This document shows, piece by piece, positions 1 to 64,000 of a stretch of DNA of 64,000 bases; within the stretch, counting starts at the first letter, position 1, and every line of letters starts with the position of its first letter. The notes under the pieces are model-generated. The model was not told where the DNA came from. It worked only from the letters and a program-made list of their open reading frames with translations, and searched no databases. A program made the position numbers and the translations under genes. Source of the DNA: Cryptosporangium aurantiacum (GTDB lineage Bacteria; Actinomycetota; Actinomycetes; Mycobacteriales; Cryptosporangiaceae); the NCBI RefSeq assembly GCF_900143005.1, contig NZ_FRCS01000013.1:124001-188000 (forward strand), read 5' to 3'.

Positions 1-517
1 CGAGGTGCATGCCGTAGGCGTCGGCGAGGACGGCCTTGATCACGTCGCCGTGACTGCACGCCAGCCAGATCGCGTCCGGGCCGTGCGAGGCCTCGACCCT
101 GGCGTTCCAGTCCCGGACCGCGGCCACGGCCCTGGACTGCGTGGTGGCCAGGCCTTCGCCCTCCGGGCCGGGGAACACCGCCGCCGACGGGTGCTGCTGG
201 ACGACCTTCCAGAGCGGTTCCTTCACCAGCTCGGTGAGCTTCCGGCCGGTCCAGTCGCCGTAGCGGCACTCGCCGAACCGGTCGTCGATCACCGGGGCGA
301 CGTTCCGGTCCGCCCACACCGGCGCCAGCGTCTGCTGACACCGGTCGAGCGGGCTGGACACGATCGCCGCGAGCGGCAGCGGTCGCAGCCGCTCGGCCAC
401 CGCGTCGGCCTGCTTCCGGCCGTGGTCGTCCAGGTTGACGCCCGGCGTCCACCCGGCGAGCACCCCGCTGGTGTTCGCGGTACTCCGGCCGTGCCGCAGC
501 AGCACCAGCGTCGGCAT
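1..517 (-). CDS. Histidine phosphatase family protein (3' end outside window)
   Basis: This is a phosphoglycerate-mutase-like histidine phosphatase, a family that removes phosphate from small metabolites or phosphoproteins. The protein starts MPTLVLLRHGRS, so the RHG motif with the catalytic histidine is at residues 8-10. The second conserved histidine is in ACSHGDV at about residue 156. About 172 codons are visible and the C-terminus lies beyond base 1. It is followed in reading direction by nothing visible, and uppP lies 67 bp upstream on the same strand, the order seen around mycobacterial Rv2135c/Rv2136c. Substrate cannot be predicted from the sequence. Confidence 0.88.
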   Translation of the reverse strand, partial: MPTLVLLRHGRSTANTSGVLAGWTPGVNLDDHGRKQADAVAERLRPLPLAAIVSSPLDRCQQTLAPVWADRNVAPVIDDRFGECRYGDWTGRKLTELVKEPLWKVVQQHPSAAVFPGPEGEGLATTQSRAVAAVRDWNARVEASHGPDAIWLACSHGDVIKAVLADAYGMHL

Positions 518-584
518 GCGTCCGTCCTTGAAGTCGATGGGGCCTTCGATCGAGGGGCAGTGCCGCCAACGGTACGTCGGGCGT

Positions 585-1421
585 TTACGTCGCGGAGATG
601 ACTCCGGTGCCGACCAGCAGCAGCACGATCGTGCCGAGCACGACCCGGTAGACGATGAAGACCGTGTAGCTGTGCTTGGCGATGAACTTCAGCAGCCACG
701 ACACCGAGATGTAGCCGACGATGAAGCTGACGACCCCGGCCGTGATCGTGGCCGGCCAGCCCACCCCGGAGGAGATCCGGTCGTACTCGTCGATGCCCTG
801 CAGGATGCTCGCGCCGGTCAGCGCCGGGATCGACAGCAGGAACGAGAGCTTGGTGATCGTCACCCGGTCGAAGTCGCGCAGCAGCCCGGCCGACATCGTG
901 GCGCCCGATCGGGAGATGCCCGGGATCAGCGCCAGGCACTGGACCACCCCGATGATCAGCGTGTCCTTCCAGGTGATGTCCTCCTCGTGCCGGCGCTGAG
1001 TGGCCGCCCGGTCGGCGAACCACATGACGCCGCTCCACAGGATGAGCGCGAACCCGACGAACCACAGGCTGCGCAGCGTCGTCTTGATCGCGTCCTGGAA
1101 CAGGAACCCGACGATGACGATCGGGATCGACCCGACGATCACCGCGAGGCCGAACCGGAAGTCCGGGTCGGTCTTCGGGCGCTTGCCGAACAGCCCGGCG
1201 AAGAAGCCGACGATGATCCGGTAGATCGTGTCGCGCAGGAAGATGATCGTCGCCAGCACCGCGCCGAACTGGATGATCACGGTGAACGCGGTGATGTCCG
1301 GGTCGTCGATCGAGTAGCCGAGCAGCTTCTCGAGGATCGTCAGGTGACCGGTGCTGGAGATCGGCAGGAACTCGGTGAACCCCTCGACGGCGCCGAGGAG
1401 GATCGCTTCGAAGATGTTCAC
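585..1421 (-). CDS. uppP: Undecaprenyl-diphosphatase UppP (BacA)
   Basis: Integral membrane phosphatase that recycles undecaprenyl diphosphate to the monophosphate carrier for peptidoglycan and other wall polymers. The 278-aa length is normal. The first signature, EGFTEFLPISSTGH, covers residues 13-26, and the second, PGISRSGAT, covers 167-175; together they form the active site. Several hydrophobic helices are evident between and after them. Its ATG overlaps the stop of the upstream F420 oxidoreductase gene by 4 bp (ATGA), which implies translational coupling in one minus-strand operon. Confidence 0.97.
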   Translation of the reverse strand: MNIFEAILLGAVEGFTEFLPISSTGHLTILEKLLGYSIDDPDITAFTVIIQFGAVLATIIFLRDTIYRIIVGFFAGLFGKRPKTDPDFRFGLAVIVGSIPIVIVGFLFQDAIKTTLRSLWFVGFALILWSGVMWFADRAATQRRHEEDITWKDTLIIGVVQCLALIPGISRSGATMSAGLLRDFDRVTITKLSFLLSIPALTGASILQGIDEYDRISSGVGWPATITAGVVSFIVGYISVSWLLKFIAKHSYTVFIVYRVVLGTIVLLLVGTGVISAT

Positions 1422-2491
1422 TGATGCTCTGCGTCCCCCGCCTTGGAGAGCCCGGCCAGGTGGTACGCCTCGTCGACGGCCCGCAGCGTGTCCACCGGGC
1501 CGACCTCCTGACCGGGGAACGCGGCCACCGCGACGGTCGTGACACCGGCATCGGCCAGCGCGCGCAGCCCGGACGCGATCCGCTCGACCGGGCCGAGCAG
1601 CGCGGTGCGGTCGAGGAACTCGAACGGCAGCGCGGCCATCGCGCCCGCGTAGTCGCGGCGGAGGTACTTGTCCTGGACCTCGGCGGCCTCGTCGGCGTAA
1701 CCCATGCGGACGGCGAGCTGGTTGTAGAAGTTCTTCTCCCGGCTGCCCATGCCGCCGACGTAGAGCGCCGTGTAGCCGCGCACGGCGTCGGCACAGGCGA
1801 CCGGGTCGTCACCGACCACGACCGGAACCGTCGCGACGACGTCGAAGCCGTCCATCGTCTTGCCGACCTTCTCCCGGCCCTTCCGGACCAGCTCCAGCTG
1901 CTCCGGACCGAAGTCGGTGGAGAAGAAGATCGCCAGCAGGCCGTCGGCGATCTCGCCGGTCAGCTCCAGGTTCTTCGGCCCGACCGCGGCGAGGTAGGTG
2001 GGGATGTACTCGCGCACCGGGTGGACGGTGAGCATCAGGGCCTTGCCCGGCCCGTCGGGCAGCGGCAGCCGGTAGTGCTCGCCGTCGTAGGCGACGCGAC
2101 GCTTGCGCTCCAGCGCCATCCGCACGATGTCGACGTACTCGCGGGTGCGGCCCAGCGGCTTGTCGAACCGGACGCCGTGCCACCCCTCCGACACCTGCGG
2201 ACCGGAGACGCCGAGCCCGAGCCGGAACCGGCCGCCGGACAGCGTGTCGAGGGTGGCGGCGGTCATCGCGGTCATCGCCGGTGAGCGGGCCGGGATCTGC
2301 ATCACGGCCGATCCGATGTCGATCGTCTGCGTCTGGGCGGCGACCCACGCCAGCACGGTGGCGGCGTCCGAGCCGTAGGCCTCGGCCACCCACACCGACG
2401 ACCAACCGAGACGGTCCGCCTCCCGGGCCAGCTCGAGGTTCGCGGCGTCGTTGCCCGCGCCCCAGTACCCGAGGTTCACCCCCAGCTTCAC
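1418..2491 (-). CDS. LLM-class F420-dependent oxidoreductase
   Basis: A 357-aa luciferase-like monooxygenase-fold protein of the type that uses the deazaflavin cofactor F420 in actinobacteria. The N-terminus MKLGVNLGYWGAGND and the internal LSGGRFRLGLGVSG segment (about residues 84-97) are typical of this TIM-barrel family. The substrate is not deducible. It sits immediately upstream of uppP with a 4-bp overlap, an arrangement also found in mycobacteria, but no direct biochemical link to lipid-carrier recycling is evident. A divergent aldo/keto reductase gene starts 124 bp upstream. Confidence 0.9.
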   Translation of the reverse strand: MKLGVNLGYWGAGNDAANLELAREADRLGWSSVWVAEAYGSDAATVLAWVAAQTQTIDIGSAVMQIPARSPAMTAMTAATLDTLSGGRFRLGLGVSGPQVSEGWHGVRFDKPLGRTREYVDIVRMALERKRRVAYDGEHYRLPLPDGPGKALMLTVHPVREYIPTYLAAVGPKNLELTGEIADGLLAIFFSTDFGPEQLELVRKGREKVGKTMDGFDVVATVPVVVGDDPVACADAVRGYTALYVGGMGSREKNFYNQLAVRMGYADEAAEVQDKYLRRDYAGAMAALPFEFLDRTALLGPVERIASGLRALADAGVTTVAVAAFPGQEVGPVDTLRAVDEAYHLAGLSKAGDAEHQ

Positions 2492-2615
2492 GCGCTGCTC
2501 CCGTCTGACTCGTGCACGGTGGTCCCGCCCGCCCAGCGGCCGACGAGGTCACGGCGCAGCGTAACGGCGGGTCGGTGCTCCGGTGTGGGGCGGGGCGACG
2601 GTAGCGTCCGCTGCC

Positions 2616-3584
2616 ATGGAACTGCGTGCCCTCGGCCACAGCGGGCTGATGGTGTCCCGGCTCGCGTTGGGGACCATGTCCTGGGGGCGGGACACCGAAG
2701 CCGACGACGCCGCCGAACAGCTCAAAGCATTCACCGACGTCGGAGGGACGCTCGTCGACACCGCGGACGTCTACGCGGACGGCAGGGCGGAGGAGATCCT
2801 CGGCGAGCTGATCGGGTCGGTCGTGCCGCGCTCGGCGGTGCAGATCGCCACCAAGGCGGTCGCGGTGCCCGCCCTGCGGCGTCGGGACGCGTCGCGGGGC
2901 CACCTCCTCTCCGCGCTGGACGCCTCGCTCGCGCGGCTGCGGACCGACCACGTCGACCTCTGGCAGCTGCACGCCTGGGACCCGCACACGCCGCTGGAGG
3001 AGACCCTGTCCGCGGTCGACATCGCGGTCAGCACCGGGCGCGCGCGCTACGTCGGGATGTCGAACTACACCGGGTGGCAGACCGCGAAGGCCGCCACCTG
3101 GCAGCTCGCCCACGGCCGTCCCCGGCTGATCTCCACCCAGGTGGAGTACTCGCTGCTGGAGCGGGGCGTCGAGCGCGAGGTCGTGCCCGCCGCGCTCGAC
3201 CTGGGCATCGGCCTGCTGCCCTGGTCGCCGCTCGGCCGCGGCGTGCTGACCGGGAAGTACCGGCACGGGACGCCGCCGGACTCGCGCGGCGCCTCACCGC
3301 ACTTCGAGCGGTTCGTCGGGCGGTTCCTCGAACACCGGTCGGCCCGGGTCGTCGAAGCGGTCGCGACGGCCGCGGACGGCCTCGGCGTCTCCCCGCTCAC
3401 GGTGTCGCTGGCCTGGATCCGCGACCGGCCGGGCGTGGCCGCTCCGGTGGTCGGTGCCCGGACGGTCGGTCAGCTGATGGGGTCGCTGCAGACCGAGTCG
3501 CTGACGCTGCCGGCCGAGATCCGCCGAGCGCTGGACGACGTTTCCGCGCCCGAATTCGGGTATCCGGAGCGCGACGGCGGGTGA
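2616..3584 (+). CDS. Aldo/keto reductase
   Basis: NADPH-dependent carbonyl reductase fold, 322 aa from the ATG at 2616. I chose this start because MELRALGHSGLMVSRLALGTMSWG is the usual family N-terminus; an in-frame GTG at 2583 would add 11 atypical residues. The catalytic tetrad is visible as Asp48 and Tyr53 (DTADVY), Lys80 (IATK) and His119 (LWQLH). The C-terminal part contains the cofactor-binding segment around VVGARTVGQL. It is divergent from the F420 oxidoreductase and is followed by a small DUF5703 gene. Substrate unknown. Confidence 0.93.
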   Translation: MELRALGHSGLMVSRLALGTMSWGRDTEADDAAEQLKAFTDVGGTLVDTADVYADGRAEEILGELIGSVVPRSAVQIATKAVAVPALRRRDASRGHLLSALDASLARLRTDHVDLWQLHAWDPHTPLEETLSAVDIAVSTGRARYVGMSNYTGWQTAKAATWQLAHGRPRLISTQVEYSLLERGVEREVVPAALDLGIGLLPWSPLGRGVLTGKYRHGTPPDSRGASPHFERFVGRFLEHRSARVVEAVATAADGLGVSPLTVSLAWIRDRPGVAAPVVGARTVGQLMGSLQTESLTLPAEIRRALDDVSAPEFGYPERDGG

Positions 3585-3687
3585 TTTTGTGGGGATATTG
3601 CGGCGCACCCCGCGCACAACGCGGGTCTTCGCGTGCACTCGTGCCAGTTGGCGGGCCTCCGGCCCTAAAAAGAGGCACTATGACGAG

Positions 3688-3888
3688 GTGCCCCCAGATT
3701 ACGAATACGCACCGCTGAGGTTGCCACCAGGCACCGATCGGATGAGCGCACAGGTGGAGCTGACGATCCGCGCCGAGTACGGCGGCTGGGAGCTGGCGCG
3801 CGTCCGGCTCTACGCCGACGGTACGCGGAAGGTCGTCCTCCGCCGCCGCCGCTCGACCGGCTCCGCGTCCCCCGTCCTGGCTACCTGA
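3688..3888 (+). CDS. DUF5703 family small protein
   Basis: Small basic protein of about 66 aa with the actinobacterial DUF5703 pattern: DYEYAPLRLPPG near the start and AEYGGWELARVRLYADGTRK in the middle, ending in an arginine-rich stretch. Function is unknown for the family. I chose the GTG at 3688, just before PPDYEY, because it gives the family's normal length. The open frame continues upstream to 3589, but that extension is low-complexity and atypical. The gene lies between the aldo/keto reductase and an M48 peptidase on the same strand, in a neighbourhood often shared with uppP in actinobacteria. Confidence 0.75.
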   Translation: MPPDYEYAPLRLPPGTDRMSAQVELTIRAEYGGWELARVRLYADGTRKVVLRRRRSTGSASPVLAT

Positions 3889-3939
3889 TCACTTGCCGTC
3901 CGCACATACGGTGGCCCCCGACGACCGAGGAGGCCATCG

Positions 3940-4935
3940 ATGACCGCTGAGAACCCCGCCGAGCGTCGGCAGTTCCCCGGGATCAGCCCGCGGGCGTACG
4001 AGCACCCGGCTGACCGGGGTGCGCTGGTCGCGTTGCGGTCGGTGCCCGGTCTGCCCGCGGTGCTCCGCGCTCTGTCCGGCGCGGTCGGCGAGCGCCGCGA
4101 ACGGCTGCTGCTGCTCGCGTCCGCGGTGAAGGTGACCCCGCGTCAGTTCTCGACCGTGCACGAGCTCCGCCTCGAGTGCGCCGCGACGCTCGACGTCGGC
4201 CCGGCGCCCGAGGTGTTCGTCCTGCGCAACCCCGACCCGATCGCGATGACCATCGGCATGGACACGCCGTTCCTCGTCCTGAGCACCGGGCTGATCGACC
4301 TGCTCGACACCGACGGGCTCCGGTTTACGATCGGGCACGAGATGGGGCACGTGCTGAGCGGGCACGCCGTGTACCGGACGCTGCTGCTGCACCTGACCAG
4401 CGCGTCGCTGAACCTGGCCTGGTTCCCGATCGGCTACTGGGGCCTCCGGGCGATCCAGCTCGCGCTCGAGGAGTGGTACCGCAAGTCCGAGTTGTCCTGT
4501 GACCGGGCCGGTCTGCTCTGCGGGCAGGACCCGGCGGCCGCCCTGCGCACGCACGCGCTGCTCGCCGGTGCGACCAGCACCGACCCGGAGGAGCTGGCCG
4601 AGTTCGTCGCCCAGTCGCGCGAGTACGACGCCGCCACCGACATCCGGGACAGCATCCTCAAGCTCGGTCACCTGGCCGGTCGGGCCCATCCGCTGCCCGC
4701 CCTCCGGGCGGCCGAGCTGCAGCGCTGGGCGGCCGGCGAGGAGTACGCCGCCCGGTTGAGGGGTGACTACCCGCGCCGGGCGGACGACCCCGACGCGTCG
4801 TTCGCCGCCGAGGTGAAGGCCGCCGCCGGGGCCTACCGGGACGCGGTGGCGTCCTCCAAGGACCCGCTGGCGAAGCTCGTCACCGCCGCCGGTGGCGCGG
4901 TCGCCGACGGCCTCAGCCGCCTCCGGCGTCCGTAA
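3940..4935 (+). CDS. M48 family zinc metallopeptidase
   Basis: A 331-aa zinc-dependent peptidase of the Ste24/HtpX superfamily. The HExxH zinc motif is HEMGH at residues 133-137, and the likely third zinc ligand is Glu184 in KSELSCDRAGL. The hydrophobic stretch between them (about 147-175) could associate with the membrane, but no classical signal peptide is present. The start follows a clear ribosome-binding site (GAGGAGG). It is transcribed after DUF5703 and ends in a shared bidirectional terminator. Substrates are unknown; related proteins act in membrane-protein quality control. Confidence 0.92.
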   Translation: MTAENPAERRQFPGISPRAYEHPADRGALVALRSVPGLPAVLRALSGAVGERRERLLLLASAVKVTPRQFSTVHELRLECAATLDVGPAPEVFVLRNPDPIAMTIGMDTPFLVLSTGLIDLLDTDGLRFTIGHEMGHVLSGHAVYRTLLLHLTSASLNLAWFPIGYWGLRAIQLALEEWYRKSELSCDRAGLLCGQDPAAALRTHALLAGATSTDPEELAEFVAQSREYDAATDIRDSILKLGHLAGRAHPLPALRAAELQRWAAGEEYAARLRGDYPRRADDPDASFAAEVKAAAGAYRDAVASSKDPLAKLVTAAGGAVADGLSRLRRP

Positions 4936-4976
4936 GCGGCCGTCGCGGGGGCGCGGCAGGGCGCCCCAGAAAATCA

Positions 4977-4998
4977 GCCCGTTACCGACGTAACGGGC
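4977..4998. terminator. Bidirectional hairpin terminator
   Basis: Perfect 9-bp inverted repeat (GCCCGTTAC, loop CGAC, GTAACGGGC) between the convergent M48 gene and the hypothetical gene at 5007. Plus-strand transcription meets a modest T-rich run (ATTCTCTTAC); minus-strand transcription reads TGATTTTCT. It therefore probably serves both directions. Confidence 0.75.
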
Positions 4999-5006
4999 CG
5001 ATTCTC

Positions 5007-5744
5007 TTACCAGAGGCTGGCCGCGGGGTCGTTCACCGGCCCGCGCGGCGCGGTCGGGTCGCCGTACGCCGCGGCCGGCTCGTCGAGCGAGTCCTCGTCG
5101 ACGATCTCCTCGTCCATCCGGTAGAGCTGGGCCTCGTCCGGCCCGAGCAGCAGCGGGTCGGGGATCGCGGTGGCCGGTGTATCGGCGAACGTGAGCGGCC
5201 GCCGCAGCGCGTTCACGACCAGGACGCCGTTCCCCGGCACCAGCTCCTCGGGGTAGGCGTCGAGCGCGGCGACCGTGCCGTCACCGGCCTGCACCAGCTC
5301 GTTGACCGCCTCGCCGACCTCGGTCACCGGCCGGGCCGCGTGGGTGGCGTCCACCGCGGCCCACGACGTCCGGCGCGCCTCGGTCGCCAGCGCGAGCAAG
5401 CGGGACGGCTGCGGGACGACGTAGTCGCGCCGGTGCCGGACCGACACCAACAGCGCACCACCGTCCGGCACGGGCACGGGCACGTCGGCGGGCGGCAGCA
5501 CCGGAGGAACGGCCGGCTCCGGCGGCGCCTCGCCGTCCGACTCCAGGTACTCGCAGTCCCACGGCGTGACCTCGTCGTAGACCTCGCTGATCAGGTCGTC
5601 GTAGCGCACGGTGGCGTTGTTCAACGCGACGTAGGCACGCCAGACCTGCTCTTCCGCGGCTCCGGCGCGCAGCACGGCCCGATGGTGCCGGGCGGCATGG
5701 ACGACCGCCTCCAGCGCCGCGTCGATCTGAGCTTCCGTAGACAT
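5007..5744 (-). CDS. Hypothetical actinobacterial protein
   Basis: About 245 aa from MSTEAQIDAALEAVV. I do not recognise a named family. The N-terminal 60 residues are predicted helical, with a conserved-looking VWRAYVALNNATVRYDDLI segment. An acidic, proline-rich linker follows (about 75-110), then a mixed region containing SVRHRRDYVVPQPSRLLALA. There is no signal peptide or membrane helix, so it is probably cytoplasmic. It lies 42 bp downstream of the M20 peptidase gene on the same strand and may be co-transcribed with it. The ATG at 5744 is preferred over one ten codons upstream because it begins the structured part. Confidence 0.7.
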   Translation of the reverse strand: MSTEAQIDAALEAVVHAARHHRAVLRAGAAEEQVWRAYVALNNATVRYDDLISEVYDEVTPWDCEYLESDGEAPPEPAVPPVLPPADVPVPVPDGGALLVSVRHRRDYVVPQPSRLLALATEARRTSWAAVDATHAARPVTEVGEAVNELVQAGDGTVAALDAYPEELVPGNGVLVVNALRRPLTFADTPATAIPDPLLLGPDEAQLYRMDEEIVDEDSLDEPAAAYGDPTAPRGPVNDPAASLW

Positions 5745-5786
5745 CGCCTGGGCTCCTCGACGTGGAGAGGTCAACTGCGGACTGTG

Positions 5787-7136
5787 CTAGCTACGTGCGA
5801 GAAAGCGGTCGAGCACACGCACCCCGAACTTTAGGCCGTCAACCGGGACCCGCTCGTCGACACCGTGGAACAGCGAGGCGAAATCGAGATCCGGGGGCAG
5901 CCGCAACGGGGCGAACCCGAAGCATCGAATGCCCAGACGCGACAACGCCTTGCCATCGGTACCGCCGGAGAGCATGTACGGGACCGGACGCGCTCCCGGA
6001 TCCTCGTGCCGCAGTGCGTCCGCCATCGCGTCGACCAGTTCACCGTCGAACGTGGTCTCCAGCGGGATCTGCTCCATCGTCGGCTCGACCTCGACGTCCG
6101 GCCCGGCCAGCTCCCGGATCGTGGCGAGAAACTCCTTCTCCTGGCCGGGGAGCACCCGCCCGTCGATCGCCGCGGTCGCCGTCCCCGGGATGACGTTCAC
6201 CTTGTAACCGGCGTCGAGCATCGTCGGGTTGGCGGTGTTGCGCAGCGTCGCGCCGATGATCCGGGCGATCGGCCCGAGCTTCGCGATCACCTGCTCCGGC
6301 TCGTTCGGGTCGAGCTCGATGCCGAGCGCGTCGCTCGCCTCGTCCAGGAAGCGCCGGACGGTGTCGGTCAGCACGATCGGGAACCGGTGCCTGCCGATCC
6401 GGGCCACCGCCTCGGACAGCGCGGTGATTGCGTTGTCCTCGTGAGTGAACGAGCCGTGACCGGCCTTGCCGCGGGCCGTCAGCCGCAGCCACTCGATGCC
6501 TTTCTCCGCGGTCTCGATCAGGTACAGCCGAAGGTCGTCGGTGACGCTGAGGGAGAACCCGCCCACCTCGCTGACCGCCTCGGTGGCGCCCTCGAACCAC
6601 TCCGGGTGGTGGTCGACCAGCCAGTGCGCACCGTGGACGCTGCCGGCCTCCTCGTCGGCGAAGAACGCGAGCGTGATGTCGCGCGGTGGTTTGCGCCCCT
6701 CCCGCGCCCACTGGCGGACGAGCGCCAAGATCATCGCGTCCATGTCTTTCATGTCGATCGCGCCGCGGCCCCAGAGGTAGCCGTCGCGGACCTCGCCGGA
6801 GAACGGATCGACCGACCAGTCGGCGGCGTTCGCCGGCACGACGTCCAAATGGCCGTGCAGGACCAGACCACCGCGCTCGGGGTTCGAACCCTCCAGGCGG
6901 GCCACCACGCTGGCCCGGCCGCGCTCGCTCTCGTAGATCGTCGCCTCGATGCCGACCTCGTCGAGTTTCGCGGCGACGTACTCGGCCGCGGCCCGCTCCC
7001 CCACGCTGGTGGCGGTCTCACCGGTGTTCGTGGTGTCGATCCGGATCAGGTCCCGGGCGAGGTCGAGAACTTCATCCTCGGCGGTGGGGGACCCGGCGGT
7101 CGGGCCGGACGGGGTCGGGGAGGCGGCGGAGCTCAT
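5787..7136 (-). CDS. M20 family metallopeptidase (dipeptidase/deacylase type)
   Basis: A 449-aa di-metal hydrolase of the ArgE/DapE/carboxypeptidase M20 family, cleaving small peptides or acyl-amino acids in the cytoplasm. Metal-binding and catalytic positions are visible: HGHLD at 94-98 (His96, Asp98), Asp128 in GAIDMKD, and the Glu-Glu pair at 162-163 in FFADEEAGS. A dimerisation domain lies in the middle, as usual. The start ATG follows AAGGGCGC. The nearest known synteny is the mycobacterial M20 gene Rv2141c close to uppP. Exact substrate unknown. Confidence 0.94.
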   Translation of the reverse strand: MSSAASPTPSGPTAGSPTAEDEVLDLARDLIRIDTTNTGETATSVGERAAAEYVAAKLDEVGIEATIYESERGRASVVARLEGSNPERGGLVLHGHLDVVPANAADWSVDPFSGEVRDGYLWGRGAIDMKDMDAMILALVRQWAREGRKPPRDITLAFFADEEAGSVHGAHWLVDHHPEWFEGATEAVSEVGGFSLSVTDDLRLYLIETAEKGIEWLRLTARGKAGHGSFTHEDNAITALSEAVARIGRHRFPIVLTDTVRRFLDEASDALGIELDPNEPEQVIAKLGPIARIIGATLRNTANPTMLDAGYKVNVIPGTATAAIDGRVLPGQEKEFLATIRELAGPDVEVEPTMEQIPLETTFDGELVDAMADALRHEDPGARPVPYMLSGGTDGKALSRLGIRCFGFAPLRLPPDLDFASLFHGVDERVPVDGLKFGVRVLDRFLARS

Positions 7137-7328
7137 GCGCCCTTGATACCAGCCCGGACGGAGCGACGGTCAGCCCCGGCGGTGGTCACCGGCGGTTGTG
7201 CGCGGAGGCGAAACGCCCCGGCAACACCGCCGAAGCTCTGCCGCAGATCTGTCTGGATACGGATAAGTCCCTATGAAGGACGATTCGCGCAGGCTATCTC
7301 TCTGGCCAGACGCTCTCGAGGAGGAGAC

Positions 7329-8252
7329 ATGCGCCCGTACTCCCGGCGGCTGGCCGCCGCAGCGCTCTGCGTGATCGGGCTGACGGCCACGATCGTGGCC
7401 GCACCGCAGCCCGCCTCCGCCGCCACCCCGGACGGCCCCAGCGGCCCGGTCATCTACCACCAGGGCACCTGGTACCTGCGCAGCACACCGACGACCGGCA
7501 CCGCCGAGCAGTCGTTCAGTTTCGGCGTCCCCGGCAGCAACCTCGACCTGCCGGTGGTCGGTGACTGGAACGGCGACGGCTCGGAGACGGTCGGCATCGC
7601 CCGGATCGACCAGTCGGTGCCGTTCCCGTTCCGGTTCGTGTGGTCCCTGCGGAACACCAACGCCGCCGGCGACCCCGACATCACGTTCACGTTCGGCGTC
7701 CCCGCGCTGACCGACACGCTGCGGGGCCGCCCGATCGTCGGCAACTTCGACCCGTTCGACGACGCCTACGAGGTCGGCTACGTCTTTCCGACCGACGACG
7801 GCGGTCTGAACTGGATCATCCGGCGTGATCTGGCGCAGTCCTCGCCGGTCGTGACGTTCCAGTACGGCCGTAGCGCGACCGACACCCCCGTGGTCGGCGA
7901 CTGGAACGGCGACGGCATCGACACCGCGGGCATCATCCGGGGCAAGCAGTGGATGCTCAACGACGAGGAGCTCCAGGGCGGCCAGGCGGACGTCAGCTTC
8001 ACGTTCGGAGCGACCTCGTCGCCGATCCGGGAGCTGCCGGTCGTCGGTGACTGGGACGGCAACGGCACCGACACTCCCGCCGTGCTGCGCAACAACCCGA
8101 CGACCCAGGTGACCGGCGGGTTCGAGGTGTGGCTCTACCGCAATGAAAACGCAGCGGGCCCCGCCGACGGCGGCTTCGTCTTCGGCAGCGACGTGTTCGC
8201 GATCCCACGGACCGCGCTGTTCGTGCCCCGGCTGGCGATCGAGGTCAGCTGA
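7329..8252 (+). CDS. Secreted VCBS/FG-GAP-like repeat protein
   Basis: About 307 aa starting MRPYSRRLAAAALCVIG, with a typical Sec signal peptide ending near PASAA (about residue 32). The mature part has four repeats resembling the FG-GAP/VCBS blade motif: VVGDWNGDGSET, IVGNFDPFDDAYEV, VVGDWNGDGIDTAG and VVGDWDGNGTDTPA. The Asp-rich loops suggest calcium binding and a small beta-propeller, each repeat preceded by an SFxFG segment. A strong RBS (GAGGAG) precedes the ATG. The 3' end overlaps the convergent monooxygenase gene by 8 bp. Role, possibly adhesion or extracellular binding, is inference. Confidence 0.85.
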   Translation: MRPYSRRLAAAALCVIGLTATIVAAPQPASAATPDGPSGPVIYHQGTWYLRSTPTTGTAEQSFSFGVPGSNLDLPVVGDWNGDGSETVGIARIDQSVPFPFRFVWSLRNTNAAGDPDITFTFGVPALTDTLRGRPIVGNFDPFDDAYEVGYVFPTDDGGLNWIIRRDLAQSSPVVTFQYGRSATDTPVVGDWNGDGIDTAGIIRGKQWMLNDEELQGGQADVSFTFGATSSPIRELPVVGDWDGNGTDTPAVLRNNPTTQVTGGFEVWLYRNENAAGPADGGFVFGSDVFAIPRTALFVPRLAIEVS

Positions 8253-9738
8253 CCCGCTCGGTCGACACGCCGGCCGTCTGCGTCCTGGCGGCCGGCGCGC
8301 GGCTGAACCGCATCGCACCGTCGTCGACCCGGCCGTGTTTGAGCAGTAATACGTCCCGCGGGTAATTCTGGTAGAGCCGCCACGGTGCCGCCGGGCCCTG
8401 GCGCGGCATCGCGTCGGCGTCGCGCAGCACGTACCCGGACTTCAGGTCGATCAGCGGGTCCGCGTCCGGGGGCACCGGCGGCGCCTCCGGCACGCAGACC
8501 GCGTAACCGTGGGCGTCCATGTGGCGGAGCAGCCGGGTGACGTACCGCGCGACCAGGTCGGCCTTGAGCGTCCAGGACGCGTTCGTGTACCCGACGGCCA
8601 GCGCGAGGTTCGGCACGCCGGCGAGCATCATTCCCTTGTAGGCGAGGGTCTCGGCGGGCACCATCTCCCGGCCGTCGACGGTGATCGTCGCGCCGCCGAG
8701 GAACAGCAGGTTCAGACCGGTCGCGGTGACGACCAGGTCCGCGGGGAGGTGCTCCCCCGACGTCAGGCGGACGCCGTCCGGCGTGAACGTCTCGATCTCG
8801 CCGGTCACGATCGACGCGGTGCCCTCGCTCAGCGCGGCGAAGAGGTCACCGTCGGGCGAGATGCACAGCCGCTGGTCCCATGGGTCGTACCGGGGCGCGA
8901 AGTGGGTGTCGACGTCGAAGCCGGGCGGGAGCTGCCGGAGCACGCCCGCGCGGAACACCTTCTTCATCAGCTCGGGCCGGCGTCGGCACAGCTGGTACGA
9001 CAGCTGCTGCAACAAGACGTTCTTCCATCGCACCACCGAGGCGGAGCGCCGGGGCGAGATCCGGTCGCGCAGTGCGGCGGCGACCGGGTCGACGGTCGGC
9101 AGCGTCGCCACGTAGGTCGGCGACCGCTGCAGCATCGCCACGTGCGCGGCCGTCTCCGCCAGCGCGGGCACCAGCGTCACCGCGGTGGCGCCGCTCCCGA
9201 TCACGACCACTCGCTTGCCGTCGTACTCCAGGTCGTCCGGCCAGCTCTGGGGGTGCACGACCCGGCCGGCGAAGCTCTCGATGCCGGGGAAGGCCGGGGT
9301 GTAACCCTCGTCGTACCGGTAGTACCCCGCGCAGAAGTAGAGGAACGAGCAGCTGAGCTCGGTCGTCCCGGCCGGGCTCTCGACGGTCACCGTCCACCGC
9401 GCGGTCTCCGACGACCAGGCCGCCGCGAGCACGCGGTGCCGGAACCGGATCGACCGGTCGACCCCGAACGTCCGCGCGGTCGAGACGATGTAGTCCCGGA
9501 TCAGCTCACCGCGGGCGATGCCCTTGTCCTCGGGCCAGGGCCGGAACGAGTACCCGAGCGTGAACATGTCCGAGTCCGACCGGACGCCCGGGTACCGGAA
9601 CAGGTCCCAGGTGCCGCCGATCGCGTCCCGCGCCTCGAGGATCGTGACGGTCTTGCCGGGGGTGAGCGCTTTGAGGTGGCAGGCTGCCCCGATCCCGGAC
9701 AACCCGGCTCCGACGATGAGAACATCGACGTGCTCCAT
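8245..9738 (-). CDS. Flavin-containing monooxygenase, Baeyer-Villiger type
   Basis: A 497-aa FAD- and NADPH-dependent monooxygenase. The FAD Rossmann motif GAGLSG is at residues 10-15, and GGTWDLFRYPGVRSDSDM at 41-58 is the family signature. The Baeyer-Villiger fingerprint FxGxxxHxxxWP is matched exactly at 156-167 (FAGRVVHPQSWP), and a second dinucleotide motif, VIGSGATA, follows. Members resemble EthA of mycobacteria and oxidise ketones or sulfides. The substrate cannot be told. It overlaps the convergent secreted-protein gene by 8 bp, with no room for a dedicated intergenic terminator. Confidence 0.93.
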   Translation of the reverse strand: MEHVDVLIVGAGLSGIGAACHLKALTPGKTVTILEARDAIGGTWDLFRYPGVRSDSDMFTLGYSFRPWPEDKGIARGELIRDYIVSTARTFGVDRSIRFRHRVLAAAWSSETARWTVTVESPAGTTELSCSFLYFCAGYYRYDEGYTPAFPGIESFAGRVVHPQSWPDDLEYDGKRVVVIGSGATAVTLVPALAETAAHVAMLQRSPTYVATLPTVDPVAAALRDRISPRRSASVVRWKNVLLQQLSYQLCRRRPELMKKVFRAGVLRQLPPGFDVDTHFAPRYDPWDQRLCISPDGDLFAALSEGTASIVTGEIETFTPDGVRLTSGEHLPADLVVTATGLNLLFLGGATITVDGREMVPAETLAYKGMMLAGVPNLALAVGYTNASWTLKADLVARYVTRLLRHMDAHGYAVCVPEAPPVPPDADPLIDLKSGYVLRDADAMPRQGPAAPWRLYQNYPRDVLLLKHGRVDDGAMRFSRAPAARTQTAGVSTERVS

Positions 9739-9829
9739 TCTCTGACCGTAGCAACGACTGGTGGCACGTTCTACGTCTGAAAGACTTGGGTTGTTTGAAA
9801 CGCCGCACGGGGGGTCATCGCCACCGCTG

Positions 9830-11872
9830 ATGGACTTCTACTCCGCTTACGATCAGGGCTTCTTCCGGGTCGCGTCGTGCGCGCTGCACACCGCGATCGC
9901 GGATCCCGCCGCCAACGCCGACGCCGTGCTCGCCGCGGCGCGCGAGTGCCACGACGAGGGGGTTGGCCTCGCGGTCTTCCCCGAGCTGACACTGTCCGGG
10001 TACTCGATCGAGGACCTGCTGCTCCAGGACACGCTCCTGGACGCCGTCGAGACCGCGCTCGGCACCGTGGTGGCCGCCTCCGCCGAGCTCCGTCCGATCC
10101 TGGTCGTCGGCGCGCCGCTGCGCTATCGCCACCGGCTGTACAACACCGCGGTCGTGATCCACCGCGGCCGGATCCTCGGCGTCGCACCGAAGTCGTACCT
10201 GCCGACGTACCGCGAGTTCTACGAGCGCAGGCAGACCGCGCCCGGCGACGACGTCCGCGACGTCATCCGGCTGGGTGGTGTGGACGTCCCGTTCGGGCCC
10301 GATCTGCTCTTCACCGCGGTCGACGTGCCCGGCTTCGTGCTGCACGTCGAGATCTGCGAGGACATGTGGGTCCCGATCCCGCCGAGCGCGGAGGCCGCGC
10401 TGGCCGGCGCCACCGTGCTGGCGAACCTGTCCGGCAGCCCGATCACGATCGGACGCGCGGAGGACCGCAAGCTGTACTGCCGGTCGGCGTCCTCGCGGTG
10501 CCTGGCCGCATATGTCTACGCCGCGGCCGGTGAAGGCGAGTCGAGCACCGACCTGTCCTGGGACGGACAGACGATGATCTACGAGAACGGGGTGCTGCTC
10601 GCCGAGACCGACCGGTTCCCGAGCGGCGAACGCCGCGCGGTCGCGGACGTCGACCTCGACCTGATCCGCGCCGAACGACTTCGTATGGGGACGTTCGACG
10701 ACAACCGCCGTCACCACGCCGCCCGTCTCGACGGGTTCCGCCGGGTCGACTTCGCCGTCGAGCCCCCCGAGGGCGACATCGGGCTGCGGCGGACGCTCGC
10801 CCGCTACCCGTTCGTCCCCGCCGACGTGTCCCGGCTGGAGCAGGACTGCTACGAGGCCTACAACATCCAGGTGTCCGGCCTGGAGCAGCGGCTGCGCGCG
10901 ATCGGGCAGCCGAAGGTCGTCATCGGGGTGTCCGGTGGTCTGGACTCGACGCACGCGCTGATCGTCGCGGCGAAGGCGATGGACCGGCAGGGCCGGCCGC
11001 GCAGCGACATCCTGGCCTTCACGCTGCCCGGCTTCGCCACCAGCGACCACACCCGGAACAACGCGGTCCGGCTGGCCGAGACGCTCGGCGTCACGTTCGA
11101 GACGATCGACATCCGCCCGGCCGCGACCCAGATGCTCACCGACCTCGGGCACCCGTTCGGACGCGGCGAGGAGGTCTACGACGTCACGTTCGAGAACGTC
11201 CAGGCCGGGCTGCGCACCGACTACCTGTTCCGGGCCGCCAACCAGCGCAACGGCATCGTGCTCGGCACCGGCGACCTCTCCGAGCTGGCGCTGGGGTGGT
11301 CGACGTACGGCGTCGGCGACCAGATGTCGCACTACAACGTCAACGCCGGCGTCCCGAAGACGCTGATGCAGCACCTGATCCGCTGGGTCATCGCGTCCCG
11401 CCAGTTCGACGACGAGGTCGGCAAGGTGCTGCAGGCGGTGCTGGACACCGAGATCACGCCGGAGCTGGTGCCGACCCGCGAGGGCGAGACCCCGCAGAGC
11501 ACCGAGGCGAAGATCGGCCCGTACGCGCTCCAGGACTTCTCGCTCTTCCACGTGCTGCGGTTCGGCTTCGGCCCGGCCCGGATCGCGTTCCTGGCCCTCC
11601 ATGCCTGGCGCGACTCCCACGCCGGTGAGTGGCCACCGAACTATCCGGAGGAGCACCGGAACGCCTACGACCTCGCGCAGATCCGGCACTGGCTCGAGGT
11701 GTTCCTGACCCGGTTCTACGCGTTCAGTCAGTTCAAGCGTTCGGCGCTGCCGAACGGTCCGAAGGTCTCGGCGGGCGGGTCGCTGTCGCCGCGCGGCGAC
11801 TGGCGGGCGCCCTCGGACGCGTCCGCGCGGACCTGGTTGGACGAGTTGCACCGCGACGTTCCGGAGTCGTAA
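9830..11872 (+). CDS. nadE: Glutamine-dependent NAD+ synthetase
   Basis: Two-domain enzyme that converts deamido-NAD to NAD using glutamine nitrogen. The 680-aa length and residue numbering match the mycobacterial enzyme closely. The glutaminase (nitrilase) triad is Glu52 ([11 protein letters not shown]), Lys121 (APKSYLPTY) and a cysteine near 176 (EICEDMW). The ammonia-accepting synthetase domain carries the PP-loop [12 protein letters not shown] chose the ATG at 9830 ([11 protein letters not shown]) by family comparison; an upstream in-frame start at 9761 would add 23 unrelated residues. It stands alone, followed by a long gene-poor region. Confidence 0.97.
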
Positions 11873-11890
11873 CTGACCCGACGTGCCCGG

Positions 11891-12011
11891 GTGCGGCATT
11901 CACGTCCGGACGCTCCGGTAGGCCGAATCGGCTCACCGACCACACCGGACACCTCCTGTCCCAGGAGTACAGACGCTACGAGCGCTCCGTGAATCGACGT
12001 GAATGCCGCAC
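11891..12011. repeat. 121-bp element with 16-bp terminal inverted repeats
   Basis: The left arm GTGCGGCATTCACGTC (11891-11906) is exactly complementary to the right arm at 11996-12011; similarity continues imperfectly for about two bases on either side. The 89-bp interior has no gene. It could be a miniature inverted-repeat element or a large foldback in the transcript downstream of nadE. No flanking target duplication is visible. Confidence 0.6.
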
Positions 12012-12223
12012 TCGAATATTTGCAGCCCAAAGTGGACCTGTCTGTGATTACGGAGCGTTGATGGTCGCGCCCCGATCGGGCCGCCGAAAGGCCGCAGAAG
12101 GCGCACTTCACAGCGCCACTAGAGTCGGCCCCGAACGCAGGCTCCGAGGCGCCACTATTTGAATAGGATTTAAAACAAACCGCATTTTGAATTGCGCTCA
12201 AAAATTGCGACCTGGCTCCAAAC

Positions 12224-12237
12224 TTAAGCGCGCTTAA
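12224..12237. promoter_or_regulatory. 14-bp palindrome in AT-rich patch
   Basis: TTAAGCGCGCTTAA is a perfect palindrome within an AT-rich stretch. It is followed at 12243-12253 by a second small one, ACGAGACTCGT. Such sites often bind dimeric regulators, but no gene starts nearby, so the role is a guess. Confidence 0.3.
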
Positions 12238-12585
12238 TACGGACGAGACTCGTATCGTAACAGAAAGTCGTTCGTTAGGGGTTCGCGGCTGTCCGCACGG
12301 CTCCCCCGACATCAGCCGAACCGGTGACGTGTTCGCGTCCGGCCGGCCCGCCTGCGCCTCCCTCTGCGCCCGGGCGCCCGCGGGCGAAATTGCGGCTGAC
12401 GATTCTCTGATCGCCGGCTTCGCTGCGTATATCGGGGGCCAGCGAATCCCGCTGAGAGGCGCGTGAGAAGCCGCGGAACGGCGAAGGCTCACCGGGCAGG
12501 CGAGGCGCAGGAAAGCGCCGGAGAATTGGCCGTGGCGGCATCGTGTCGCAACGGGCGGTCGCGCCCGAGAAACTGCGGAAACACC

Positions 12586-12648
12586 AAAGACCCCGGTCGA
12601 CGAGCGCGCGTCCTGCGGGGAAGGACGGGCTGTCGGCCGGGGCCTTTT
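12586..12648. terminator. Long imperfect hairpin, terminator or structured RNA
   Basis: A 16-nt arm at 12586-12601 (AAAGACCCCGGTCGAC) pairs with 12632-12647 at 14 of 16 positions. The loop contains a second hairpin (CGTCCT with AGGACG), giving a branched fold, followed by CTTTTGTCC on the plus strand. It resembles an intrinsic terminator or attenuator, but no gene directly precedes it. Confidence 0.4.
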
Positions 12649-13045
12649 GTCCGCGCGCCGGGGCGAGGCGACGATGGGATGACCATCCGGTGCGCGGAGA
12701 GCTGTCGGTGTTCGGAAGTACCGGTGTCGTCCCCGCCCTCGCCGGGCCGGCCACCGAACCGCTGATCAGCGGCGGGGCCGTAGCCCGACGAGACGGGACG
12801 TCTGCGAACGGCCGTGCGGGCCGTTCGGTACCCGCTCTCACCGGTGGGTTCCGGGAGCGGGAGCTGACCGCCTTCTCCCAGCACCTGGGCCGCGAGGGGC
12901 CGGTCCGGCACGGAGGGCGTGGTCAGCGGTGGTTCAGCGTCGCAGGGATAGGAATCGTCAAGGACCAGAAATGGTCAGCCGTGCTGCATGACACAACTCC
13001 TCGGGAACGCAGGAACGAGGGGGAATAGGCGAGAAGAAACGGAAC

Positions 13046-13156
13046 TCAGACGTGGTGCATTGCGGAGGCAATGGCCGATCCACCACCGGCGACCAAAGCG
13101 GCCGCAGCGACAGCAATTGCCGTAGATACGGTGGCGACGATTCGTCCGATACGCAT
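13046..13156 (-). CDS. Small secreted or membrane peptide (36 aa)
   Basis: A 36-residue product starting MRIGRIVATVSTAIAV, followed by an alanine/valine-rich hydrophobic core and ending GSAIASAMHHV. The N-terminal Arg residues plus the hydrophobic core look like a signal peptide with almost nothing after it, or a single transmembrane helix. The ribosome-binding site AAGGAGAG lies about 5 nt before the ATG and is the main support for translation. It is divergent from the large LuxR/ATPase regulator gene at 13519, which could control it. No homologue is recognised. Confidence 0.5.
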   Translation of the reverse strand: MRIGRIVATVSTAIAVAAAALVAGGGSAIASAMHHV

Positions 13157-13518
13157 GATCTCTCCTTGAGGGGGAACCGAAAATGGATTCGGGTGCCCTA
13201 GGGGGTTCGCAAGATTTCGACGCGTCGTGTTCTCGGTCAATTCCGAGGACGGGAGTAACCATTCCACGGCTCACCGTAATGGCAACCCTCTTAAGGTAAA
13301 TGAAAGGTTCGACTTAACCCCGCCGGGCGCCGACCGATCACCCGGAGCGCCACCCCTCGAGCGGCGGGCGGAGCAATTCGGGAATGCATTTCCGACAGGA
13401 CCGTTTCAACGAGTTGCGTACCGAATGGGGTAGAGTTGAACCGAACGACATGAGTTGTTCACGCGCTTCCGTGCGTGACTCACTTGTTCACTCTCCGTCC
13501 GCGCCCTATCCTGAGTAA
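13157..13518. other. Divergent regulatory region
   Basis: About 360 bp between the small peptide gene and the LuxR/ATPase gene, less GC-rich than its surroundings. It contains two copies of TTGTTCAC at 13455-13462 and 13484-13491, 29 bp apart and ending 27 bp before the GTG start. These could be regulator or promoter half-sites. No further gene is visible. Confidence 0.45.
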
Positions 13519-16368
13519 GTGACGATCTCTCCGGTCCCCGGTTCGTTGATCGGGCGTGACCTGGAGATCGCGAAGTTCGACCGGTGGATCACCGGCTGCC
13601 TTCAGGGCGACGGTCGCGCGGTCCTCATCGACGGCGAGCCCGGCATCGGCAAGTCCACATTGATGCGAACGGTGTCCCTTCAGGCCGCCGAGGCCGGCTT
13701 CACCGTCTACCGGGGCGCAGGCGATGAACTCGGCCAGGCGCTGCCCCTGTTGCCGTTCCTCGACGCGCTCGAGGTCCGCGAGTCCACGACCGATCAGCGC
13801 CGCCGTGCGGCGCTCCAGCTGTTGCGCGGCGAGTTCTCCACCGGCGCCGCGGTCGACGCGGTCACTGCGGCGTCCGAGCAGCTGTTCGCGCTCATCGAGC
13901 AGCTCTGCGAGCAGTCGCCCACATTGCTCGTGATCGACGATCTGCAATGGGCCGACCCGACCACGGTCGCGCTCTGGGGCCGGCTCGCCAAGGCCGCTCG
14001 GCAGCTCCCGCTCCCCCTGCCGCTGTTCCTGCTCGGTCTCGCCCGGCCGACACCGCAGGGCGACAGCCTCCGGGCCCTGCGGCGAGCGGTCGAACCGGGT
14101 GAGCTGGTCCGGCTGGGCCCGTTGGCCGACGACGACGTCACCGCGCTGCTGACCAGCCTGACCGGCGCCAGGCCCGGGGCAGAGCTGACCCGGCTCGCGG
14201 ACGGCGCGGCGGGTAACCCCCTCTACCTCACCGAGCTCATCGGCGCGCTGAGCCGTGGCTCCTATCTCACCGAGACCGAGCCGGGCACGGTGGACGTCGT
14301 CTCCGGTTCGGCTCCGCGAACGCTGACCGCTGCGATCGCCGACCGTCTCGGGTTCCTCTCCGAGAAGGTCCGCGGCGTACTTCGGGCCGCGGCGCTGCTC
14401 GGGGTCCGGTTCGCCGTCGACGATCTCGCGCTCGTGCTTAAGCAGAGCGTCACCGATCTGCTGCCCTCGCTGGAAGAGGCCATCGCCGCCGGTGTCCTCG
14501 CCGACACCCCCGAGGGCCTCGGCTTCCGGCACCCGCTGATCCGTACAGCGCTCTACGAGGAGCTACCGGCGTCGGTCCGCTCCGCATTGCACCGCGACGC
14601 CGGTCGCGCACTTGCCGCGGCGCACGCGCCGGTCGAGCGTGTCGCCCGGCAGTTGCTCTCGGCCGACGATCCGTCCGGCCCGCGCCTCGGTCCGCTCGAG
14701 CCGTGGGTGCAGGACTGGCTGGCCGAGGCCGGTCCGGCCCTGGTCGCGCAGGCGCCGCAGGCGGCGGCCGACCTGCTCCGCCGCGCCACCACGGGCTGGC
14801 CCGCCCGCGCCGCGGACGACGTGTTGTCCACCATGCTGGCCAACGCGTTGTTCCGCCTCGGCAACGCTCCCGAGGAGGCGGTGCAAGTAGCCGTCGCCGC
14901 ACTCGACCGCGTCACCGACCCGGACCTTCTCGTCGAACTGCACTGGATCCGCAGTCAGGCGCAGATGCAGGTCGGCGAAACTCCGGAGGCTGTCGAAGCG
15001 CTCCAGAAGGCGTTGGCCGACCCCTCGCTCAGCTCCCGGCACCGGGCACGGCTGCTGATCTCGGTCGGACGGGTCCACCGGATGGTCGGCCAGGTCCAGC
15101 TGGCGGAGAAGGCCGCTGAGCAGGCCCGGACGTTGGCGATCCAGTGCAACGACCGCTGGGCGCTGGCCTGGGCACTGCACCTTCTCTCCATCGCGAAAGT
15201 CACTCGCGGCGGCAGCGCGGAGAGTCTCTCGCTGTACGACGACGCCATCGCGGCGACCGCCGACGACCTCTCGTTGACCGATCTCCGCCTCCTCGTCCAG
15301 ATCAACCGGGCGATCTGGCTCGGCGACCTGGACCGGTACCCCGAAGCGCTGGAGGCACTCAGGGAAGTGCGCGACGAGGCTGCCCGGGTCGGCAGCGCGA
15401 TCCGGACGGCCCAGGCCTACACCGCGCTCTGCGAGCTGTACTTCGAGAACGGTCAGTGGGACGACGCGCTGGCCGACCTGAACGCGGTGCCCGACGAGGC
15501 GCGGGATCAAGCGTCCGCCTGCCAGCACCGCGGGATGGTGGCCGCCATCTACTTCCACCGCGGCGAGAGCGAGGCCGGCCTGCGCAACCTCGCGATCTCC
15601 GAGGCGCACGAGCAACTGCTCGGCCTGCGGGTCATCGCGGCGCCCGCGCTGGCGCGTTCCCTCCGCTCCGAGCAGGCCGGCCGGCCGGACGAGGCCCTTG
15701 CGAGTCTCCTCGACAGCCTCACCGGTGAGGTCGAAGAGCTCGACGAGATGGAAGGGCTTCTCCCGGACGCCATCCGTCTCGCGGTGGAGTGCAACAACCC
15801 GGACGGCGCGGCGCACGTTCTCCGCCTGGCCAATGAAGCAGCGGCTCGCTCCGCGAACCCGCACCGGGTCGGCACCGCGCTGTACTGCCGGGGCCTGCAC
15901 GACGGAGACGCGCAACTGCTGCTCCAGGCCGCCGAGCAGTACTTGGTCGCCGGGCGTCCGCTCTTTCGTGCCGCTGCTCTGGAAGCCGCTGCCGCGCGAT
16001 TCGCCGAGCTCGGGGAACGCGCAGAAGCCCGCGCCGCGTTCAGCCGCGCGCTCGACGGCTACCAGGCCCTGGATGCCAGATGGGACGCCGCTCGGCTGCA
16101 AAATCGGTTCCGGGAGTACGGGATCCGGCGGGCGCCGCGGGTCAAGCACCGCCAGGTCCGGTCCGGATGGGACAGCCTCACTCCCACCGAGGCGAAGATC
16201 GCCGAGCTGGTCACGCAGGGGATGTCGAACCCGCAGATCGCGGCCCAGCTGTTCCTGTCGCCGCGCACCGTGAGCACGCACGTCTCGCACATCCTGAGCA
16301 AGCTCGACCTACGCTCGCGGATCGACCTGGCTCGCGAAGCCGCACGTCGGGCCGAGTCTTCCTCATAG
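13519..16368 (+). CDS. LuxR-family ATP-binding regulator (LAL type, 949 aa)
   Basis: Large transcriptional regulator of the MalT/LAL class. The N-terminal AAA/STAND ATPase has Walker A GEPGIGKST at residues 39-47 and Walker B LLVIDDLQWAD at about 134-144. The long middle part (about 400-860) is helical and TPR-like, for ligand or partner binding. The C-terminal LuxR helix-turn-helix spans roughly 880-940 (LTPTEAKIAELVTQGMSN and SPRTVSTHVSHILSKL). The start is GTG. Such proteins often sit beside the genes they activate; here the nearest candidate is the divergent 36-aa peptide gene. The inducer is unknown. Confidence 0.93.
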   Translation: MTISPVPGSLIGRDLEIAKFDRWITGCLQGDGRAVLIDGEPGIGKSTLMRTVSLQAAEAGFTVYRGAGDELGQALPLLPFLDALEVRESTTDQRRRAALQLLRGEFSTGAAVDAVTAASEQLFALIEQLCEQSPTLLVIDDLQWADPTTVALWGRLAKAARQLPLPLPLFLLGLARPTPQGDSLRALRRAVEPGELVRLGPLADDDVTALLTSLTGARPGAELTRLADGAAGNPLYLTELIGALSRGSYLTETEPGTVDVVSGSAPRTLTAAIADRLGFLSEKVRGVLRAAALLGVRFAVDDLALVLKQSVTDLLPSLEEAIAAGVLADTPEGLGFRHPLIRTALYEELPASVRSALHRDAGRALAAAHAPVERVARQLLSADDPSGPRLGPLEPWVQDWLAEAGPALVAQAPQAAADLLRRATTGWPARAADDVLSTMLANALFRLGNAPEEAVQVAVAALDRVTDPDLLVELHWIRSQAQMQVGETPEAVEALQKALADPSLSSRHRARLLISVGRVHRMVGQVQLAEKAAEQARTLAIQCNDRWALAWALHLLSIAKVTRGGSAESLSLYDDAIAATADDLSLTDLRLLVQINRAIWLGDLDRYPEALEALREVRDEAARVGSAIRTAQAYTALCELYFENGQWDDALADLNAVPDEARDQASACQHRGMVAAIYFHRGESEAGLRNLAISEAHEQLLGLRVIAAPALARSLRSEQAGRPDEALASLLDSLTGEVEELDEMEGLLPDAIRLAVECNNPDGAAHVLRLANEAAARSANPHRVGTALYCRGLHDGDAQLLLQAAEQYLVAGRPLFRAAALEAAAARFAELGERAEARAAFSRALDGYQALDARWDAARLQNRFREYGIRRAPRVKHRQVRSGWDSLTPTEAKIAELVTQGMSNPQIAAQLFLSPRTVSTHVSHILSKLDLRSRIDLAREAARRAESSS

Positions 16369-16465
16369 CCGCTGTCGCTGACCCGCGAGCGGTGGAAAAT
16401 CGTTGGTGCTATCACGACCGCGATTTGACACCGCTCGTACGCGCACTCGGGCGGACCGCGGACAC

Positions 16466-16504
16466 CGAAGCGCCGCCGGAGCGGGTTGCTCCGGCGGCGC
16501 TTCG
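16466..16504. terminator. Hairpin terminator between convergent genes
   Basis: Perfect 17-bp stem (arms 16466-16482 and 16488-16504) with loop GGGTT, between the LuxR/ATPase gene and the convergent DUF6328 gene. The T-tract is short, as is common in high-GC actinomycetes. Confidence 0.7.
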
Positions 16505-16571
16505 ACATCTCCGAGGGGACCCGGTTCAGCCGGGGGGCCGCCTCGCGGCGGGCGCCCGGCCGAACCGCCCC

Positions 16572-18353
16572 CTATGTCCCCTCGGGGGTCGGGTAGCCGT
16601 GTCGCGGCGGCGACGCGTGCGGTGGGGTGACGCGCGCCCGCCCGATCACGCCGTCGCGGGCGGCGTCGGCTGCGGGATCGGACGGGCCCTCGGCGGTGAA
16701 GGGCCCGGCCGGCGCGGGGTCTGCCAGGGCGGGGCCGGCACTGGCAGGTCCGGCCGCGCCGGCCGGAGAGGGAGCGGGCTCCCCGCCGGCGGCGGGGAGC
16801 CCGGTGGGTGCGGGACCGAGAGGTAAAGCGAGGCCGAACTGCGTGACGCCGTCTTCGGCCCGGCCGTGCTGCATGCCGTCACCGGCTCGGCCGTTCTGCA
16901 TCCCGTCGTCCGCGCGGAGGCGGGGCACGTCACCGGTCGAGAACCGCGGCACGTCGCCGGTCGTGTAGCGAGGAATGTCGCCGGTCGAGTAGCGCGGGAT
17001 GTCACCGGTCGAGTAGACGGGCAGGTCGGCGCGGGAGATCCCGTGGTGGCGACCAGGCGCCGGGCCCTGCGGCCCGCGGGCGGCGGCGCCGTCGAACGGC
17101 GTCGCGTACGGGCCGGTCCGTCCGTGCGGCCCGGGGCCACCGAACTCTCCGGGGCCGCTGAGCGGAACGGGGCCGCCGAGCGCGCCGCCGAGCGGCGTCG
17201 AACCGTATGCCTCGGGACCACCGAGCGGGCCGGGACCGGAGACCGGGCCTAGGGCCAGCGGACCCAGCGGGTCCACCGCCGCGTACCCGCCGGTCGGCGA
17301 CCCGATGCCGGGCGGCAACTCGCTACCGTTGCGGCCGGCCGCGCCGGTGGGGACGCCGGTGCCGGAGCGGAGGCCGCCGACGGCGCCGACGGGGCCGCTG
17401 ACAGGGGCGGGGACGGCGGCCGGGGCCTGGCCGTTCCGGCCGTTCCGGGCGGTCCAGCCACTCCCGGGCGCACCGGCGGGGTCCGGCGGCACCGGGTACG
17501 AGCCGTTCGGGCCCGTCGCCGCACCGGGCTGCGGCGACGGGCGGTCGAAGCCGACCACCGGGAGCTGGCCACCCGGGTACCCGAGCTGGTCGGAGGTGGC
17601 CAGCGAAGGGTGCGGTGCCGGCATCATCGGCAGCCGGGGCGCGGGCCACGTCGGGCCGGGACGCAGCTGCGGAGGGTGGGGGCCAGGCAGCGACCGCTCG
17701 GCCTCGGCGACCGGTCGTGTTCCCAGCGCGGGGGACGCGCCGGCCGACGCCGAACCGTCCAGCCGCTCGCTGTGGAGCTTCTGGCTCGCGACCTCGAGCG
17801 CGGCGATCGTCGCCTCCTTGCGGCGCCGCCTCTGCCCCACGCGTGCCCAGCCCGGCGCGAGATACCACCAGGTGAGGAACCAGAGCAGCGTCCCGGCGGT
17901 AATCCAGAGCGCGTACGAGGTGCCCATCACGACGTCGAGAATGAAGAGCAGTACGCCGTTGAAGGCCAGCATCAGCAGCGTGACGCCCCAGAACGCGAAC
18001 TTGCTGGACGCCCGGACGAGCTGCGCCTCGAGCCGGCGGCGGAACACCAGCCGGTGGAACGGCGCGGGGGCGATCAACAGGCAGGTCGCACCGGCGACGA
18101 GAACCAGGCTCACCACGTAGACCGTGCGCTGGAAGCGCGTCGTCTCGTCGAAGCGGCTAGTGAACGCGAGCGTCAGCAGGAAAACGAGGAGCAGCTGCGT
18201 GCCGATCTGGGCGGCCCGGACCTCGTGCAGGATCTCGAGGTAGTTCCGGTTCCACCGCTGCGTCGGCGTCTCTCGCGTCCGCGGGTCGCGCGGCTCGGAC
18301 CGATCGCCGGACCGGCCGGAGACCGCGTTCCCGGCGGTCAGTTGCTTGGCCAT
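16572..18353 (-). CDS. DUF6328 membrane protein with long disordered tail
   Basis: About 593 aa from the ATG at 18353, which has a purine-rich upstream region; a GTG four codons earlier would overlap the RBS. Residues 28-42 (ETPTQRWNRNYLEIL) and four membrane segments (about 50-64, 76-95, 121-142, 147-165) fit the actinobacterial DUF6328 family, normally around 150-200 aa. The remaining 400 residues are Gly/Pro/Ala-rich and disordered, with repeats of the type RYSTGDIP near residue 480. The tail is probably cytoplasmic or surface-exposed. The gene is preceded by leader copy A, shared with the gene at 21255. Function unknown. Confidence 0.8.
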   Translation of the reverse strand: MAKQLTAGNAVSGRSGDRSEPRDPRTRETPTQRWNRNYLEILHEVRAAQIGTQLLLVFLLTLAFTSRFDETTRFQRTVYVVSLVLVAGATCLLIAPAPFHRLVFRRRLEAQLVRASSKFAFWGVTLLMLAFNGVLLFILDVVMGTSYALWITAGTLLWFLTWWYLAPGWARVGQRRRRKEATIAALEVASQKLHSERLDGSASAGASPALGTRPVAEAERSLPGPHPPQLRPGPTWPAPRLPMMPAPHPSLATSDQLGYPGGQLPVVGFDRPSPQPGAATGPNGSYPVPPDPAGAPGSGWTARNGRNGQAPAAVPAPVSGPVGAVGGLRSGTGVPTGAAGRNGSELPPGIGSPTGGYAAVDPLGPLALGPVSGPGPLGGPEAYGSTPLGGALGGPVPLSGPGEFGGPGPHGRTGPYATPFDGAAARGPQGPAPGRHHGISRADLPVYSTGDIPRYSTGDIPRYTTGDVPRFSTGDVPRLRADDGMQNGRAGDGMQHGRAEDGVTQFGLALPLGPAPTGLPAAGGEPAPSPAGAAGPASAGPALADPAPAGPFTAEGPSDPAADAARDGVIGRARVTPPHASPPRHGYPTPEGT

Positions 18354-18391
18354 CGTTAACCCCACCCTTCCGGCGTGACGGGCCCGGAGGC

Positions 18392-18463
18392 GGGTTCCGT
18401 CGCTGGTGAAAGACTCGTCTAGCGCGGGTCAGGAGACATCGGTCGACTGACGTACTCGCGAAG
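18392..18463 (-). promoter_or_regulatory. Conserved leader element, copy A
   Basis: A 72-nt segment 38 nt upstream of the DUF6328 start. On the minus strand it contains, in order, CTTCGCG, a 24-nt block (18431-18454), TAGACGAG (18414-18421) and CACCAGCGACGGAACCC (18392-18408). All four blocks are identical to copy B at 21851-21923, with diverged spacers of near-constant length. It overlaps the 3' end of the small CxxC protein gene. The 24-nt block can fold into a short stem and contains a CUCCU that could pair with the downstream RBS. A regulatory RNA or DNA site is inferred. Confidence 0.6.
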
Positions 18464-18626
18464 GCCCGCTCTGGCGCAGCGGTTGCGCAGGCACGAACAC
18501 GATCGAGTCGCTCGTGCGGTGCTCAGGGGTACCGCAGACCGGGCACAGTGGACCGGTCAGCGTCGGCCCCCACCCTTCGGCCGCGGACGGTGGATAACTC
18601 GGCAGATGAGACACCCAGTGGCGCAT
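18429..18626 (-). CDS. Small CxxC-motif protein
   Basis: A 65-aa product starting MRHWVSHLPSYPPSAAEG with a CPVCG motif at about residues 28-32, which could bind zinc or act in redox chemistry. The segment GTPEHRTSDSIVFVPAQPLR after it looks like a genuine folded sequence. The start ATG is preceded by GGAAAG about ten nt upstream. It follows the NOS-like gene by 33 bp on the same strand and ends inside the conserved leader of the next gene. No family is recognised. Translation is likely but not certain. Confidence 0.55.
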   Translation of the reverse strand: MRHWVSHLPSYPPSAAEGWGPTLTGPLCPVCGTPEHRTSDSIVFVPAQPLRQSGPSRVRQSTDVS

Positions 18627-18659
18627 GGCGATGCTCTTTCCGGAGAACGGAGGGACGGA

Positions 18660-19649
18660 CTACACCGCTGCTTCGAGGCGGCGGCGCCCGTGGTACGCGG
18701 AGTCCGCGGTGACCGCGACCGCGCCGGCGGGCGGCGGGACGTCGATCGGGCGGTACACCGGCCGGGGGCCGGGTTTCCGCCGCGGGAGGTAGCGGTGGTA
18801 GATCTCCAGCCGGGCCGAGGCGGTCGGCGGCACCATGCCCGCGCGTCCGAACGAGTGCAGGATCGCCTGGTGCAGGACCCGCGCGGCCTCTTGGAGTCCG
18901 AAGCCTTCCGGCCTGCTGCCCTCCCGTCCCAGGCACCGCGCGATCATCGGCAGCGCGTTGTACCGGTTCTGGTCGGCCAGCTCACGGCAGGCCATCTCGA
19001 ACGCGACGTAGAAGCCGGAGAACGCCACCGGGTACGCGAGCGTGTCGGTGAAGTGCAGCCGGTGGCGCGACAGCGCGGGCACCGCGTACCACCGCAGGCC
19101 CAGCTCGGCGAACCAGGCGTACCCGGGGTGCTCGAGGTTCACCTCCAGCACCCGCTCGGGTGAGAGCTCGTATGCGATGACCGGTCCCTCGTGCACGCGC
19201 AGCAGCAGCGGCAGGACGTCGAACGGCCCGGGGAGCAGCCGTCCGCCGTCGACCGGACGGCCGCCCGGCCATCCGGCCCGCAGCGCGAGCGTCGTGAGTT
19301 CGATGTGCCGGGGGTCGCCGAGGATCGTGCCGTCGGCCTGCCGGTAACCGGCGTAGCCGACCAACTGGTCGTTGAGGATCTCGACGCCGGGGTCCAGCAC
19401 GGTGGCGACCGACCGGATCCGTCCGTCCCTGGTGGCGACCCGGAGGTGTTCGGCCAGCCCGGAGGCGACTGCGTCCGGGTCGGTCACCCCCCGCAGGTCC
19501 CGCACGTGCAGGCCGCGCCAGCGCAGCCGGCCGATGCCTCGGTCGGCGTTCGCCCAGGCGACCCGCGCCGCCCAAGCCAGTTGCTCGGTGGTGGGAACGG
19601 TCGGACCGGCAACATTTCTCCGGTCCGCCGCGACGACCTCGATCCTCAC
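18660..19649 (-). CDS. Nitric oxide synthase oxygenase homologue lacking the heme cysteine
   Basis: A 329-aa protein collinear with bacterial NOS oxygenase domains. Matching segments are AWANADRGIGRLRW (31-44; NOS W-x-N-x-x-RCIGR), LNDQLVGYAGY (92-102), GPFDVLPLLL (141-150), LEVNLEHPGYAWFAELGLRW (168-187), FSGFYVAFEMA (210-220; NOS FNGWYMxTE) and LADQNRYNALP (224-234). The cysteine that ligates heme iron in NOS is Gly38 here, although the flanking Trp32, Asn34 and Arg37 are kept. The substrate-binding Glu is retained (Glu218) and so is Gln95. Arg98 is Gly and the active-site Trp is Phe213. The enzyme probably does not make NO in the usual way. It lies in one run with a PLP decarboxylase. Confidence 0.88.
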   Translation of the reverse strand: MRIEVVAADRRNVAGPTVPTTEQLAWAARVAWANADRGIGRLRWRGLHVRDLRGVTDPDAVASGLAEHLRVATRDGRIRSVATVLDPGVEILNDQLVGYAGYRQADGTILGDPRHIELTTLALRAGWPGGRPVDGGRLLPGPFDVLPLLLRVHEGPVIAYELSPERVLEVNLEHPGYAWFAELGLRWYAVPALSRHRLHFTDTLAYPVAFSGFYVAFEMACRELADQNRYNALPMIARCLGREGSRPEGFGLQEAARVLHQAILHSFGRAGMVPPTASARLEIYHRYLPRRKPGPRPVYRPIDVPPPAGAVAVTADSAYHGRRRLEAAV

Positions 19650-19710
19650 TTCGGCACCTCCGTAGGGGTCGGGCTCAAGAGCGCCGTCCGCAGGGGTCGG
19701 TCGAAAGAAC

Positions 19711-21258
19711 TCAGTCGCGCAGCACGCTGACCGTGGCGAGCGTCGGATCGGCGGCGCCGTGGATGTGCATGCCGGTGGAGACCGCGCGCTCGAGGGCGGC
19801 GACCGCGTCGCGGTCGAGCCGCTCTCCGGGCATGACCGCCGGGACTCCGGGCGGATAGGGGGTGATCGGCTCGGCGCTGGTGCGTCCGACGGCCCGCTCG
19901 AGCGGGATGTTCTCGGTCGCCGCGAAGTGCGCCTCGCGCGGTGTGCAGACCTGCTCGCGCGGGGCGAGCAGCGCCGCCACCAGCTGACCGTCCCAGGCCG
20001 GGCGCAGCCGCCGACGGGGACGGCAGGAGAGCGTCCGCAGGGCCGTGACCAGCGCGTCCACCACGTCCGGGGAGGTACACGTGGTGATCGCGACGAACAG
20101 GTTGCTCTCGTCCGAGCCCTCGACGGCCACTGCGGGGTGGAGTAGCCCGCTGGTACCGAGCCCGGGGCCCGGCGTCCGCAGCAGTTTTTCGAGAGCGAGG
20201 CCGGTCAGGCCGAGCCCGCGGACGCTGACGACCAGCCGCAGCGGGTCGAACCGCTCCCGGGGGACACCGAGGTCTTCGGCCTCGGCGACCCGGACGCCGG
20301 GGATCGCGGCGAGCCGTCGCCGCGCGTCGGCCACCAGGTCCAGCGTCCGGTCGAGCAGGATCCGGCCGCGGCTGACCATCGTGCGCCGGGCCTCGTCGAT
20401 GCTGGCCAGGACCGGCAGCAGCGGACTGGTCGTCTGCGTCATCTGGACCGTGCGGCCGATCCGGCCGGCGTCGATCCGCTCGCCACGGACCAGGATGAGC
20501 GCCGCACCGGACGGTGCGGCCAGCATCTTGTGGGCCGAGGTCACTGCGACGTCGGCCCCGGCGGAGATCGCGTTCTCCGGCAGGTCGGGGTGGAACGGCA
20601 GGTGCGCACCCCAGGCCTCGTCGACGAAGAGCGGCGCGTCGTGGCGGTGCGCGACCGCGGCGAGCGCCCGGACGTCCGAGCAGGCACCGGCGTACCCGGG
20701 GCTGACCATGCTCACCAGGCTCGCGCGGTGTCCCGTCGCGGCCAGGTCGGTGAGCGCGCGGTCCAGCGAGATCGGGTCGATGCCGAGGCTGATGCCGAAG
20801 CCGCCCTGGTCCAGCCGCGGCGTCACCCAGTGCGGCGTCGCGCCGGACAGCACCAGTCCGGCCAGCGTGGAGGTGTGGCTGTCGCGGGCGACGACGACGT
20901 GGTCGGCACCCGGGTTCTGCTGCTGTGCCAGGTGCACGGCGCGGTTGCCGCCGGACGAGCCGTCCAGCAGGAACAACGCCTCGTCGGACCCCCAGGCCTT
21001 GGCGGCGAGCGCCTCGGCCTCGCGGCGGGCCGTGGTCGCGTCGGCCGGGGTCAGCCAGACGTCGGACGCCAGAAACGTGCTGCCGAGGAGGTTGCGCAGG
21101 CCGGGTCCGACCGTACGGCCGCCGGCGTGACCGGGGACGTGCAGCGCCCCGGTCTCACACCCGCGGTACCGGATGATCGCGTCGACCAGCGGGGCGGAGC
21201 CGTGAGCGGCGTCGTACAGGACGGGCCGGTCACCGGACGGGAGGGCAACGGCGGTCAT
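19711..21258 (-). CDS. PLP-dependent Orn/Lys/Arg decarboxylase-family enzyme
   Basis: A 515-aa fold-type I PLP enzyme similar to Bacillus SpeA (arginine decarboxylase). The N-terminal HVPGHAGG (40-47), the PLP-phosphate loop LLDGSSGGN (97-105), Asp213 (FVDEAWGAH) and the Schiff-base Lys244 (TSAHK) are all present. The C-terminal domain REAHFAATENIPLERAVGRT, which completes the family architecture, is intact. The product is expected to be an amine such as agmatine or cadaverine, but the specificity is not readable. Its start overlaps the membrane-protein gene by 4 bp, and the NOS-like gene follows 61 bp downstream. Confidence 0.92.
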   Translation of the reverse strand: MTAVALPSGDRPVLYDAAHGSAPLVDAIIRYRGCETGALHVPGHAGGRTVGPGLRNLLGSTFLASDVWLTPADATTARREAEALAAKAWGSDEALFLLDGSSGGNRAVHLAQQQNPGADHVVVARDSHTSTLAGLVLSGATPHWVTPRLDQGGFGISLGIDPISLDRALTDLAATGHRASLVSMVSPGYAGACSDVRALAAVAHRHDAPLFVDEAWGAHLPFHPDLPENAISAGADVAVTSAHKMLAAPSGAALILVRGERIDAGRIGRTVQMTQTTSPLLPVLASIDEARRTMVSRGRILLDRTLDLVADARRRLAAIPGVRVAEAEDLGVPRERFDPLRLVVSVRGLGLTGLALEKLLRTPGPGLGTSGLLHPAVAVEGSDESNLFVAITTCTSPDVVDALVTALRTLSCRPRRRLRPAWDGQLVAALLAPREQVCTPREAHFAATENIPLERAVGRTSAEPITPYPPGVPAVMPGERLDRDAVAALERAVSTGMHIHGAADPTLATVSVLRD

Positions 21259-21815
21259 CGGTTCGCCGTCCTTTCACCGATGACCGCCGTGCCGCCGACG
21301 GCGCCGGACGGGCCGGCGCTCGGGGAGGGGGCGATCGATGCGGACTTGGTGGACTTACCGTTGGGCGCCAGGATCATGTAGGTCATCAGCGCGAAGATCG
21401 CGGCCATCGCCGCCCACTTCCCCGCCGGCACCACGACGCCGTTGGCCATCTTGTCCATGATCAGGACGCCGACCTGGAGGAAGACGATCCAGCCGAGGGT
21501 CACCGTGCCCAGCTCGGCCCACTGCAGGCTCGCCGCGTAGACGGCGAACAGTCCGAGGAACGCGATCGCGCCGGCCGACCACCAGAGTTGGTGACCGTTG
21601 TCCATGTAGCGCATCGCGCAGTAGCTGCCGACCAGGTCGAGGCCGGCGAGCGCGATGATCGCGCCGACAGCCATCGGGGAGAACTCGAGACTCTTGCTGG
21701 CGACGATCGGTTCGGCCAGTGCCGACGCGACGGTCGGTTCGGACAGGGCCGCGGGGAGACGGAACACGTCGGCAACGGGTGCCGGCGTCGCGTCCAAGGT
21801 CGTGTAAATGGCCAT
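21255..21815 (-). CDS. Four-helix membrane protein, SMR-like architecture
   Basis: A 186-aa protein with an N-terminal cytoplasmic-type segment of about 45 residues, then four hydrophobic helices (roughly 47-66, 77-97, 103-121, 130-148) and a short polar tail. The size and helix layout recall small multidrug-resistance-type transporters, but I see no diagnostic residue match and do not assign the family. The RBS GGTGGAG precedes ATG by about 6 nt. It is the first gene of the minus-strand run with the decarboxylase (4-bp overlap) and NOS-like gene, and carries conserved leader copy B. Export or uptake of the pathway's amine or guanidine compound is a plausible but untested role. Confidence 0.75.
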   Translation of the reverse strand: MAIYTTLDATPAPVADVFRLPAALSEPTVASALAEPIVASKSLEFSPMAVGAIIALAGLDLVGSYCAMRYMDNGHQLWWSAGAIAFLGLFAVYAASLQWAELGTVTLGWIVFLQVGVLIMDKMANGVVVPAGKWAAMAAIFALMTYMILAPNGKSTKSASIAPSPSAGPSGAVGGTAVIGERTANR

Positions 21816-21850
21816 CAGCGCTCCACCTTCCTCACAGACGGTGCCCGTGA

Positions 21851-21923
21851 GGGTTCCGTCGCTGGTGGTTACGCTCGTCTACTCAGCGTGAGGAGACATC
21901 GGTCGACTGACGTAGACGCGAAG
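21851..21923 (-). promoter_or_regulatory. Conserved leader element, copy B
   Basis: A 73-nt segment 35 nt upstream of the four-helix membrane protein start, with the same four blocks as copy A: 21917-21923, 21891-21914, 21874-21881 and 21851-21867. Both copies can encode a six-codon mini-ORF beginning ATGTCTCCT and ending in the conserved TAG (MSPHAE here, MSPDPR in copy A). In copy B, GTCTAC and GTAGAC flank the mini-ORF and could pair, a pairing not preserved in copy A. Function inferred only from conservation. Confidence 0.6.
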
Positions 21924-22070
21924 CACGCAGCACGGCTCCGCCGTACGTCTGCGGGAATTGCATTGCAGGTAGGGCGGGTTGGCAGCGCGGTCTTCAGTCG
22001 AACGGCCGAGTGAACGATGAACCCACGGATCGCCGCGGAGAAAGGTTCACGGGCTCGATAAGGTCGCCCG

Positions 22071-22487
22071 ATGTCCGACCTTCCCCCTTCGCCCGCGCGG
22101 ACCGCCGTACACCAGGTCGCCATCGGGCTCATCGTCGTCGGTGGGCTCGACTTACTGCTCGGCCTGCTCGCGTGCTGCAGCCGGGTGGCTCGCCTGGGAC
22201 AGAACGGTTCGACGATCTCGTCGGACGCGGAGGCAGCCGGCTACCTGACCGCGGTCGCCGCCTCGCTGCTGTCGTTTCCGCTGGGCGCCGTGATCCTGGC
22301 CGCGGGCATCGTCCTGCTGCGAGGCAAGTCCCGGACGTTCGGCATCGTCGGGGCGATCGCGGCGCTGGTGCCGCTGTCCTGCTGCTTCCTGGTGAGCATC
22401 CCGGTCGGGGTGTGGGCGCTGATCGTGCTGAACCGGGCCGATGTGAAGGCGCTGTTCGCCGGCTATCCGCCGCCGCCGCAGTGGTGA
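22071..22487 (+). CDS. Small membrane protein
   Basis: A 138-aa protein with three or four hydrophobic segments (about 15-36, 60-82, 88-108 and possibly 105-121), a CC pair in the first helix, and a C-terminal segment VWALIVLNRADVKALFAGYPPPP, commonly seen in actinobacterial membrane proteins of unknown function. The N-terminus is proline-rich. It is divergent from the NOS-like cluster and its start is 148 bp from leader B. The RBS is weak (AAGG). No function can be assigned. Confidence 0.75.
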   Translation: MSDLPPSPARTAVHQVAIGLIVVGGLDLLLGLLACCSRVARLGQNGSTISSDAEAAGYLTAVAASLLSFPLGAVILAAGIVLLRGKSRTFGIVGAIAALVPLSCCFLVSIPVGVWALIVLNRADVKALFAGYPPPPQW

Positions 22488-22527
22488 TCGTCCGAGCCTC
22501 GGTACGGTCGCGAGCGAGGGGGTGGTG

Positions 22528-23283
22528 ATGGCCGGTCGTCCGAGGTCCGGGGGCGGGTTCCTCCGGTGGGTCGAGCTTGCCGACGCACCGCCGGGACCGC
22601 CGCGCTACCCGTTCACGCTGCCGGTGGTCGCCGCGCTCCGGGACGCCGGGCGCCTCGAGCTGGACCCCGCGGTGACGTTCCTGGTCGGTGACAACGGCAG
22701 CGGGAAATCGACGCTGGTCGAGGCGATCGCGGTGGCGGCCGGGTTCAATCCCGAGGGCGGGTCGCGGAACTTCCGGTTCGCGACCAGGGCCACCGAGTCC
22801 TCGCTGGGCGAGTACCTGCAGCTGGTCCGCGGAGTGTCGAAACCGCGCACCGGGTTCTTTCTCCGGGCCGAGTCGTTCTACAACGTCGCGACCGAGATCG
22901 AGCGGTTGGGATCGTTCGACGGCTACGGCGGACAGAGCCTGCACGAGCGTTCGCACGGCGAGTCGTTCCTCGATCTGGCCGCGCACCGGTTCGGGCCGCG
23001 CGGGCTGTACCTGCTCGACGAGCCGGAGGCCGCGCTGTCCGTGCAGGGCTGCCTCGCGCTGCTCACCCGGATCCGCGATCTGGTGGAGGCCGGCTCGCAG
23101 TTCCTGATCGCGACCCACTCGCCGGTGCTGCTGGCGTCACCCGGCGCCCGGATCCTGCAGATCGAGGCGAGCGGCACGATCAGCCCGGTCAGCTACGACG
23201 AGGCCCAGCCGGTCGAGTGGACCAGGCGCTTCCTCGCCGACCCGCAGCGCTACCTGCACTACTTGTTCGCCGACCCGGCCTGA
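22528..23283 (+). CDS. AAA family ATPase (ABC-like, single domain)
   Basis: A 251-aa ATPase with Walker A GDNGSGKST at about residues 52-60, Walker B LYLLDEPEAALS at about 160-171, and the switch histidine in LIATHSPVLL. The overall pattern matches small soluble AAA ATPases with an ABC/SMC-type head that often act alone. The region between (RAESFYNVATEIERL, about 115-130) is typical of the family. I chose the ATG at 22528 over in-frame GTG codons at 22522 and 22525, which crowd the GAGGGGG ribosome-binding site. Its partner or substrate is unknown. Confidence 0.88.
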   Translation: MAGRPRSGGGFLRWVELADAPPGPPRYPFTLPVVAALRDAGRLELDPAVTFLVGDNGSGKSTLVEAIAVAAGFNPEGGSRNFRFATRATESSLGEYLQLVRGVSKPRTGFFLRAESFYNVATEIERLGSFDGYGGQSLHERSHGESFLDLAAHRFGPRGLYLLDEPEAALSVQGCLALLTRIRDLVEAGSQFLIATHSPVLLASPGARILQIEASGTISPVSYDEAQPVEWTRRFLADPQRYLHYLFADPA

Positions 23284-23306
23284 CCGGTCTAGCGCCCCTG
23301 ACCGCG

Positions 23307-24269
23307 TCAGCGGTCGTGGCGCGTTCGGCGGCGGAGCGCGCGGACGGCCGTGGCCGCGGGTGCACTGGCCACGAGCACCCCCGCCAGGACGATGAGCGCG
23401 CTCGCCGCCAGCGGACCGGCGAGCGTGCCGAACGCCGGACCCGACCCCACCCGACCGGCGACCAGCGCGGCCACCAGCAAGCCGAGCGTCGTCCCGGCGA
23501 GCCACCGCGGCCGGACGCCCGGCGGCCCGCAGCGGGCCAGCCAGAGCGCGATCCCGGCGAGTCCGAGCGCGATCATCCCGGCCCACCACGGCACGCCCCA
23601 CGCCGGCAGCACCTCGATGTCGGTCGTGCTGCTCCACGATGCCGACGAGCCGTCGCGGACGACCTCGGTGGGTCCCTCGCGCACCTCCACGCCCCACGCC
23701 CAGGTGCTCACCCAGCCCAGCAGCGCGGCCACGGCGACGAGCAGGACCTCGCGCACGCCCCAGGTCGGACGCCGGAGCGATCGGCCGGTTCCGCGGAGGC
23801 CGATCCCGACCAGCGCGAGCACCGCGGTGCCCGCCCCGACGGCGTCGAGGTCCCGGCCGCCGATCGGTGGTGCCGCCACCGAGACGGCGTACGCATCTGC
23901 CGTGTACACGGCTTCGGCTTCGGCTTCGTCGACCAGGTCGACCGGGTCCGATTCGATGTCGTCCGGCGGGATCTCCGCCGCCAGTTGTGGGGCGTCGCCC
24001 GGCGGGTCGGACGCGTCGAATGCGGCGAAGACGCCGAACCAGAGCGCGGCTACGACGAGCAGCGGCACGGCGAGCAGCCGTAGCAGGCCCGCCCGGCCCC
24101 ACTGCAACCAGATCACGCATCCGGCGAGCCCGGGCAGCGCGGGTGACCACCAGCGGCAGACCGCCCAGTCCCAGAACAACACGAGCCCGAACAGGATCGT
24201 TGCGGCCAGCAGTACGCGGCGCGACCAGACCGGACGACGGTCGGCAAGCGGAGCGGTCACGGCGCGCAC
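23307..24269 (-). CDS. Multi-pass membrane protein, unknown
   Basis: About 320 aa from a GTG at 24269; a second GTG at 24260 is equally possible and no strong RBS decides between them. Hydrophobic helices occur at about 22-40, 45-58, 68-88, 150-165, 185-205, 240-262, 270-286 and 295-315. An acidic loop with DDIESDPVDLVDEAEAEAVY lies between helices three and four. The C-terminus is basic (RALRRRTRHDR). The gene is convergent with the AAA ATPase gene. No family recognised. Confidence 0.65.
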   Translation of the reverse strand: MRAVTAPLADRRPVWSRRVLLAATILFGLVLFWDWAVCRWWSPALPGLAGCVIWLQWGRAGLLRLLAVPLLVVAALWFGVFAAFDASDPPGDAPQLAAEIPPDDIESDPVDLVDEAEAEAVYTADAYAVSVAAPPIGGRDLDAVGAGTAVLALVGIGLRGTGRSLRRPTWGVREVLLVAVAALLGWVSTWAWGVEVREGPTEVVRDGSSASWSSTTDIEVLPAWGVPWWAGMIALGLAGIALWLARCGPPGVRPRWLAGTTLGLLVAALVAGRVGSGPAFGTLAGPLAASALIVLAGVLVASAPAATAVRALRRRTRHDR

Positions 24270-24395
24270 TGTAGCGCTGCGGGTTCCTGAGAGTCCGTGA
24301 AGTGATCCAGGCCACTCCGCGTATCTCCGGCGCGGGTCGCGGGTCTGTGCCTGTGACAACGCGCTACGGCGCACCGCGAAGGAGAGGGGAACTCC

Positions 24396-25853
24396 GTGCC
24401 GACTAAGGAAATCGTCATCGCACCCAGGCCGGTGCCGTACGGATCCGCGACCAACGACCTGAGTGACGAGTCGTTCGCGATCCGGATGGCCGCCCGGCTC
24501 GGCGACGCGAAGCGCTCGGTCGACCGGTTCGTCCACGAGGTGCGCTACCGCCCGCCGCGCAGCCGTACCGCCCGGATGCTGGTGCTGATCCCGGCGCACA
24601 ACGAGGAAGCGACGATCGCGAAGACGCTCGACGCGCTGCTCACCCAGTCCCGGGTGCCCGACCGGATCGTCGTCATCGCCGACAACTGCACCGACGACAC
24701 CGAGAAGATCGCCCGCCGCTACCGTGGGGTGACGGTCATGCGGACCGTCGACAACCACGACCGCAAGGTCGGCGCGCTGAACCAGGCCTGGCGCCGCTGG
24801 CAGGCCGGCTACGACTTCATCGCCGGCATCGACGCCGACACCCAGCTCGCGCCGGACTGCCTCCAGCAGCTCGAGGAAGAGCTCGCCAACACCCCGCGGG
24901 CCGGGGGCGTGATGGCCCGGTACACGTTCGATCAGCGCCTGGGATCGACCCCGATGGCCCGTCTGCTGATCCGCCTGCAGCGGCTCGAGTTCGCCAGCTG
25001 GACGATGGACGCGCTGCAGAAGAACCGGACGACGTACGTCCTCGGCGGCCAGGCGTCGCTCTTCAACGCCGACGCGTTACGCCGGGTCACCGAGCGCAAC
25101 AACACCCCGGGGCCCTGGGACGCGTCCGCGCAGGTCGAGGACATGCAGCTCACCGGCGACCTGCGGGCGATGCGCTACGAGACGCTGGTCTCCCCCACCG
25201 CGCGGGCACACGCGGGGGCGATGCTCACGGTCCGCTCGCTCTGGGCGCAGCGCCGCAAGTGGGACGAGGGGATGGCGCGGCTGCTCGCCAAGCCGGCGCT
25301 CTCCAAGTGGACCGCCACGCTGTGGCGTCAGCAGCTCTCGCTGCTCTCGAACGGCGTCACCCGGCTGATGTTCCTCTTCCTGCTGACGTTCTCGCTGATG
25401 GTGCACCAGTTCGTCTGGTCCTGGTGGTGGCTCACGCCGACGGTGGTCGCGTCGCTGCTCAACGCGCGGGTCGCGTGGCGGGTGCCGAACCGCACGATGG
25501 GTGACGTCTTGACCGCGGCGCTCCTCGTCCCGGTCGAGTTCTACCTCTGGTTCCGCCTGGCCTGCACCACCGCGTCCTGGTCGAACGTGCTGGCCGGCAT
25601 CAAGCGGGACGGCTGGGAGGACCAGGCTCGCGCCGAGCGCGGCGCGTCGAACGGCCCCGGCCGGATCATCACCGCCGTCGCGATCATCGCGGTGCTCGCC
25701 GGTCTGACCGTGTTCGGCTGGCTGAACGCCCCGCTGTGGCTCCAGGAGCGGGTGCTGACCGTCGGCTGGTCGCTCCTCGCGGTGGTCACCGTCCTGCAGA
25801 CCCTGCTGATGCTCATCCGCCTGGTCCGCCCGAGCCGCGGTTACCGCCCCTGA
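24396..25853 (+). CDS. Family 2 glycosyltransferase, membrane-bound
   Basis: A 485-aa glycosyltransferase of the cellulose-synthase/chitin-synthase-like GT2 type, transferring sugars from a nucleotide donor at the membrane. The GT-A domain contains LVLIPAHNEEATIAKTLDAL (about 63-82), the DAD metal motif in GIDADTQL (about 148-155), the acceptor-site EDMQLTGDL (about 247-255) and a QxxRW-like QRRKW (about 287-291). Four C-terminal membrane helices follow, including LMFLFLLTFSLMVHQF. The start is GTG with GGAGAGG upstream. It ends in a strong terminator. The polymer it makes is unknown. Confidence 0.9.
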   Translation: MPTKEIVIAPRPVPYGSATNDLSDESFAIRMAARLGDAKRSVDRFVHEVRYRPPRSRTARMLVLIPAHNEEATIAKTLDALLTQSRVPDRIVVIADNCTDDTEKIARRYRGVTVMRTVDNHDRKVGALNQAWRRWQAGYDFIAGIDADTQLAPDCLQQLEEELANTPRAGGVMARYTFDQRLGSTPMARLLIRLQRLEFASWTMDALQKNRTTYVLGGQASLFNADALRRVTERNNTPGPWDASAQVEDMQLTGDLRAMRYETLVSPTARAHAGAMLTVRSLWAQRRKWDEGMARLLAKPALSKWTATLWRQQLSLLSNGVTRLMFLFLLTFSLMVHQFVWSWWWLTPTVVASLLNARVAWRVPNRTMGDVLTAALLVPVEFYLWFRLACTTASWSNVLAGIKRDGWEDQARAERGASNGPGRIITAVAIIAVLAGLTVFGWLNAPLWLQERVLTVGWSLLAVVTVLQTLLMLIRLVRPSRGYRP

Positions 25854-25971
25854 TCCCGGTTCGATCCGGATCACGGTTCGACCCTTGATTGCGGCCCGCG
25901 CCTGATCACGGTCGGCCACCGAGACCAACCTCGGCCAGCGTCCCCTCCGCTCGGCCGGGGTTCGGACCGAG

Positions 25972-26004
25972 AGCCCCTGCACCGCTCCCTGGTGCAGGGG
26001 CTTT
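25972..26004 (+). terminator. Intrinsic terminator after GT2 gene
   Basis: Perfect 12-bp stem AGCCCCTGCACC / GGTGCAGGGGCT with a 7-nt loop, followed by TTT on the plus strand. It lies 118 bp past the GT2 stop and just before the stop of the convergent lectin gene. Confidence 0.75.
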
Positions 26005-26010
26005 CGCCGT

Positions 26011-26532
26011 CTAGATCGCGTCTTCGCCGAGCAGGTGCCAAACCTGGTTGGGGTCGCCCGCCGACGCCGGGACCACCTGCAGGTAGCCGTGGTGGCTCGG
26101 GTCGACCGCGAGCACGTTGCCGCTGGCCAGGTTGACCAGCCGGTACGTGCCGGGGCCGACCGGCTGCCTGGACCAGTCCAGACGCGGGTCGCGGGTGTCG
26201 AGGCCGGTGCACGTGTAGGTGTTGGCCGTGCCGTACTCGCTGGCGCCCAGGCACGTGCCGCGGCGGTCGACCAGCCGGAAGTACGGTTCGCCGCCGCCCT
26301 TCGGGGACGTCACGGTGCTGGACTCGTGCCAGACCTGGGACGGGTCGTAGACGCAGACTCGCCGCTGGGCCCTGCGCTGGTGGCCCGAGGTGGTGTCGAT
26401 GCGCGTGACGCACTCGCCGGTGCCCTGGTTGATCAGGTAACCCGAGAACGTGGGCTCCGGCTCGGCCGCCACGGCTGTCGTCCCGGCCCCCGCGACCGCG
26501 ACGCCAATGACCGAAAACAGTACGAAAAGCAA
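26011..26532 (-). CDS. Secreted ricin-type beta-trefoil lectin domain protein
   Basis: About 173 aa from the TTG at 26532, or 178 aa if translation begins at an ATT at 26547. The N-terminus is a signal peptide ending near AVAAEPEP. The remainder has ricin B-type features: YLINQGTGECVTRID, a QVWH motif, FRLVDRRGTCLGASEYG, YRLVNLASGNVLAVD and a final DPNQVWHLL, as in QxW carbohydrate-binding repeats. It probably binds glycans outside the cell. The ATT start adds ISIKK before the hydrophobic core and has a GGAG 7 nt upstream, which makes better signal-peptide sense than TTG. Confidence 0.8.
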   Translation of the reverse strand: MLFVLFSVIGVAVAGAGTTAVAAEPEPTFSGYLINQGTGECVTRIDTTSGHQRRAQRRVCVYDPSQVWHESSTVTSPKGGGEPYFRLVDRRGTCLGASEYGTANTYTCTGLDTRDPRLDWSRQPVGPGTYRLVNLASGNVLAVDPSHHGYLQVVPASAGDPNQVWHLLGEDAI

Positions 26533-26670
26533 CTTTTTGATCGAAATGGTGAGGCTCCTTCGGCGAAACGGTCGGCGCCCAGTGCGCCGACCGTCCCGAA
26601 GGATCCGTGAGAACGAGTGCCCCGACTGTTCGGCGCGCGACCTGCCCGGAGTTCGCGCGCCGACACCGAA

Positions 26671-27576
26671 TCAGCGGTAGGACGCGCCGTCCACCAGCCC
26701 GAGCTTGCGGCGGACCCGCTGGTAGAACGTGGCTTCGCCGAGCCGGACGACCTGGGCGGCGTCGGGGTCGGTGCGCAGCTCGAGCGTCGTCCCGGGTTCG
26801 GCGGTGCCGGCCACGACGCCGTCCACCTCGACGGCGAGCGCGCCGCTGCCCGGCTCGACCGAGAGCGCGAGGGTCTCCGCGCAGTCCAGGACGACCGACC
26901 GGTTGAACGCCGAGTGCGGCGCCGCCGGGGTGACGACGAGACCGCGGACGGTCGGCGAGATGATCGGGCCGCCCGCCGAGAAGCTGTACGCGGTCGAGCC
27001 GGTCGGGGTCGCCACCACGACGGCGTCGGCGGCGTAGCGCAGGAACGGCTGCCCGCCGACGCTCAGCTCGACCGAGGCCAGCCCGTGGCCGGGCGTCCGG
27101 ACCAGCGCGATGTCGTTGAACGCCAAAAGCTGTGTGGGGCCGCTCTCCGTGAGGCCGCCGTCGGTAAGGCCGGCGGACCAGGCCGGCACCGAGCCGGCGA
27201 CCGCGGAGCGTGGCTCGACCCGGTACTCGCCGGCGTCGATCTGGCCCAGCGCGGCCGCGAGGTCGGGAACGTCGACCTCCGCGAGGAAGCCGAGGCGACC
27301 GAGGTTGACCGGCAGGATCGCACCACGGTGGCCGTGCATCATCCGCATCGCGCGCAGCATCGTGCCGTCGCCGCCGAGGCTGATCACCAGGTCGCAGGCG
27401 GCGGCCAGCTCCGCTGTCTCGACCGCGACGGCCTCGCAGTCGATGCGCTGGACCTCCTCCTTGAGCCCGAGCACCTCGACGCCCTTGCCCCGGGCCCAGT
27501 CGAGGATGGTCCGGATCGCCTGCTGCGAGTCGCGCGCCGGGTGCAGGACCAGGCCGACCTTACGGAGAACGCCCAC
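26671..27576 (-). CDS. nadK: NAD kinase
   Basis: A 301-aa cytoplasmic kinase making NADP from NAD. The GGDGT phosphate-binding motif is at residues 68-72, followed by NLGRLGFLAEV (about 89-99). The glycine-rich ATPTGSTAYSFSAGGPI, ending in the family's conserved region, is present. The usual NE of the substrate motif reads ND (FNDIAL), a mild variation. It is transcribed downstream of the Tam-like gene, not in the common tlyA-nadK-recN arrangement, so a second paralogue elsewhere in the genome is possible. Start is GTG. Confidence 0.93.
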   Translation of the reverse strand: MGVLRKVGLVLHPARDSQQAIRTILDWARGKGVEVLGLKEEVQRIDCEAVAVETAELAAACDLVISLGGDGTMLRAMRMMHGHRGAILPVNLGRLGFLAEVDVPDLAAALGQIDAGEYRVEPRSAVAGSVPAWSAGLTDGGLTESGPTQLLAFNDIALVRTPGHGLASVELSVGGQPFLRYAADAVVVATPTGSTAYSFSAGGPIISPTVRGLVVTPAAPHSAFNRSVVLDCAETLALSVEPGSGALAVEVDGVVAGTAEPGTTLELRTDPDAAQVVRLGEATFYQRVRRKLGLVDGASYR

Positions 27577-27631
27577 GCGGTCAGCCTACGGGCGGTTCCG
27601 GACGCCCTGGTCGGCAACCGGCTCGGCGCCC

Positions 27632-28432
27632 CTACGGCGTGCCCTTCTGTGCGACGACGAAGAGGCGGCGGAACGGGTACCAGACCCGGCCGTCGGCGAC
27701 CGGGTACGCGGCGGTCAGCCGGGCGGTGAGGTCCGCGGTGAACTCCGCGTACTCGTCCGGGCTCAGCGCGGCGATCACCGGCCGGAGCGTGGTGCCCTCC
27801 AGCCAGCCGAGGACGGGGTGCCTGCCCGGAGCGTCGTCCGGCAGCTCGTGCAGGTACGTGGTCTCCCAGGCGTCGACCCGGAAACCGGCGTCGCTGAGCA
27901 GCGCGGCGTAACCCACCGGCTCGAGCACCGGGCCGGACTCGCTCGTCCCGGCCAGCCGGTTCCGCCAGGACGGTGCCTCGATGAGCTCCCGCACCGCCGC
28001 GTGCGACGGGGCGTGCTGGTTGCCCGGCACCTGGACGGCCAGCCAGGCGCCCGGCGCGAGCGCGTCGGCCCAGCGGCGCAGCAGCGCGGGATGATCCTCG
28101 ATCCAGTGCAGCACCGCGTTGCTGACCAGCACGTCGACGTCCGGTGTCGGTGTCCACTCGCTCACGTCGGCGAGCGCGAACCGGAGCCCGGCGCGGGCCA
28201 GCGGCTGCGCCTCGGTGATCATCGCGGCGGACGAGTCGAACCCGACGACCTGCGCCTCCGGGTACCGCTCGGCGAGCGTCGCGGTCAGGTATCCCGGTCC
28301 GCAGCCGGCGTCGACCACCGACCGGACGTCGTCGGGTGCCGCACCGATCCGGGCGACCAGCTCGACGAACGGCCTGGCGCGCTCCGGCCGGCGCCGGATG
28401 TAGACCGCCGGATCCCACTGCTCGAACCGCAC
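27632..28432 (-). CDS. tam: Trans-aconitate 2-methyltransferase-like SAM enzyme
   Basis: A 266-aa class I SAM-dependent methyltransferase. The first residues RFEQWDPAVYIR match the characteristic Tam N-terminus (…WDPxxY…). The SAM motif is VVDAGCGPGYLT at about 38-49, followed by VVGFDSSAAMI and DVLVSNAVLHWI. Tam methylates trans-aconitate formed spontaneously from the TCA intermediate, relieving aconitase inhibition. The start is GTG with GGAGG 6 nt upstream. It is the upstream neighbour of nadK by 55 bp and divergent from the membrane-anchored protein at 28467. Confidence 0.88.
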   Translation of the reverse strand: MRFEQWDPAVYIRRRPERARPFVELVARIGAAPDDVRSVVDAGCGPGYLTATLAERYPEAQVVGFDSSAAMITEAQPLARAGLRFALADVSEWTPTPDVDVLVSNAVLHWIEDHPALLRRWADALAPGAWLAVQVPGNQHAPSHAAVRELIEAPSWRNRLAGTSESGPVLEPVGYAALLSDAGFRVDAWETTYLHELPDDAPGRHPVLGWLEGTTLRPVIAALSPDEYAEFTADLTARLTAAYPVADGRVWYPFRRLFVVAQKGTP

Positions 28433-28466
28433 CCTTGGCCTCCTTCACCGGTTCTACCCTCGGTAC

Positions 28467-29351
28467 ATGGTGCGGGACGGTCGCCCCCGTCCGCTCGGCC
28501 GCTGGGCACGGATGCCGCGGGGCCGGGTAGTCGCGCTGGTCGTCGGGGTGGTCCTGGGTGCGGTGTTCACTCACGGGTACGAGGCCCGGCTGGACGAACT
28601 GGAACGGCGGGACGCGGTGGAGCTGACCGCGCGGGTGGTCGAGGGCACGCCCGGCGGCGGGCGGGAGACTCTGACGGCGGCGGTCGTGCTGACGAACCTG
28701 GGCGCGCACCCGGTGACGATCCGGGCGGCTCAGCTGGACGACGACCGGTTCCGGTCGCGGCTCGTCGGCGAGGCGGTAGCGATCGCTCCGGGGGCGGACG
28801 TCCGGCTCACGCTCGCGGTCTCCGGTGGCTGCGCGGGGGGCGGGCCGCAGACCGTGCCCGGCACGCTCGTCGCGACCGTGGAGACACCGCACCGCGGCGC
28901 GCGGACCCATCCGGTGCGGCTCGCGGACGACGCCGGCCTGCTGCTCGCCGCGGCCCGGCGGACCTGCGCCGACGCGGACTTCGACCGCTGGGTCAGCACC
29001 CAGGCCGCGGGTGCGCCGACGATCGTCCGACGAGGACTGCTCCAGCCGGTGCGGTTCCGCCTGCACGGCGCGAGCCCGCAGGAGATCGGCGCGGTCCGCA
29101 GCGAAACGCCCGGCCTGGTCGTGGTCGCCGCGCCGCTGCCGGTGCGGTTCGCCGCCGACGGCCTCACGGCGGTGACGACGCTGCGCTGGGCGCCGTCGGA
29201 CTGCCTGGAGGCGCAGCGGGCCCGCGCGGACGAGGTGCGGCTGCGGGCGACGGTGACGCTCGCGACCGGCGTGCCCGAGGAGGTCACCACGCTCCTCGAC
29301 GCCGAGTCCCTCCGCGCCGTCACCGATTTCCGAGACCGAGCCTGTGTTTAA
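28467..29351 (+). CDS. Membrane-anchored protein, unknown
   Basis: A 294-aa protein with a basic N-terminus, one membrane helix at about 20-37 (VVALVVGVVLGAVFTHG), then an extracytoplasmic region that appears to contain two beta-sandwich-like halves. The first has GGRETLTAAVVLTNLGAHPVTI; the second ends LATGVPEEVTTLLDAESLRA. Four cysteines could form disulfides. No family is recognised; the pattern LTNLGxxPVTI resembles immunoglobulin-like domains. It is divergent from tam. Confidence 0.7.
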   Translation: MVRDGRPRPLGRWARMPRGRVVALVVGVVLGAVFTHGYEARLDELERRDAVELTARVVEGTPGGGRETLTAAVVLTNLGAHPVTIRAAQLDDDRFRSRLVGEAVAIAPGADVRLTLAVSGGCAGGGPQTVPGTLVATVETPHRGARTHPVRLADDAGLLLAAARRTCADADFDRWVSTQAAGAPTIVRRGLLQPVRFRLHGASPQEIGAVRSETPGLVVVAAPLPVRFAADGLTAVTTLRWAPSDCLEAQRARADEVRLRATVTLATGVPEEVTTLLDAESLRAVTDFRDRACV

Positions 29352-29393
29352 ACCCTCAGCACGGACCTGGAGCCCGCCCAGGGCCGCGCTCCG

Positions 29394-29954
29394 TCAGCGG
29401 CGTTCTGGGCGGGCCGCCTTCACGTACTCGATGACGGCCTGGCGGGTGGTGCGGACGCCTAGCGCTTCGCGGGCGGCGGCGATGCGGCGGTTCGCGGTCC
29501 GGAGTGACAGGAACTCCGCGGCGGCCGCGGCCGCGATCGAGTCACCGGCCGCGAGCCGGTCGAGCAGAGCCCGCTGCTCGGCGGTGAGCGGCAACCCGTC
29601 CCCGTTGCTGTCGGCCTCCGGAACGACGCGGGCGGCACCGTCGGACTCGCCGGTCTGCGGCGCGCGGCGGACCGGCCCGATCCGCGCGAGGTCGGCGAGC
29701 AACGCCTGCCCGGCCGGGCTCTCCACGTCGGCCACCGCCACGACGCCCGCTCCGCGGGCCGCCGCCAGCACCGCACCGGCCACCGCTTCGTCGTCGGCGA
29801 CCGGGCCGGTGACGACGGTCCGGGACGCGGTGAGGTCCCAGGGTTCGTCCGGCACGGCCAGCCCGGTCCGGACCGCCCAACCCTCGGACGCCAGCCGGCG
29901 CACCACCAGCGCGAGGTCCGCGGCCGTCCGCAGCACGTACAGCGGCCGACTCAC
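29394..29954 (-). CDS. Small helix-turn-helix protein, LuxR-like C-terminus
   Basis: A 186-aa protein with an N-terminal alpha/beta part resembling a receiver fold (MSRPLYVLRTAADLALVVRR, then VVAVADVESPAG at about 92-103). The C-terminal HTH is LuxR-like: LTAEQRALLDRLAAGDSI and SLRTANRRIAAAREALGV (about 122-172). A phosphorylatable aspartate is not evident. The start overlaps the stop of the upstream LuxR/ATPase gene by 4 bp, so the two are translationally coupled and likely work together. Confidence 0.75.
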   Translation of the reverse strand: MSRPLYVLRTAADLALVVRRLASEGWAVRTGLAVPDEPWDLTASRTVVTGPVADDEAVAGAVLAAARGAGVVAVADVESPAGQALLADLARIGPVRRAPQTGESDGAARVVPEADSNGDGLPLTAEQRALLDRLAAGDSIAAAAAAEFLSLRTANRRIAAAREALGVRTTRQAVIEYVKAARPERR

Positions 29955-32503
29955 TCTGCGCCTGCCAGGGATGAGCTACCCGCCAAGACCAGCGTCGCCG
30001 CCTCGGTCCGGGTCCGGGCGCCGAGCTTGCGCATCCCCGCCCGGACGTGCGTCTCGACGGTCTCCCGGGAGATCCCGAGCTGGCCCGCGATCCGCCGGGT
30101 CGGTTCCCCGGCCGCGACCAGCGCCAGCACCTCGCGCTCCCGGGCGGTCAGCGTGCTGGTGCGGCTGCGGTCGATCGTCGCGCGGCGTACCGCGAACCGG
30201 CGCAGCGCCCGGTGGACCCGGCCCAGCAGCACGGTCAGCCCGGCGTGCTCGGCGTACTTCTCGGCCGCCAGCAGCGGCGGCACCGCGCGGTCGGCGTCCG
30301 GGGTGGACAGACCGGCGGCGAGCAGGCAGCGGATCTGCTCCCGCAGAGCGCTGCCCTGCCAGAGCGCCGCGGCGGCCTCGAACGCGGTGGCGGGCGGCGT
30401 ACTCCCCTCCACGCCCGCCCACGCGGACAGCGTCGCCCGAACCGGCAGCAGCCGATGGCGGGCGCCCTCCCCCGGCTCGGGGTCACCCAGGTCGTGCCGC
30501 GCCCACTGGGCGGTCACCGCGCGCAGCCCACCCGCGAGCGAACCACCGCCGACCGTGTCCAGCGCCCGGTCGGGCTGGCCGTCGAGCCAGGCGACCTCGT
30601 GGTCGACCCAGCGCACGACCTCCGGCCCCAGGCCACGCGCGGCGTCGATCCGGCCGGCCGGGTCCCGATCCAGCCGCGTCCTGGCCGGCGCCAGCGCGCC
30701 GGTGTCGGCCAGCGCCAGCGACGCGGCGGCGAGCGCGTAACTGCGGGCCGGACCAGGCAGCGTGCGGTCGAGCAGGTCGACCGCACCCCGGACGACCGTG
30801 TCGAGGTCGAGGCCGAGCAGCGCACCGCACCAGAGTTCGGCGGCCGCGAACCGGGTCTCCCAGCTGTAGGCGAGCTGCCCGGCGCACGCGGCCCGGTACT
30901 GGTCCGCCACCGCGTTCGCCTCCGCGATCCGCCCGTCGGCCAGCAGGTGCTCGGTGAGCAGCCACCCGCTCCACCAGGCGTCGACCGGGCGGCCGTCGGC
31001 GAGCGCGGCGGTCGCGGCGGCCGAGAGCTCGTCGACCCAGCCGTCGCGACGATCCCGGGCACCGAGTGCCGCCAGCGCGACCCGAACCGCCGGGCTTTCG
31101 GCCAGGCCCGGCGGAACGGCGGCGGCCCGCGCCGGTGCTCCGGCCGCGTCGGCGCCCAGCGCGGCGAGCAGCGTCACCCGGGTGTGCTCGGCCCGCAGCG
31201 TCTCGTGGACCCCGTCCGCGGGCACCGCCGACACCGCGTCGAGCGCGTCCGCCACCGCACCGGCCTGCAGTAACGCCTCCGCGCGCAGTACCGCGGTGCG
31301 CACCCGGTCACCCGGCGCCATCGGCTCGTCGCCGGGCAGCACCCGGCGACACCCCGCGGTGTCGCCGACCGCGAGTGCGGCTTCGGCGGCCTCCAGCCGG
31401 AGTGCGATCAGCGACCGCGGGCGGCTGCCGTCCGGACCGGTGGGCACCTCACCGGCGCTCACCGCGGCGTCGACCGCGAGCAGCAGCGCCGCCGCGCGGT
31501 CGCCGACCGTGGTCGCGGAGCGGACCGCGCCGAGCGCCGTGCGGTAGGCCGCCGCCGCGTCGCCGCCCGCCGCGCTGTGCCGGGCGGACTCCAGGCCACC
31601 GAGCAGATCCGCCAGCCTGCGGTGCAGGCCGGTGCGCTCGGAGTCCGGAAGGACGGCTGCGGCGACCTCGGCGAGGTAGCGCGGGCTCGGCGTGACCACG
31701 TCGCCGTCCACCGTGACCCAGCCCGCGTCGGCCAGTTCCGGGACGCCGGGCCCGAGCAGCACCGGTGACGCCGGCCGGCCGAGCAGTCCCAGCGCGGCGA
31801 GCGCGGTCCGGGCGGGGCGGGGCAGGTCGGCGACCGCGGCGGCCACGGCCCGGTCGAGCGCGCCAGTGGCGGTGTCCTCGTCGACGGCGCCCGGTTCGGC
31901 GGTCGGCATCCCGCCCTGGGCCGCCCGGCCGGCGAGCACCCGGACCGCGAGCGGGTTCCCCCCGGCGCGGGCGAGGACGGCGTCCAGAGCGCGATCGTCC
32001 AGTGTGGGCGCCGACTGGCGAGCCAGCGCACGCGCCTCGACGGCGGGGAGTCCGGTCAGCACGGTCCAGCGGGTGGCGGCCGCCCGCAACGCTTCCTCCG
32101 CCCCCGATGGCAGGCCGCCCGGCGTCCGAATAGCGACCAGCACCCGGCAGACGTCCGCAAGCAGTGGGAGCACGGCCAGTGACAGCGGGTCAGCGTGGTG
32201 CACGTCGTCGACCACCAGCAGGCCTTCCCCGACCCGGGCCCGGACCGCCTCCGCGGCCAGCGGAGCATCCCGGTCGGGCAGGCGGGCGCGCACCGCGCGC
32301 GCCAACGCCATTCCCGGCAGGTGACGCAACGTAGCCAAACCACCGCCGTGGAACACAGGACCACGGAACTCGTCCGCAAGCACACGGAGAGTAGTAGTGC
32401 GGCCGACTCCCGGCCCACCCGCGAGCACCACCAGCCCCGGGTGTGTCAGTAGGACACCGAGCCCGTCTCGGCCCGCCGGCGTTCCCCCGTCGGCGTCGAC
32501 CAC
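29951..32503 (-). CDS. LuxR-family ATP-binding regulator (850 aa)
   Basis: A second large LAL-type regulator. I chose the GTG at 32503 because it follows GGGAGGAAAAGCG with ideal spacing, whereas a longer frame to 32575 lacks an RBS. Walker A is GGPGVGRTT at about 27-35, with the Walker B LLVVDDVHHAD near 92-102. The centre is alanine-rich helical repeats. The C-terminal LuxR helix-turn-helix reads LTAREREVLALVAAGEPT and SRETVETHVRAGMRKLGA. The GRT replacement for GKT in Walker A (Arg for the catalytic Lys) is unusual and may impair ATP hydrolysis. It overlaps the small HTH gene. Confidence 0.9.
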   Translation of the reverse strand: MVDADGGTPAGRDGLGVLLTHPGLVVLAGGPGVGRTTTLRVLADEFRGPVFHGGGLATLRHLPGMALARAVRARLPDRDAPLAAEAVRARVGEGLLVVDDVHHADPLSLAVLPLLADVCRVLVAIRTPGGLPSGAEEALRAAATRWTVLTGLPAVEARALARQSAPTLDDRALDAVLARAGGNPLAVRVLAGRAAQGGMPTAEPGAVDEDTATGALDRAVAAAVADLPRPARTALAALGLLGRPASPVLLGPGVPELADAGWVTVDGDVVTPSPRYLAEVAAAVLPDSERTGLHRRLADLLGGLESARHSAAGGDAAAAYRTALGAVRSATTVGDRAAALLLAVDAAVSAGEVPTGPDGSRPRSLIALRLEAAEAALAVGDTAGCRRVLPGDEPMAPGDRVRTAVLRAEALLQAGAVADALDAVSAVPADGVHETLRAEHTRVTLLAALGADAAGAPARAAAVPPGLAESPAVRVALAALGARDRRDGWVDELSAAATAALADGRPVDAWWSGWLLTEHLLADGRIAEANAVADQYRAACAGQLAYSWETRFAAAELWCGALLGLDLDTVVRGAVDLLDRTLPGPARSYALAAASLALADTGALAPARTRLDRDPAGRIDAARGLGPEVVRWVDHEVAWLDGQPDRALDTVGGGSLAGGLRAVTAQWARHDLGDPEPGEGARHRLLPVRATLSAWAGVEGSTPPATAFEAAAALWQGSALREQIRCLLAAGLSTPDADRAVPPLLAAEKYAEHAGLTVLLGRVHRALRRFAVRRATIDRSRTSTLTAREREVLALVAAGEPTRRIAGQLGISRETVETHVRAGMRKLGARTRTEAATLVLAGSSSLAGAE

Positions 32504-32714
32504 CGCTTTTCCTCCCGCACTGCTGCGTCGTTTCCCCCCATCCGTCCCCTCCTGCGAGGCCCGCTGGACTGGCACGAAGTAGGGATGGTGCGGCGGCAGG
32601 ATATGCCTAGGGTCAGTGCTACGAATCGTGCACAGTCAAACCCCCGACACAGCCCCCGGCGCACGAGGGTTCCGGGAGCACCCTGAACGCAACCACTACA
32701 GGAGGATTTTCCCG

Positions 32715-33215
32715 ATGAGCGACGTCGACGACGCCAGCTACGACGGCGGCACCCCGGACGGTGCGGAGCAGGTCGACTACGACGGTGACGGCAGCGCCGA
32801 CGGCTACCTGGTGACGAACAGCGACGGCACCGCGTACGAGGTCGTCGACACGAACAACGACGGCGCGTACGACACCGTCCTGGTCGACACCGACGGCGAC
32901 AACGACGCCGACGCGGTGGGTGTGGACACCAACAACGACGGCCGGGTCGACGCGGTGGCGTACGACGCGGACGGCGACAGTGACGCCGACTACGCGGCCG
33001 CCGACACCGACGGTGACGGCATCATCGACACCGCAGTGGCGGACACGAACAACGACGGTGTCGCCGACGTGGCCTACGTCGACACGAACGCCGACGGCAC
33101 GGCCGACGTGGCCTACACCGACTCGGACGGTGACGGTCAGTGGGACACCGAGACCACCGCTCCGTCCGGCACCGAGACTGCCGGTACGGGTGCGCCGGAC
33201 CTGGCGAGCGCCTGA
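32715..33215 (+). CDS. Acidic Asp-repeat protein, EF-hand/TT3-like
   Basis: A 166-aa extremely acidic protein from the ATG at 32715, with RBS GGAGGA. From residue 19 to about 145 it is made of alternating units such as DTNNDGAYDTV, DTDGDNDADAV and DTNNDGRVDAV. This is the DxDxDG calcium-binding pattern shared by EF-hand loops and thrombospondin type-3 repeats. There is no signal peptide or membrane helix, so it may buffer calcium in the cytoplasm or act as a partner of the following dynamin genes. A 34-bp palindromic terminator lies right after it. Confidence 0.82.
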   Translation: MSDVDDASYDGGTPDGAEQVDYDGDGSADGYLVTNSDGTAYEVVDTNNDGAYDTVLVDTDGDNDADAVGVDTNNDGRVDAVAYDADGDSDADYAAADTDGDGIIDTAVADTNNDGVADVAYVDTNADGTADVAYTDSDGDGQWDTETTAPSGTETAGTGAPDLASA

Positions 33216-33225
33216 TCCACCCCGC

Positions 33226-33259
33226 TGCCGGGCCCGCAGTGATCACTGCGGGCCCGGCA
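33226..33259. terminator. 34-bp perfect palindrome, terminator-like
   Basis: A completely self-complementary 34-bp sequence that can form a 15-bp stem with a GATC loop, 11 bp after the Asp-repeat gene stop and upstream of the first dynamin gene. No T-tract follows in either direction, so it may be a weak terminator or a protein site. Confidence 0.6.
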
Positions 33260-33331
33260 CCGGCATGATCAGAGAGGCCTAGTCAGGCGCGGTGAATCGC
33301 ACGAACGAGATTGCACGAGAGGGAGAACACA

Positions 33332-34834
33332 GTGGGGCCAGGTCCGCTGAGCCAGCGCGTCGCCGGACTTTGCCGGGAGGTCGGTCCCCGGCTCGGCGGT
33401 GGCACCGGCGTAGCGGTCGCCGATTTGTCCCGGCGGCTCGGCGAGCCGCTGCGGGTGGCGATCGCCGGACGGCTCAAGGCCGGTAAGTCGACGCTGGTGA
33501 ACGCGTTGATCGGACGCCGGGTCGCACCCACCGAGGTGGGCGAGTGCACGCGGCTCGTGACGCAGTTCCGGTACGGGCCCGCCGACCGGGTCGACGTCGT
33601 CCGCCGGGACGGACTGCGGGTCAGCCTGCCGCTGGACGAGTCGGGCATGATCCCGCAGCGCCTGGGGATCCCGCGCCAGGAGGTGTCCTACGTGGACGTC
33701 ACCCTGGCCAGCGACCGGCTGCGTGACCTGACGGTCGTCGACACCCCCGGTCTGAGCTCCACCAACTCCCAGGTCAGCGACGGAACCAGGCGGTTCCTGT
33801 TCAACGACAACCCGGTCGACGACGATCTCGACCAGGATTCGCAGAGCGCGCTGTCCGGCGCCGAGGCGATCATCTACGTCTTCACCCAGTCGGTGCGCGA
33901 GGACGACCTGGAAGCGCTGGAAGCCTTCCGCTCGATCTCCGCCCGGCTCTCGTCCAACCCGATCAACTCCCTCGGCCTGTTCAACAAGGTGGACAAGCTC
34001 GGCGGCGGCGGTGACCCCTGGCCGGTGGCCGGTCCGCTCGCCGAGACCCAGGCCCAGGCGCTGCGCCGGCAGGTCGCGGACGTCGTCCCGGTGGTCGGGC
34101 TGCTCGCCGAGACCACCGAGGCCGGCCGGCTGACCGCGGCGGACTGCGAGAGCCTGCGTGCGCTGGCGGCGCTGCCCGCGGTCGACCGGGCGGTGCTGAT
34201 GGCCTCGGTCGACCTGTTCACCACCCGCGAGTGCGAGATCCCGGCCGAGCAGCGCGAGCGCCTCCTGCGCCTGCTCGACCTCTACGGCATCCAGTTCGCG
34301 GTCGCCTCGCTCGCGGCCGACCCCACGCTGGCGACCGGCGAGCTGATCCGCCGGCTCTACCGGGCGTCCGGCTTCCCCCGCGTCCGGCAGACGCTCGACC
34401 AGGCGTTCCGCTGGCGCACCGACGCGATCAAGGCCGGCTGGGCGCTGACCACGCTGGAGCAGGTCGCCGCGCGCGCCGAACGCCCCGCCGACCGGGAACT
34501 GCTCCGGGACGCCGTCGAGCGGCTCCTCCAGCAGCCCGAGTACCACCAGCTGCGGCTGCTCGAGGTGGCCCAGCAGGTCACCACCGGCGCGGTCGAGCTG
34601 CCCACGGGCATGGAGTCCGAGCTGACCCGGCTCGCCCTCTCCGACGACCCCGGCTGGATCCTGCAGCTGGCCGGCGCGCCGAACCCGCAGCTCGCCCAGG
34701 CCGCGCTGGAGGCCGCCACCCGGTGGCGGACGTTCGCGGTGGCCAGCGCCAGCCCTGCCCAGGCCCGCATCGCCCACGTCGCCCACCGCGGGTTCTACCT
34801 GCTCTCGCAGCGGGTCCGCGCTACCGCCTCCTGA
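33332..34834 (+). CDS. Dynamin-like GTPase 1
   Basis: About 500 aa from the GTG at 33332 (RBS GAGGGAG). The GTPase domain has G1 GRLKAGKST (46-54), G3 DTPG (137-140) and G4 NKVD (218-221), all of the bacterial dynamin/IniC type. The remaining 280 residues are helical. No strong hydrophobic membrane paddle is seen, so it may be recruited to membrane by its partner at 35768. Paired dynamins in actinomycetes act on septal membranes (Streptomyces DynA/DynB). Here they are separated by a membrane-protein gene. Confidence 0.9.
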   Translation: MGPGPLSQRVAGLCREVGPRLGGGTGVAVADLSRRLGEPLRVAIAGRLKAGKSTLVNALIGRRVAPTEVGECTRLVTQFRYGPADRVDVVRRDGLRVSLPLDESGMIPQRLGIPRQEVSYVDVTLASDRLRDLTVVDTPGLSSTNSQVSDGTRRFLFNDNPVDDDLDQDSQSALSGAEAIIYVFTQSVREDDLEALEAFRSISARLSSNPINSLGLFNKVDKLGGGGDPWPVAGPLAETQAQALRRQVADVVPVVGLLAETTEAGRLTAADCESLRALAALPAVDRAVLMASVDLFTTRECEIPAEQRERLLRLLDLYGIQFAVASLAADPTLATGELIRRLYRASGFPRVRQTLDQAFRWRTDAIKAGWALTTLEQVAARAERPADRELLRDAVERLLQQPEYHQLRLLEVAQQVTTGAVELPTGMESELTRLALSDDPGWILQLAGAPNPQLAQAALEAATRWRTFAVASASPAQARIAHVAHRGFYLLSQRVRATAS

Positions 34835-34874
34835 CTCGACCCCCTTCGAATTTGCCGAACGGAGTACCCCCACC

Positions 34875-35771
34875 ATGCCGACCAGCTTCGTCCGGCTCAT
34901 CGTGGCCGGGCTGACCCTTGTCCTGGCTGTGCTGACCGGCCTGGTCACCGGTTTTGTCGCTGGCGGACCGGGGTGCGACGACGTCGCGCCCGCCCCCGCG
35001 TCCAACGTGTCGACCGCACCGACGACCGCGCCGTCGGACGGCCCCGGTGGGCCGGCCGGACCGGCCGAGGCACCCACCGCCGAAGGCGCGTCGCCCGACG
35101 AGCCGGGCGGCCAGGGTGGGCCGAACAACGACGTCTCGCCGCAGCCGGACAACACCAACGAGGGCACGCTTCCCGGCATCAACGAGGCGTTCACGCTCAC
35201 CGACGACGGCGACTGCAGCGGCTTCTCCGTGCTGACCGCGGTGGTCGGGTTCCTCGGCGCGCTGTTCACCGGCGCGATCGTCGGCGGCGTCGCGCTGTTC
35301 GTGCCGCGCACCGACGGGGAGACCGCAGCCGGTCGTCCGGTGAGCGGGGTGCCGGGTGCGCCCGGCAGCGGTGCCGGTGTCGGGATCGGTCAGCCGCTCT
35401 CGTCCGTACACTCCGTGGGATCGGCGACCGGGGCACACGCCGTCCTCACCGACGTCCAGGCACCGGAGACGGGCCGCGTCACCCGGGAGCGCAAGACGCT
35501 CGTCGAGACCTGCATCTACGTCCGCGACCGGGCGACCAGCAAGGCGATCGCCGACCGGCTGGCCTGGGCGCTCAACGAGGTCGGGGTGGTCGAGGACCGG
35601 CCGGCCGGCGAGCCGTTCGACACCGCGCGGCACGAGGCCGGCGGTACCACGCCGACCAACGATCGCTCGCTGTCCGGGACGATCGCCGCGGTCGAGATCT
35701 CCGGTTACACCGACCGCGGCCAGGTGGTCCGCGCGCCGGTGGTCACCGTCTACCAGGCGGACGTCCGATGA
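34875..35771 (+). CDS. Membrane protein of the dynamin cluster
   Basis: A 298-aa protein. A first helix at about 5-28 (FVRLIVAGLTLVLAVLTGLVT) is followed by a long Pro/Gly/Ala-rich extracytoplasmic linker with Cys35. A second helix lies at about 119-142 (VLTAVVGFLGALFTGAIVGGVALFV). A Gly-rich linker and a C-terminal cytoplasmic domain (about 205-298) with KTLVETCIYVRDRATSKAIADRLAWALNEVGV follow. The C-terminal domain is not recognised. Its stop overlaps the next dynamin start by 4 bp (ATGA). It could anchor or regulate the flanking GTPases. Confidence 0.8.
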   Translation: MPTSFVRLIVAGLTLVLAVLTGLVTGFVAGGPGCDDVAPAPASNVSTAPTTAPSDGPGGPAGPAEAPTAEGASPDEPGGQGGPNNDVSPQPDNTNEGTLPGINEAFTLTDDGDCSGFSVLTAVVGFLGALFTGAIVGGVALFVPRTDGETAAGRPVSGVPGAPGSGAGVGIGQPLSSVHSVGSATGAHAVLTDVQAPETGRVTRERKTLVETCIYVRDRATSKAIADRLAWALNEVGVVEDRPAGEPFDTARHEAGGTTPTNDRSLSGTIAAVEISGYTDRGQVVRAPVVTVYQADVR

Positions 35772-37708
35772 CCGCCCCCGCAGGCGGCGCACCGGCCGCG
35801 ACCCCCGCAGCCAAGCCCGACCAGGCCGCCGCGCTCCGCGCGGTCGAGGAGCAGATCCGGGGCGCGGTCGACACCGGGCTCGGCCACCTCCGGCGCCTCG
35901 ACCCGGACCTGGCCGCCGACATCGACCAGATCCGCCGCGCGGACGTCGGTCACCCGACCGTGGTCGTCGTCGGCGAGACCAAGCGGGGCAAGAGCTCGCT
36001 GATCAACGCGCTGCTGGCGGCGCCGAACCTGTCCCCGGTCGACGCCGCCGTGGCGACCAGCGCGTACCTGGAGTTCTCCGCGGGCGAGCCGCCGCGGGCG
36101 GTCGCGCACGTGCCGGGCGACGCCGGGCCACACCCGCTCGCGCTGGACGCGCTGCGGGACTGGGGCACGGTGCTCGGCGCGATGCCCGACGGGCAGCGTC
36201 CGCCCCGCCGGATCCAGGTGTTCCACACCGCGCCGCTGCTCAAGCACATCACGCTGATCGACACCCCGGGCGTCGGCGGCCTGGACTCCACCCACGCCGA
36301 GATCGCGCTGGACGCCGTCGCCAAGGCCACCGCGCTGCTGTTCGTCGTCGACGCGTCCTCGCCGTTCTCCAAGCCGGAGCTGGACTTCCTGCTGGAGGCC
36401 AGCAAGCGGGTCAACCTGGTGATGTTCGCGCTGACGAAGACCGACGCGTTCCCCGGCTGGCGGACGGTCCTGGACGACGACAAGGCGCTGCTGCACACGC
36501 ACGCCCCCCGGTTCGCCCAGGCCGCGTTCTTCCCGGTCTCGGCGCGGCTGGCCGAACTGGCCGACCAGATGCCGGTTCCGGAGGCCGCCGACGAGGTACG
36601 CAAGGAGTCGCGCGTCGCCGAGCTGCGCAACGCGCTCCAGCGGCAGGTCGCGGTCCGCAACGGCGTGCTCGTGCAGGCGAACATGCTGCGCACCGTGCGC
36701 TCGGAGCTGGTCGGCCTGGACACCCAGATCGGCGAGCGGATGCGGGCGGTCGACCCGGACCCGGGCGCGGCTGAGAAGCTCAAGACCGAGCGGTCCGAGT
36801 TCGTCCAGCGCAAGCGCAAGGACGCTCGCACCTGGACGCTGTCGCTCAACACCGAGGTCCAGCGGGCCCGCACCGACGCGACCGCCCTGCTGCGCAGCGA
36901 GATCAGCAAGGCGCAGGACCACTACCTGACGATCGTCGAGAAGGCCAACGGCGAGCGGATCAAGCGGCTGCCGACCGATGTCGACCAGGCGCTGCAGGCG
37001 ATCGCGCTGCGGATCTCGGCCGAGATGGAGCGCCGTTTCCGGCAGATCGGCGTCCAGATCCTGCGCGAGGTCTTCTCGGACGCCGAGCTCTCGCAGATCC
37101 TGGCGCGCCTCAACGCCCGGCTGCGCGCGGTCGCGTCGGCCCGCCCGCAGCGGGACGGCGGAGGCGGTGACCAGGCGCTGGTCATCACCGGTGCGGTCGG
37201 TACCGCGTCGCTGCTGGGTAACCTGAGCTTCACCGGCGCGGGCGCGCTGCTGGCCGGTACCGCCGCCGGCTTCGCGGTTCCGGTGATCGGTCTCGGCGTC
37301 GGCCTGGCGGCCGGCGCGTTCATGCTCTACCGCCGCCGGGTCGGCAACGACCGGCAGCAGGCCAAGATGTGGCTGCGGGAGGTGCTGAACGAGGCCAGGG
37401 CGTCGATCGCCGAGGAGATCTCGCACCGGTTCACGGACCTGCAGTACGCGCTCACCGTCGCGCTGGACGAGGCGGTCGAGCGCCGGGTCGAGCAACTGGA
37501 CGCGCAGATCGCCGAGATCGACAAGGCGCTCGCCGACGACAAGGCCAACCGGGCCAAGAAGCGGACCGCGCTGCAGAGCGACCGGGACGGGATCCGGGCC
37601 CGGATCAAGGCGCTCGACGAGGTGCTGGGCAAGGCCAAGGCCGCGACGAAGATCACCGTGCCGGCGAGCGCCTCCGGGGCGCCGCAGCCCGCTGCCGGAA
37701 AGGCGTGA
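35768..37708 (+). CDS. Dynamin-like GTPase 2 with membrane paddle
   Basis: A 646-aa protein with G1 GETKRGKS at 69-76, G3 DTPGVGG near 165 and TKTD near 221-224. Two hydrophobic segments at about 473-520 (ITGAVGTASLLGNLSF and GFAVPVIGLGVGLAAGAFMLY) resemble the paddle of bacterial dynamins that inserts in membranes. The C-terminus has a coiled-coil-like run (AQIAEIDKALADDKANRAKK) and a proline-rich end. Translationally coupled to the preceding membrane-protein gene. With GTPase 1 it likely forms a hetero-oligomeric membrane-remodelling system, by analogy with DynA/DynB and IniA/IniC. Confidence 0.9.
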   Translation: MTAPAGGAPAATPAAKPDQAAALRAVEEQIRGAVDTGLGHLRRLDPDLAADIDQIRRADVGHPTVVVVGETKRGKSSLINALLAAPNLSPVDAAVATSAYLEFSAGEPPRAVAHVPGDAGPHPLALDALRDWGTVLGAMPDGQRPPRRIQVFHTAPLLKHITLIDTPGVGGLDSTHAEIALDAVAKATALLFVVDASSPFSKPELDFLLEASKRVNLVMFALTKTDAFPGWRTVLDDDKALLHTHAPRFAQAAFFPVSARLAELADQMPVPEAADEVRKESRVAELRNALQRQVAVRNGVLVQANMLRTVRSELVGLDTQIGERMRAVDPDPGAAEKLKTERSEFVQRKRKDARTWTLSLNTEVQRARTDATALLRSEISKAQDHYLTIVEKANGERIKRLPTDVDQALQAIALRISAEMERRFRQIGVQILREVFSDAELSQILARLNARLRAVASARPQRDGGGGDQALVITGAVGTASLLGNLSFTGAGALLAGTAAGFAVPVIGLGVGLAAGAFMLYRRRVGNDRQQAKMWLREVLNEARASIAEEISHRFTDLQYALTVALDEAVERRVEQLDAQIAEIDKALADDKANRAKKRTALQSDRDGIRARIKALDEVLGKAKAATKITVPASASGAPQPAAGKA

Positions 37709-37715
37709 GGGGCTC

Positions 37716-38375
37716 ATGGACGGCCACGTAGGCGACGACTTCCCCGAGGACCTGCCCGACGACGGCGCGGCCGACGAGAGCTTCTCCGACGGCTCGGAGG
37801 AGCCGCTCGGGGTGGGAGACGCCGGGGGCTCCTGGGAGGACGACACCGTCGATCTGGACGGCGAGGACGCCGGGTGGCCCGCCGACGACGAGCACCCGAT
37901 CGGGTCGGACGCGGTGGACTTCGACGCGGAGTACACCTCCGAGGAGGACCTGCCCGCCGAGCCGGCTCCGGCCGATGCCGGTGAGAGCCCGGACGCGGAT
38001 CCGGAAACGGTCCCGGGCGTCGGGGACGACGAGCCGGTCGGTCTGGGCGCCGACCCCGACCTGCCGTCCGGCGAGGGTGGCGACGGCGGCTGGCTCGACC
38101 TGCCCGACCTGGCGAGCGTCGAGGTCCCGGAACCCGCGGGTGGCCCGCCGTGGGTCGACACCGGCTTGCTGGGCGACGACGGTGCGCCTGCCGACGTGCC
38201 GGTGACCGGCGACAGCGTCCCGGCGACGCCGGAGGGCGGTGCGGAGGATCTCCGGGCGGCGCTCGGCGAACCACCGCTGGTCGGCGACCCGACCGACGCC
38301 GCCTACCAGGATCTCGTCGCCAGCGAGGACCCGGCCGTGCGGAACCTCGCCCGGCTCTGGGGTCCGCCCGCCTGA
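37716..38375 (+). CDS. Acidic, disordered protein in dynamin cluster
   Basis: A 219-aa protein dominated by Asp, Glu, Gly and Pro, starting MDGHVGDDFPEDLPDDG. Only the last 25 residues (YQDLVASEDPAVRNLARLWG) look structured and could be a docking helix. It lies 7 bp after the second dynamin gene, so it is almost surely in the same operon. Intrinsically disordered adaptor or scaffold is a reasonable but unproven interpretation. Confidence 0.75.
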   Translation: MDGHVGDDFPEDLPDDGAADESFSDGSEEPLGVGDAGGSWEDDTVDLDGEDAGWPADDEHPIGSDAVDFDAEYTSEEDLPAEPAPADAGESPDADPETVPGVGDDEPVGLGADPDLPSGEGGDGGWLDLPDLASVEVPEPAGGPPWVDTGLLGDDGAPADVPVTGDSVPATPEGGAEDLRAALGEPPLVGDPTDAAYQDLVASEDPAVRNLARLWGPPA

Positions 38376-38476
38376 GCCGGCTGAGGTGCCCGCCCGTACC
38401 TGACAGAAGATGGCAGGTACGGGCAGCAGGCTGACCTCCGTCCGGTAGTTCACCGACGACGGAAGGCCTGTTCCTC

Positions 38477-38851
38477 ATGTCCGACACGGCAACGCTGGCC
38501 ATGGTCAGCCTCGACTCCCCCGACCCGGGCGCGCTCGCCGACTTCTACGGCGCGGTCCTCGGCTGGCCGGTCGTCCACCGGCAGGACGAGTACGCGATGA
38601 TCAGCTCCGGTGTGGACGGCGTCGCGCCGATCGGGTTCGGTTTGGTCGAGAAGTACCGCGCACCGGCCTGGCCGGACAGCGACTCCTCCAAGCGCTTCCA
38701 CCTGGATCTCTACGTCGACGACGTGGACGCCGCCGAGGCGCGGTGCCACACGCTGGGCGCCACCACGCCGGAGTTCCAGCCCGGCGCGGAGAAGTGGCGG
38801 GTCCTCCTCGACCCGGCGGGCCACCCGTTCTGCCTCTGCCCGCGGCCCTGA
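38477..38851 (+). CDS. VOC family protein (glyoxalase-like)
   Basis: A 124-aa single-module vicinal-oxygen-chelate protein with the typical LDSPDPGALADFYGAVLGWPVVHRQDEYAMI at the start and LDPAGHPFCLCPRP at the end. The usual metal-binding residues are only partly clear, so it may be an enzyme or a ligand-binding protein. It comes after the dynamin cluster, 101 bp downstream, and shares a strong bidirectional terminator with the Hsp70-like gene. Confidence 0.88.
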   Translation: MSDTATLAMVSLDSPDPGALADFYGAVLGWPVVHRQDEYAMISSGVDGVAPIGFGLVEKYRAPAWPDSDSSKRFHLDLYVDDVDAAEARCHTLGATTPEFQPGAEKWRVLLDPAGHPFCLCPRP

Positions 38852-38855
38852 CGCA

Positions 38856-38891
38856 ACGACGAAGGGCCCCGTTTCCGGGGCCCTTCGTCGT
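38856..38891. terminator. Strong bidirectional terminator
   Basis: Perfect 15-bp stem ACGACGAAGGGCCCC / GGGGCCCTTCGTCGT with loop GTTTCC, placed exactly between the convergent VOC and Hsp70-like genes. Confidence 0.85.
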
Positions 38892-38897
38892 CTGAAG

Positions 38898-40424
38898 TCA
38901 CTCCAGTGCCGTCGTGGTCCCCAGGCCGTACGTGCTGCCGGTCGACGGATCGTCCTCGGCGGAGCTGCCGATCGCCAGGCACAGGACGATGAAGAAGCCG
39001 AGCAGCAGCACCAGCGCGACGATCAGCGTCACCACGACCGCGGGCTCCTGATACCAGCTCTTCTTCTGCGCCGGAACCGGCTTCGGCGGCACCGGTGCGG
39101 CCGGGCGCGGCGGTACCGGGTTGGCCACCCGCGGCGGCATCGGCGTCCGCATCGGTCCGGCCGGGCTGGCCGGCGGGCCGGACGGCGGCCGCTGCACGTG
39201 CGGCGGCGGGCCGCTCACCGGGCGCGTCGGCGCGGCGACCGGGCGGCCGGCACCGGCGCCGGACACCTGCGGACCGGTGGCCGGACGCATCGGCGGACCG
39301 GACCGCGGGGGCACCGGAGCCGACACCGGGCGACCGGTGGTGCGGGCGCTGTCCTCGCCGGGGAGCGTCCCCACCCGGAGGCTGCCCTCGGCGACGACGG
39401 TTTCCGGCTGCTCCAGCGCGGTCGGCGCCACCTGCAGCTGGCTGTGGATGAGGTGCGCGGCCAGCGGGATCCGGCTCGACCCGCCGACCAGGAAGATGCC
39501 GACGAGGTCGCGGGGCGTCAGGTGCGCCTCGGTGATCGTCGTCGTCAGGCAGTTGACGGTCCGCTCCAGGTAGGGGCGGATCAGCCGCTCCAGCTCGTCG
39601 CGCGTGAGGTGCGCGTCGATCTCCATCGCCGGGAGGTGGATGTCGGCGCTGGTCGTCCGGGAGAGCATCTCCTTGGCCCCGCGGACGTCCTCCCAGAGCA
39701 TCCGCCGGTTCCGGCGGTCGGTGGCGTCCAGCGGGTTCTGCAGGCGCTGCCAGAAGTCACCGTTGGTGCGCGAGTAGACGTGGCCGAGGTGCTCGATCAC
39801 CGCGTGGTCGAAGTCGACGCCGCCGACGTCGGGCAGGCCGCCCTCGGCGAGCACCTCGAAGCCGGCCGCGGTACGCCGCACGACCGTCGCGTCGAACGTT
39901 CCGCCACCGAGGTCGTAGATCGCCAGCGAGCGTCCGACCGGAACCGAGGTCTGCAGCTCGGCGGTGAAGTACGACGCCGCGGCGACCGGCTCGGCGATCA
40001 GCTTGGGACGGGGTAACCCGGCCCGCACCGCACCCTCGATGAGCGCGTTGCGGCGCCGCTCGGCCCACCGCGCGGGGTGCGTCATCCGCACCTCGTCCGG
40101 GAGCGAGCCGATCTGCCTGCGGGCCTCGGTCGCGACGGTGCCGAGCACGGTCGCGAACACGTCGGTCACCGGAAGCTCGCGATCGCCGAGGAAGATCGTT
40201 CCGTCGTCGACACGTCGTTTCGGGTTCGGTTCGAACCGCGAGGGGTCGACCCGCGCGTTCCGCTCGGCGTCTCGGCCCACCACCATCCTGCCGTCCGTCC
40301 CGAGATACACCGCAGACGGCAGCAACGGTGAACCGTCGAACAACAGTGGCCGAACCCGACCGTCGGGTGTGCGGAGCATCGCCACGGTGTTCGACGTGCC
40401 GAAGTCGATACCCAGCACGCGCAT
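38898..40424 (-). CDS. Hsp70-like ATPase with C-terminal transmembrane tail
   Basis: About 508 aa from the ATG at 40424 (RBS GGGGGAG). The N-terminal actin-like ATPase domain has phosphate 1 GIDFGTSNTV (5-14), phosphate 2 IYDLGGGTFDATVV and the adenosine motif LVGGSSRIPLA. After about residue 360 the substrate-binding beta domain of DnaK is missing. Instead there is a Pro/Gly-rich linker (PPRSGPPMRPATG), a single membrane helix (PAVVVTLIVALVLLLGFFIV, about 462-485) and a short outside tail. Probably a membrane-anchored ATPase working with the adjacent convergent dynamin cluster. Its substrates are unknown. Confidence 0.9.
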   Translation of the reverse strand: MRVLGIDFGTSNTVAMLRTPDGRVRPLLFDGSPLLPSAVYLGTDGRMVVGRDAERNARVDPSRFEPNPKRRVDDGTIFLGDRELPVTDVFATVLGTVATEARRQIGSLPDEVRMTHPARWAERRRNALIEGAVRAGLPRPKLIAEPVAAASYFTAELQTSVPVGRSLAIYDLGGGTFDATVVRRTAAGFEVLAEGGLPDVGGVDFDHAVIEHLGHVYSRTNGDFWQRLQNPLDATDRRNRRMLWEDVRGAKEMLSRTTSADIHLPAMEIDAHLTRDELERLIRPYLERTVNCLTTTITEAHLTPRDLVGIFLVGGSSRIPLAAHLIHSQLQVAPTALEQPETVVAEGSLRVGTLPGEDSARTTGRPVSAPVPPRSGPPMRPATGPQVSGAGAGRPVAAPTRPVSGPPPHVQRPPSGPPASPAGPMRTPMPPRVANPVPPRPAAPVPPKPVPAQKKSWYQEPAVVVTLIVALVLLLGFFIVLCLAIGSSAEDDPSTGSTYGLGTTTALE

Positions 40425-40556
40425 GAGGCTCCCCCTTTCGCCGGTCACCTTATCGGGGCCGGAGAAGCCGACGGATCCGCATCGTCGGTTCCCCGACGCG
40501 ACCTGCGCCGGGCCGAGTACCGGCGTACCGCCGGTGAGACCGGGGCAGCACCGACG

Positions 40557-41333
40557 GTGATACTGGACCGCGTGCCGCCCCCGTTCCTGGACGCTCCCCG
40601 ACCGCTCGCGTTCGCCCACCGCGGCGGTGCCGCCGAGGGGTACGAGAACACGATGACCGCGTTCGCCCGCGCGGTGGACGCCGGCTACCGGTATGTGGAG
40701 ACCGACGTCCACGCCACCGCCGACGGCGCGCTGGTGGCGTTCCACGACCGGACGCTCGACCGGGTCACCGACCGGACCGGCCGGATCTCCGCGCTGCCGC
40801 TGAGCGAGGTCCGCGCGGCGCGGATCGGTGGCACCGAACGCGTCCCGCTCTTCGACGAGCTGCTCGACACCTGGCCGGAACTGCGGATCAACATCGACGT
40901 GAAAGCCGATGACACCGTCGAGCCGCTGATCACCGCACTCCGGAAACACGACGCGCTCGACCGGGTCTGTATCGGTTCGTTCTCCGACGCCCGGTTGGCC
41001 CGGATCCGTGCCGCGTTCGGTCCGGCGGTGGCCACCAGCCTGGGCCCCCGGGACGTCGCCCGGCTGAAGGTCGCGTCGCTGACCGGCGCCCGGCCCCGGT
41101 TCGCGCCCGGTGTGTGTGCCGCCCAGGTACCGATCCGGCACAAAGGCGTCCGGGTGATGGACGCCCGTTTCGTCACCGCCGCACACCGCCTCGGGCTGCA
41201 CGTCCACGTCTGGACCGTCGACGACCCGGACACCATGCATCGGCTGCTCGATCTCGGTGTGGATGGCATCATGACCGACCGGATCGACGTTCTCCGCGCC
41301 GTCCTCACCGCCCGCGGCCACTGGGCCGCCTGA
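40557..41333 (+). CDS. Glycerophosphodiester phosphodiesterase
   Basis: A 258-aa TIM-barrel enzyme that hydrolyses glycerophosphodiesters to glycerol-3-phosphate and alcohols. Catalytic and metal residues are visible in AHRGGAAEGYENT (about 20-32; His21, Arg22, Glu30), ETDVHATADG (about 46-55), and FHDRTLDR (His61). The C-terminus VDGIMTDR is also family-typical. No signal peptide, so it is probably cytoplasmic. The GTG at 40557 is used; an in-frame GTG at 40572 (before PPPF) is possible. An MFS gene follows after 18 bp. Confidence 0.93.
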   Translation: MILDRVPPPFLDAPRPLAFAHRGGAAEGYENTMTAFARAVDAGYRYVETDVHATADGALVAFHDRTLDRVTDRTGRISALPLSEVRAARIGGTERVPLFDELLDTWPELRINIDVKADDTVEPLITALRKHDALDRVCIGSFSDARLARIRAAFGPAVATSLGPRDVARLKVASLTGARPRFAPGVCAAQVPIRHKGVRVMDARFVTAAHRLGLHVHVWTVDDPDTMHRLLDLGVDGIMTDRIDVLRAVLTARGHWAA

Positions 41334-41351
41334 ACGATCAGGACGCGCATC

Positions 41352-42704
41352 GTGACCACCGACACGGTCGAAAGATCCACCGTGCAGGAACGCCGCGGCT
41401 GGTACTTCTACGACTGGGCCGCCTCGGCGTACAACACCACGGTCATCACGGTCTTCCTCGGCCCGTACCTGACCTCGGTCGCGGAGCGGGCGGCGGGCTG
41501 CGCCGAGGAAGGACAGGTGTGCGGGGATCTGCACCCGTTCGGCATCCCGGTGGCGCCGGGCTCGTTCTTCGCGTACGCGCTGTCGGTGTCGGTCGTCGCC
41601 CAGGTGCTGTTCTTCCCGATCGTCGGCGCCTACGCCGACCGGTCCTGGCACAAGAAGCGCCTGCTGGCCTGGCTCGCCGCGTTCGGCGCGACCGCGACGT
41701 TCGCGATGCTGTTCGTCACCGGCGACCGCTACCTGCTCGGCGGTCTCCTGCTCGTGGTCTCCAACGTGCTATTCGGTTCGGCGCAGGTCGTCTACTACTC
41801 GTACCTGCCGCAGCTCGCCGACCCCGACGAACGGGACGCGGTGAGCAGCCGCGGCTGGGCGATCGGGTACCTCGGCGGCGGGCTCCTGCTGCTGTTCAAC
41901 GTCGTCGCGGTGCTGGCGGGCGACGGCCTGGGCTGGTCCACCGGTGACGTCGCCCGCTGGAGCATCGTCTCGGCCGGGCTGTGGTGGGCGGTGTTCGCGG
42001 TCTTCGCGATCCGTCCGCTGCGCGACCGGCCGCCGGTCGAGACGGCCAGGAGCCGCTCGGTGTTCGCCGGCTTCACCCAGCTGGCGCGGACGCTGCGCGA
42101 GCTGGGGCGGCTGCCGCTGACGATGCTCTTCCTCGCCGCGTACCTGATCTACAACGACGGCATCCAGACCGTGATCACGCTCTCGGCCACCTACGCGACC
42201 GAGGAACTGGAGCTGGAGCAGACCGCGCTCGTCCCGACGATCCTGATGATCCAGTTCCTGGCGTTCGGCGGCGCGCTGCTGCTCGGGGCGCTCGCCCGCC
42301 GGATCGGGGCCTGGAAGTCGGTGCTGCTCAGCCTGGTGCTCTGGACGGTCGTCCTGGCCGCCGCGTACTTCGTGCCCGCCCGTGCCCCGCTGCCGTTCGT
42401 CGCGCTGGGTGCCGCGATCGGGCTCGTGCTCGGCGGCAGCCAGGCCCTGTCCCGGTCGCTGTTCAGCCAGCTCATCCCGGAAGGGAAGGAGGCCGAGTAC
42501 TACGGCCTCTACGAGATCAGCGACAAGGGCACGAGCTGGATGGGTCCGCTGCTGTTCGGCCTGGCCTACCAGCTGACCGACAGCTACCGGGTGGCGATCC
42601 TGTCGCTGATCGTGTTCTTCGTCGTGGGCTTCCTGCTGCTGCTCGCGGTGCCGATGCGCCGGGCGATCGTCGCGGCCGGAAACACCCCGCCTAAGCTGCT
42701 CTGA
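41352..42704 (+). CDS. MFS transporter, UMF1 (Atg22-like) family
   Basis: A 450-aa protein with about twelve membrane helices. The N-terminus RRGWYFYDWAASAYNTTVITVFLGPY is a hallmark of the UMF1/Atg22-like transporter family. The loop after helix two is cysteine-containing. Substrates in bacteria are unknown; yeast Atg22 exports amino acids from vacuoles. It begins with GTG, follows the GDPD gene closely and overlaps the thymidine kinase start by one base (TGATG), so the three genes likely form an operon. Confidence 0.9.
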   Translation: MTTDTVERSTVQERRGWYFYDWAASAYNTTVITVFLGPYLTSVAERAAGCAEEGQVCGDLHPFGIPVAPGSFFAYALSVSVVAQVLFFPIVGAYADRSWHKKRLLAWLAAFGATATFAMLFVTGDRYLLGGLLLVVSNVLFGSAQVVYYSYLPQLADPDERDAVSSRGWAIGYLGGGLLLLFNVVAVLAGDGLGWSTGDVARWSIVSAGLWWAVFAVFAIRPLRDRPPVETARSRSVFAGFTQLARTLRELGRLPLTMLFLAAYLIYNDGIQTVITLSATYATEELELEQTALVPTILMIQFLAFGGALLLGALARRIGAWKSVLLSLVLWTVVLAAAYFVPARAPLPFVALGAAIGLVLGGSQALSRSLFSQLIPEGKEAEYYGLYEISDKGTSWMGPLLFGLAYQLTDSYRVAILSLIVFFVVGFLLLLAVPMRRAIVAAGNTPPKLL

Positions 42705-43417
42705 TGGCGTCAGCACGTTCCGTCCGCGTCCCCACCGGCTCGCCGGGGACGCTGCGTTTCTTCTACGGGCCGATGGACTGCGGGAAGTCGACGCTGGCGT
42801 TACAGATCAACCACAACCACGCCCGGCAGGGGCGGCACGGCCTGCTGCTCACCAAGCTCGACCGGGCCGGCACCGCCCGGATCTCCAGCCGGGTCGGCCT
42901 CACCGCGAACGCCACCGAGGTGCTCGACGGCACCGACCTGCACGAGGTGGTGCGGGGCGAGTGGAGCGCGGGCCGCCGGGTGGACTACCTGATCTGCGAC
43001 GAAGCCCAGTTCTACGCACCGGAGCAGATCGAGCAGGCCGCCGATCTGGCCGACGGCGCCGGGATCGACGTGTACGCGTTCGGGCTGGCCACCGATTTCC
43101 GCAGCGAGCTGTTCCCGGGCAGCAGGCGGCTGTTCGAGCTGGCCGACGAGCTGATCCGGCTGCAGGTCGAGGTCCTCTGCTGGTGCGGCAGGCCCGGCCA
43201 GCAGAACGCCCGCGTCGTCGACGGCGTGGTGACGCGGACCGGCGACCAGATCCTGGTGGCCGACACGGCGTCCGCCGGACAGACCGCCGCACCGCCGGAG
43301 GTCCGCTACCAGGTGCTCTGCCGCCGCCACTACCGTGAAGGGGACCTCGGGCCGGCGACGCCGTCCGCGGGACAGCTGGCGCTGGGCACGGCGAACGGCC
43401 GCAGCAGCTCCTGGTAG
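42704..43417 (+). CDS. tdk: Thymidine kinase
   Basis: Type II thymidine kinase, 237 aa, which phosphorylates thymidine in the pyrimidine salvage pathway. The P-loop FYGPMDCGKSTLAL is at about 20-33, and the DEAQF motif at about 98-102 carries the catalytic Glu and the Walker B Asp. The zinc-ribbon lasso cysteines are CWCGRPGQ and a later CRRHY, of the usual CxxC…CxxH type (CWC here). The 13-residue N-terminal extension and long C-tail are common in actinobacteria. Confidence 0.94.
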   Translation: MASARSVRVPTGSPGTLRFFYGPMDCGKSTLALQINHNHARQGRHGLLLTKLDRAGTARISSRVGLTANATEVLDGTDLHEVVRGEWSAGRRVDYLICDEAQFYAPEQIEQAADLADGAGIDVYAFGLATDFRSELFPGSRRLFELADELIRLQVEVLCWCGRPGQQNARVVDGVVTRTGDQILVADTASAGQTAAPPEVRYQVLCRRHYREGDLGPATPSAGQLALGTANGRSSSW

Positions 43418-43424
43418 GCGCGAA

Positions 43425-43955
43425 TCAGCAGGCGTCGGCGTCGGACGCCGTCATCTCGTCGACCGCCTGACAGGGGTTGTTGATCGGGTCGGACACGTTG
43501 ACGTGCGCCGCCAGCCGCTGCAGTAGTGCGCGGAACTCCGCCCGGTCGTCGCCGGGGAGACCGGCCAGCAGGTGGTTCTCGGCCTGGTCGAGGCGCGCGT
43601 CGAGGTCCTGGAGCAGCGCCCGCCCCGCGTCGGTCGCGACGATCCGGCGCGCGCGCCGGTCGGCCGGATCGGGCTGCCGAGTCACGAGCCCGGCTTTCTC
43701 CAGATCATCGAGCAGGTAGGTCATCACCGTCCGGTCGACGCCGAGCTGCTGCGCGAGCGCCAGCTGGGTGCCCGGGGTGTTGCGCACGGACGTGGCCAGC
43801 ACCTGGTAACCGCGCGGCCCGCCGGGGACGCCGGACATCGCCATCTTCGCGGCCTTGGCGTAGGCCCGGAACAGCACACCGAGCGCCCAGCCGAGGTCGT
43901 CGCTGAGCGGAACCGTGGGCGGCTCGGAGGTGGGGACCGCGGCCATGCGTTTCAT
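43425..43955 (-). CDS. MarR family transcriptional regulator
   Basis: About 176 aa from the ATG at 43955. The winged helix-turn-helix lies at about 55-120: QVLATSVRNTPGTQLALAQQLGVDRTVMTYLLDDLEKAGLVTRQPDPADRRARRI, with the recognition helix and wing (DPADRRARR) clear. A dimerisation helix follows. It is divergent from the azoreductase gene and the shared region has a candidate operator, so it probably represses that gene in response to a quinone- or azo-like ligand. A second ATG at 43946 is possible. Confidence 0.9.
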   Translation of the reverse strand: MKRMAAVPTSEPPTVPLSDDLGWALGVLFRAYAKAAKMAMSGVPGGPRGYQVLATSVRNTPGTQLALAQQLGVDRTVMTYLLDDLEKAGLVTRQPDPADRRARRIVATDAGRALLQDLDARLDQAENHLLAGLPGDDRAEFRALLQRLAAHVNVSDPINNPCQAVDEMTASDADAC

Positions 43956-44014
43956 CGTACGGGCTCTCGACAAGATCACAGAAGGGTTGTCATTCAGATC
44001 GTCTGTTGGCAATA

Positions 44015-44036
44015 CTATCTTTGGCACAGCAGATAG
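44015..44036. promoter_or_regulatory. Candidate MarR operator between divergent genes
   Basis: Inverted repeat CTATCT (44015-44020) and AGATAG (44031-44036) with 10-nt spacing, 24 bp upstream of the azoreductase start. Its size and position between the two divergent genes fit a MarR dimer site. TTGGCA at 44006-44011 may be a -35 element. Confidence 0.5.
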
Positions 44037-44059
44037 CACCCTTCGTTCGAGGAGTTTCC

Positions 44060-44719
44060 GTGACCCTGTTCCGTCTCGACGCCAGCATCCGCACCCAGGG
44101 TTCGGTCAGCCGGGCGGTCGCCGACACCGTGCAGGCCGCGTGGCAAGCCGAGCACCCGGACGCCCGGATCGTCCGTCGTGACCTCGCGTCCGACCTGCTG
44201 CCCGCCAGCACCTGGGCGACCGCGGTCAGCGCCGGGATGACGCCGGCCGAGGAGCGCACGCCCGCGCAGCACGGCGCGGTCGCGATGGCGTCGTCGCTGG
44301 CCGACGAGCTGCTCGCCGCGGACGCGTACCTGTTCGCGATCCCGCTCTACAACTACGCGATCCCGCACCACGTGAAGTCGTGGATCGACACGCTGCTCAC
44401 GACCCCGGCGTTCGGACCCGGCGCGACCCCGGCGGTCGCCGGACGTCCGGCCGTCCTGGTCACCGTGCGCGGCGGCGGTTACGGGCCGGGCACCCCGCGG
44501 GAGGGCTGGGACCACAACACCCCGTACCTGCGGCGGGTGTTCGCCGACATGTGGAACCTCGACCTGGAGATCGTCGAGGCCGAGCTGACGCTGGCCGAGG
44601 TCAACCCGGCGATGGCGGAGCTGCGCCCGCTGGCCGCGGAGTCCCTCGAGGCCGCCCACCTGAGCGCCGCCGAGACCGGCCGCACCCTCGCGGCCCGCCT
44701 CTCCACGCCCGCCGCCTGA
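44060..44719 (+). CDS. azoR: FMN-dependent NADH:quinone oxidoreductase/azoreductase
   Basis: A 219-aa flavodoxin-fold protein of the AzoR family, reducing quinones or azo compounds with NADH. Diagnostic stretches are SVTLFRLDASIRTQGSVSR at the start, IPLYNYAIPHHVKSWID (about 94-110; FMN-binding), and TVRGGGYGPGTPREGWDHNTPYL. The start is GTG at 44060 with GAGGAG 5 nt upstream. Divergent from and probably controlled by the MarR gene. Confidence 0.9.
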   Translation: MTLFRLDASIRTQGSVSRAVADTVQAAWQAEHPDARIVRRDLASDLLPASTWATAVSAGMTPAEERTPAQHGAVAMASSLADELLAADAYLFAIPLYNYAIPHHVKSWIDTLLTTPAFGPGATPAVAGRPAVLVTVRGGGYGPGTPREGWDHNTPYLRRVFADMWNLDLEIVEAELTLAEVNPAMAELRPLAAESLEAAHLSAAETGRTLAARLSTPAA

Positions 44720-44722
44720 GAA

Positions 44723-46162
44723 CTACCGTCCGTACGCCTCCAGGAGGCGCAGCCACACCTCGCTGATCGTGGGGAACGAGGGCACCGCGTGCCAGAGGCG
44801 GTCCAGCGGTACCTCGCCCACGATCGCGACGGTGGCCGCGTGCACGAGCTCGGCGGCCGTCGCGCCGACGAACGTCGCGCCGACGATCACGTCACGGGAC
44901 GTGTCGACGACGAGCTTCGCCCGGCCGGTGTACCCGTCCGCGTACAGCGACGCACCGGCCACCTGACCGAGGTCGTACTCCACCGCCCGCACCGACAGCC
45001 CGGCCGCGCGAGCCTCGGCCTCGGTGCGGCCCACGGCGCCGACCTCCGGGTCGGTGAACACCGCCTGCGGCACCGCCGCGTGATCGGCGGTGGCCGCGTA
45101 CCGGCTCCAGGCCGCCGGTTCCGCCGCCGCACCGCCCGCCCTGGCCACGATCGCGGCGCCGCAGGCTCGGGCCTGGTACTTGCCCATGTGGGTCAGCAGC
45201 GCGCGCCCGTTCACGTCGCCGGCCGCGTACAGCCAGTCGACGCCCTCGACTCGGCAGCTGTCGTCGATGGTCAGCCCGTGCACGCCTGCTGCCTCCAGGC
45301 CCAGCCCGTCGACGGCCGGTGCCCGGCCGGTCGCGACCAGGACCTCGTCCGCGCGGACGGTGCGGGTCCCCTCGGCATCCGTCAATTCGATCCGGACGCC
45401 TGCCGCGTCGCGTTCGACCGTGGTGACCGTCGTACCGAGCCGGACGTCGACCCCGGCGTTCCGCAGGCCGGTGACCACCGCTTCACCGGCGAACGGCTCG
45501 AGCCGGGGCAGCAGACCGCTCCCCCGGGCGACCAGCGTCACCCGGCTGCCCAGCGCCGCGAACGCGGTCGCCATCTCGCAGCCGACGACACCGCCGCCGA
45601 GGATCGCCAGCTCGTCCGGCACCGCGGTGGCCGACGTGGCGTCCCGGCTGGTCCACGGGTCGGCCTCGGCCAGCCCGGGGACGTCGGGCACGGTGGGCTT
45701 GCTCCCGGTGGCGAGGACGACCGCGTGCCGTGCGGTGACCCGCCGGACGCCGCCGTCGCGGGTCCGCACCTCGACCAGCCGCTCGCCGACCAGCCGGGCG
45801 GTGCCGCGGACCAGCGCGATGCCCGCCGAGTCGAGCCAGCCGACCTGGGAGTCGTCCGACCAGTTGTGGGTGAACGCAGTCCGGCGGGCCAGCACCTGCT
45901 CCGCGTTCGGGCCGCCCCGGACCGCGGAGGCGGCACCGTCGACGCGGCGTGCCTCCGCGAGCGCGGCGACCGGGCGGAGCAGGGCCTTGCTCGGGATGCA
46001 AGCCCAGTAGGAGCACTCGCCGCCGACCAGCTCCCGCTCGACGATGAGCGCGGTCAGGCCGCCGCGGACGACCTGATCGGCCACGTTCTCCCCGACCGGC
46101 CCGGCACCGACGACGATCACGTCGTACTCGTCCCCGCCCGACACCGTCATGCTTGCCGCCAC
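44723..46162 (-). CDS. FAD-dependent pyridine nucleotide-disulfide oxidoreductase
   Basis: A 479-aa protein of the dihydrolipoamide dehydrogenase/mercuric reductase class. FAD motif GAGPVGENVADQV at about 19-31 and the redox-active disulfide C50-SYWA-C55, then the NAD motif ILGGGVVGCEMA. The C-terminal catalytic H-P-T-x-x-E segment reads VPSFPTISEVW: the His that should activate the thiolate is Phe, so ordinary lipoamide or glutathione reduction is doubtful. The start GTG follows AGGAGAGACGG. The physiological electron acceptor is unknown. Confidence 0.9.
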   Translation of the reverse strand: MAASMTVSGGDEYDVIVVGAGPVGENVADQVVRGGLTALIVERELVGGECSYWACIPSKALLRPVAALAEARRVDGAASAVRGGPNAEQVLARRTAFTHNWSDDSQVGWLDSAGIALVRGTARLVGERLVEVRTRDGGVRRVTARHAVVLATGSKPTVPDVPGLAEADPWTSRDATSATAVPDELAILGGGVVGCEMATAFAALGSRVTLVARGSGLLPRLEPFAGEAVVTGLRNAGVDVRLGTTVTTVERDAAGVRIELTDAEGTRTVRADEVLVATGRAPAVDGLGLEAAGVHGLTIDDSCRVEGVDWLYAAGDVNGRALLTHMGKYQARACGAAIVARAGGAAAEPAAWSRYAATADHAAVPQAVFTDPEVGAVGRTEAEARAAGLSVRAVEYDLGQVAGASLYADGYTGRAKLVVDTSRDVIVGATFVGATAAELVHAATVAIVGEVPLDRLWHAVPSFPTISEVWLRLLEAYGR

Positions 46163-46280
46163 CCGTCTCTCCTGCTTCCCGGGCCGCGCACGCGGCCGAG
46201 CGCACGGTATCCAATCGCGGCACGGTCACTGCACGTGACGCCCCGGTAGAAGGAGGAGACGGCGGCAGGTCTTCACCGGC

Positions 46281-46416
46281 GCGGGCTCAGCGGCGGGGGC
46301 CCAGCCGCGCGGGCCCAGCGCCGCGGGCTCAGCGCCGCGGGCCCAGCGCCGCGGGCCCAGCGCCGTGGGCCCAGCGCCGTGGGCTCAGCGCCGCGGGCTC
46401 AGCGCCGCGGGCTCAG
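46281..46416. repeat. 14-bp tandem repeat array (about 10 units)
   Basis: Units of the form CGCCGCGGGCYCAG, where Y is C or T, repeat from 46281 to 46416 in ten copies, one partial and the first few slightly degenerate. The last unit contains the stop codon of the gene at 46413. The length (14 bp) is not a multiple of three. It lies in the region upstream of the disulfide oxidoreductase start. Confidence 0.85.
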
Positions 46417-46820
46417 CGCCGGGGGCGGGCCACCGCCCAGAGTGCGGCGCCGACGGCTGCCGCTGCCCCGGCCGCGGCCAGGTAGCTCGGCAGCTTCGCG
46501 ACCCGGCCGGCCCGCGCGGCGGCGACCAGCGTGACGGCGTCCGCACCGTCGGCGAGCGCCGACGCCAGCAGCCACGGACGCGACGCCGAGCCACCGCCGA
46601 CCACGGTCCAGCCAGCGCCCAGCGCGAGTGCTATTTCCCTACTCGCGAACATTCGTGTGATAAATGCCGCTCGTCCCGCTGTGGCGCTATCGATACCCAG
46701 CGCCCGCGGAAGCGCAGTAGGCTGAACACTGGACACGGCTCCGACGGCCAACCGGAGTAGCGCGACTGCCAGGACGATTTGCCGGGACCGATCGGAACCG
46801 GTGTCGGGCTGGTGCTCCAC
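46413..46820 (-). CDS. Small membrane protein, DUF4267-like
   Basis: About 135 aa from the GTG at 46820, chosen because AAGGAGG precedes it by 6 nt; an ATG at 46850 is in the same frame. There are four hydrophobic helices, starting with QIVLAVALLRLAVGAVSSV (about 13-31) and including REIALALGAGWTVVGGG and SYLAAAGAAAAVGAALWAV. The arrangement, with FASREIALALGA, resembles the DUF4267 family of unknown function. It stops inside the first unit of the 14-bp tandem repeat array. Confidence 0.75.
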   Translation of the reverse strand: MEHQPDTGSDRSRQIVLAVALLRLAVGAVSSVQPTALPRALGIDSATAGRAAFITRMFASREIALALGAGWTVVGGGSASRPWLLASALADGADAVTLVAAARAGRVAKLPSYLAAAGAAAAVGAALWAVARPRR

Positions 46821-46963
46821 GCGTGTCCTCCTTGTAACGGATTGCCGCATACGCGCATGCGGGACTGTGCTGCTGGGCACATAAGTCAACGACAGCGGAA
46901 TCTTCTGTCCGTCATCGTCGTTGGTACCGGTGGCTGACCGCAGACGCCAGGGGGTTGATGCAG

Positions 46964-47308
46964 ATGGGTGAGCGCACGCTGCGCGGTAGTCGGCTCGGAG
47001 CCGTGAGCTACGAGACTGACCGCAACACGGAGCTGGCGCCTCGCCAGCAGGGAGAGTACCTGTGCCCTCGTGGTCACCGGTTCACGGTCCCCTTCGCGGC
47101 CGACGCGGAGATTCCGATTACCTGGGAATGCCGGGCCGACGGAACGGTGGCGCGGATCATCGACGGTGATGAGCCCGAGGCGAAGAAGGCCAAGCCGCCG
47201 CGGACGCACTGGGACATGCTGCTCGAGCGGCGCACCGTCGCCGAGCTCGAGGAAGTGCTGGCCGAGCGCCTGGAGGTCCTCCGGGGCCGCCGGAGCCGGT
47301 CGGCCTGA
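46964..47308 (+). CDS. rbpA: RNA polymerase-binding protein RbpA
   Basis: Actinobacterial-specific transcription factor that binds RNA polymerase and the principal sigma factor and stimulates promoter opening. 114 aa from the ATG at 46964. The conserved RGSRLGAVSYETDRN (about 7-21), the zinc-like fold with YLCPRGH, PFAADAEIPITWECRADG, and the C-terminal sigma-interaction helix (HWDMLLERRTVAELEEVLAERL) are present. ATG 46964 is preferred to 46958 on RBS spacing and comparison with the mycobacterial start. Confidence 0.97.
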   Translation: MGERTLRGSRLGAVSYETDRNTELAPRQQGEYLCPRGHRFTVPFAADAEIPITWECRADGTVARIIDGDEPEAKKAKPPRTHWDMLLERRTVAELEEVLAERLEVLRGRRSRSA

Positions 47309-47328
47309 CGAGGCAGCCCGCTCAAGCG

Positions 47329-47366
47329 AAGAACCCGCCGTCCCCTCCCGGGGGCGGCGGGTTCTT
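47329..47366 (+). terminator. Intrinsic terminator after rbpA
   Basis: Perfect 12-bp stem AAGAACCCGCCG / CGGCGGGTTCTT with a 14-nt loop, 20 bp past the rbpA stop; a TTCTT in the 3' arm provides the T-rich part. Because the arms also read AAGAA on the other strand, it could also serve the convergent fxsA gene. Confidence 0.8.
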
Positions 47367-47456
47367 CGTGTCCGGGAGCCACTCGGTGACGCGAAACCGG
47401 CCTGTAAGCGCTGCTTAGAGGCCGGTTTCCCGTCACTCGGGCCCGGCGCTCGGGGC

Positions 47457-47996
47457 TCAGCGTTCGACTTCGCCCTCAATGACCGCTCCACGGCCGGGGG
47501 ACGCCGCCCGCGGCGGCATCGGGTCGCCCTGACCCGGCGCGGCGGCGTCGGCGGGTGCGGTGTCGGCGCCCCGGACGCGCCGGGAGCGCACCGTCATCGG
47601 GCCGAGCAGCACCGTGCTGACGTCCGGCGGGAGCCGGCGGGCGGCCGAGCGGAGCACGAAGTGCCCGGCCAGCTTCCGGATCGGCGGGAGCAGCAGCAGG
47701 ATGCCCACCACGTCGGTCAGGAAGCCCGGCAGGATCATCAGCAGGCCGCCGACCAGCACCACCGCGCCCTCAGCGGACTCCTTCGCCGGGGTCCGGCCGG
47801 CCTGAGCGGCGTCCCGCAGAGCACGGAACGCCCGGCCGCCTTCCCGGCGGAGCAGCCAGCTCCCGAGGAACGCGCTGGCGAGCAACAGCACCAGCGTCCA
47901 CCCGAGCCCGACCTCGTGGCCGACGCGGATGAGCACGCTGATCTCGACGGTCGGGACGACGATCAGCAGGACGAACGCGGCTAGAAAGGCTCGCAT
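47457..47996 (-). CDS. fxsA: FxsA family membrane protein
   Basis: A 179-aa protein from ATG 47996 with three or four membrane helices (about 3-19, 25-45, 72-92 in part) and the FxsA pattern EISVLIRVGHEVGLGWTLVLLLASAFLGSWLLRREG. E. coli FxsA modulates phage exclusion; its normal role is unknown. The C-terminal 50 residues are polar and disordered. The order rbpA-fxsA-ppm1-lnt reproduces the mycobacterial Rv2050-Rv2053c region. Confidence 0.9.
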   Translation of the reverse strand: MRAFLAAFVLLIVVPTVEISVLIRVGHEVGLGWTLVLLLASAFLGSWLLRREGGRAFRALRDAAQAGRTPAKESAEGAVVLVGGLLMILPGFLTDVVGILLLLPPIRKLAGHFVLRSAARRLPPDVSTVLLGPMTVRSRRVRGADTAPADAAAPGQGDPMPPRAASPGRGAVIEGEVER

Positions 47997-48072
47997 AAAT
48001 CCAGCGTACGTCCGTCCCGCTCGCCCGGGCTGCGATCGAGCCACCGCTCTCAGGTGGCTCTCAGCCCGGCGG

Positions 48073-48876
48073 CTAGCGCAACCGGTCCAGGGCCTTCTTC
48101 GCGCTCTCCAAACGGGCCTGGACACCCCAGAGCCCCACCCGCCACAGCGCTTCCCGGACGATGTCCGAGCTCATCTTGCTCTGGCCGCGCTCACGCTCGA
48201 CGAACGTCACCGGCACCTCGACGACCCGGTACCCGGACCGCCAGGCCCGGTAGACCATGTCGATCTGGAAGCAGTACCCCTGCGACGCGACGCCGCCCAG
48301 GTTCTTCGCGGCCAGCACCTCGGCGCGGTAGGCGCGGAAGCCCGCGGTGCTGTCCTTGACCGGGAAGCTCAGCGCGAGCCGCGTGTAGAGGTTGCCGATC
48401 TGCGAGATCATCACCCGCGACATCGGCCAGTTGACGATCTTGCCGCCGGGCACCTTGCGGGACCCGATCACCACGTCCGCGTCGCGCAGCGCGTTGAGCA
48501 GCCGTGGCAGCTCCGTCGGCTCGTGCGAGCCGTCGGCGTCCATCTCGACCATCACGTCGGCACCGTGCTCGGCCGCCCACGCGAACCCGGCCAGGTAGGC
48601 CGCGCCCAGCCCCTCCTTACCCGCCCGGTGCAGCACGTGCACCTGGGGGTCGGCGGCTGCCAGCTCGTCCGCGATCTCGCCGGTTCCGTCCGGCGAACCA
48701 TCGTCCGCGACCAGGACTTCGACCTCGGGTACCGCCCGGCGCAGGCGGCCCACGATCTCGCGGATGTTCTCCGCCTCGTTGTACGTCGGGATGACGACGA
48801 CAACGTGTCCCAGGCCGGGGTACTCCTGCTGTGGAGAAGCCGGACCGGTTTCCCGCTCCATCTCTTCGGCCGTCAC
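48073..48876 (-). CDS. ppm1: Polyprenol monophosphomannose synthase
   Basis: About 267 aa, GT2 enzyme making polyprenyl-phosphate-mannose, the mannosyl donor for lipoarabinomannan-type glycans and protein O-mannosylation. The GT-A motifs VVVIPTYNEAENI, VLVADDGSPDGTGEI and VMVEMDADGSHEP are visible in order, followed by GSRKVPGGKIVNWP. The start is GTG at 48876 with GGGAAGG upstream. In mycobacteria Ppm1 is fused to an Lnt domain; here the two are separate, adjacent genes, 5 bp apart. Confidence 0.93.
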   Translation of the reverse strand: MTAEEMERETGPASPQQEYPGLGHVVVVIPTYNEAENIREIVGRLRRAVPEVEVLVADDGSPDGTGEIADELAAADPQVHVLHRAGKEGLGAAYLAGFAWAAEHGADVMVEMDADGSHEPTELPRLLNALRDADVVIGSRKVPGGKIVNWPMSRVMISQIGNLYTRLALSFPVKDSTAGFRAYRAEVLAAKNLGGVASQGYCFQIDMVYRAWRSGYRVVEVPVTFVERERGQSKMSSDIVREALWRVGLWGVQARLESAKKALDRLR

Positions 48877-48881
48877 CTGTG

Positions 48882-50807
48882 TCAGCCTTCCCTCGTCGGT
48901 CGTCCCGCCCGGGCCGGTCGGCGTCCCCGCAGCAGCGCGGCCGCGACGATCCCGACCCCGCTGAGCGCGGCGAACAGCGCCTCCGGCCACTGGCCCAGTG
49001 CGGTGGCCAGCGTACGGTCATCCGACAACGCGAGTGACCGGATCAGTGTTCCGGCCGAGAAGAGACCCGCGTGATCGTGAATGGTTCCGTCCGGTCCAAT
49101 TGTGGCGGAAATTCCGCTCGTCGATGCGACGACCGCCCACTTTCCGTGCTCGACCGCACGTAGCCGGGCCATCGCGACCTGCTGGGCACTCTCGCCGCTC
49201 ATGCCGAACGTCGCGTTGTTGGTCTGGACGGCGAGCAGCTCGGCGTCCGCGTTGACGGTGTCGGTCACCAGACCGTCGTACGCCACCTCGAAACAGATCA
49301 CGTCACCGACCCGGACGGTTCCGGCGTTCGTCGTGGGCATGCCCACGGTGCCGATCTCGGTTCCGGCCTTGAAATCACGCCGGACCAGGTCGACCTTGGT
49401 CGTGATCTTCCGCGCGAGCGAGCGCAGCGGCACGTACTCGCCGAACGGCACCGGGTGCCGCTTCGCGTAGCGGTCGACCGGGCCCTGCCCCGGTGCCCAG
49501 ACCAGGCCGGCGTTGGTGAGGTAGTCGCCGGGGCCGCGGAGCACGGCGCCGACCAGGATCGGGGCCTTGATCGCGGCGGCTGCCCGGCTGATCTCGTCGT
49601 AGGCGTCCTCGTTGACCAGCGGGTCGATGTCGGACGCGTTCTCCGGCCAGATGACCAGGTCGGGTTGCTTTTGGGCGCCGACGGCGACGTCCTTGGCGAG
49701 CGCCACCGTGCGATTCACGTGGTTGTCGAGCACCGCGCGGCGCTGGGCGTTGAAGTCGAGGCCGAGCCGCGGGACGTTGCCCTGGATCACCGCGACCGTG
49801 ACGGTCCGCCCGGTGGCCGCCGGCGACGGCGTGAACCACGCCGCGAGGAGAACAATCCCGACCGCGGCCAGCCACGCGAGCGCCCGCACCCCACCGCCGC
49901 GCCGTTCTGCGCCGGCCGCGCCGGACTCCCCCGCCGCGCCGGACTCCCCCGCCGCGCCGGACTGCCCCGCCGCGCCGGCCGGAGCAGACGGCGCCTCAGC
50001 GCCGGCCGACGGCGCGCCAGACGCCGCCACAGCGCCGGCGAGCAGGCGCTGCGCGAGCGGCCGGTCGGCGAACGGCCAGCGACGCCAGGCCGCGGCGACC
50101 AGCAGGCCGCCGACCGCCGCGGTCGCGAACGTCACCAGCGGCGCCCCGCCGAGAACGGCGAACCGCAGCAGCGGACCGTCGGTCTCGGCGAACGCCAGCC
50201 GCCCCCACGGGAACCCGCCGAACGGCCAGCGCGCCCGCACCGCCTCCTGGGTGACCCAGGCGGCACCGACGATCAGCGGCCAGCTCCAACGGTGCCGGTC
50301 CACGACCCGCGAGCTCGCGGCCAGCAACGCGCCCATCCCGGCGACGTACGCGGCCTCGACGGCCGCGAGCAGGTACGCGAAGACGTCGCCGACGTAGATC
50401 CCGACCCAGTTCAGCAGGATGCTGAAGAACACCAGCCCGTGCAGCAGCCCCAGCCAGGCGCCGCGGCGAGCGCGCTGCCGGTGCACGGCGACGGCGAGCA
50501 GCGCCACTGACACCGGTGCGAGCCACCAGACGTCGTACGGCGGGAACGCGGGCACGAGCAGCGCGCCGGAGCCGAGCGCCAGCAGCGCGGCGACCCAGCC
50601 CCGCAGCGGCGGGCGCTCGGGGTCGACGACCACCGGGCGGCTCCGGCCGGGACGACGCCGCCACGGACGCCACCCCCGCCCACGCCCGGAATCGGCGCCG
50701 GCGGCGGCCCCCGCCTCCGCAGGCTCGGCGTCGGCGGCGCGCTCCGTGGCGTCCACCTGATCGGAGGAGGCCGGAACGGCGGGTTCAGGCGACGGCGGGT
50801 CGGTCAC
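48882..50807 (-). CDS. lnt: Apolipoprotein N-acyltransferase
   Basis: 641 aa from a GTG at 50807. It transfers the third acyl chain to the N-terminal cysteine of lipoproteins. The C-terminal nitrilase domain has the Glu-Lys-Cys triad: IWPENAS, YAKRHPVPFGEYVPLR and VICFEVAYDG. At least seven membrane helices precede it. The N-terminal ~70 residues are acidic then arginine-rich, and a linker near residues 276-296 contains three copies of ESGAAG/QSGAAG encoded by an 18-bp DNA repeat. Next to ppm1, its usual partner. Confidence 0.93.
   Translation of the reverse strand: MTDPPSPEPAVPASSDQVDATERAADAEPAEAGAAAGADSGRGRGWRPWRRRPGRSRPVVVDPERPPLRGWVAALLALGSGALLVPAFPPYDVWWLAPVSVALLAVAVHRQRARRGAWLGLLHGLVFFSILLNWVGIYVGDVFAYLLAAVEAAYVAGMGALLAASSRVVDRHRWSWPLIVGAAWVTQEAVRARWPFGGFPWGRLAFAETDGPLLRFAVLGGAPLVTFATAAVGGLLVAAAWRRWPFADRPLAQRLLAGAVAASGAPSAGAEAPSAPAGAAGQSGAAGESGAAGESGAAGAERRGGGVRALAWLAAVGIVLLAAWFTPSPAATGRTVTVAVIQGNVPRLGLDFNAQRRAVLDNHVNRTVALAKDVAVGAQKQPDLVIWPENASDIDPLVNEDAYDEISRAAAAIKAPILVGAVLRGPGDYLTNAGLVWAPGQGPVDRYAKRHPVPFGEYVPLRSLARKITTKVDLVRRDFKAGTEIGTVGMPTTNAGTVRVGDVICFEVAYDGLVTDTVNADAELLAVQTNNATFGMSGESAQQVAMARLRAVEHGKWAVVASTSGISATIGPDGTIHDHAGLFSAGTLIRSLALSDDRTLATALGQWPEALFAALSGVGIVAAALLRGRRPARAGRPTREG
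49920..49973. repeat. 18-bp tandem repeat within lnt
   Basis: Three copies of an 18-bp unit (GCCGGACTCCCCCGCCGC, the third with one change). Because 18 is a multiple of three, they expand the Ala/Gly/Ser linker between the membrane helices of Lnt without a frameshift. Confidence 0.85.
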
Positions 50808-51397
50808 CGTGTCGCGTTGCGGCAGCAACGGGTCCTCCCTCCCGACCCGGGAGGGTCGTGTCCTGGCACCGATTGTGCCCACTCCCCCGGCGACCCGGCA
50901 GCCGGTGGTCCGAACGGAGTGGCCTACGCACTGTGGTAAACGCCCAGGACAGGCCACAGGGGCGCGGCGTGCACGCCGCGCCCCTGCATCGGAGCTCCCC
51001 GACCGGTGCGGGAGGAGGATGGGAGGACCTTCGGACCGACTGCGGAGCGGCTGGCTGCGCGCTACGCCAGACGTTGTCTACTGACCCTCCGTCACCACCA
51101 TCACCGCCACCTGGTACCGGTCGCGACCGTCGTCGTCCCGCCACCCCTCGTTTGCTGGACCTGGCCCCTGCGGTGGCGCCACCGCGTTTGCCCAGCTCAC
51201 AAGAGCACGTTCCGTCGCCGTCCGGTACCCGAGGAAGCCACCGAAGTCACCGTAATTGCCGTCCGTCTCCTGTCAATACCGACCCGAGCCGACAGTACGG
51301 ACATCATGCCTGGTCAGCCCCCGCGAAGCGAATCCGGCCCCGCGCGACGAGATAAACCGGACATTGCGCGTGTCGGCGGCGTGTCGTGCGACCGGCC
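50808..51397. other. Intergenic region between lnt and the amidohydrolase
   Basis: 590 bp without a convincing gene. It includes a hairpin at 50957-50986 (listed) and an AC-rich stretch near 51085-51115. The lnt promoter should be in its left part. Nothing else is recognised. Confidence 0.6.
50957..50986 (-). terminator. Strong hairpin downstream of the amidohydrolase
   Basis: Perfect 13-bp stem CAGGGGCGCGGCG / CGCCGCGCCCCTG with loop TGCA. On the minus strand it lies after the amidohydrolase gene and before the lnt start. No T-tract follows, so termination is likely but not certain. Confidence 0.55.
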
Positions 51398-52984
51398 TCA
51401 CTCCGCGGTGAACACCGTCTGGCCGCGGACGACGGTTCGCAGGCACTGCGGCGGGGTCGCGCCCTCGCTCAGTGCGGGCAGGCCCTGCACACCGGCCCGC
51501 GGGTCGGTGCTCCAGCGCGCGACCCGGTCGTCGGGGGTTTGGACGACCAGCTCCTCGACGTCCCAGACCGCGAACGAGGCGACCGCGCCGGGAACCAGCA
51601 TGCCGCCGTCGTCGCGTCCGAGCGCGCGCCAGCCGCCCCGGGTGTGGGCCGCGAACGCCGCCCGGACGCTGATCGCGTGGTGCGGGTTGTGCGGGAACGC
51701 CGCCGCCCGGACGGTTGCCCACGGGTCGAGCGGCGTCACCGGGGCGTCAGAACCGAACGCGAGCGGGACGCCCACGCCGGCCAGCCCGGAGAAGTTGTGC
51801 AGCCCGGCCGCCCGCTCCGCGCCGAGGCGCCGGACGTACATGCCGTCGGGGCCGCCCCAGGCCGCGTCGAACGCCGGCTGCATGCTCGCGACCGCGCCGT
51901 GGTTGACCAGTGCCCGGATCAGCGTCGCGTCGAGCATCATCGCGTGCTCGACGCGGTGCCTGCCGACCCGCAGCCGGTCGACGCCCACAGTGGTCGCCGC
52001 CAGCGCGAACCCCTCGGCGAGCGCCGCGAGTGCCCGGTCACCGATCGCGTGGAACCCCGCCTGGGTGTCGTGCCGGACGCAGTCGACGAGGTGCTCGCCG
52101 ATCTGCTCGGCCTCCAGGTAGAGGTGCCCGCTGGTGCCCGGCTCGTCGGCGTACGGGGCGGCCAGCGCGGCGGTGTGCGAGCCGAGGGCGCCGTCGACGA
52201 ACAGGTCGCCGCCCGCGCCGACCGCGCCGAGTTCCCGGGCCTTCGCCGCGGACCGCCACTCGCCCCAGTACCCGAACACGTCCGGGCCGGGTTCGGCCGC
52301 GGCGAGCGCCAGGAGCGCGGTGAAGTCGTCCTCGCCGCCGATGTCCGGGCCACCGCACTCGTGCAGCGCGACGATGCCCCGGCTCGCGGCGTGCGCCCGG
52401 GTCGCGCGCTGGGCGTCGGCGCGCTGCGCAGCGGTGACCGAGCCCAGCGCGACCGTGCGGACCGCGTGGTGGGCGTCCCGGGTGACCGGCCCCTCGACGT
52501 CGTACCCGATGCGTCCGGCCAGGTCCGGCACCGCGGCCCGGAGCGCGCCGGACACGGCGGCGGAGTGCGCGTCGACTCGGGAGAGGTAGACCGGGCGGTT
52601 ACCGCCCGCCCGGTCCAGCTCGGCCGTCGTCGGCGGACGCCGCTCCGGCCAGGCGGTCTCGTCCCAGCCGTGGCCGAGGATCACGCCGTCGTGCGCGGCG
52701 CTGTACGCGGCGACCGCGTCCAGTGCGGCGGCGAGCGTCGGCGTACCGGTCAGGTCGAGGCCGCTGAGCGTGAGCCCGGTCTGGGTCGCGTGCACGTGGG
52801 CGTCGACGAAGCCCGGCACCACCAGCGCGCCCCGCAGATCGACGACCTCGTCGGCGCCGAACGCGGCCGCCTCGGCGGCGTCGTCGGAGCCGACGAACAG
52901 CACCCGCTCGCCGTCGACGAGCAGAGCGGTCGCGAACGGATCCGCGGGACTGTAGACCTCGCCGTTGCGGTAGAGCGTCGCCAT
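51398..52984 (-). CDS. Amidohydrolase, YtcJ-like
   Basis: About 528 aa. N-terminal beta-sandwich part, then the DAHVHATQTG metal motif (about 62-71). Other expected ligands appear: HECGG, GFHAIGDRA, VEHAMML and FGSDAPVTPLDPW. This is the Amidohydro_3 (YtcJ/NfdA-like) class, hydrolysing unknown N-acyl or cyclic amide substrates. A start at 52984 (MATLYRNGEV) is used; a second ATG at 52993 (MAPMAT) is close. Gene order with lnt is common to actinobacteria. Confidence 0.9.
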   Translation of the reverse strand: MATLYRNGEVYSPADPFATALLVDGERVLFVGSDDAAEAAAFGADEVVDLRGALVVPGFVDAHVHATQTGLTLSGLDLTGTPTLAAALDAVAAYSAAHDGVILGHGWDETAWPERRPPTTAELDRAGGNRPVYLSRVDAHSAAVSGALRAAVPDLAGRIGYDVEGPVTRDAHHAVRTVALGSVTAAQRADAQRATRAHAASRGIVALHECGGPDIGGEDDFTALLALAAAEPGPDVFGYWGEWRSAAKARELGAVGAGGDLFVDGALGSHTAALAAPYADEPGTSGHLYLEAEQIGEHLVDCVRHDTQAGFHAIGDRALAALAEGFALAATTVGVDRLRVGRHRVEHAMMLDATLIRALVNHGAVASMQPAFDAAWGGPDGMYVRRLGAERAAGLHNFSGLAGVGVPLAFGSDAPVTPLDPWATVRAAAFPHNPHHAISVRAAFAAHTRGGWRALGRDDGGMLVPGAVASFAVWDVEELVVQTPDDRVARWSTDPRAGVQGLPALSEGATPPQCLRTVVRGQTVFTAE

Positions 52985-53047
52985 GGGGGCCATTCTGCCC
53001 CGCACGGCGGACGCCCCCCGCCGCCCCGGCCACCACCGTGGGCCGGG

Positions 53048-53698
53048 TTACGCTGGGACCGGCTCCGGGGTGGAGATGCGGCGCAGGGTCCAGGACAGAC
53101 CGAGGACGCCGATCGAGCCGAGCAGGAACCCCAGCGACACGACCAGGTCGGGAACCGCACCGCGCCCGGCGGCGAGCAGGAACCCGGCGGCGTAGAGCCC
53201 GACGGCCCACCGCGGATAGATCCGGCTCCGCCAGGACGCCACCGAGAACAGCGTCACGCCGACCGCGAAGACCGCCGCGATCACCAGGAACCCGGCCCGG
53301 GCACGCCCCTCGAGCAACGCGTCCACCTCGGCCATCGGCAGGTCCGCGAATATGTAGTGGCTCGCGAACTCCGCGATCAGCAGGCCGGCGATCCCGGCGA
53401 GGTTCAGCGCGTAACCGACCAGCCCGAGCCGCCCCGCCGGCTCGCGCTGCCGGAGGTACAGGCCGGTGACCGCGTAGAGCGCCAGCACCGCGGGCAGCGG
53501 CGCGATGCACTCGGTGAACGCGTTCTCCGGCACGAGACCTTCGCGCCGGAGGTCGTTGAACAGCAGCAGGACGCCGGTGAGCAGGCCGGCCAGACCGGCC
53601 AGCCGATACCGGGCGAGGTCGTTTCGACCGTCCACCGCCGAGATCACGTGACCTCGAGGACGGCCGGAGGTGGAGAAGAGTTCGTCGGATGCGGGCAC
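53048..53698 (-). CDS. DUF4386-like membrane protein
   Basis: About 216 aa from the GTG at 53698, which has GGAGG at good spacing. Six hydrophobic segments, including RLAGLAGLLTGVLLLFNDL, VLALYAVTGLYL, ALNLAGIAGLLIAEFASHYIF, FLVIAAVFAVGVTLFSVA, and a last pair near the C-terminus. The layout and the acidic loop DLPMAEVDALLEG resemble DUF4386 proteins. Function unknown. It is divergent from the two-component pair downstream at 53864 and could be its target. Confidence 0.8.
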   Translation of the reverse strand: MPASDELFSTSGRPRGHVISAVDGRNDLARYRLAGLAGLLTGVLLLFNDLRREGLVPENAFTECIAPLPAVLALYAVTGLYLRQREPAGRLGLVGYALNLAGIAGLLIAEFASHYIFADLPMAEVDALLEGRARAGFLVIAAVFAVGVTLFSVASWRSRIYPRWAVGLYAAGFLLAAGRGAVPDLVVSLGFLLGSIGVLGLSWTLRRISTPEPVPA

Positions 53699-53863
53699 GG
53701 GAACCTCCGGGAAAGTGGTGGGCCCGAAGCGTGGCCCCCGGCGCGGTGCTCGCAGCAGTGCCGCGGGACGCATCCGGCGACCGCTGGTCATGGGCACCCC
53801 TGCCGATCGGCACGTGCCGCACGACGGATTCCCGCGCGGACGCACGGCGGTTACGGTTGGGCG

Positions 53864-54976
53864 GTGGTTCCGGTGCGCGGACGGTTAGGGCCGGCGGCTG
53901 CGCTGTACGGCACCGTGCTCGCCGGCGGCTTGTACATCGCCGCCGCTGGCCTCGCGCCGGCCACGCCCTGGCGGACCGCGGCATTCGTCGCCGGGCTGCT
54001 CGCGCTGTCGGCCGTGGAGTGGCTGGGCCGCGCCACCCGCTGGGGCCTCGTCCTCCAGGTCGTCCTGATCCACGCGGTGGTGGCCATGGACACGTCCGGC
54101 CTGGCCCGGGTGCTGTTCCTGCTGGTGCCGTTTGCGGTCTATCGCACGCTCGGGCGGCGGGCCGGGTACGCGGCGGCGCTCGCGTACGCCGTCGGCGTCG
54201 TCTCCTGGACGTCGGCCACCGGCGGGTCGTCCGACCGCGAAGCGTTCGGCGACCTGATCATGTTCGCGGTCGGCCTGGTGTTCGCGGTGACGCTGGCGGC
54301 GCTCGCGGTGAAGGCGGACGCCGACCGCGACCGCGCCGAGCGCCTCCTGGACGAGCTGGCCGAGTCCAACCGGCGGATCGCCGCGCTCGCCGCCGCCGAG
54401 GAACGCAACCGGGTCGCCAGGGACATCCACGACAGCCTCGGCCACCACCTCACCGCGATCGCGATCCAGCTGGAGAAGGCCACCGCGTACCGGGAGCGGG
54501 ACGCGGAGGTCGCCGCGCGCGCGGTCACCGACGCGCACGGGTCGGCCAGGGCCGCGCTCGCCGAGGTCCGCCGGTCGGTGGCGACGCTGCGCGCGGACGT
54601 CCCGTCGTCGCTGAGTGCCGAGCTGGCCGTGCTCGCCGCGCGGCTCGGCTCGCCCGGCACGACCGTCACGTCCACGGTGCACGGCGACTGCCCGCCGGGG
54701 CTGCGGGCGACGCTGGTCCGGGTGGCCCAGGAGGGCCTGACCAACGCGGTCCGGCACGCGGGTGCCCGTTCGGTGACGGTGACCGTCCACTGCGCTGCGG
54801 ACGCGATCGCGCTGACCGTCCGCGACGACGGCACCGGTCTGCCCGGTGACCTCTCCGACCGCCCCGGCTACGGCCTGCCCGGGATGCGCGAGCGGCTCGC
54901 GGCGGTGGGCGGGACGCTGGAGCTGACCGGCCCGCCCGGACTCGGCACCACGCTCACCGCACGGGTTCCGCTGTGA
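53864..54976 (+). CDS. Sensor histidine kinase, NarL-type partner
   Basis: 370 aa, GTG start (53864, or 53873). Four to five membrane helices in the first 140 residues (from AAALYGTVLAGGLYIAAAGL), no large sensor domain. The HisKA_3 dimerisation box EERNRVARDIHDSLGHHLTAI carries the phosphorylated His. HATPase regions VAQEGLTNAVRHAGA, DDGTGLPGDL and GYGLPGMRERL. Overlaps the response regulator gene by 4 bp (GTGA), so they form a pair. Signal unknown, likely from the membrane. Confidence 0.92.
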   Translation: MVPVRGRLGPAAALYGTVLAGGLYIAAAGLAPATPWRTAAFVAGLLALSAVEWLGRATRWGLVLQVVLIHAVVAMDTSGLARVLFLLVPFAVYRTLGRRAGYAAALAYAVGVVSWTSATGGSSDREAFGDLIMFAVGLVFAVTLAALAVKADADRDRAERLLDELAESNRRIAALAAAEERNRVARDIHDSLGHHLTAIAIQLEKATAYRERDAEVAARAVTDAHGSARAALAEVRRSVATLRADVPSSLSAELAVLAARLGSPGTTVTSTVHGDCPPGLRATLVRVAQEGLTNAVRHAGARSVTVTVHCAADAIALTVRDDGTGLPGDLSDRPGYGLPGMRERLAAVGGTLELTGPPGLGTTLTARVPL

Positions 54977-55662
54977 CGACCGTGCGGGTGCTCGTCGTCG
55001 ACGACCAGCGGCTGGTCCGGGAGGGCGTGGCGTCGCTGCTCGCGCTGGAGGAGGACATCACGGTGGTCGGCACCGCCGCCGATGCCCGGGAGGCGGTGGC
55101 CGAGGCCGTCGCGCAGCAGCCGGACGTAATCCTGATGGACGTGCGCATGCCGTCCAGCCCGGCGTCCCCCGCTCACCCGCCCGTGCCCGGAGCGATTCCC
55201 GACCTCGGCGGCGTCGAGGCGACCGCGGCGGTCCGTCGCCGGGCTCCCGGCTGCCGGGTCCTGATGCTGACGACGTTCGACGACGAGGAGTACGTCGTCC
55301 GCGCGCTGCGCGCCGGCGCCAGCGGTTACCTGCTCAAGGATCTGCCGGCCGCCGAGCTGGCCCGCGCGGTGCGGATGGCGCACGCCGGCGTCGACCAGTT
55401 CGACCCGGCGGTGACCGCCCGGTTGCTGGCCGCGCTCGACCGGGGCGGGTCGCTGCCCGTGTCCCACGGCCTCACGCTCACCCCGCGCGAGGTGGACGTC
55501 CTGCGCCTGCTCGCCCGCGGCGCCACGAACCGGGAGATCGCCGCGGCGCTGGTGGTGAGCGAGGGCACGGTGAAGAACCACGTCTCGAACATCCTGAGCC
55601 GCCTGGGCCTGCGCGACCGCACCCAGGCGGCGCTCTACGCCCGCGACCACGGCCTCGCCTGA
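54973..55662 (+). CDS. NarL-family response regulator with receiver insertion
   Basis: 229 aa. Receiver domain with VVDDQ, phospho-acceptor Asp56 (ILMDVRMP), and LKD further on; then a LuxR HTH LTPREVDVLRLLARGATNREIA and VSEGTVKNHVSNILSRLGL. Between the Asp56 loop and the next helix the usual GxDG is replaced by an insertion of about 16 residues, rich in Pro, Ser and Ala (residues 61-79). The insertion is in frame and in the beta3-alpha3 loop that contacts the kinase. Confidence 0.93.
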   Translation: MTTVRVLVVDDQRLVREGVASLLALEEDITVVGTAADAREAVAEAVAQQPDVILMDVRMPSSPASPAHPPVPGAIPDLGGVEATAAVRRRAPGCRVLMLTTFDDEEYVVRALRAGASGYLLKDLPAAELARAVRMAHAGVDQFDPAVTARLLAALDRGGSLPVSHGLTLTPREVDVLRLLARGATNREIAAALVVSEGTVKNHVSNILSRLGLRDRTQAALYARDHGLA

Positions 55663-55709
55663 CGGCGGCCGGCGCCGCAGGCCGGGCCACGCCGCAGGCC
55701 CCCGCCGCC

Positions 55710-55733
55710 GGCCGAGGCCGCGCAGCCTCGGCC
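55710..55733. terminator. Hairpin between convergent genes
   Basis: 9-bp stem GGCCGAGGC / GCCTCGGCC with loop CGCGCA, between the response regulator and the convergent M24 peptidase gene. No T-tract; probable terminator by position. Confidence 0.55.
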
Positions 55734-55737
55734 CGGG

Positions 55738-56847
55738 TCAGAGCAGGGCCAGCGTCCGGGGCGTGACGTTCAGGCGGTCGGGGCCGTTTTCACCGCAGAC
55801 CACGATGTCCTCGATCCGGGCACCGTACCGACCGGCCAGATAGAACCCGGGCTCGACGCTGAACGCCATGCCCGGCTCCAGCACGGTGCGGTTGCCGCCG
55901 ATGATCCAGGGCTCCTCGTGCTCCTCCAGCCCGATGCCGTGGCCGGTGCGGTGGATGAACGCGTCACCGTATCCGGCGGCGGTCAGCACGTCACGGCAGG
56001 CCGCGTCGACCGACTCCGCGGTCACCCCCGGCTTCACCGCCGCGACCCCGGCCTCCTGCGCCTCCTGCAGCACCGCGTACGCGGTCGCGAAGCCCTCCGG
56101 CGGCACCCCGAGCACGTACGTGCGGGTGGAGTCCGAGCAGTAGCCCTCCGCGGTGACGCCGCCGATGTCGACGACGACCGGGTCACCGTCCTCGATCACC
56201 CGGTCGGAGACCGCGTGGTGCGGGCTGGCGCCGTTCGGCCCCGAGCCGACGATGACGAACGACACCTGCGCGTGCCCCTCGGCGAGGATCGCATCCGCGA
56301 TGTCGCGGCCGACCGCGGCCTCGGTGCGCCCGGCGATCAGCCACTCGCCCATCCGGGCGTGCACCCGGTCGATCGCCTGCCCGGCCCGGCGCAGCGCCTC
56401 GACCTCGGCCGGCGACTTCCGGACGCGCAGCGGGCGCAGCACGTTCCCGGCGAGCACCTGCTCGGCGCCGGGGAACGCGGCGCGGAACGCCAGCACCTGC
56501 TCGGCCCACATCCGGTCGGCGAGCCCCAGCCGCCGAGGACCGTCGCCCAGCAGGCCCCTGATCAGCGCGTACGCGTCGTCACCCTCGGGGAACGGACGGA
56601 TGTCCAGGTCGATGCCGCCGGCCGGGGAGGCCTGCGCGGCCGCCTCCTCCAGCGCGGGCACGACCAGCACCGGATCACCGTCGGCGGGCAGCACCAGACA
56701 CGTCAGTCGCTCCAGCGCGTGGGCGGCGTAGCCGGTCAGGTACCGCAGGTCGGCGCCGGGCGTCAGCAGCAGGGCGTCCAGCCCGGCCGCGGCAGTGGCC
56801 TGCTGGGCCAGCCGCAGCCGGTCGGACGGGTAGAGCGCGTCAGACAT
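55738..56847 (-). CDS. pepE: M24 Xaa-Pro dipeptidase/aminopeptidase
   Basis: 369 aa. Creatinase-like N-terminal domain and a pita-bread catalytic domain with the five metal ligands seen as VVVDIGG (Asp), CSDSTRTYV (Asp), TGHGIGLEEHE (His), FSVEPGFY (Glu) and GARIEDIV (Glu). Cleaves dipeptides with proline at the second position. Matches mycobacterial PepE (Rv2089c) in position next to the 5'-3' exonuclease. The start ATG is well placed for length. Confidence 0.9.
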   Translation of the reverse strand: MSDALYPSDRLRLAQQATAAAGLDALLLTPGADLRYLTGYAAHALERLTCLVLPADGDPVLVVPALEEAAAQASPAGGIDLDIRPFPEGDDAYALIRGLLGDGPRRLGLADRMWAEQVLAFRAAFPGAEQVLAGNVLRPLRVRKSPAEVEALRRAGQAIDRVHARMGEWLIAGRTEAAVGRDIADAILAEGHAQVSFVIVGSGPNGASPHHAVSDRVIEDGDPVVVDIGGVTAEGYCSDSTRTYVLGVPPEGFATAYAVLQEAQEAGVAAVKPGVTAESVDAACRDVLTAAGYGDAFIHRTGHGIGLEEHEEPWIIGGNRTVLEPGMAFSVEPGFYLAGRYGARIEDIVVCGENGPDRLNVTPRTLALL

Positions 56848-56886
56848 GTCGCCAGATTACGACGTGCGACCGACAACAACGGCCCC

Positions 56887-57207
56887 TTACGCCTCGGCGG
56901 GCAGGCGGTACCGCGGGCGCGACGCGGCGGGCACCAGGTCGAGGTACTCGAGGTGCCTGGCGATCCAGCCGGAGATGTACGGGCAGCGGGGCAGCACCTC
57001 GAGGCCCCGGCTGCGGGCGTCGTCCAGCACGTACCGGGCGAGCTGTGACGCGATGCCGCGCCCCTCGAACTCCGGCGGCACCCCGGTGTGAGTGAACATG
57101 ATGACGTCGCCGTCGAGCTGGTACTGGACTTCGCCGGCCTCGACGCCTTCCAGGTTCGCCACGTATCGGCTCTCGTCGGGCGCGTCGGTGATGACCAGGT
57201 CGGTCAC
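56887..57207 (-). CDS. GNAT-like N-acetyltransferase (short form)
   Basis: 106 aa with a GNAT-type core of the YjdJ/Acetyltransf_CG class. The acetyl-CoA loop is EFEGRGIASQLARYVLDDAR (about 56-75), followed by VLPRCPYISGWIARH. The N-terminal strands YVANLEGVEAGEVQYQLDGDVIMFTHT fit. GTG start with GGAGGGA upstream. Substrate unknown. Confidence 0.88.
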   Translation of the reverse strand: MTDLVITDAPDESRYVANLEGVEAGEVQYQLDGDVIMFTHTGVPPEFEGRGIASQLARYVLDDARSRGLEVLPRCPYISGWIARHLEYLDLVPAASRPRYRLPAEA

Positions 57208-57318
57208 GGTTCCCTCCCCAGGTTGCCTGTCCGGTGCAGCGCGAGCGGCCCGCCGGTGATTCCCCTCCGGACGTGTGACCAGCGCGACCGGTGAGACGAA
57301 GTCTGGCAGTCTCTAGGC

Positions 57319-58236
57319 GTGACCAGGACACCCGGGGCGCTGATGCTCCTCGACGCGGCCAGCCTCTACTTCCGTGCGTTCTACGGCGTCCCGACGTCGA
57401 TCACCGCGCCGGACGGCTCGCCGATCAACGCCGTCCGCGGCTTCCTCGACATGACCTCGACGCTGGTCACCCGGTACCGGCCGACCCGGCTGGTGGCCTG
57501 CCTCGACGAGAGCTGGCGGCCGGCCTGGCGGGTGGCGCTGGTCCCCTCGTACAAGGCGCACCGGGTGGCCGGTGAACCCGACGAGGAGGAAGTGCCCGAC
57601 GAGCTGGCGCCGCAGGTGCCGGTGCTGCTCGAGGTCCTCGCCGCGGTCGGTATCGCGACCGCGGGCGCGGCCGACTACGAGGCCGACGACATCATCGGGA
57701 CGCTGGCCACGCGTGGCCCGGGGCCGGTGGACGTGGTGACCGGCGACCGCGATCTGATCCAGCTGATCGACGACGCGAGCGGCGTCCGGGTGCTCTACAC
57801 CGGACGCGGGGTCGCGAAGCTGGAGGAGATGGACGCTGCGGCGGTGCGTGCGAAGTACGGTGTCGAGCCGTCGCAGTACGCCGACTTCGCCACGCTGCGC
57901 GGTGACCCGAGCGACGGCCTGCCGGGCGTCGCGGGGATCGGCGAGAAGACCGCGGCCGGGCTGCTCGGCCGGTTCGGTGACCTGGCCGGGCTGCTCGCCG
58001 CCGTCGACGCGCGCAACCCCGCGCTCCCGGCCGCGCAGTGGCGCCGCCTGGACGCCGCGCGCGAGTACCTGGCGGTCGCGCCCGAGGTCGTCAAGGTGGC
58101 GCACAACGCGCCGGTGCCCACGGTCAGCGACGCGCTGCCCGAGGCGCCGGTGGACCCCGAGCGGGTCGCGGCGCTCGCGGAACGCTACGGCCTGGAGAGC
58201 GCGATCGGCCGCCTCACCAAGGCGCTGGTGCGCTGA
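57319..58236 (+). CDS. 5'-3' exonuclease (PolA N-terminal-like)
   Basis: 305 aa FEN-like nuclease homologous to the N-terminal domain of DNA polymerase I. Acidic metal ligands in LMLLDAASLYFRAFYGVP (residue ~12), VDVVTGDRDLIQLID and EADDIIGTLA. H3TH motif FATLRGDPSDGLPGVAGIGEKTAAGLL. Same position as mycobacterial Rv2090 between PepE and HelY homologues. GTG start. Confidence 0.92.
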   Translation: MTRTPGALMLLDAASLYFRAFYGVPTSITAPDGSPINAVRGFLDMTSTLVTRYRPTRLVACLDESWRPAWRVALVPSYKAHRVAGEPDEEEVPDELAPQVPVLLEVLAAVGIATAGAADYEADDIIGTLATRGPGPVDVVTGDRDLIQLIDDASGVRVLYTGRGVAKLEEMDAAAVRAKYGVEPSQYADFATLRGDPSDGLPGVAGIGEKTAAGLLGRFGDLAGLLAAVDARNPALPAAQWRRLDAAREYLAVAPEVVKVAHNAPVPTVSDALPEAPVDPERVAALAERYGLESAIGRLTKALVR

Positions 58237-58335
58237 CGGGCGGCGGTGGCCGGCCCGTGAGCGGTGGCAGATCGTGGACGTCCTGGCACCGAGTCCGTGA
58301 CACCGCTCCGGGCCGCACGCGGACTCGGCGCCCCC

Positions 58336-59208
58336 TCAGTGCGGTGACGGAACCGTGGGGAACGTCAGGCGGAACGTCGTGCCGTGCCCCGGCGCCGAGC
58401 GGACGTCGAGGTCACCCTGGTGCGCGCGGGCGATCGCGCTGACCGTGCCGAGCCCGAGGTGCGCGTTCTCGTCGTGACCGTCGCTCTCCCCGAGCACCAG
58501 GCGCAACGGCCGCAGCAGTCCGCGCTGCCGCTCGGGGTCGATGCCGACGCCGGTGTCCTGCACCTCGACCGCGGGTTTCGGCTCGGCGAGCGCACGGAGG
58601 CTCAACCGTCCACCCCGGTCGGTGAAGCGCAGCGCGTTGCCCGCCAGGTGCCCGATGGCGCGCTCCAGCAGGATCGGGTCGCCGACCGTCCAGACCGGAT
58701 GTTTCGCCTCCACGGTGACGGCCACCCCGCTGCCGTCCGCGGCGGGCGCCATCGCCGAGCCGACCCGGTCGACGACCGCGGCGAGGTCCACCGGCACGTG
58801 GTCGCGGGCGGCGTCCGCGTGCCGGGCCCTGGCGAGCAGCAGCAGCGTGTCGATCACCCGCAGCATCCGGTCGGAGTTCGCCTTGACGGCGTTCACCAGG
58901 CGTTTCGCGGTGGCCGGATCGAGGCCCTCCGCCTGGTCGTCCGCGAGCAGCTCGAGCAGCGTACGAATCGCGGTGAGCGGCGTCCGCAAATGATGGCCGA
59001 CCAGATCGACGAAGTCGTCGATGAAGTCGTGCGGGTGAGCCGACGGTGTCGCACCACCGTGGAACGCGGCCTGGAAGGCCGCATGATCCGCAGCCGGGTC
59101 GACACCGTCAGCCGACGAGCGCGCGGTCGGGACGCCGCCGGGATCGTCGTGGTGCCCGCCGTCGGCGTGATCCTCGTGCTGACGGAGCGGGACATCCTCG
59201 TGCCGCAC
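58336..59208 (-). CDS. Orphan soluble histidine kinase
   Basis: About 290 aa from GTG 59208. No membrane helix. Residues 1-25 are His/Asp-rich (VRHEDVPLRQHEDHADGGHH), possibly metal-binding. DHp box LVGHHLRTPLTAIRT at about 70-84 carries the phospho-His, with HATPase motifs NALRFT, DTGVGID and LGLGTVSAI. No receiver domain and no response regulator is adjacent, so it is an orphan. Located between the exonuclease and helY genes. Confidence 0.85.
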   Translation of the reverse strand: MRHEDVPLRQHEDHADGGHHDDPGGVPTARSSADGVDPAADHAAFQAAFHGGATPSAHPHDFIDDFVDLVGHHLRTPLTAIRTLLELLADDQAEGLDPATAKRLVNAVKANSDRMLRVIDTLLLLARARHADAARDHVPVDLAAVVDRVGSAMAPAADGSGVAVTVEAKHPVWTVGDPILLERAIGHLAGNALRFTDRGGRLSLRALAEPKPAVEVQDTGVGIDPERQRGLLRPLRLVLGESDGHDENAHLGLGTVSAIARAHQGDLDVRSAPGHGTTFRLTFPTVPSPH

Positions 59209-59291
59209 TGAGCCCCCAGTCGGAATTGCCCACAGTAGAACCTGACCCTGCACGGACGCCCGGTATGCCGGAATCTAACCACAGGGTGGTT

Positions 59292-62012
59292 CTACAGCGC
59301 GGAGTACGCCACGACCCCCCGGCGCGTCGCTTCGATCGCCTGGCGAGCGGTCGAGCGCAGGTCGCTACCGGCCGGGGCCGCGCTCGCGAGCTGGTCGAGC
59401 AGGTCGAGCACCTGGCGGCACCACCGCACGAAGTCACCCGCAGGCATCTCACCCTCGACGCCGGACGCCGCGGTGAGCACCCGCTCCAGCGGCTCGCCTC
59501 GCGCCCAGCGGTACGCCGGCCAGACGAAGCCGTAGTCCGGCTCGCGGGTGAGCGCCAGCCCGCGCTCCCCCTCGTCGGACTGCAGTTCCGCGGCGAGCCG
59601 GCCGATCACCACGAGCGTGTCCCGCAGCGGGCCGTTCGGCACCGGCGTCGGACCCTCGTCGGCCCGCCGCGCCTCGTACACCAGCGCGGACACCGCACCG
59701 GCCAGCTCCGCGGCCGACAGCCCTTCCCAGACGCCCGCGCGCAGGCACTCGGCGACCAGCAGGTCCGACTCCGACCAGATCCGGGCCAGCCCGCTGCCCG
59801 CCTCGGTCACCCGCTCGCCGTCGAGGTACCCGCGGCTCTCCAGCAGCCCGCAGACCTGGTCGAACGTCCGGGCCAGCGAGTTCGTGCGATTGTGCACGCG
59901 CTGCTCGAGCTGGTGGGTCTCCTTGGCCAGGCGGTCGTAGCGCTCCGCCCAGCGGGCGTGCTCCTCGCGGTCGTGGCACCCGTGGCACGGGTGGCGGCGC
60001 AGCGCTGCGCGCAGTTCCGCCAGCAGGTCGTCGTCGGCCGCGGCCGCCCTGCCCTTCCGCTTGCGAACTGCGGCCAAGTCGGACGCCGCCGTGCGCAACG
60101 CCGACGCCAGGTCGCGCCGGGCCTGCGGCGACCGGTGGTTGAAGTGCTTCGGCACCCGCATCCGGGTCAGCACCTCGACCTCGTTCGGGAAGTCGGCCAG
60201 CGACAGCCGCCCGGCCCAGCGGTCGGCGGTGAGCACCAGTGGCCGGGCCTCGCCGAGCGGCTGCGAGCCGGGGTCGAGGACGACGGCCAGCCCGGCGCGG
60301 CGTCCGGTCGGCACCAGCACGACGTCGCCGATGCGCAGCCGCTCCAGCGAGTCGGCCGCGGCCGCACGCCGCTGGGCGGCGCCCTGCTTGGCCAGCGCGT
60401 TCTCCCGGTCCTTGATCTGCCTGCGCAGCGCGGCGTACTCGGCGAAGTCACCGAGGTGGCAGGTCATCGACTCCAGGTAGGCGTCGAGCGCGTCGTGGCT
60501 GCGCTGGGCCTGCTTGGCCAGCCCCACGACGGCCCGGTCGGCCTGGAACTGGGCGAACGACGTCTCCAGCAGCTCGCGAGCGCGCTCGCGACCGACCGAT
60601 CCGACCAGGTTGACGGCCATGTTGTACGAGGGCCGGAAACTCGACCGCAGCGGGTACGTCCGGGTCGACGCCAGGCCGCCGACGTGGCGGGGGTCGATCT
60701 CCGGAGACCAGACCACGACCGCGTGGCCCTCGACGTCGATGCCGCGCCGCCCGGCCCGGCCGGTGAGCTGCGTGTACTCCCCCGGCGTGAGGTCGACGTG
60801 GGTCTCGCCGTTGAACTTGACCAGCCGTTCGAGCACGACCGACCGGGCAGGCATGTTGATGCCGAGCGCCAGCGTCTCGGTCGCGAACACGGCCTTGACC
60901 AGGCCGCGGACGAACAGCTCCTCGACGACCTCCTTGTAGACCGGCAGCAGCCCGGCGTGGTGGGCGGCCAGGCCGCGCTGCAGCCCGTCCAGCCACTCCC
61001 AGTAGCCGAGCACCTGGAGGTCCTCGGCGGCGAGGTCGGCGGTGCGCTCCTCGGCGATCCGGCGGATCTCGGCCCGCTCCTCCGGCGTGGTCAGGCGGAG
61101 CCCGGCGGCCATGCACTGCTGGACGGCGGCGTCACAGCCGGCCCGGCTGAACACGAACGTGATCGCGGGGAGCAAGCCCTCGGCGTCCAGCCGCTCGATG
61201 ACGTCCGAGCGGTACGGCACCAGGTTCTTCGCCCGGATCGGGCGGCCGGAGCGGGTGTACTGCACCCGCCGCAGCTGTTCCCGGACGTACCGGGTGAGTT
61301 CGGGGTCGACGTCCTTGTGCGTCGTCTGCCCCGACGCTTTCTCGGTGAACAGGTCGAACATCCGCCGCCCGACGAGCACGTGCTGCCAGAGCGGCACCGG
61401 GCGGTGCTCGGAGACGACCACCGCGGTGTCGCCGCGCACGGTGACCAGCCACTCCGCGAACTCCTCGGCATTACTGACCGTTGCCGAGAGCGACACCAGC
61501 GCGACCGACTCGGGGAGGTGGATGATCACCTCCTCCCACACCGCGCCGCGGAACCGGTCGGCGAGATAGTGGACCTCGTCCATCACGACGTAGGCCAGGT
61601 TCTCCAGCGTCGCCGAGCCCGCGTAGAGCATGTTCCGCAGCACCTCGGTGGTCATGACCACCACGGGCGCGTCGCCGTTGATCGCGTTGTCGCCGGTCAG
61701 CAGGCCGACCTTGTCGGCGCCGTAACGCGCGACCAGGTCGTTGAACTTCTGGTTGGAGAGAGCCTTGATCGGGGTCGTGTAGAAGCACTTCGTGCCCTGG
61801 CGCAGGGCCAGGTGGACGGCGAACTCGCCGACGACGGTCTTTCCGGCACCGGTGGGGGCGCACACCAGCACCCCACGCCCGTCTTCGAGCGCCTGGCAGG
61901 CCTCCCGCTGGAAGTCATCGAGATCGAACGACAGTTGCGCGGTGAAGTCGGTGTACCCCGGGTAGGCGGCGCGCCGACGAGCCGCCGCGTACTGCTCGGC
62001 GGGGGAGCTCAT
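59292..62012 (-). CDS. helY: Ski2-like DEAD/DEAH helicase HelY
   Basis: 906 aa from ATG 62012, the length of the mycobacterial protein. ATP-dependent superfamily 2 RNA helicase of the Ski2/Mtr4 type. Q-motif-like FDLDDFQREAC, Walker A CAPTGAGKT (about 46-54), DEVH box MDEVHY, SAT-type LSATVSN and the QxxGRAGRRG of motif VI (QLTGRAGRRGID). C-terminal DSHCT-like region. Possibly involved in RNA processing. Confidence 0.93.
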   Translation of the reverse strand: MSSPAEQYAAARRRAAYPGYTDFTAQLSFDLDDFQREACQALEDGRGVLVCAPTGAGKTVVGEFAVHLALRQGTKCFYTTPIKALSNQKFNDLVARYGADKVGLLTGDNAINGDAPVVVMTTEVLRNMLYAGSATLENLAYVVMDEVHYLADRFRGAVWEEVIIHLPESVALVSLSATVSNAEEFAEWLVTVRGDTAVVVSEHRPVPLWQHVLVGRRMFDLFTEKASGQTTHKDVDPELTRYVREQLRRVQYTRSGRPIRAKNLVPYRSDVIERLDAEGLLPAITFVFSRAGCDAAVQQCMAAGLRLTTPEERAEIRRIAEERTADLAAEDLQVLGYWEWLDGLQRGLAAHHAGLLPVYKEVVEELFVRGLVKAVFATETLALGINMPARSVVLERLVKFNGETHVDLTPGEYTQLTGRAGRRGIDVEGHAVVVWSPEIDPRHVGGLASTRTYPLRSSFRPSYNMAVNLVGSVGRERARELLETSFAQFQADRAVVGLAKQAQRSHDALDAYLESMTCHLGDFAEYAALRRQIKDRENALAKQGAAQRRAAAADSLERLRIGDVVLVPTGRRAGLAVVLDPGSQPLGEARPLVLTADRWAGRLSLADFPNEVEVLTRMRVPKHFNHRSPQARRDLASALRTAASDLAAVRKRKGRAAAADDDLLAELRAALRRHPCHGCHDREEHARWAERYDRLAKETHQLEQRVHNRTNSLARTFDQVCGLLESRGYLDGERVTEAGSGLARIWSESDLLVAECLRAGVWEGLSAAELAGAVSALVYEARRADEGPTPVPNGPLRDTLVVIGRLAAELQSDEGERGLALTREPDYGFVWPAYRWARGEPLERVLTAASGVEGEMPAGDFVRWCRQVLDLLDQLASAAPAGSDLRSTARQAIEATRRGVVAYSAL

Positions 62013-62091
62013 GGGGCCAAGGCTACGCGAGGACGCGACTGATTCACGCGTCACGGCCCGGCGCCGCTGAGGACCCCCGCCCGGCCGCCGG

Positions 62092-63606
62092 TCAGGCGCT
62101 GGTCGGCACTCCCCCGCTGACCGTCGTGATCTCGTCGACCATCGGCTTCAGCTCCGGCACCTCGGCCAGGCCGCGCAGCGTCCGCGCCATCCGGTCGACG
62201 TTCAGCCCGTCGCGCACCGCGTCGAACCGCGCGCCCCGCAGCGAATCGACCAGCAGCGGGACGACCGGGCCGAGGTCCTGGACCGTGGCTCCCTCGCGCG
62301 CCAGCACGTCCGGGTCGCAGCCCCACATCAGGATCCGCATCCGCTGCGCCGGGTTCGAGCTCTCGAACGTCGCGCGGCAGCCCCACTGCAGGAAGTCGGC
62401 GAGCCGCTTCTTGTGCACGGACCGGTCCTCGACGTCGGCGCACTCCACGTCCGCGCAGAGCCGTTCGATCTCGGTCGCGACCGGCACGGCCGGGTGCGAA
62501 GGGCGGGAGATCATCATCCCCTCGTCCTCGGTGAGGTGGGCGGCGTCGGACTCCAGCGCGTTGAGCATCGGGTGCGTCTTGCCCGGGTCCGACCAGTCGA
62601 GCTGCCCGAGGAACGTGTGCTTCTCGTAGCCGGCGGGCAGGCCCATGAAGCAGAGCGGCACCTCCTGGCCGCTGACCGCGATCGTGTGCAGTGCGAGGCG
62701 GAGGATGTCCAAGGGCCAGCCGAGATCACCGACGGTGACCAGCGTCGCGTCCTCGTCGTCCACGTAGAGCGTCGTGTTGAGCACCAGGGCCACGGCCTCG
62801 GACATGCTCTGCACGTACATCAGCCGATAGGGCTCGTGGATGTTCAGAACGCCCGCCGCGACCTTGCGCCGAAAGTCGTCAAAAACGATGCTGTTCTCGG
62901 CGATGTGCGTGAATCGCACCAGCCCGATCTTCGTCGAGAGCGACGGCGCTTCCTCCGCGATCATCCACTCCGCGACCTTCTTGCTACCCGCATAGATGTC
63001 GGGTGTGTAGTAGCGCGCGGCTTTTCCGGTGGAGGCGTGAACGCAGATGTCGACGCCGAACTGATCGCACAGCGTGAGGATGTTGCGGGTACCGCCGATG
63101 TTCGTCGTGATCGTCAACGCGGTCTCGAACTCGGCGAGCCCCGGCTCCCGCTGGGCGGCGAGGTGGTAGACGATTTCCGGGTTGAACTCGGCAAACACCT
63201 TGCCGGTCGCCTCGATGTCGCGGATGTCGGCGATCACCGGGACGACACGGTTCTCCGCGCCTGCCGGAATCGGCGACTCCCGCAGGTCGAGTGCGCAGAT
63301 CGAGCCGGTCGGCAGACGATTCACCAGCGCCTCGACCACCTCGGCGCCGACCGCGCCGGCCGCACCGGTGACGAGCACCCGCTTGCCGCGCAGGAAATCG
63401 GCCAGAGCGGCTGTCTCCAGTGGAACCGCGCGCTGCCGGTAGATCTCCATCGGGTCGACGGTGATCGGCTCGTCGGCGTCGTAGGAGCGGATCAACGTGC
63501 TGGTCAGCTCCCATAACCGGGCACGTACGGGCCCCGGGTCCGCCCCGAAGTCGCCCGCCGGCGCCAGCGCCAGGATCTCGTCGATGATCTCGGCTCGACT
63601 GAGCAT
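62092..63606 (-). CDS. CapD/FlaA1-like NAD-dependent nucleotide-sugar epimerase
   Basis: 504 aa from ATG 63606 (RBS GGGGGG). Extended SDR fold: VLVTGAAGAVGAEVVEAL (about 71-88, TGxxGxxG), IYHLAAQ-like IVYHLAAQREPG, and YxxxK as IYAGSKKVAE. Polysaccharide-biosynthesis branch. A long C-terminal region (after about 330) is additional, with a CDPDVLARE-type segment. Predicted to modify a nucleotide sugar for a surface polysaccharide. Its own substrate cannot be assigned. Confidence 0.85.
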   Translation of the reverse strand: MLSRAEIIDEILALAPAGDFGADPGPVRARLWELTSTLIRSYDADEPITVDPMEIYRQRAVPLETAALADFLRGKRVLVTGAAGAVGAEVVEALVNRLPTGSICALDLRESPIPAGAENRVVPVIADIRDIEATGKVFAEFNPEIVYHLAAQREPGLAEFETALTITTNIGGTRNILTLCDQFGVDICVHASTGKAARYYTPDIYAGSKKVAEWMIAEEAPSLSTKIGLVRFTHIAENSIVFDDFRRKVAAGVLNIHEPYRLMYVQSMSEAVALVLNTTLYVDDEDATLVTVGDLGWPLDILRLALHTIAVSGQEVPLCFMGLPAGYEKHTFLGQLDWSDPGKTHPMLNALESDAAHLTEDEGMMISRPSHPAVPVATEIERLCADVECADVEDRSVHKKRLADFLQWGCRATFESSNPAQRMRILMWGCDPDVLAREGATVQDLGPVVPLLVDSLRGARFDAVRDGLNVDRMARTLRGLAEVPELKPMVDEITTVSGGVPTSA

Positions 63607-64000
63607 GGACTGCCCCCCATCCTCGATGTTCGTGACCGTCTGGATTTCGCTACGGACACCCACCGAAGACCGCCGCGCCCAGGACCTCCACGCCCCTGGT
63701 CGAAGGGCCGGTGGGGGTGTGGGTCGCACAATCAACCTGGCTGATTCGCGGCTGTACGGCGGACGTCCGGCGCGGCACGGAAATGGTGATGCTGTCGGTT
63801 GCCACCCACACTCCCATTCACGCCCATCACACGGATCAGGGTTCTGGTTAACGGAAAGTTTCGAATACACGAAGGTCCGCCGGGAAAAGACAATACATCC
63901 CGCACGCATCCCCACGCTATCGGTCCCCGCAAGCCGATCGGCCCGTCGTCGAGATCGACGAGTACCGAATCCGGCAGTTGCACCACAACGGCGTCGGGGT
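63607..64000. other. Upstream region of the epimerase gene
   Basis: 394 bp before the epimerase gene to the window edge. An 84-codon minus-strand open frame (63732-63986) has no recognisable sequence features. A lower-GC stretch at about 63840-63900 may contain the promoter. Nothing else is recognised. Confidence 0.5.

Follow-up and report, generated by a model that had tools for sequence, protein, structure and literature searches.

Nitric oxide synthases (NOS) act on arginine. In these proteins the iron is held by a proximal Cys that bonds to a Trp, and in the bacterial enzymes arginine is held by Tyr, Trp and Glu while the pterin is stacked on a Trp, as described in a review (PMC9500659). 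In a docking and simulation study, the iNOS pocket includes Gln257, Pro344, Val346, Met349, Trp366, Tyr367 and Glu371 (PMC3472740). Another study gives Trp455, Trp457, Phe470, Arg375 and Arg193 as iNOS pterin contacts and reports uncoupling and weaker dimers in eNOS mutants of Trp447 (PMC3795282). NOS genes have also been mined for nitration clusters (PMC10831120).

Here, we analyzed a 64,000-nucleotide stretch of DNA from Cryptosporangium aurantiacum (hereafter, the window), which encodes a NOS-like protein that lacks the heme Cys (Table 1). The protein matches the Pfam profile NO_synthase (PF02898, E = 1e-68) over residues 19–271, corresponding to profile positions 46–295 of 362, and its closest match by sequence in the PDB is endothelial NOS (eNOS; 1.6e-51, residues 21–310), while a search of NCBIfam, run up to E = 1, gave no match. 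The proteins of all four genomes sampled from the genus match NO_synthase, and the source genome (98% complete) contains no other NOS match. The first-pass annotation, made from the sequence alone, had described an alignment with NOS oxygenases over the whole length; the homology stands, and the best profile match is indeed NOS and not another family, but the claim was slightly too strong, as profile positions 1–45 and everything beyond position 295 are unmatched. The structure prediction that this annotation had called for also returned a NOS fold. A moderate AF2 model built from five sequences (pLDDT 68.1, pTM 0.68) has 3nos as its first Foldseek match (1.2e-21, TM 0.65 by query length), and all 50 PDB matches listed are NOS by description, a result that is partly circular and not independent of the sequence match because the other four sequences in the AF2 input were themselves NOS proteins; with only one relative (two sequences), pLDDT was 36. 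Since residues 37–42 have a pLDDT under 50, the model is silent on Gly38 and on the geometry of the heme site. Profile and fold together place the protein in the NOS oxygenase homologous family. With the bacterial members of PF02898 it shares the fold, the core sequence (mostly 39–49% identity in the order sample), the heme-stacking Trp and the Gln, Tyr and Glu of the arginine site, whereas it differs from them by a Gly at the heme Cys, by changes of the distal Arg, Met and Trp, by the lack of the pterin-stacking Trp and by a shorter N terminus.

Table 1. Features of the NOS-like locus, in window coordinates
Feature	Coordinates	Strand	Basis
NOS-oxygenase-like protein without heme Cys, 329 aa, GTG start	18660..19649	minus	ORF, Pfam, PDB, Foldseek
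GGAGGT, Shine-Dalgarno-like, 7 nt upstream of the GTG	19657..19662	minus	sequence read directly
Codon 38, GGC (Gly), position of the heme-ligating Cys	19536..19538	minus	sequence and alignments
Codon 98, Gly (one congener has Ser), replacing Arg of QLIRYAGY	19356..19358	minus	alignment
Codon 196, His in 4/4 congeners, assigned to the distal pocket through iNOS Met349	19062..19064	minus	alignment; PMC3472740
Codon 218, Glu, substrate-binding Glu kept	18996..18998	minus	alignment
Orn/Lys/Arg decarboxylase, 515 aa; separated from the NOS-like start by 61 bp	19711..21258	minus	Pfam, PDB
Hydrophobic, probably membrane protein, 186 aa; 4-bp overlap with decarboxylase start	21255..21815	minus	ORF; no family match
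DUF6328 protein, downstream of NOS-like gene, syntenic in genus; operon membership uncertain (294 bp gap)	16572..18365	minus	Pfam, synteny
Large neighbour in convergent orientation, LuxR-type regulator by look alone, syntenic in genus	13519..16368	plus	ORF, synteny

The central observation of the first-pass annotation, that the RCIGR motif reads RGIGR, is confirmed, as codon 38 aligns with the heme Cys and encodes Gly. All four congeners carry Gly at this position, with the codons GGC, GGC, GGG and GGC, a synonymous difference, and a local mutation or a local error can therefore be rejected. The three other congener proteins are 87–93% identical to the query, and none of these three homologues, found in the same gene context, carries the Cys, so that the refutation which the first-pass annotation had named did not materialise. 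In the family sample a homologue is present in five of five genomes, the four of the genus and one from another genus, whose protein is 40% identical to the query and has the heme Cys. We then extended the comparison to wider samples, in which NOS matches were present, own genome included, in 59 of 298 order genomes (E up to 0.001, with the query protein itself used), 55 of 394 class genomes and 8 of 396 phylum genomes; two of the 59 order genomes (G400 and G420; loci L134 and L135) gave weak matches that are no NOS by profile. The heme column was read in all genes of the class, order and phylum lists, in 6 of 14 plasmid matches and in four genes of viral contigs (L094, L109, L110 and L112). 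The resulting 135 alignment rows, window included, show 128 Cys, 4 Gly and 1 Ala, two pieces being short of the column. They represent 131 distinct genes: two genes are doubled, a single split gene gave rise to the Ala row and, through its other frame, to one of the Cys rows, the two short pieces are parts of split genes with the Cys in the other piece, and one gene was added (L090 of G095; Cys). In total, 127 of these genes have Cys and 4 have Gly, such that the Cys is present in all 127 genes read outside the genus. The Ala belongs to L074, which appeared in both the 79-row and the 135-row alignments as a second Cys-less NOS, a candidate that we rejected, the gene being split between frames with the Cys in the other frame. 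Three NOS genes in relatives (L074, L078 and L155) are split between reading frames in this way, by decay or sequencing error. Two short-pattern scans of genome contigs, with few patterns and possibly without records near the source genome, found no relatives and therefore carry little weight. Our literature search, in a library that lacks most subscription papers, found no report of a Cys-less NOS among the matches listed, so that an earlier report may exist.

We next compared the rest of the active site with 114 canonical rows, which were selected by the presence of the Cys and of the loop's GR (their Cys count is thus by construction) and include two doubled genes. Trp32, Asn34, Arg41, Gln95, Pro191, Tyr214, Glu218 and Arg222 are kept, among them the four residues (Trp32, Asn34, Gln95 and Glu218) that the first-pass annotation had listed as retained. 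Trp32, which corresponds to the proximal Trp that is hydrogen-bonded to the Cys in NOS, is invariant across the four congeners, as are Arg222 and the substrate-binding Glu218 with the neighbouring Tyr214 and Gln95. Through the eNOS alignment, Gln95, Tyr214 and Glu218 are eNOS Q247, Y357 and E361, in a numbering that we take to be the chain index plus 40. The same comparison bears out the replacements reported earlier, Gly98 for Arg and Phe213 for Trp: position 98 is Arg in 107 of 114 canonical rows and Gly or Ser in the genus, and position 213, Phe in the genus, is Trp in 101 rows, His in 6 and Phe in 3, so that Phe213 is not unique. Moreover, position 196 is Met in 108 of 114 rows and His in the genus, and the genus differs further by Leu for Ile193, Glu for Asn223 and Ala for Arg33. 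The position of Tyr188 faces the substrate in animal NOS; this residue, Tyr throughout the genus, is not counted as a kept bacterial residue because it is His in 94 of 114 canonical rows. At the pterin site, Arg222 and Arg/Lys37 correspond to iNOS Arg375 and Arg193, and both Trp (iNOS Trp455 and Trp457) are absent under either C-terminal alignment, including the stacking Trp (iNOS W457, eNOS W447). A 33-residue C-terminal deletion was rejected as alignment-dependent, since solely the absence of the two Trp holds under both alignments.

With both the thiolate and the pterin Trp gone, NOS chemistry is very unlikely. Without a thiolate ligand the NOS reaction would be impossible, and the loss of this chemistry, as predicted from the residues, is well supported; the protein probably no longer produces NO. 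An annotation based on the profile only would label the gene as a nitric oxide synthase and so credit the bacteria with NO production. The remaining protein could act as a purely structural or dimer-forming scaffold without ligand, given that its cofactor sites have changed while, of the 48 columns with at least 95% conservation across the 114 canonical rows, 39 have stayed the same in every one of the four congeners, but the arginine-site Gln, Tyr and Glu, needless for a scaffold, are among the kept residues, and we regard this role as distinctly improbable.

NOS proteins mutated at the heme Cys are not known to hold heme; our literature search for heme loss in such mutants found no paper on NOS. 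The NOS-like protein could nevertheless still bind heme via a different axial ligand, such as the distal His196 or Cys239, and serve as a sensor, a heme carrier, or another oxygenase or peroxidase. Consistent with this view, the genus retains Trp32 at the heme-stacking position, Arg/Lys37 and the IGR loop, and His196 and Cys239 are each found in all four congeners and in none of the 114 canonical rows, whereas the proximal loop (residues 32–44) is without Cys, His, Met or Tyr. The replacement ligands that had been proposed from the sequence of the window were Cys221, Cys239 or a His; Cys221 can be no shared ligand because it is Ala in one congener, while Cys239 and His196 stay as candidates. 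Overall, we consider heme binding through another residue unlikely.

To assess how the gene evolves, we compared dN/dS across the genus. The NOS-like gene has values of 0.13–0.22 (six congener pairs), near those of the decarboxylase gene (0.12–0.19, six pairs); the gene at 24396 has 0.11–0.19 (three pairs), and the genes for the 186-aa protein and the DUF6328 protein have 0.20–0.43 and 0.24–0.46, respectively. In a tree of 79 rows, the stem of the genus measures 1.26 changes per column and the end branches within the genus at most 0.12, a pattern that would correspond to change first and constancy afterwards; this is a quick tree in which the genus joined with L078 where long branches meet, and we make no claim on clade placement. 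A pseudogene is rejected by the dN/dS of 0.13–0.22 and the intact frames. That the gene is decaying on its way out might be read from the several lost active-site residues and the long stem, but frames are intact in all four species, the end branches are short and the Shine-Dalgarno sequence is good, making decay highly improbable. The earlier suggestion of a repurposed rather than decaying enzyme is accordingly supported, by Gly38 in all four congeners, by the dN/dS and by the conserved gene order. As far as codon substitutions tell, this selection shows that the gene product is used. Purifying selection, together with polar residues that are new and invariant (His196 and Glu223, for instance), would also suit a non-heme enzyme that works in the former substrate pocket, either cofactor-free or with a different cofactor, and acts perhaps on a guanidine or amine that the decarboxylase produces; however, no new catalytic motif was recognised, and the open-access literature gave no report of such a NOS-fold enzyme among the matches listed, so that we find this proposal quite improbable.

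The gene order provides a further indication of function. The LuxR-like, DUF6328, NOS-like, decarboxylase and 186-aa protein genes are conserved in order and orientation in all four congeners, the decarboxylase gene preceding the NOS-like gene in each. The decarboxylase belongs to the Orn/Lys/Arg (OKR) family by both its major domain (PF01276, 1.7e-43) and its C-terminal domain (PF03711, 6.3e-11), and its closest solved relative is biodegradative arginine decarboxylase (5.4e-29). The stretch Ser241-Ala-His-Lys244 is invariant across the genus, Lys244 presumably holding PLP. For the 186-aa protein, profile searches including Pfam found no family, and an SMR transporter was rejected, with no PF00893 match and an hhalign probability of 0.2%, obtained with two profiles low in diversity. 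Outside the genus, decarboxylase matches in the 298 order genomes are 33–47% identical, and among the 16 order genomes with both matches no pairing of NOS and OKR genes was seen: in eight, a single contig carries the two genes with at least 136 kb between them, and in the other eight the genes are on separate contigs, so that adjacency interrupted by a contig break is still conceivable (in G521 the NOS gene is 1.6 kb from the contig end). Another genome of the same family (G397) has NOS and no OKR match, and a scan of viral contigs with the decarboxylase as query found no relative. A loose parallel, by annotation, is found on a Deinococcus taeanensis plasmid (L102, 2818–5721), in which a canonical NOS gene is followed by an annotated pyridoxal-dependent decarboxylase gene.

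Based on the retention of an arginine-type site beside a decarboxylase of the basic amino acid family, we propose that a NOS-fold protein has lost its heme-thiolate chemistry and become an arginine-type-ligand-binding partner of the neighbouring decarboxylase, a tentative reading to which we give a probability of about 0.4. In this model, the retained Gln95/Tyr214/Glu218 site would still bind arginine or a similar compound, either a basic amino acid or an amine, and the protein, no longer an oxygenase, would serve the decarboxylase by binding substrate, by regulation or by delivery. The partner role, which we infer from position and residues, has two points of caution: the linkage to the decarboxylase may be accidental because the pairing is confined to a single genus in our samples, and arginine need not be the ligand because the distal Arg and Trp are changed. 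A bolder version, in which a heme-free NOS fold acts as a subunit that senses or delivers arginine or a polyamine precursor and controls a PLP-dependent basic amino acid decarboxylase, is unlikely. If the protein is a NOS-fold pseudoenzyme turned metabolite-binding regulator, it would be, as far as our searches reach, the first of its kind in the literature searched. A lineage without the Cys, in which selection maintains the remainder of the protein, suggests that the NOS fold is usable without NOS chemistry, and what this fold can do besides NO formation becomes directly testable. A similar situation exists in an unrelated family, the type 1 opsins without a retinal site, in which the cofactor-holding residue is gone and the fold is kept (PMC4915679).

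Our survey also revealed other divergent NOS genes and contexts. In the same order, 14 NOS paralogues (family f4; L063–L075 and L077) carry the motif SGWC or SGHC with the heme Cys kept, have Leu or Val for the heme-stacking Trp and lack the IGR loop and the WSW pterin segment; the substrate Glu is absent in 7 of 14. Eight of the 14 genomes have a second NOS match, the f4 paralogue being the only one in the other six, and seven f4 loci have a common neighbour, with a PF02390 methyltransferase in both loci tested. These paralogues resemble the NOS-like protein in their altered heme loop and missing C-terminal pterin segment, but they keep the Cys and have lost the Trp and IGR, the reverse of the NOS-like protein, and they form a separate tree group, so that they appear to represent an opposite route of NOS change. 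NOS genes are also found on contigs catalogued as viral in IMG/VR (L094, 2788–3978; L109, 2501–3547; L110, 2501–3571; L112, 2501–3547), which may be viral or host DNA. Finally, on a plasmid of Nostoc sp. C052 typed as conjugative (L103), a NOS gene (1276–2445) lies between two annotated SDR oxidoreductase genes, followed by a fatty acid desaturase gene, in a region that looks like a biosynthetic cluster.
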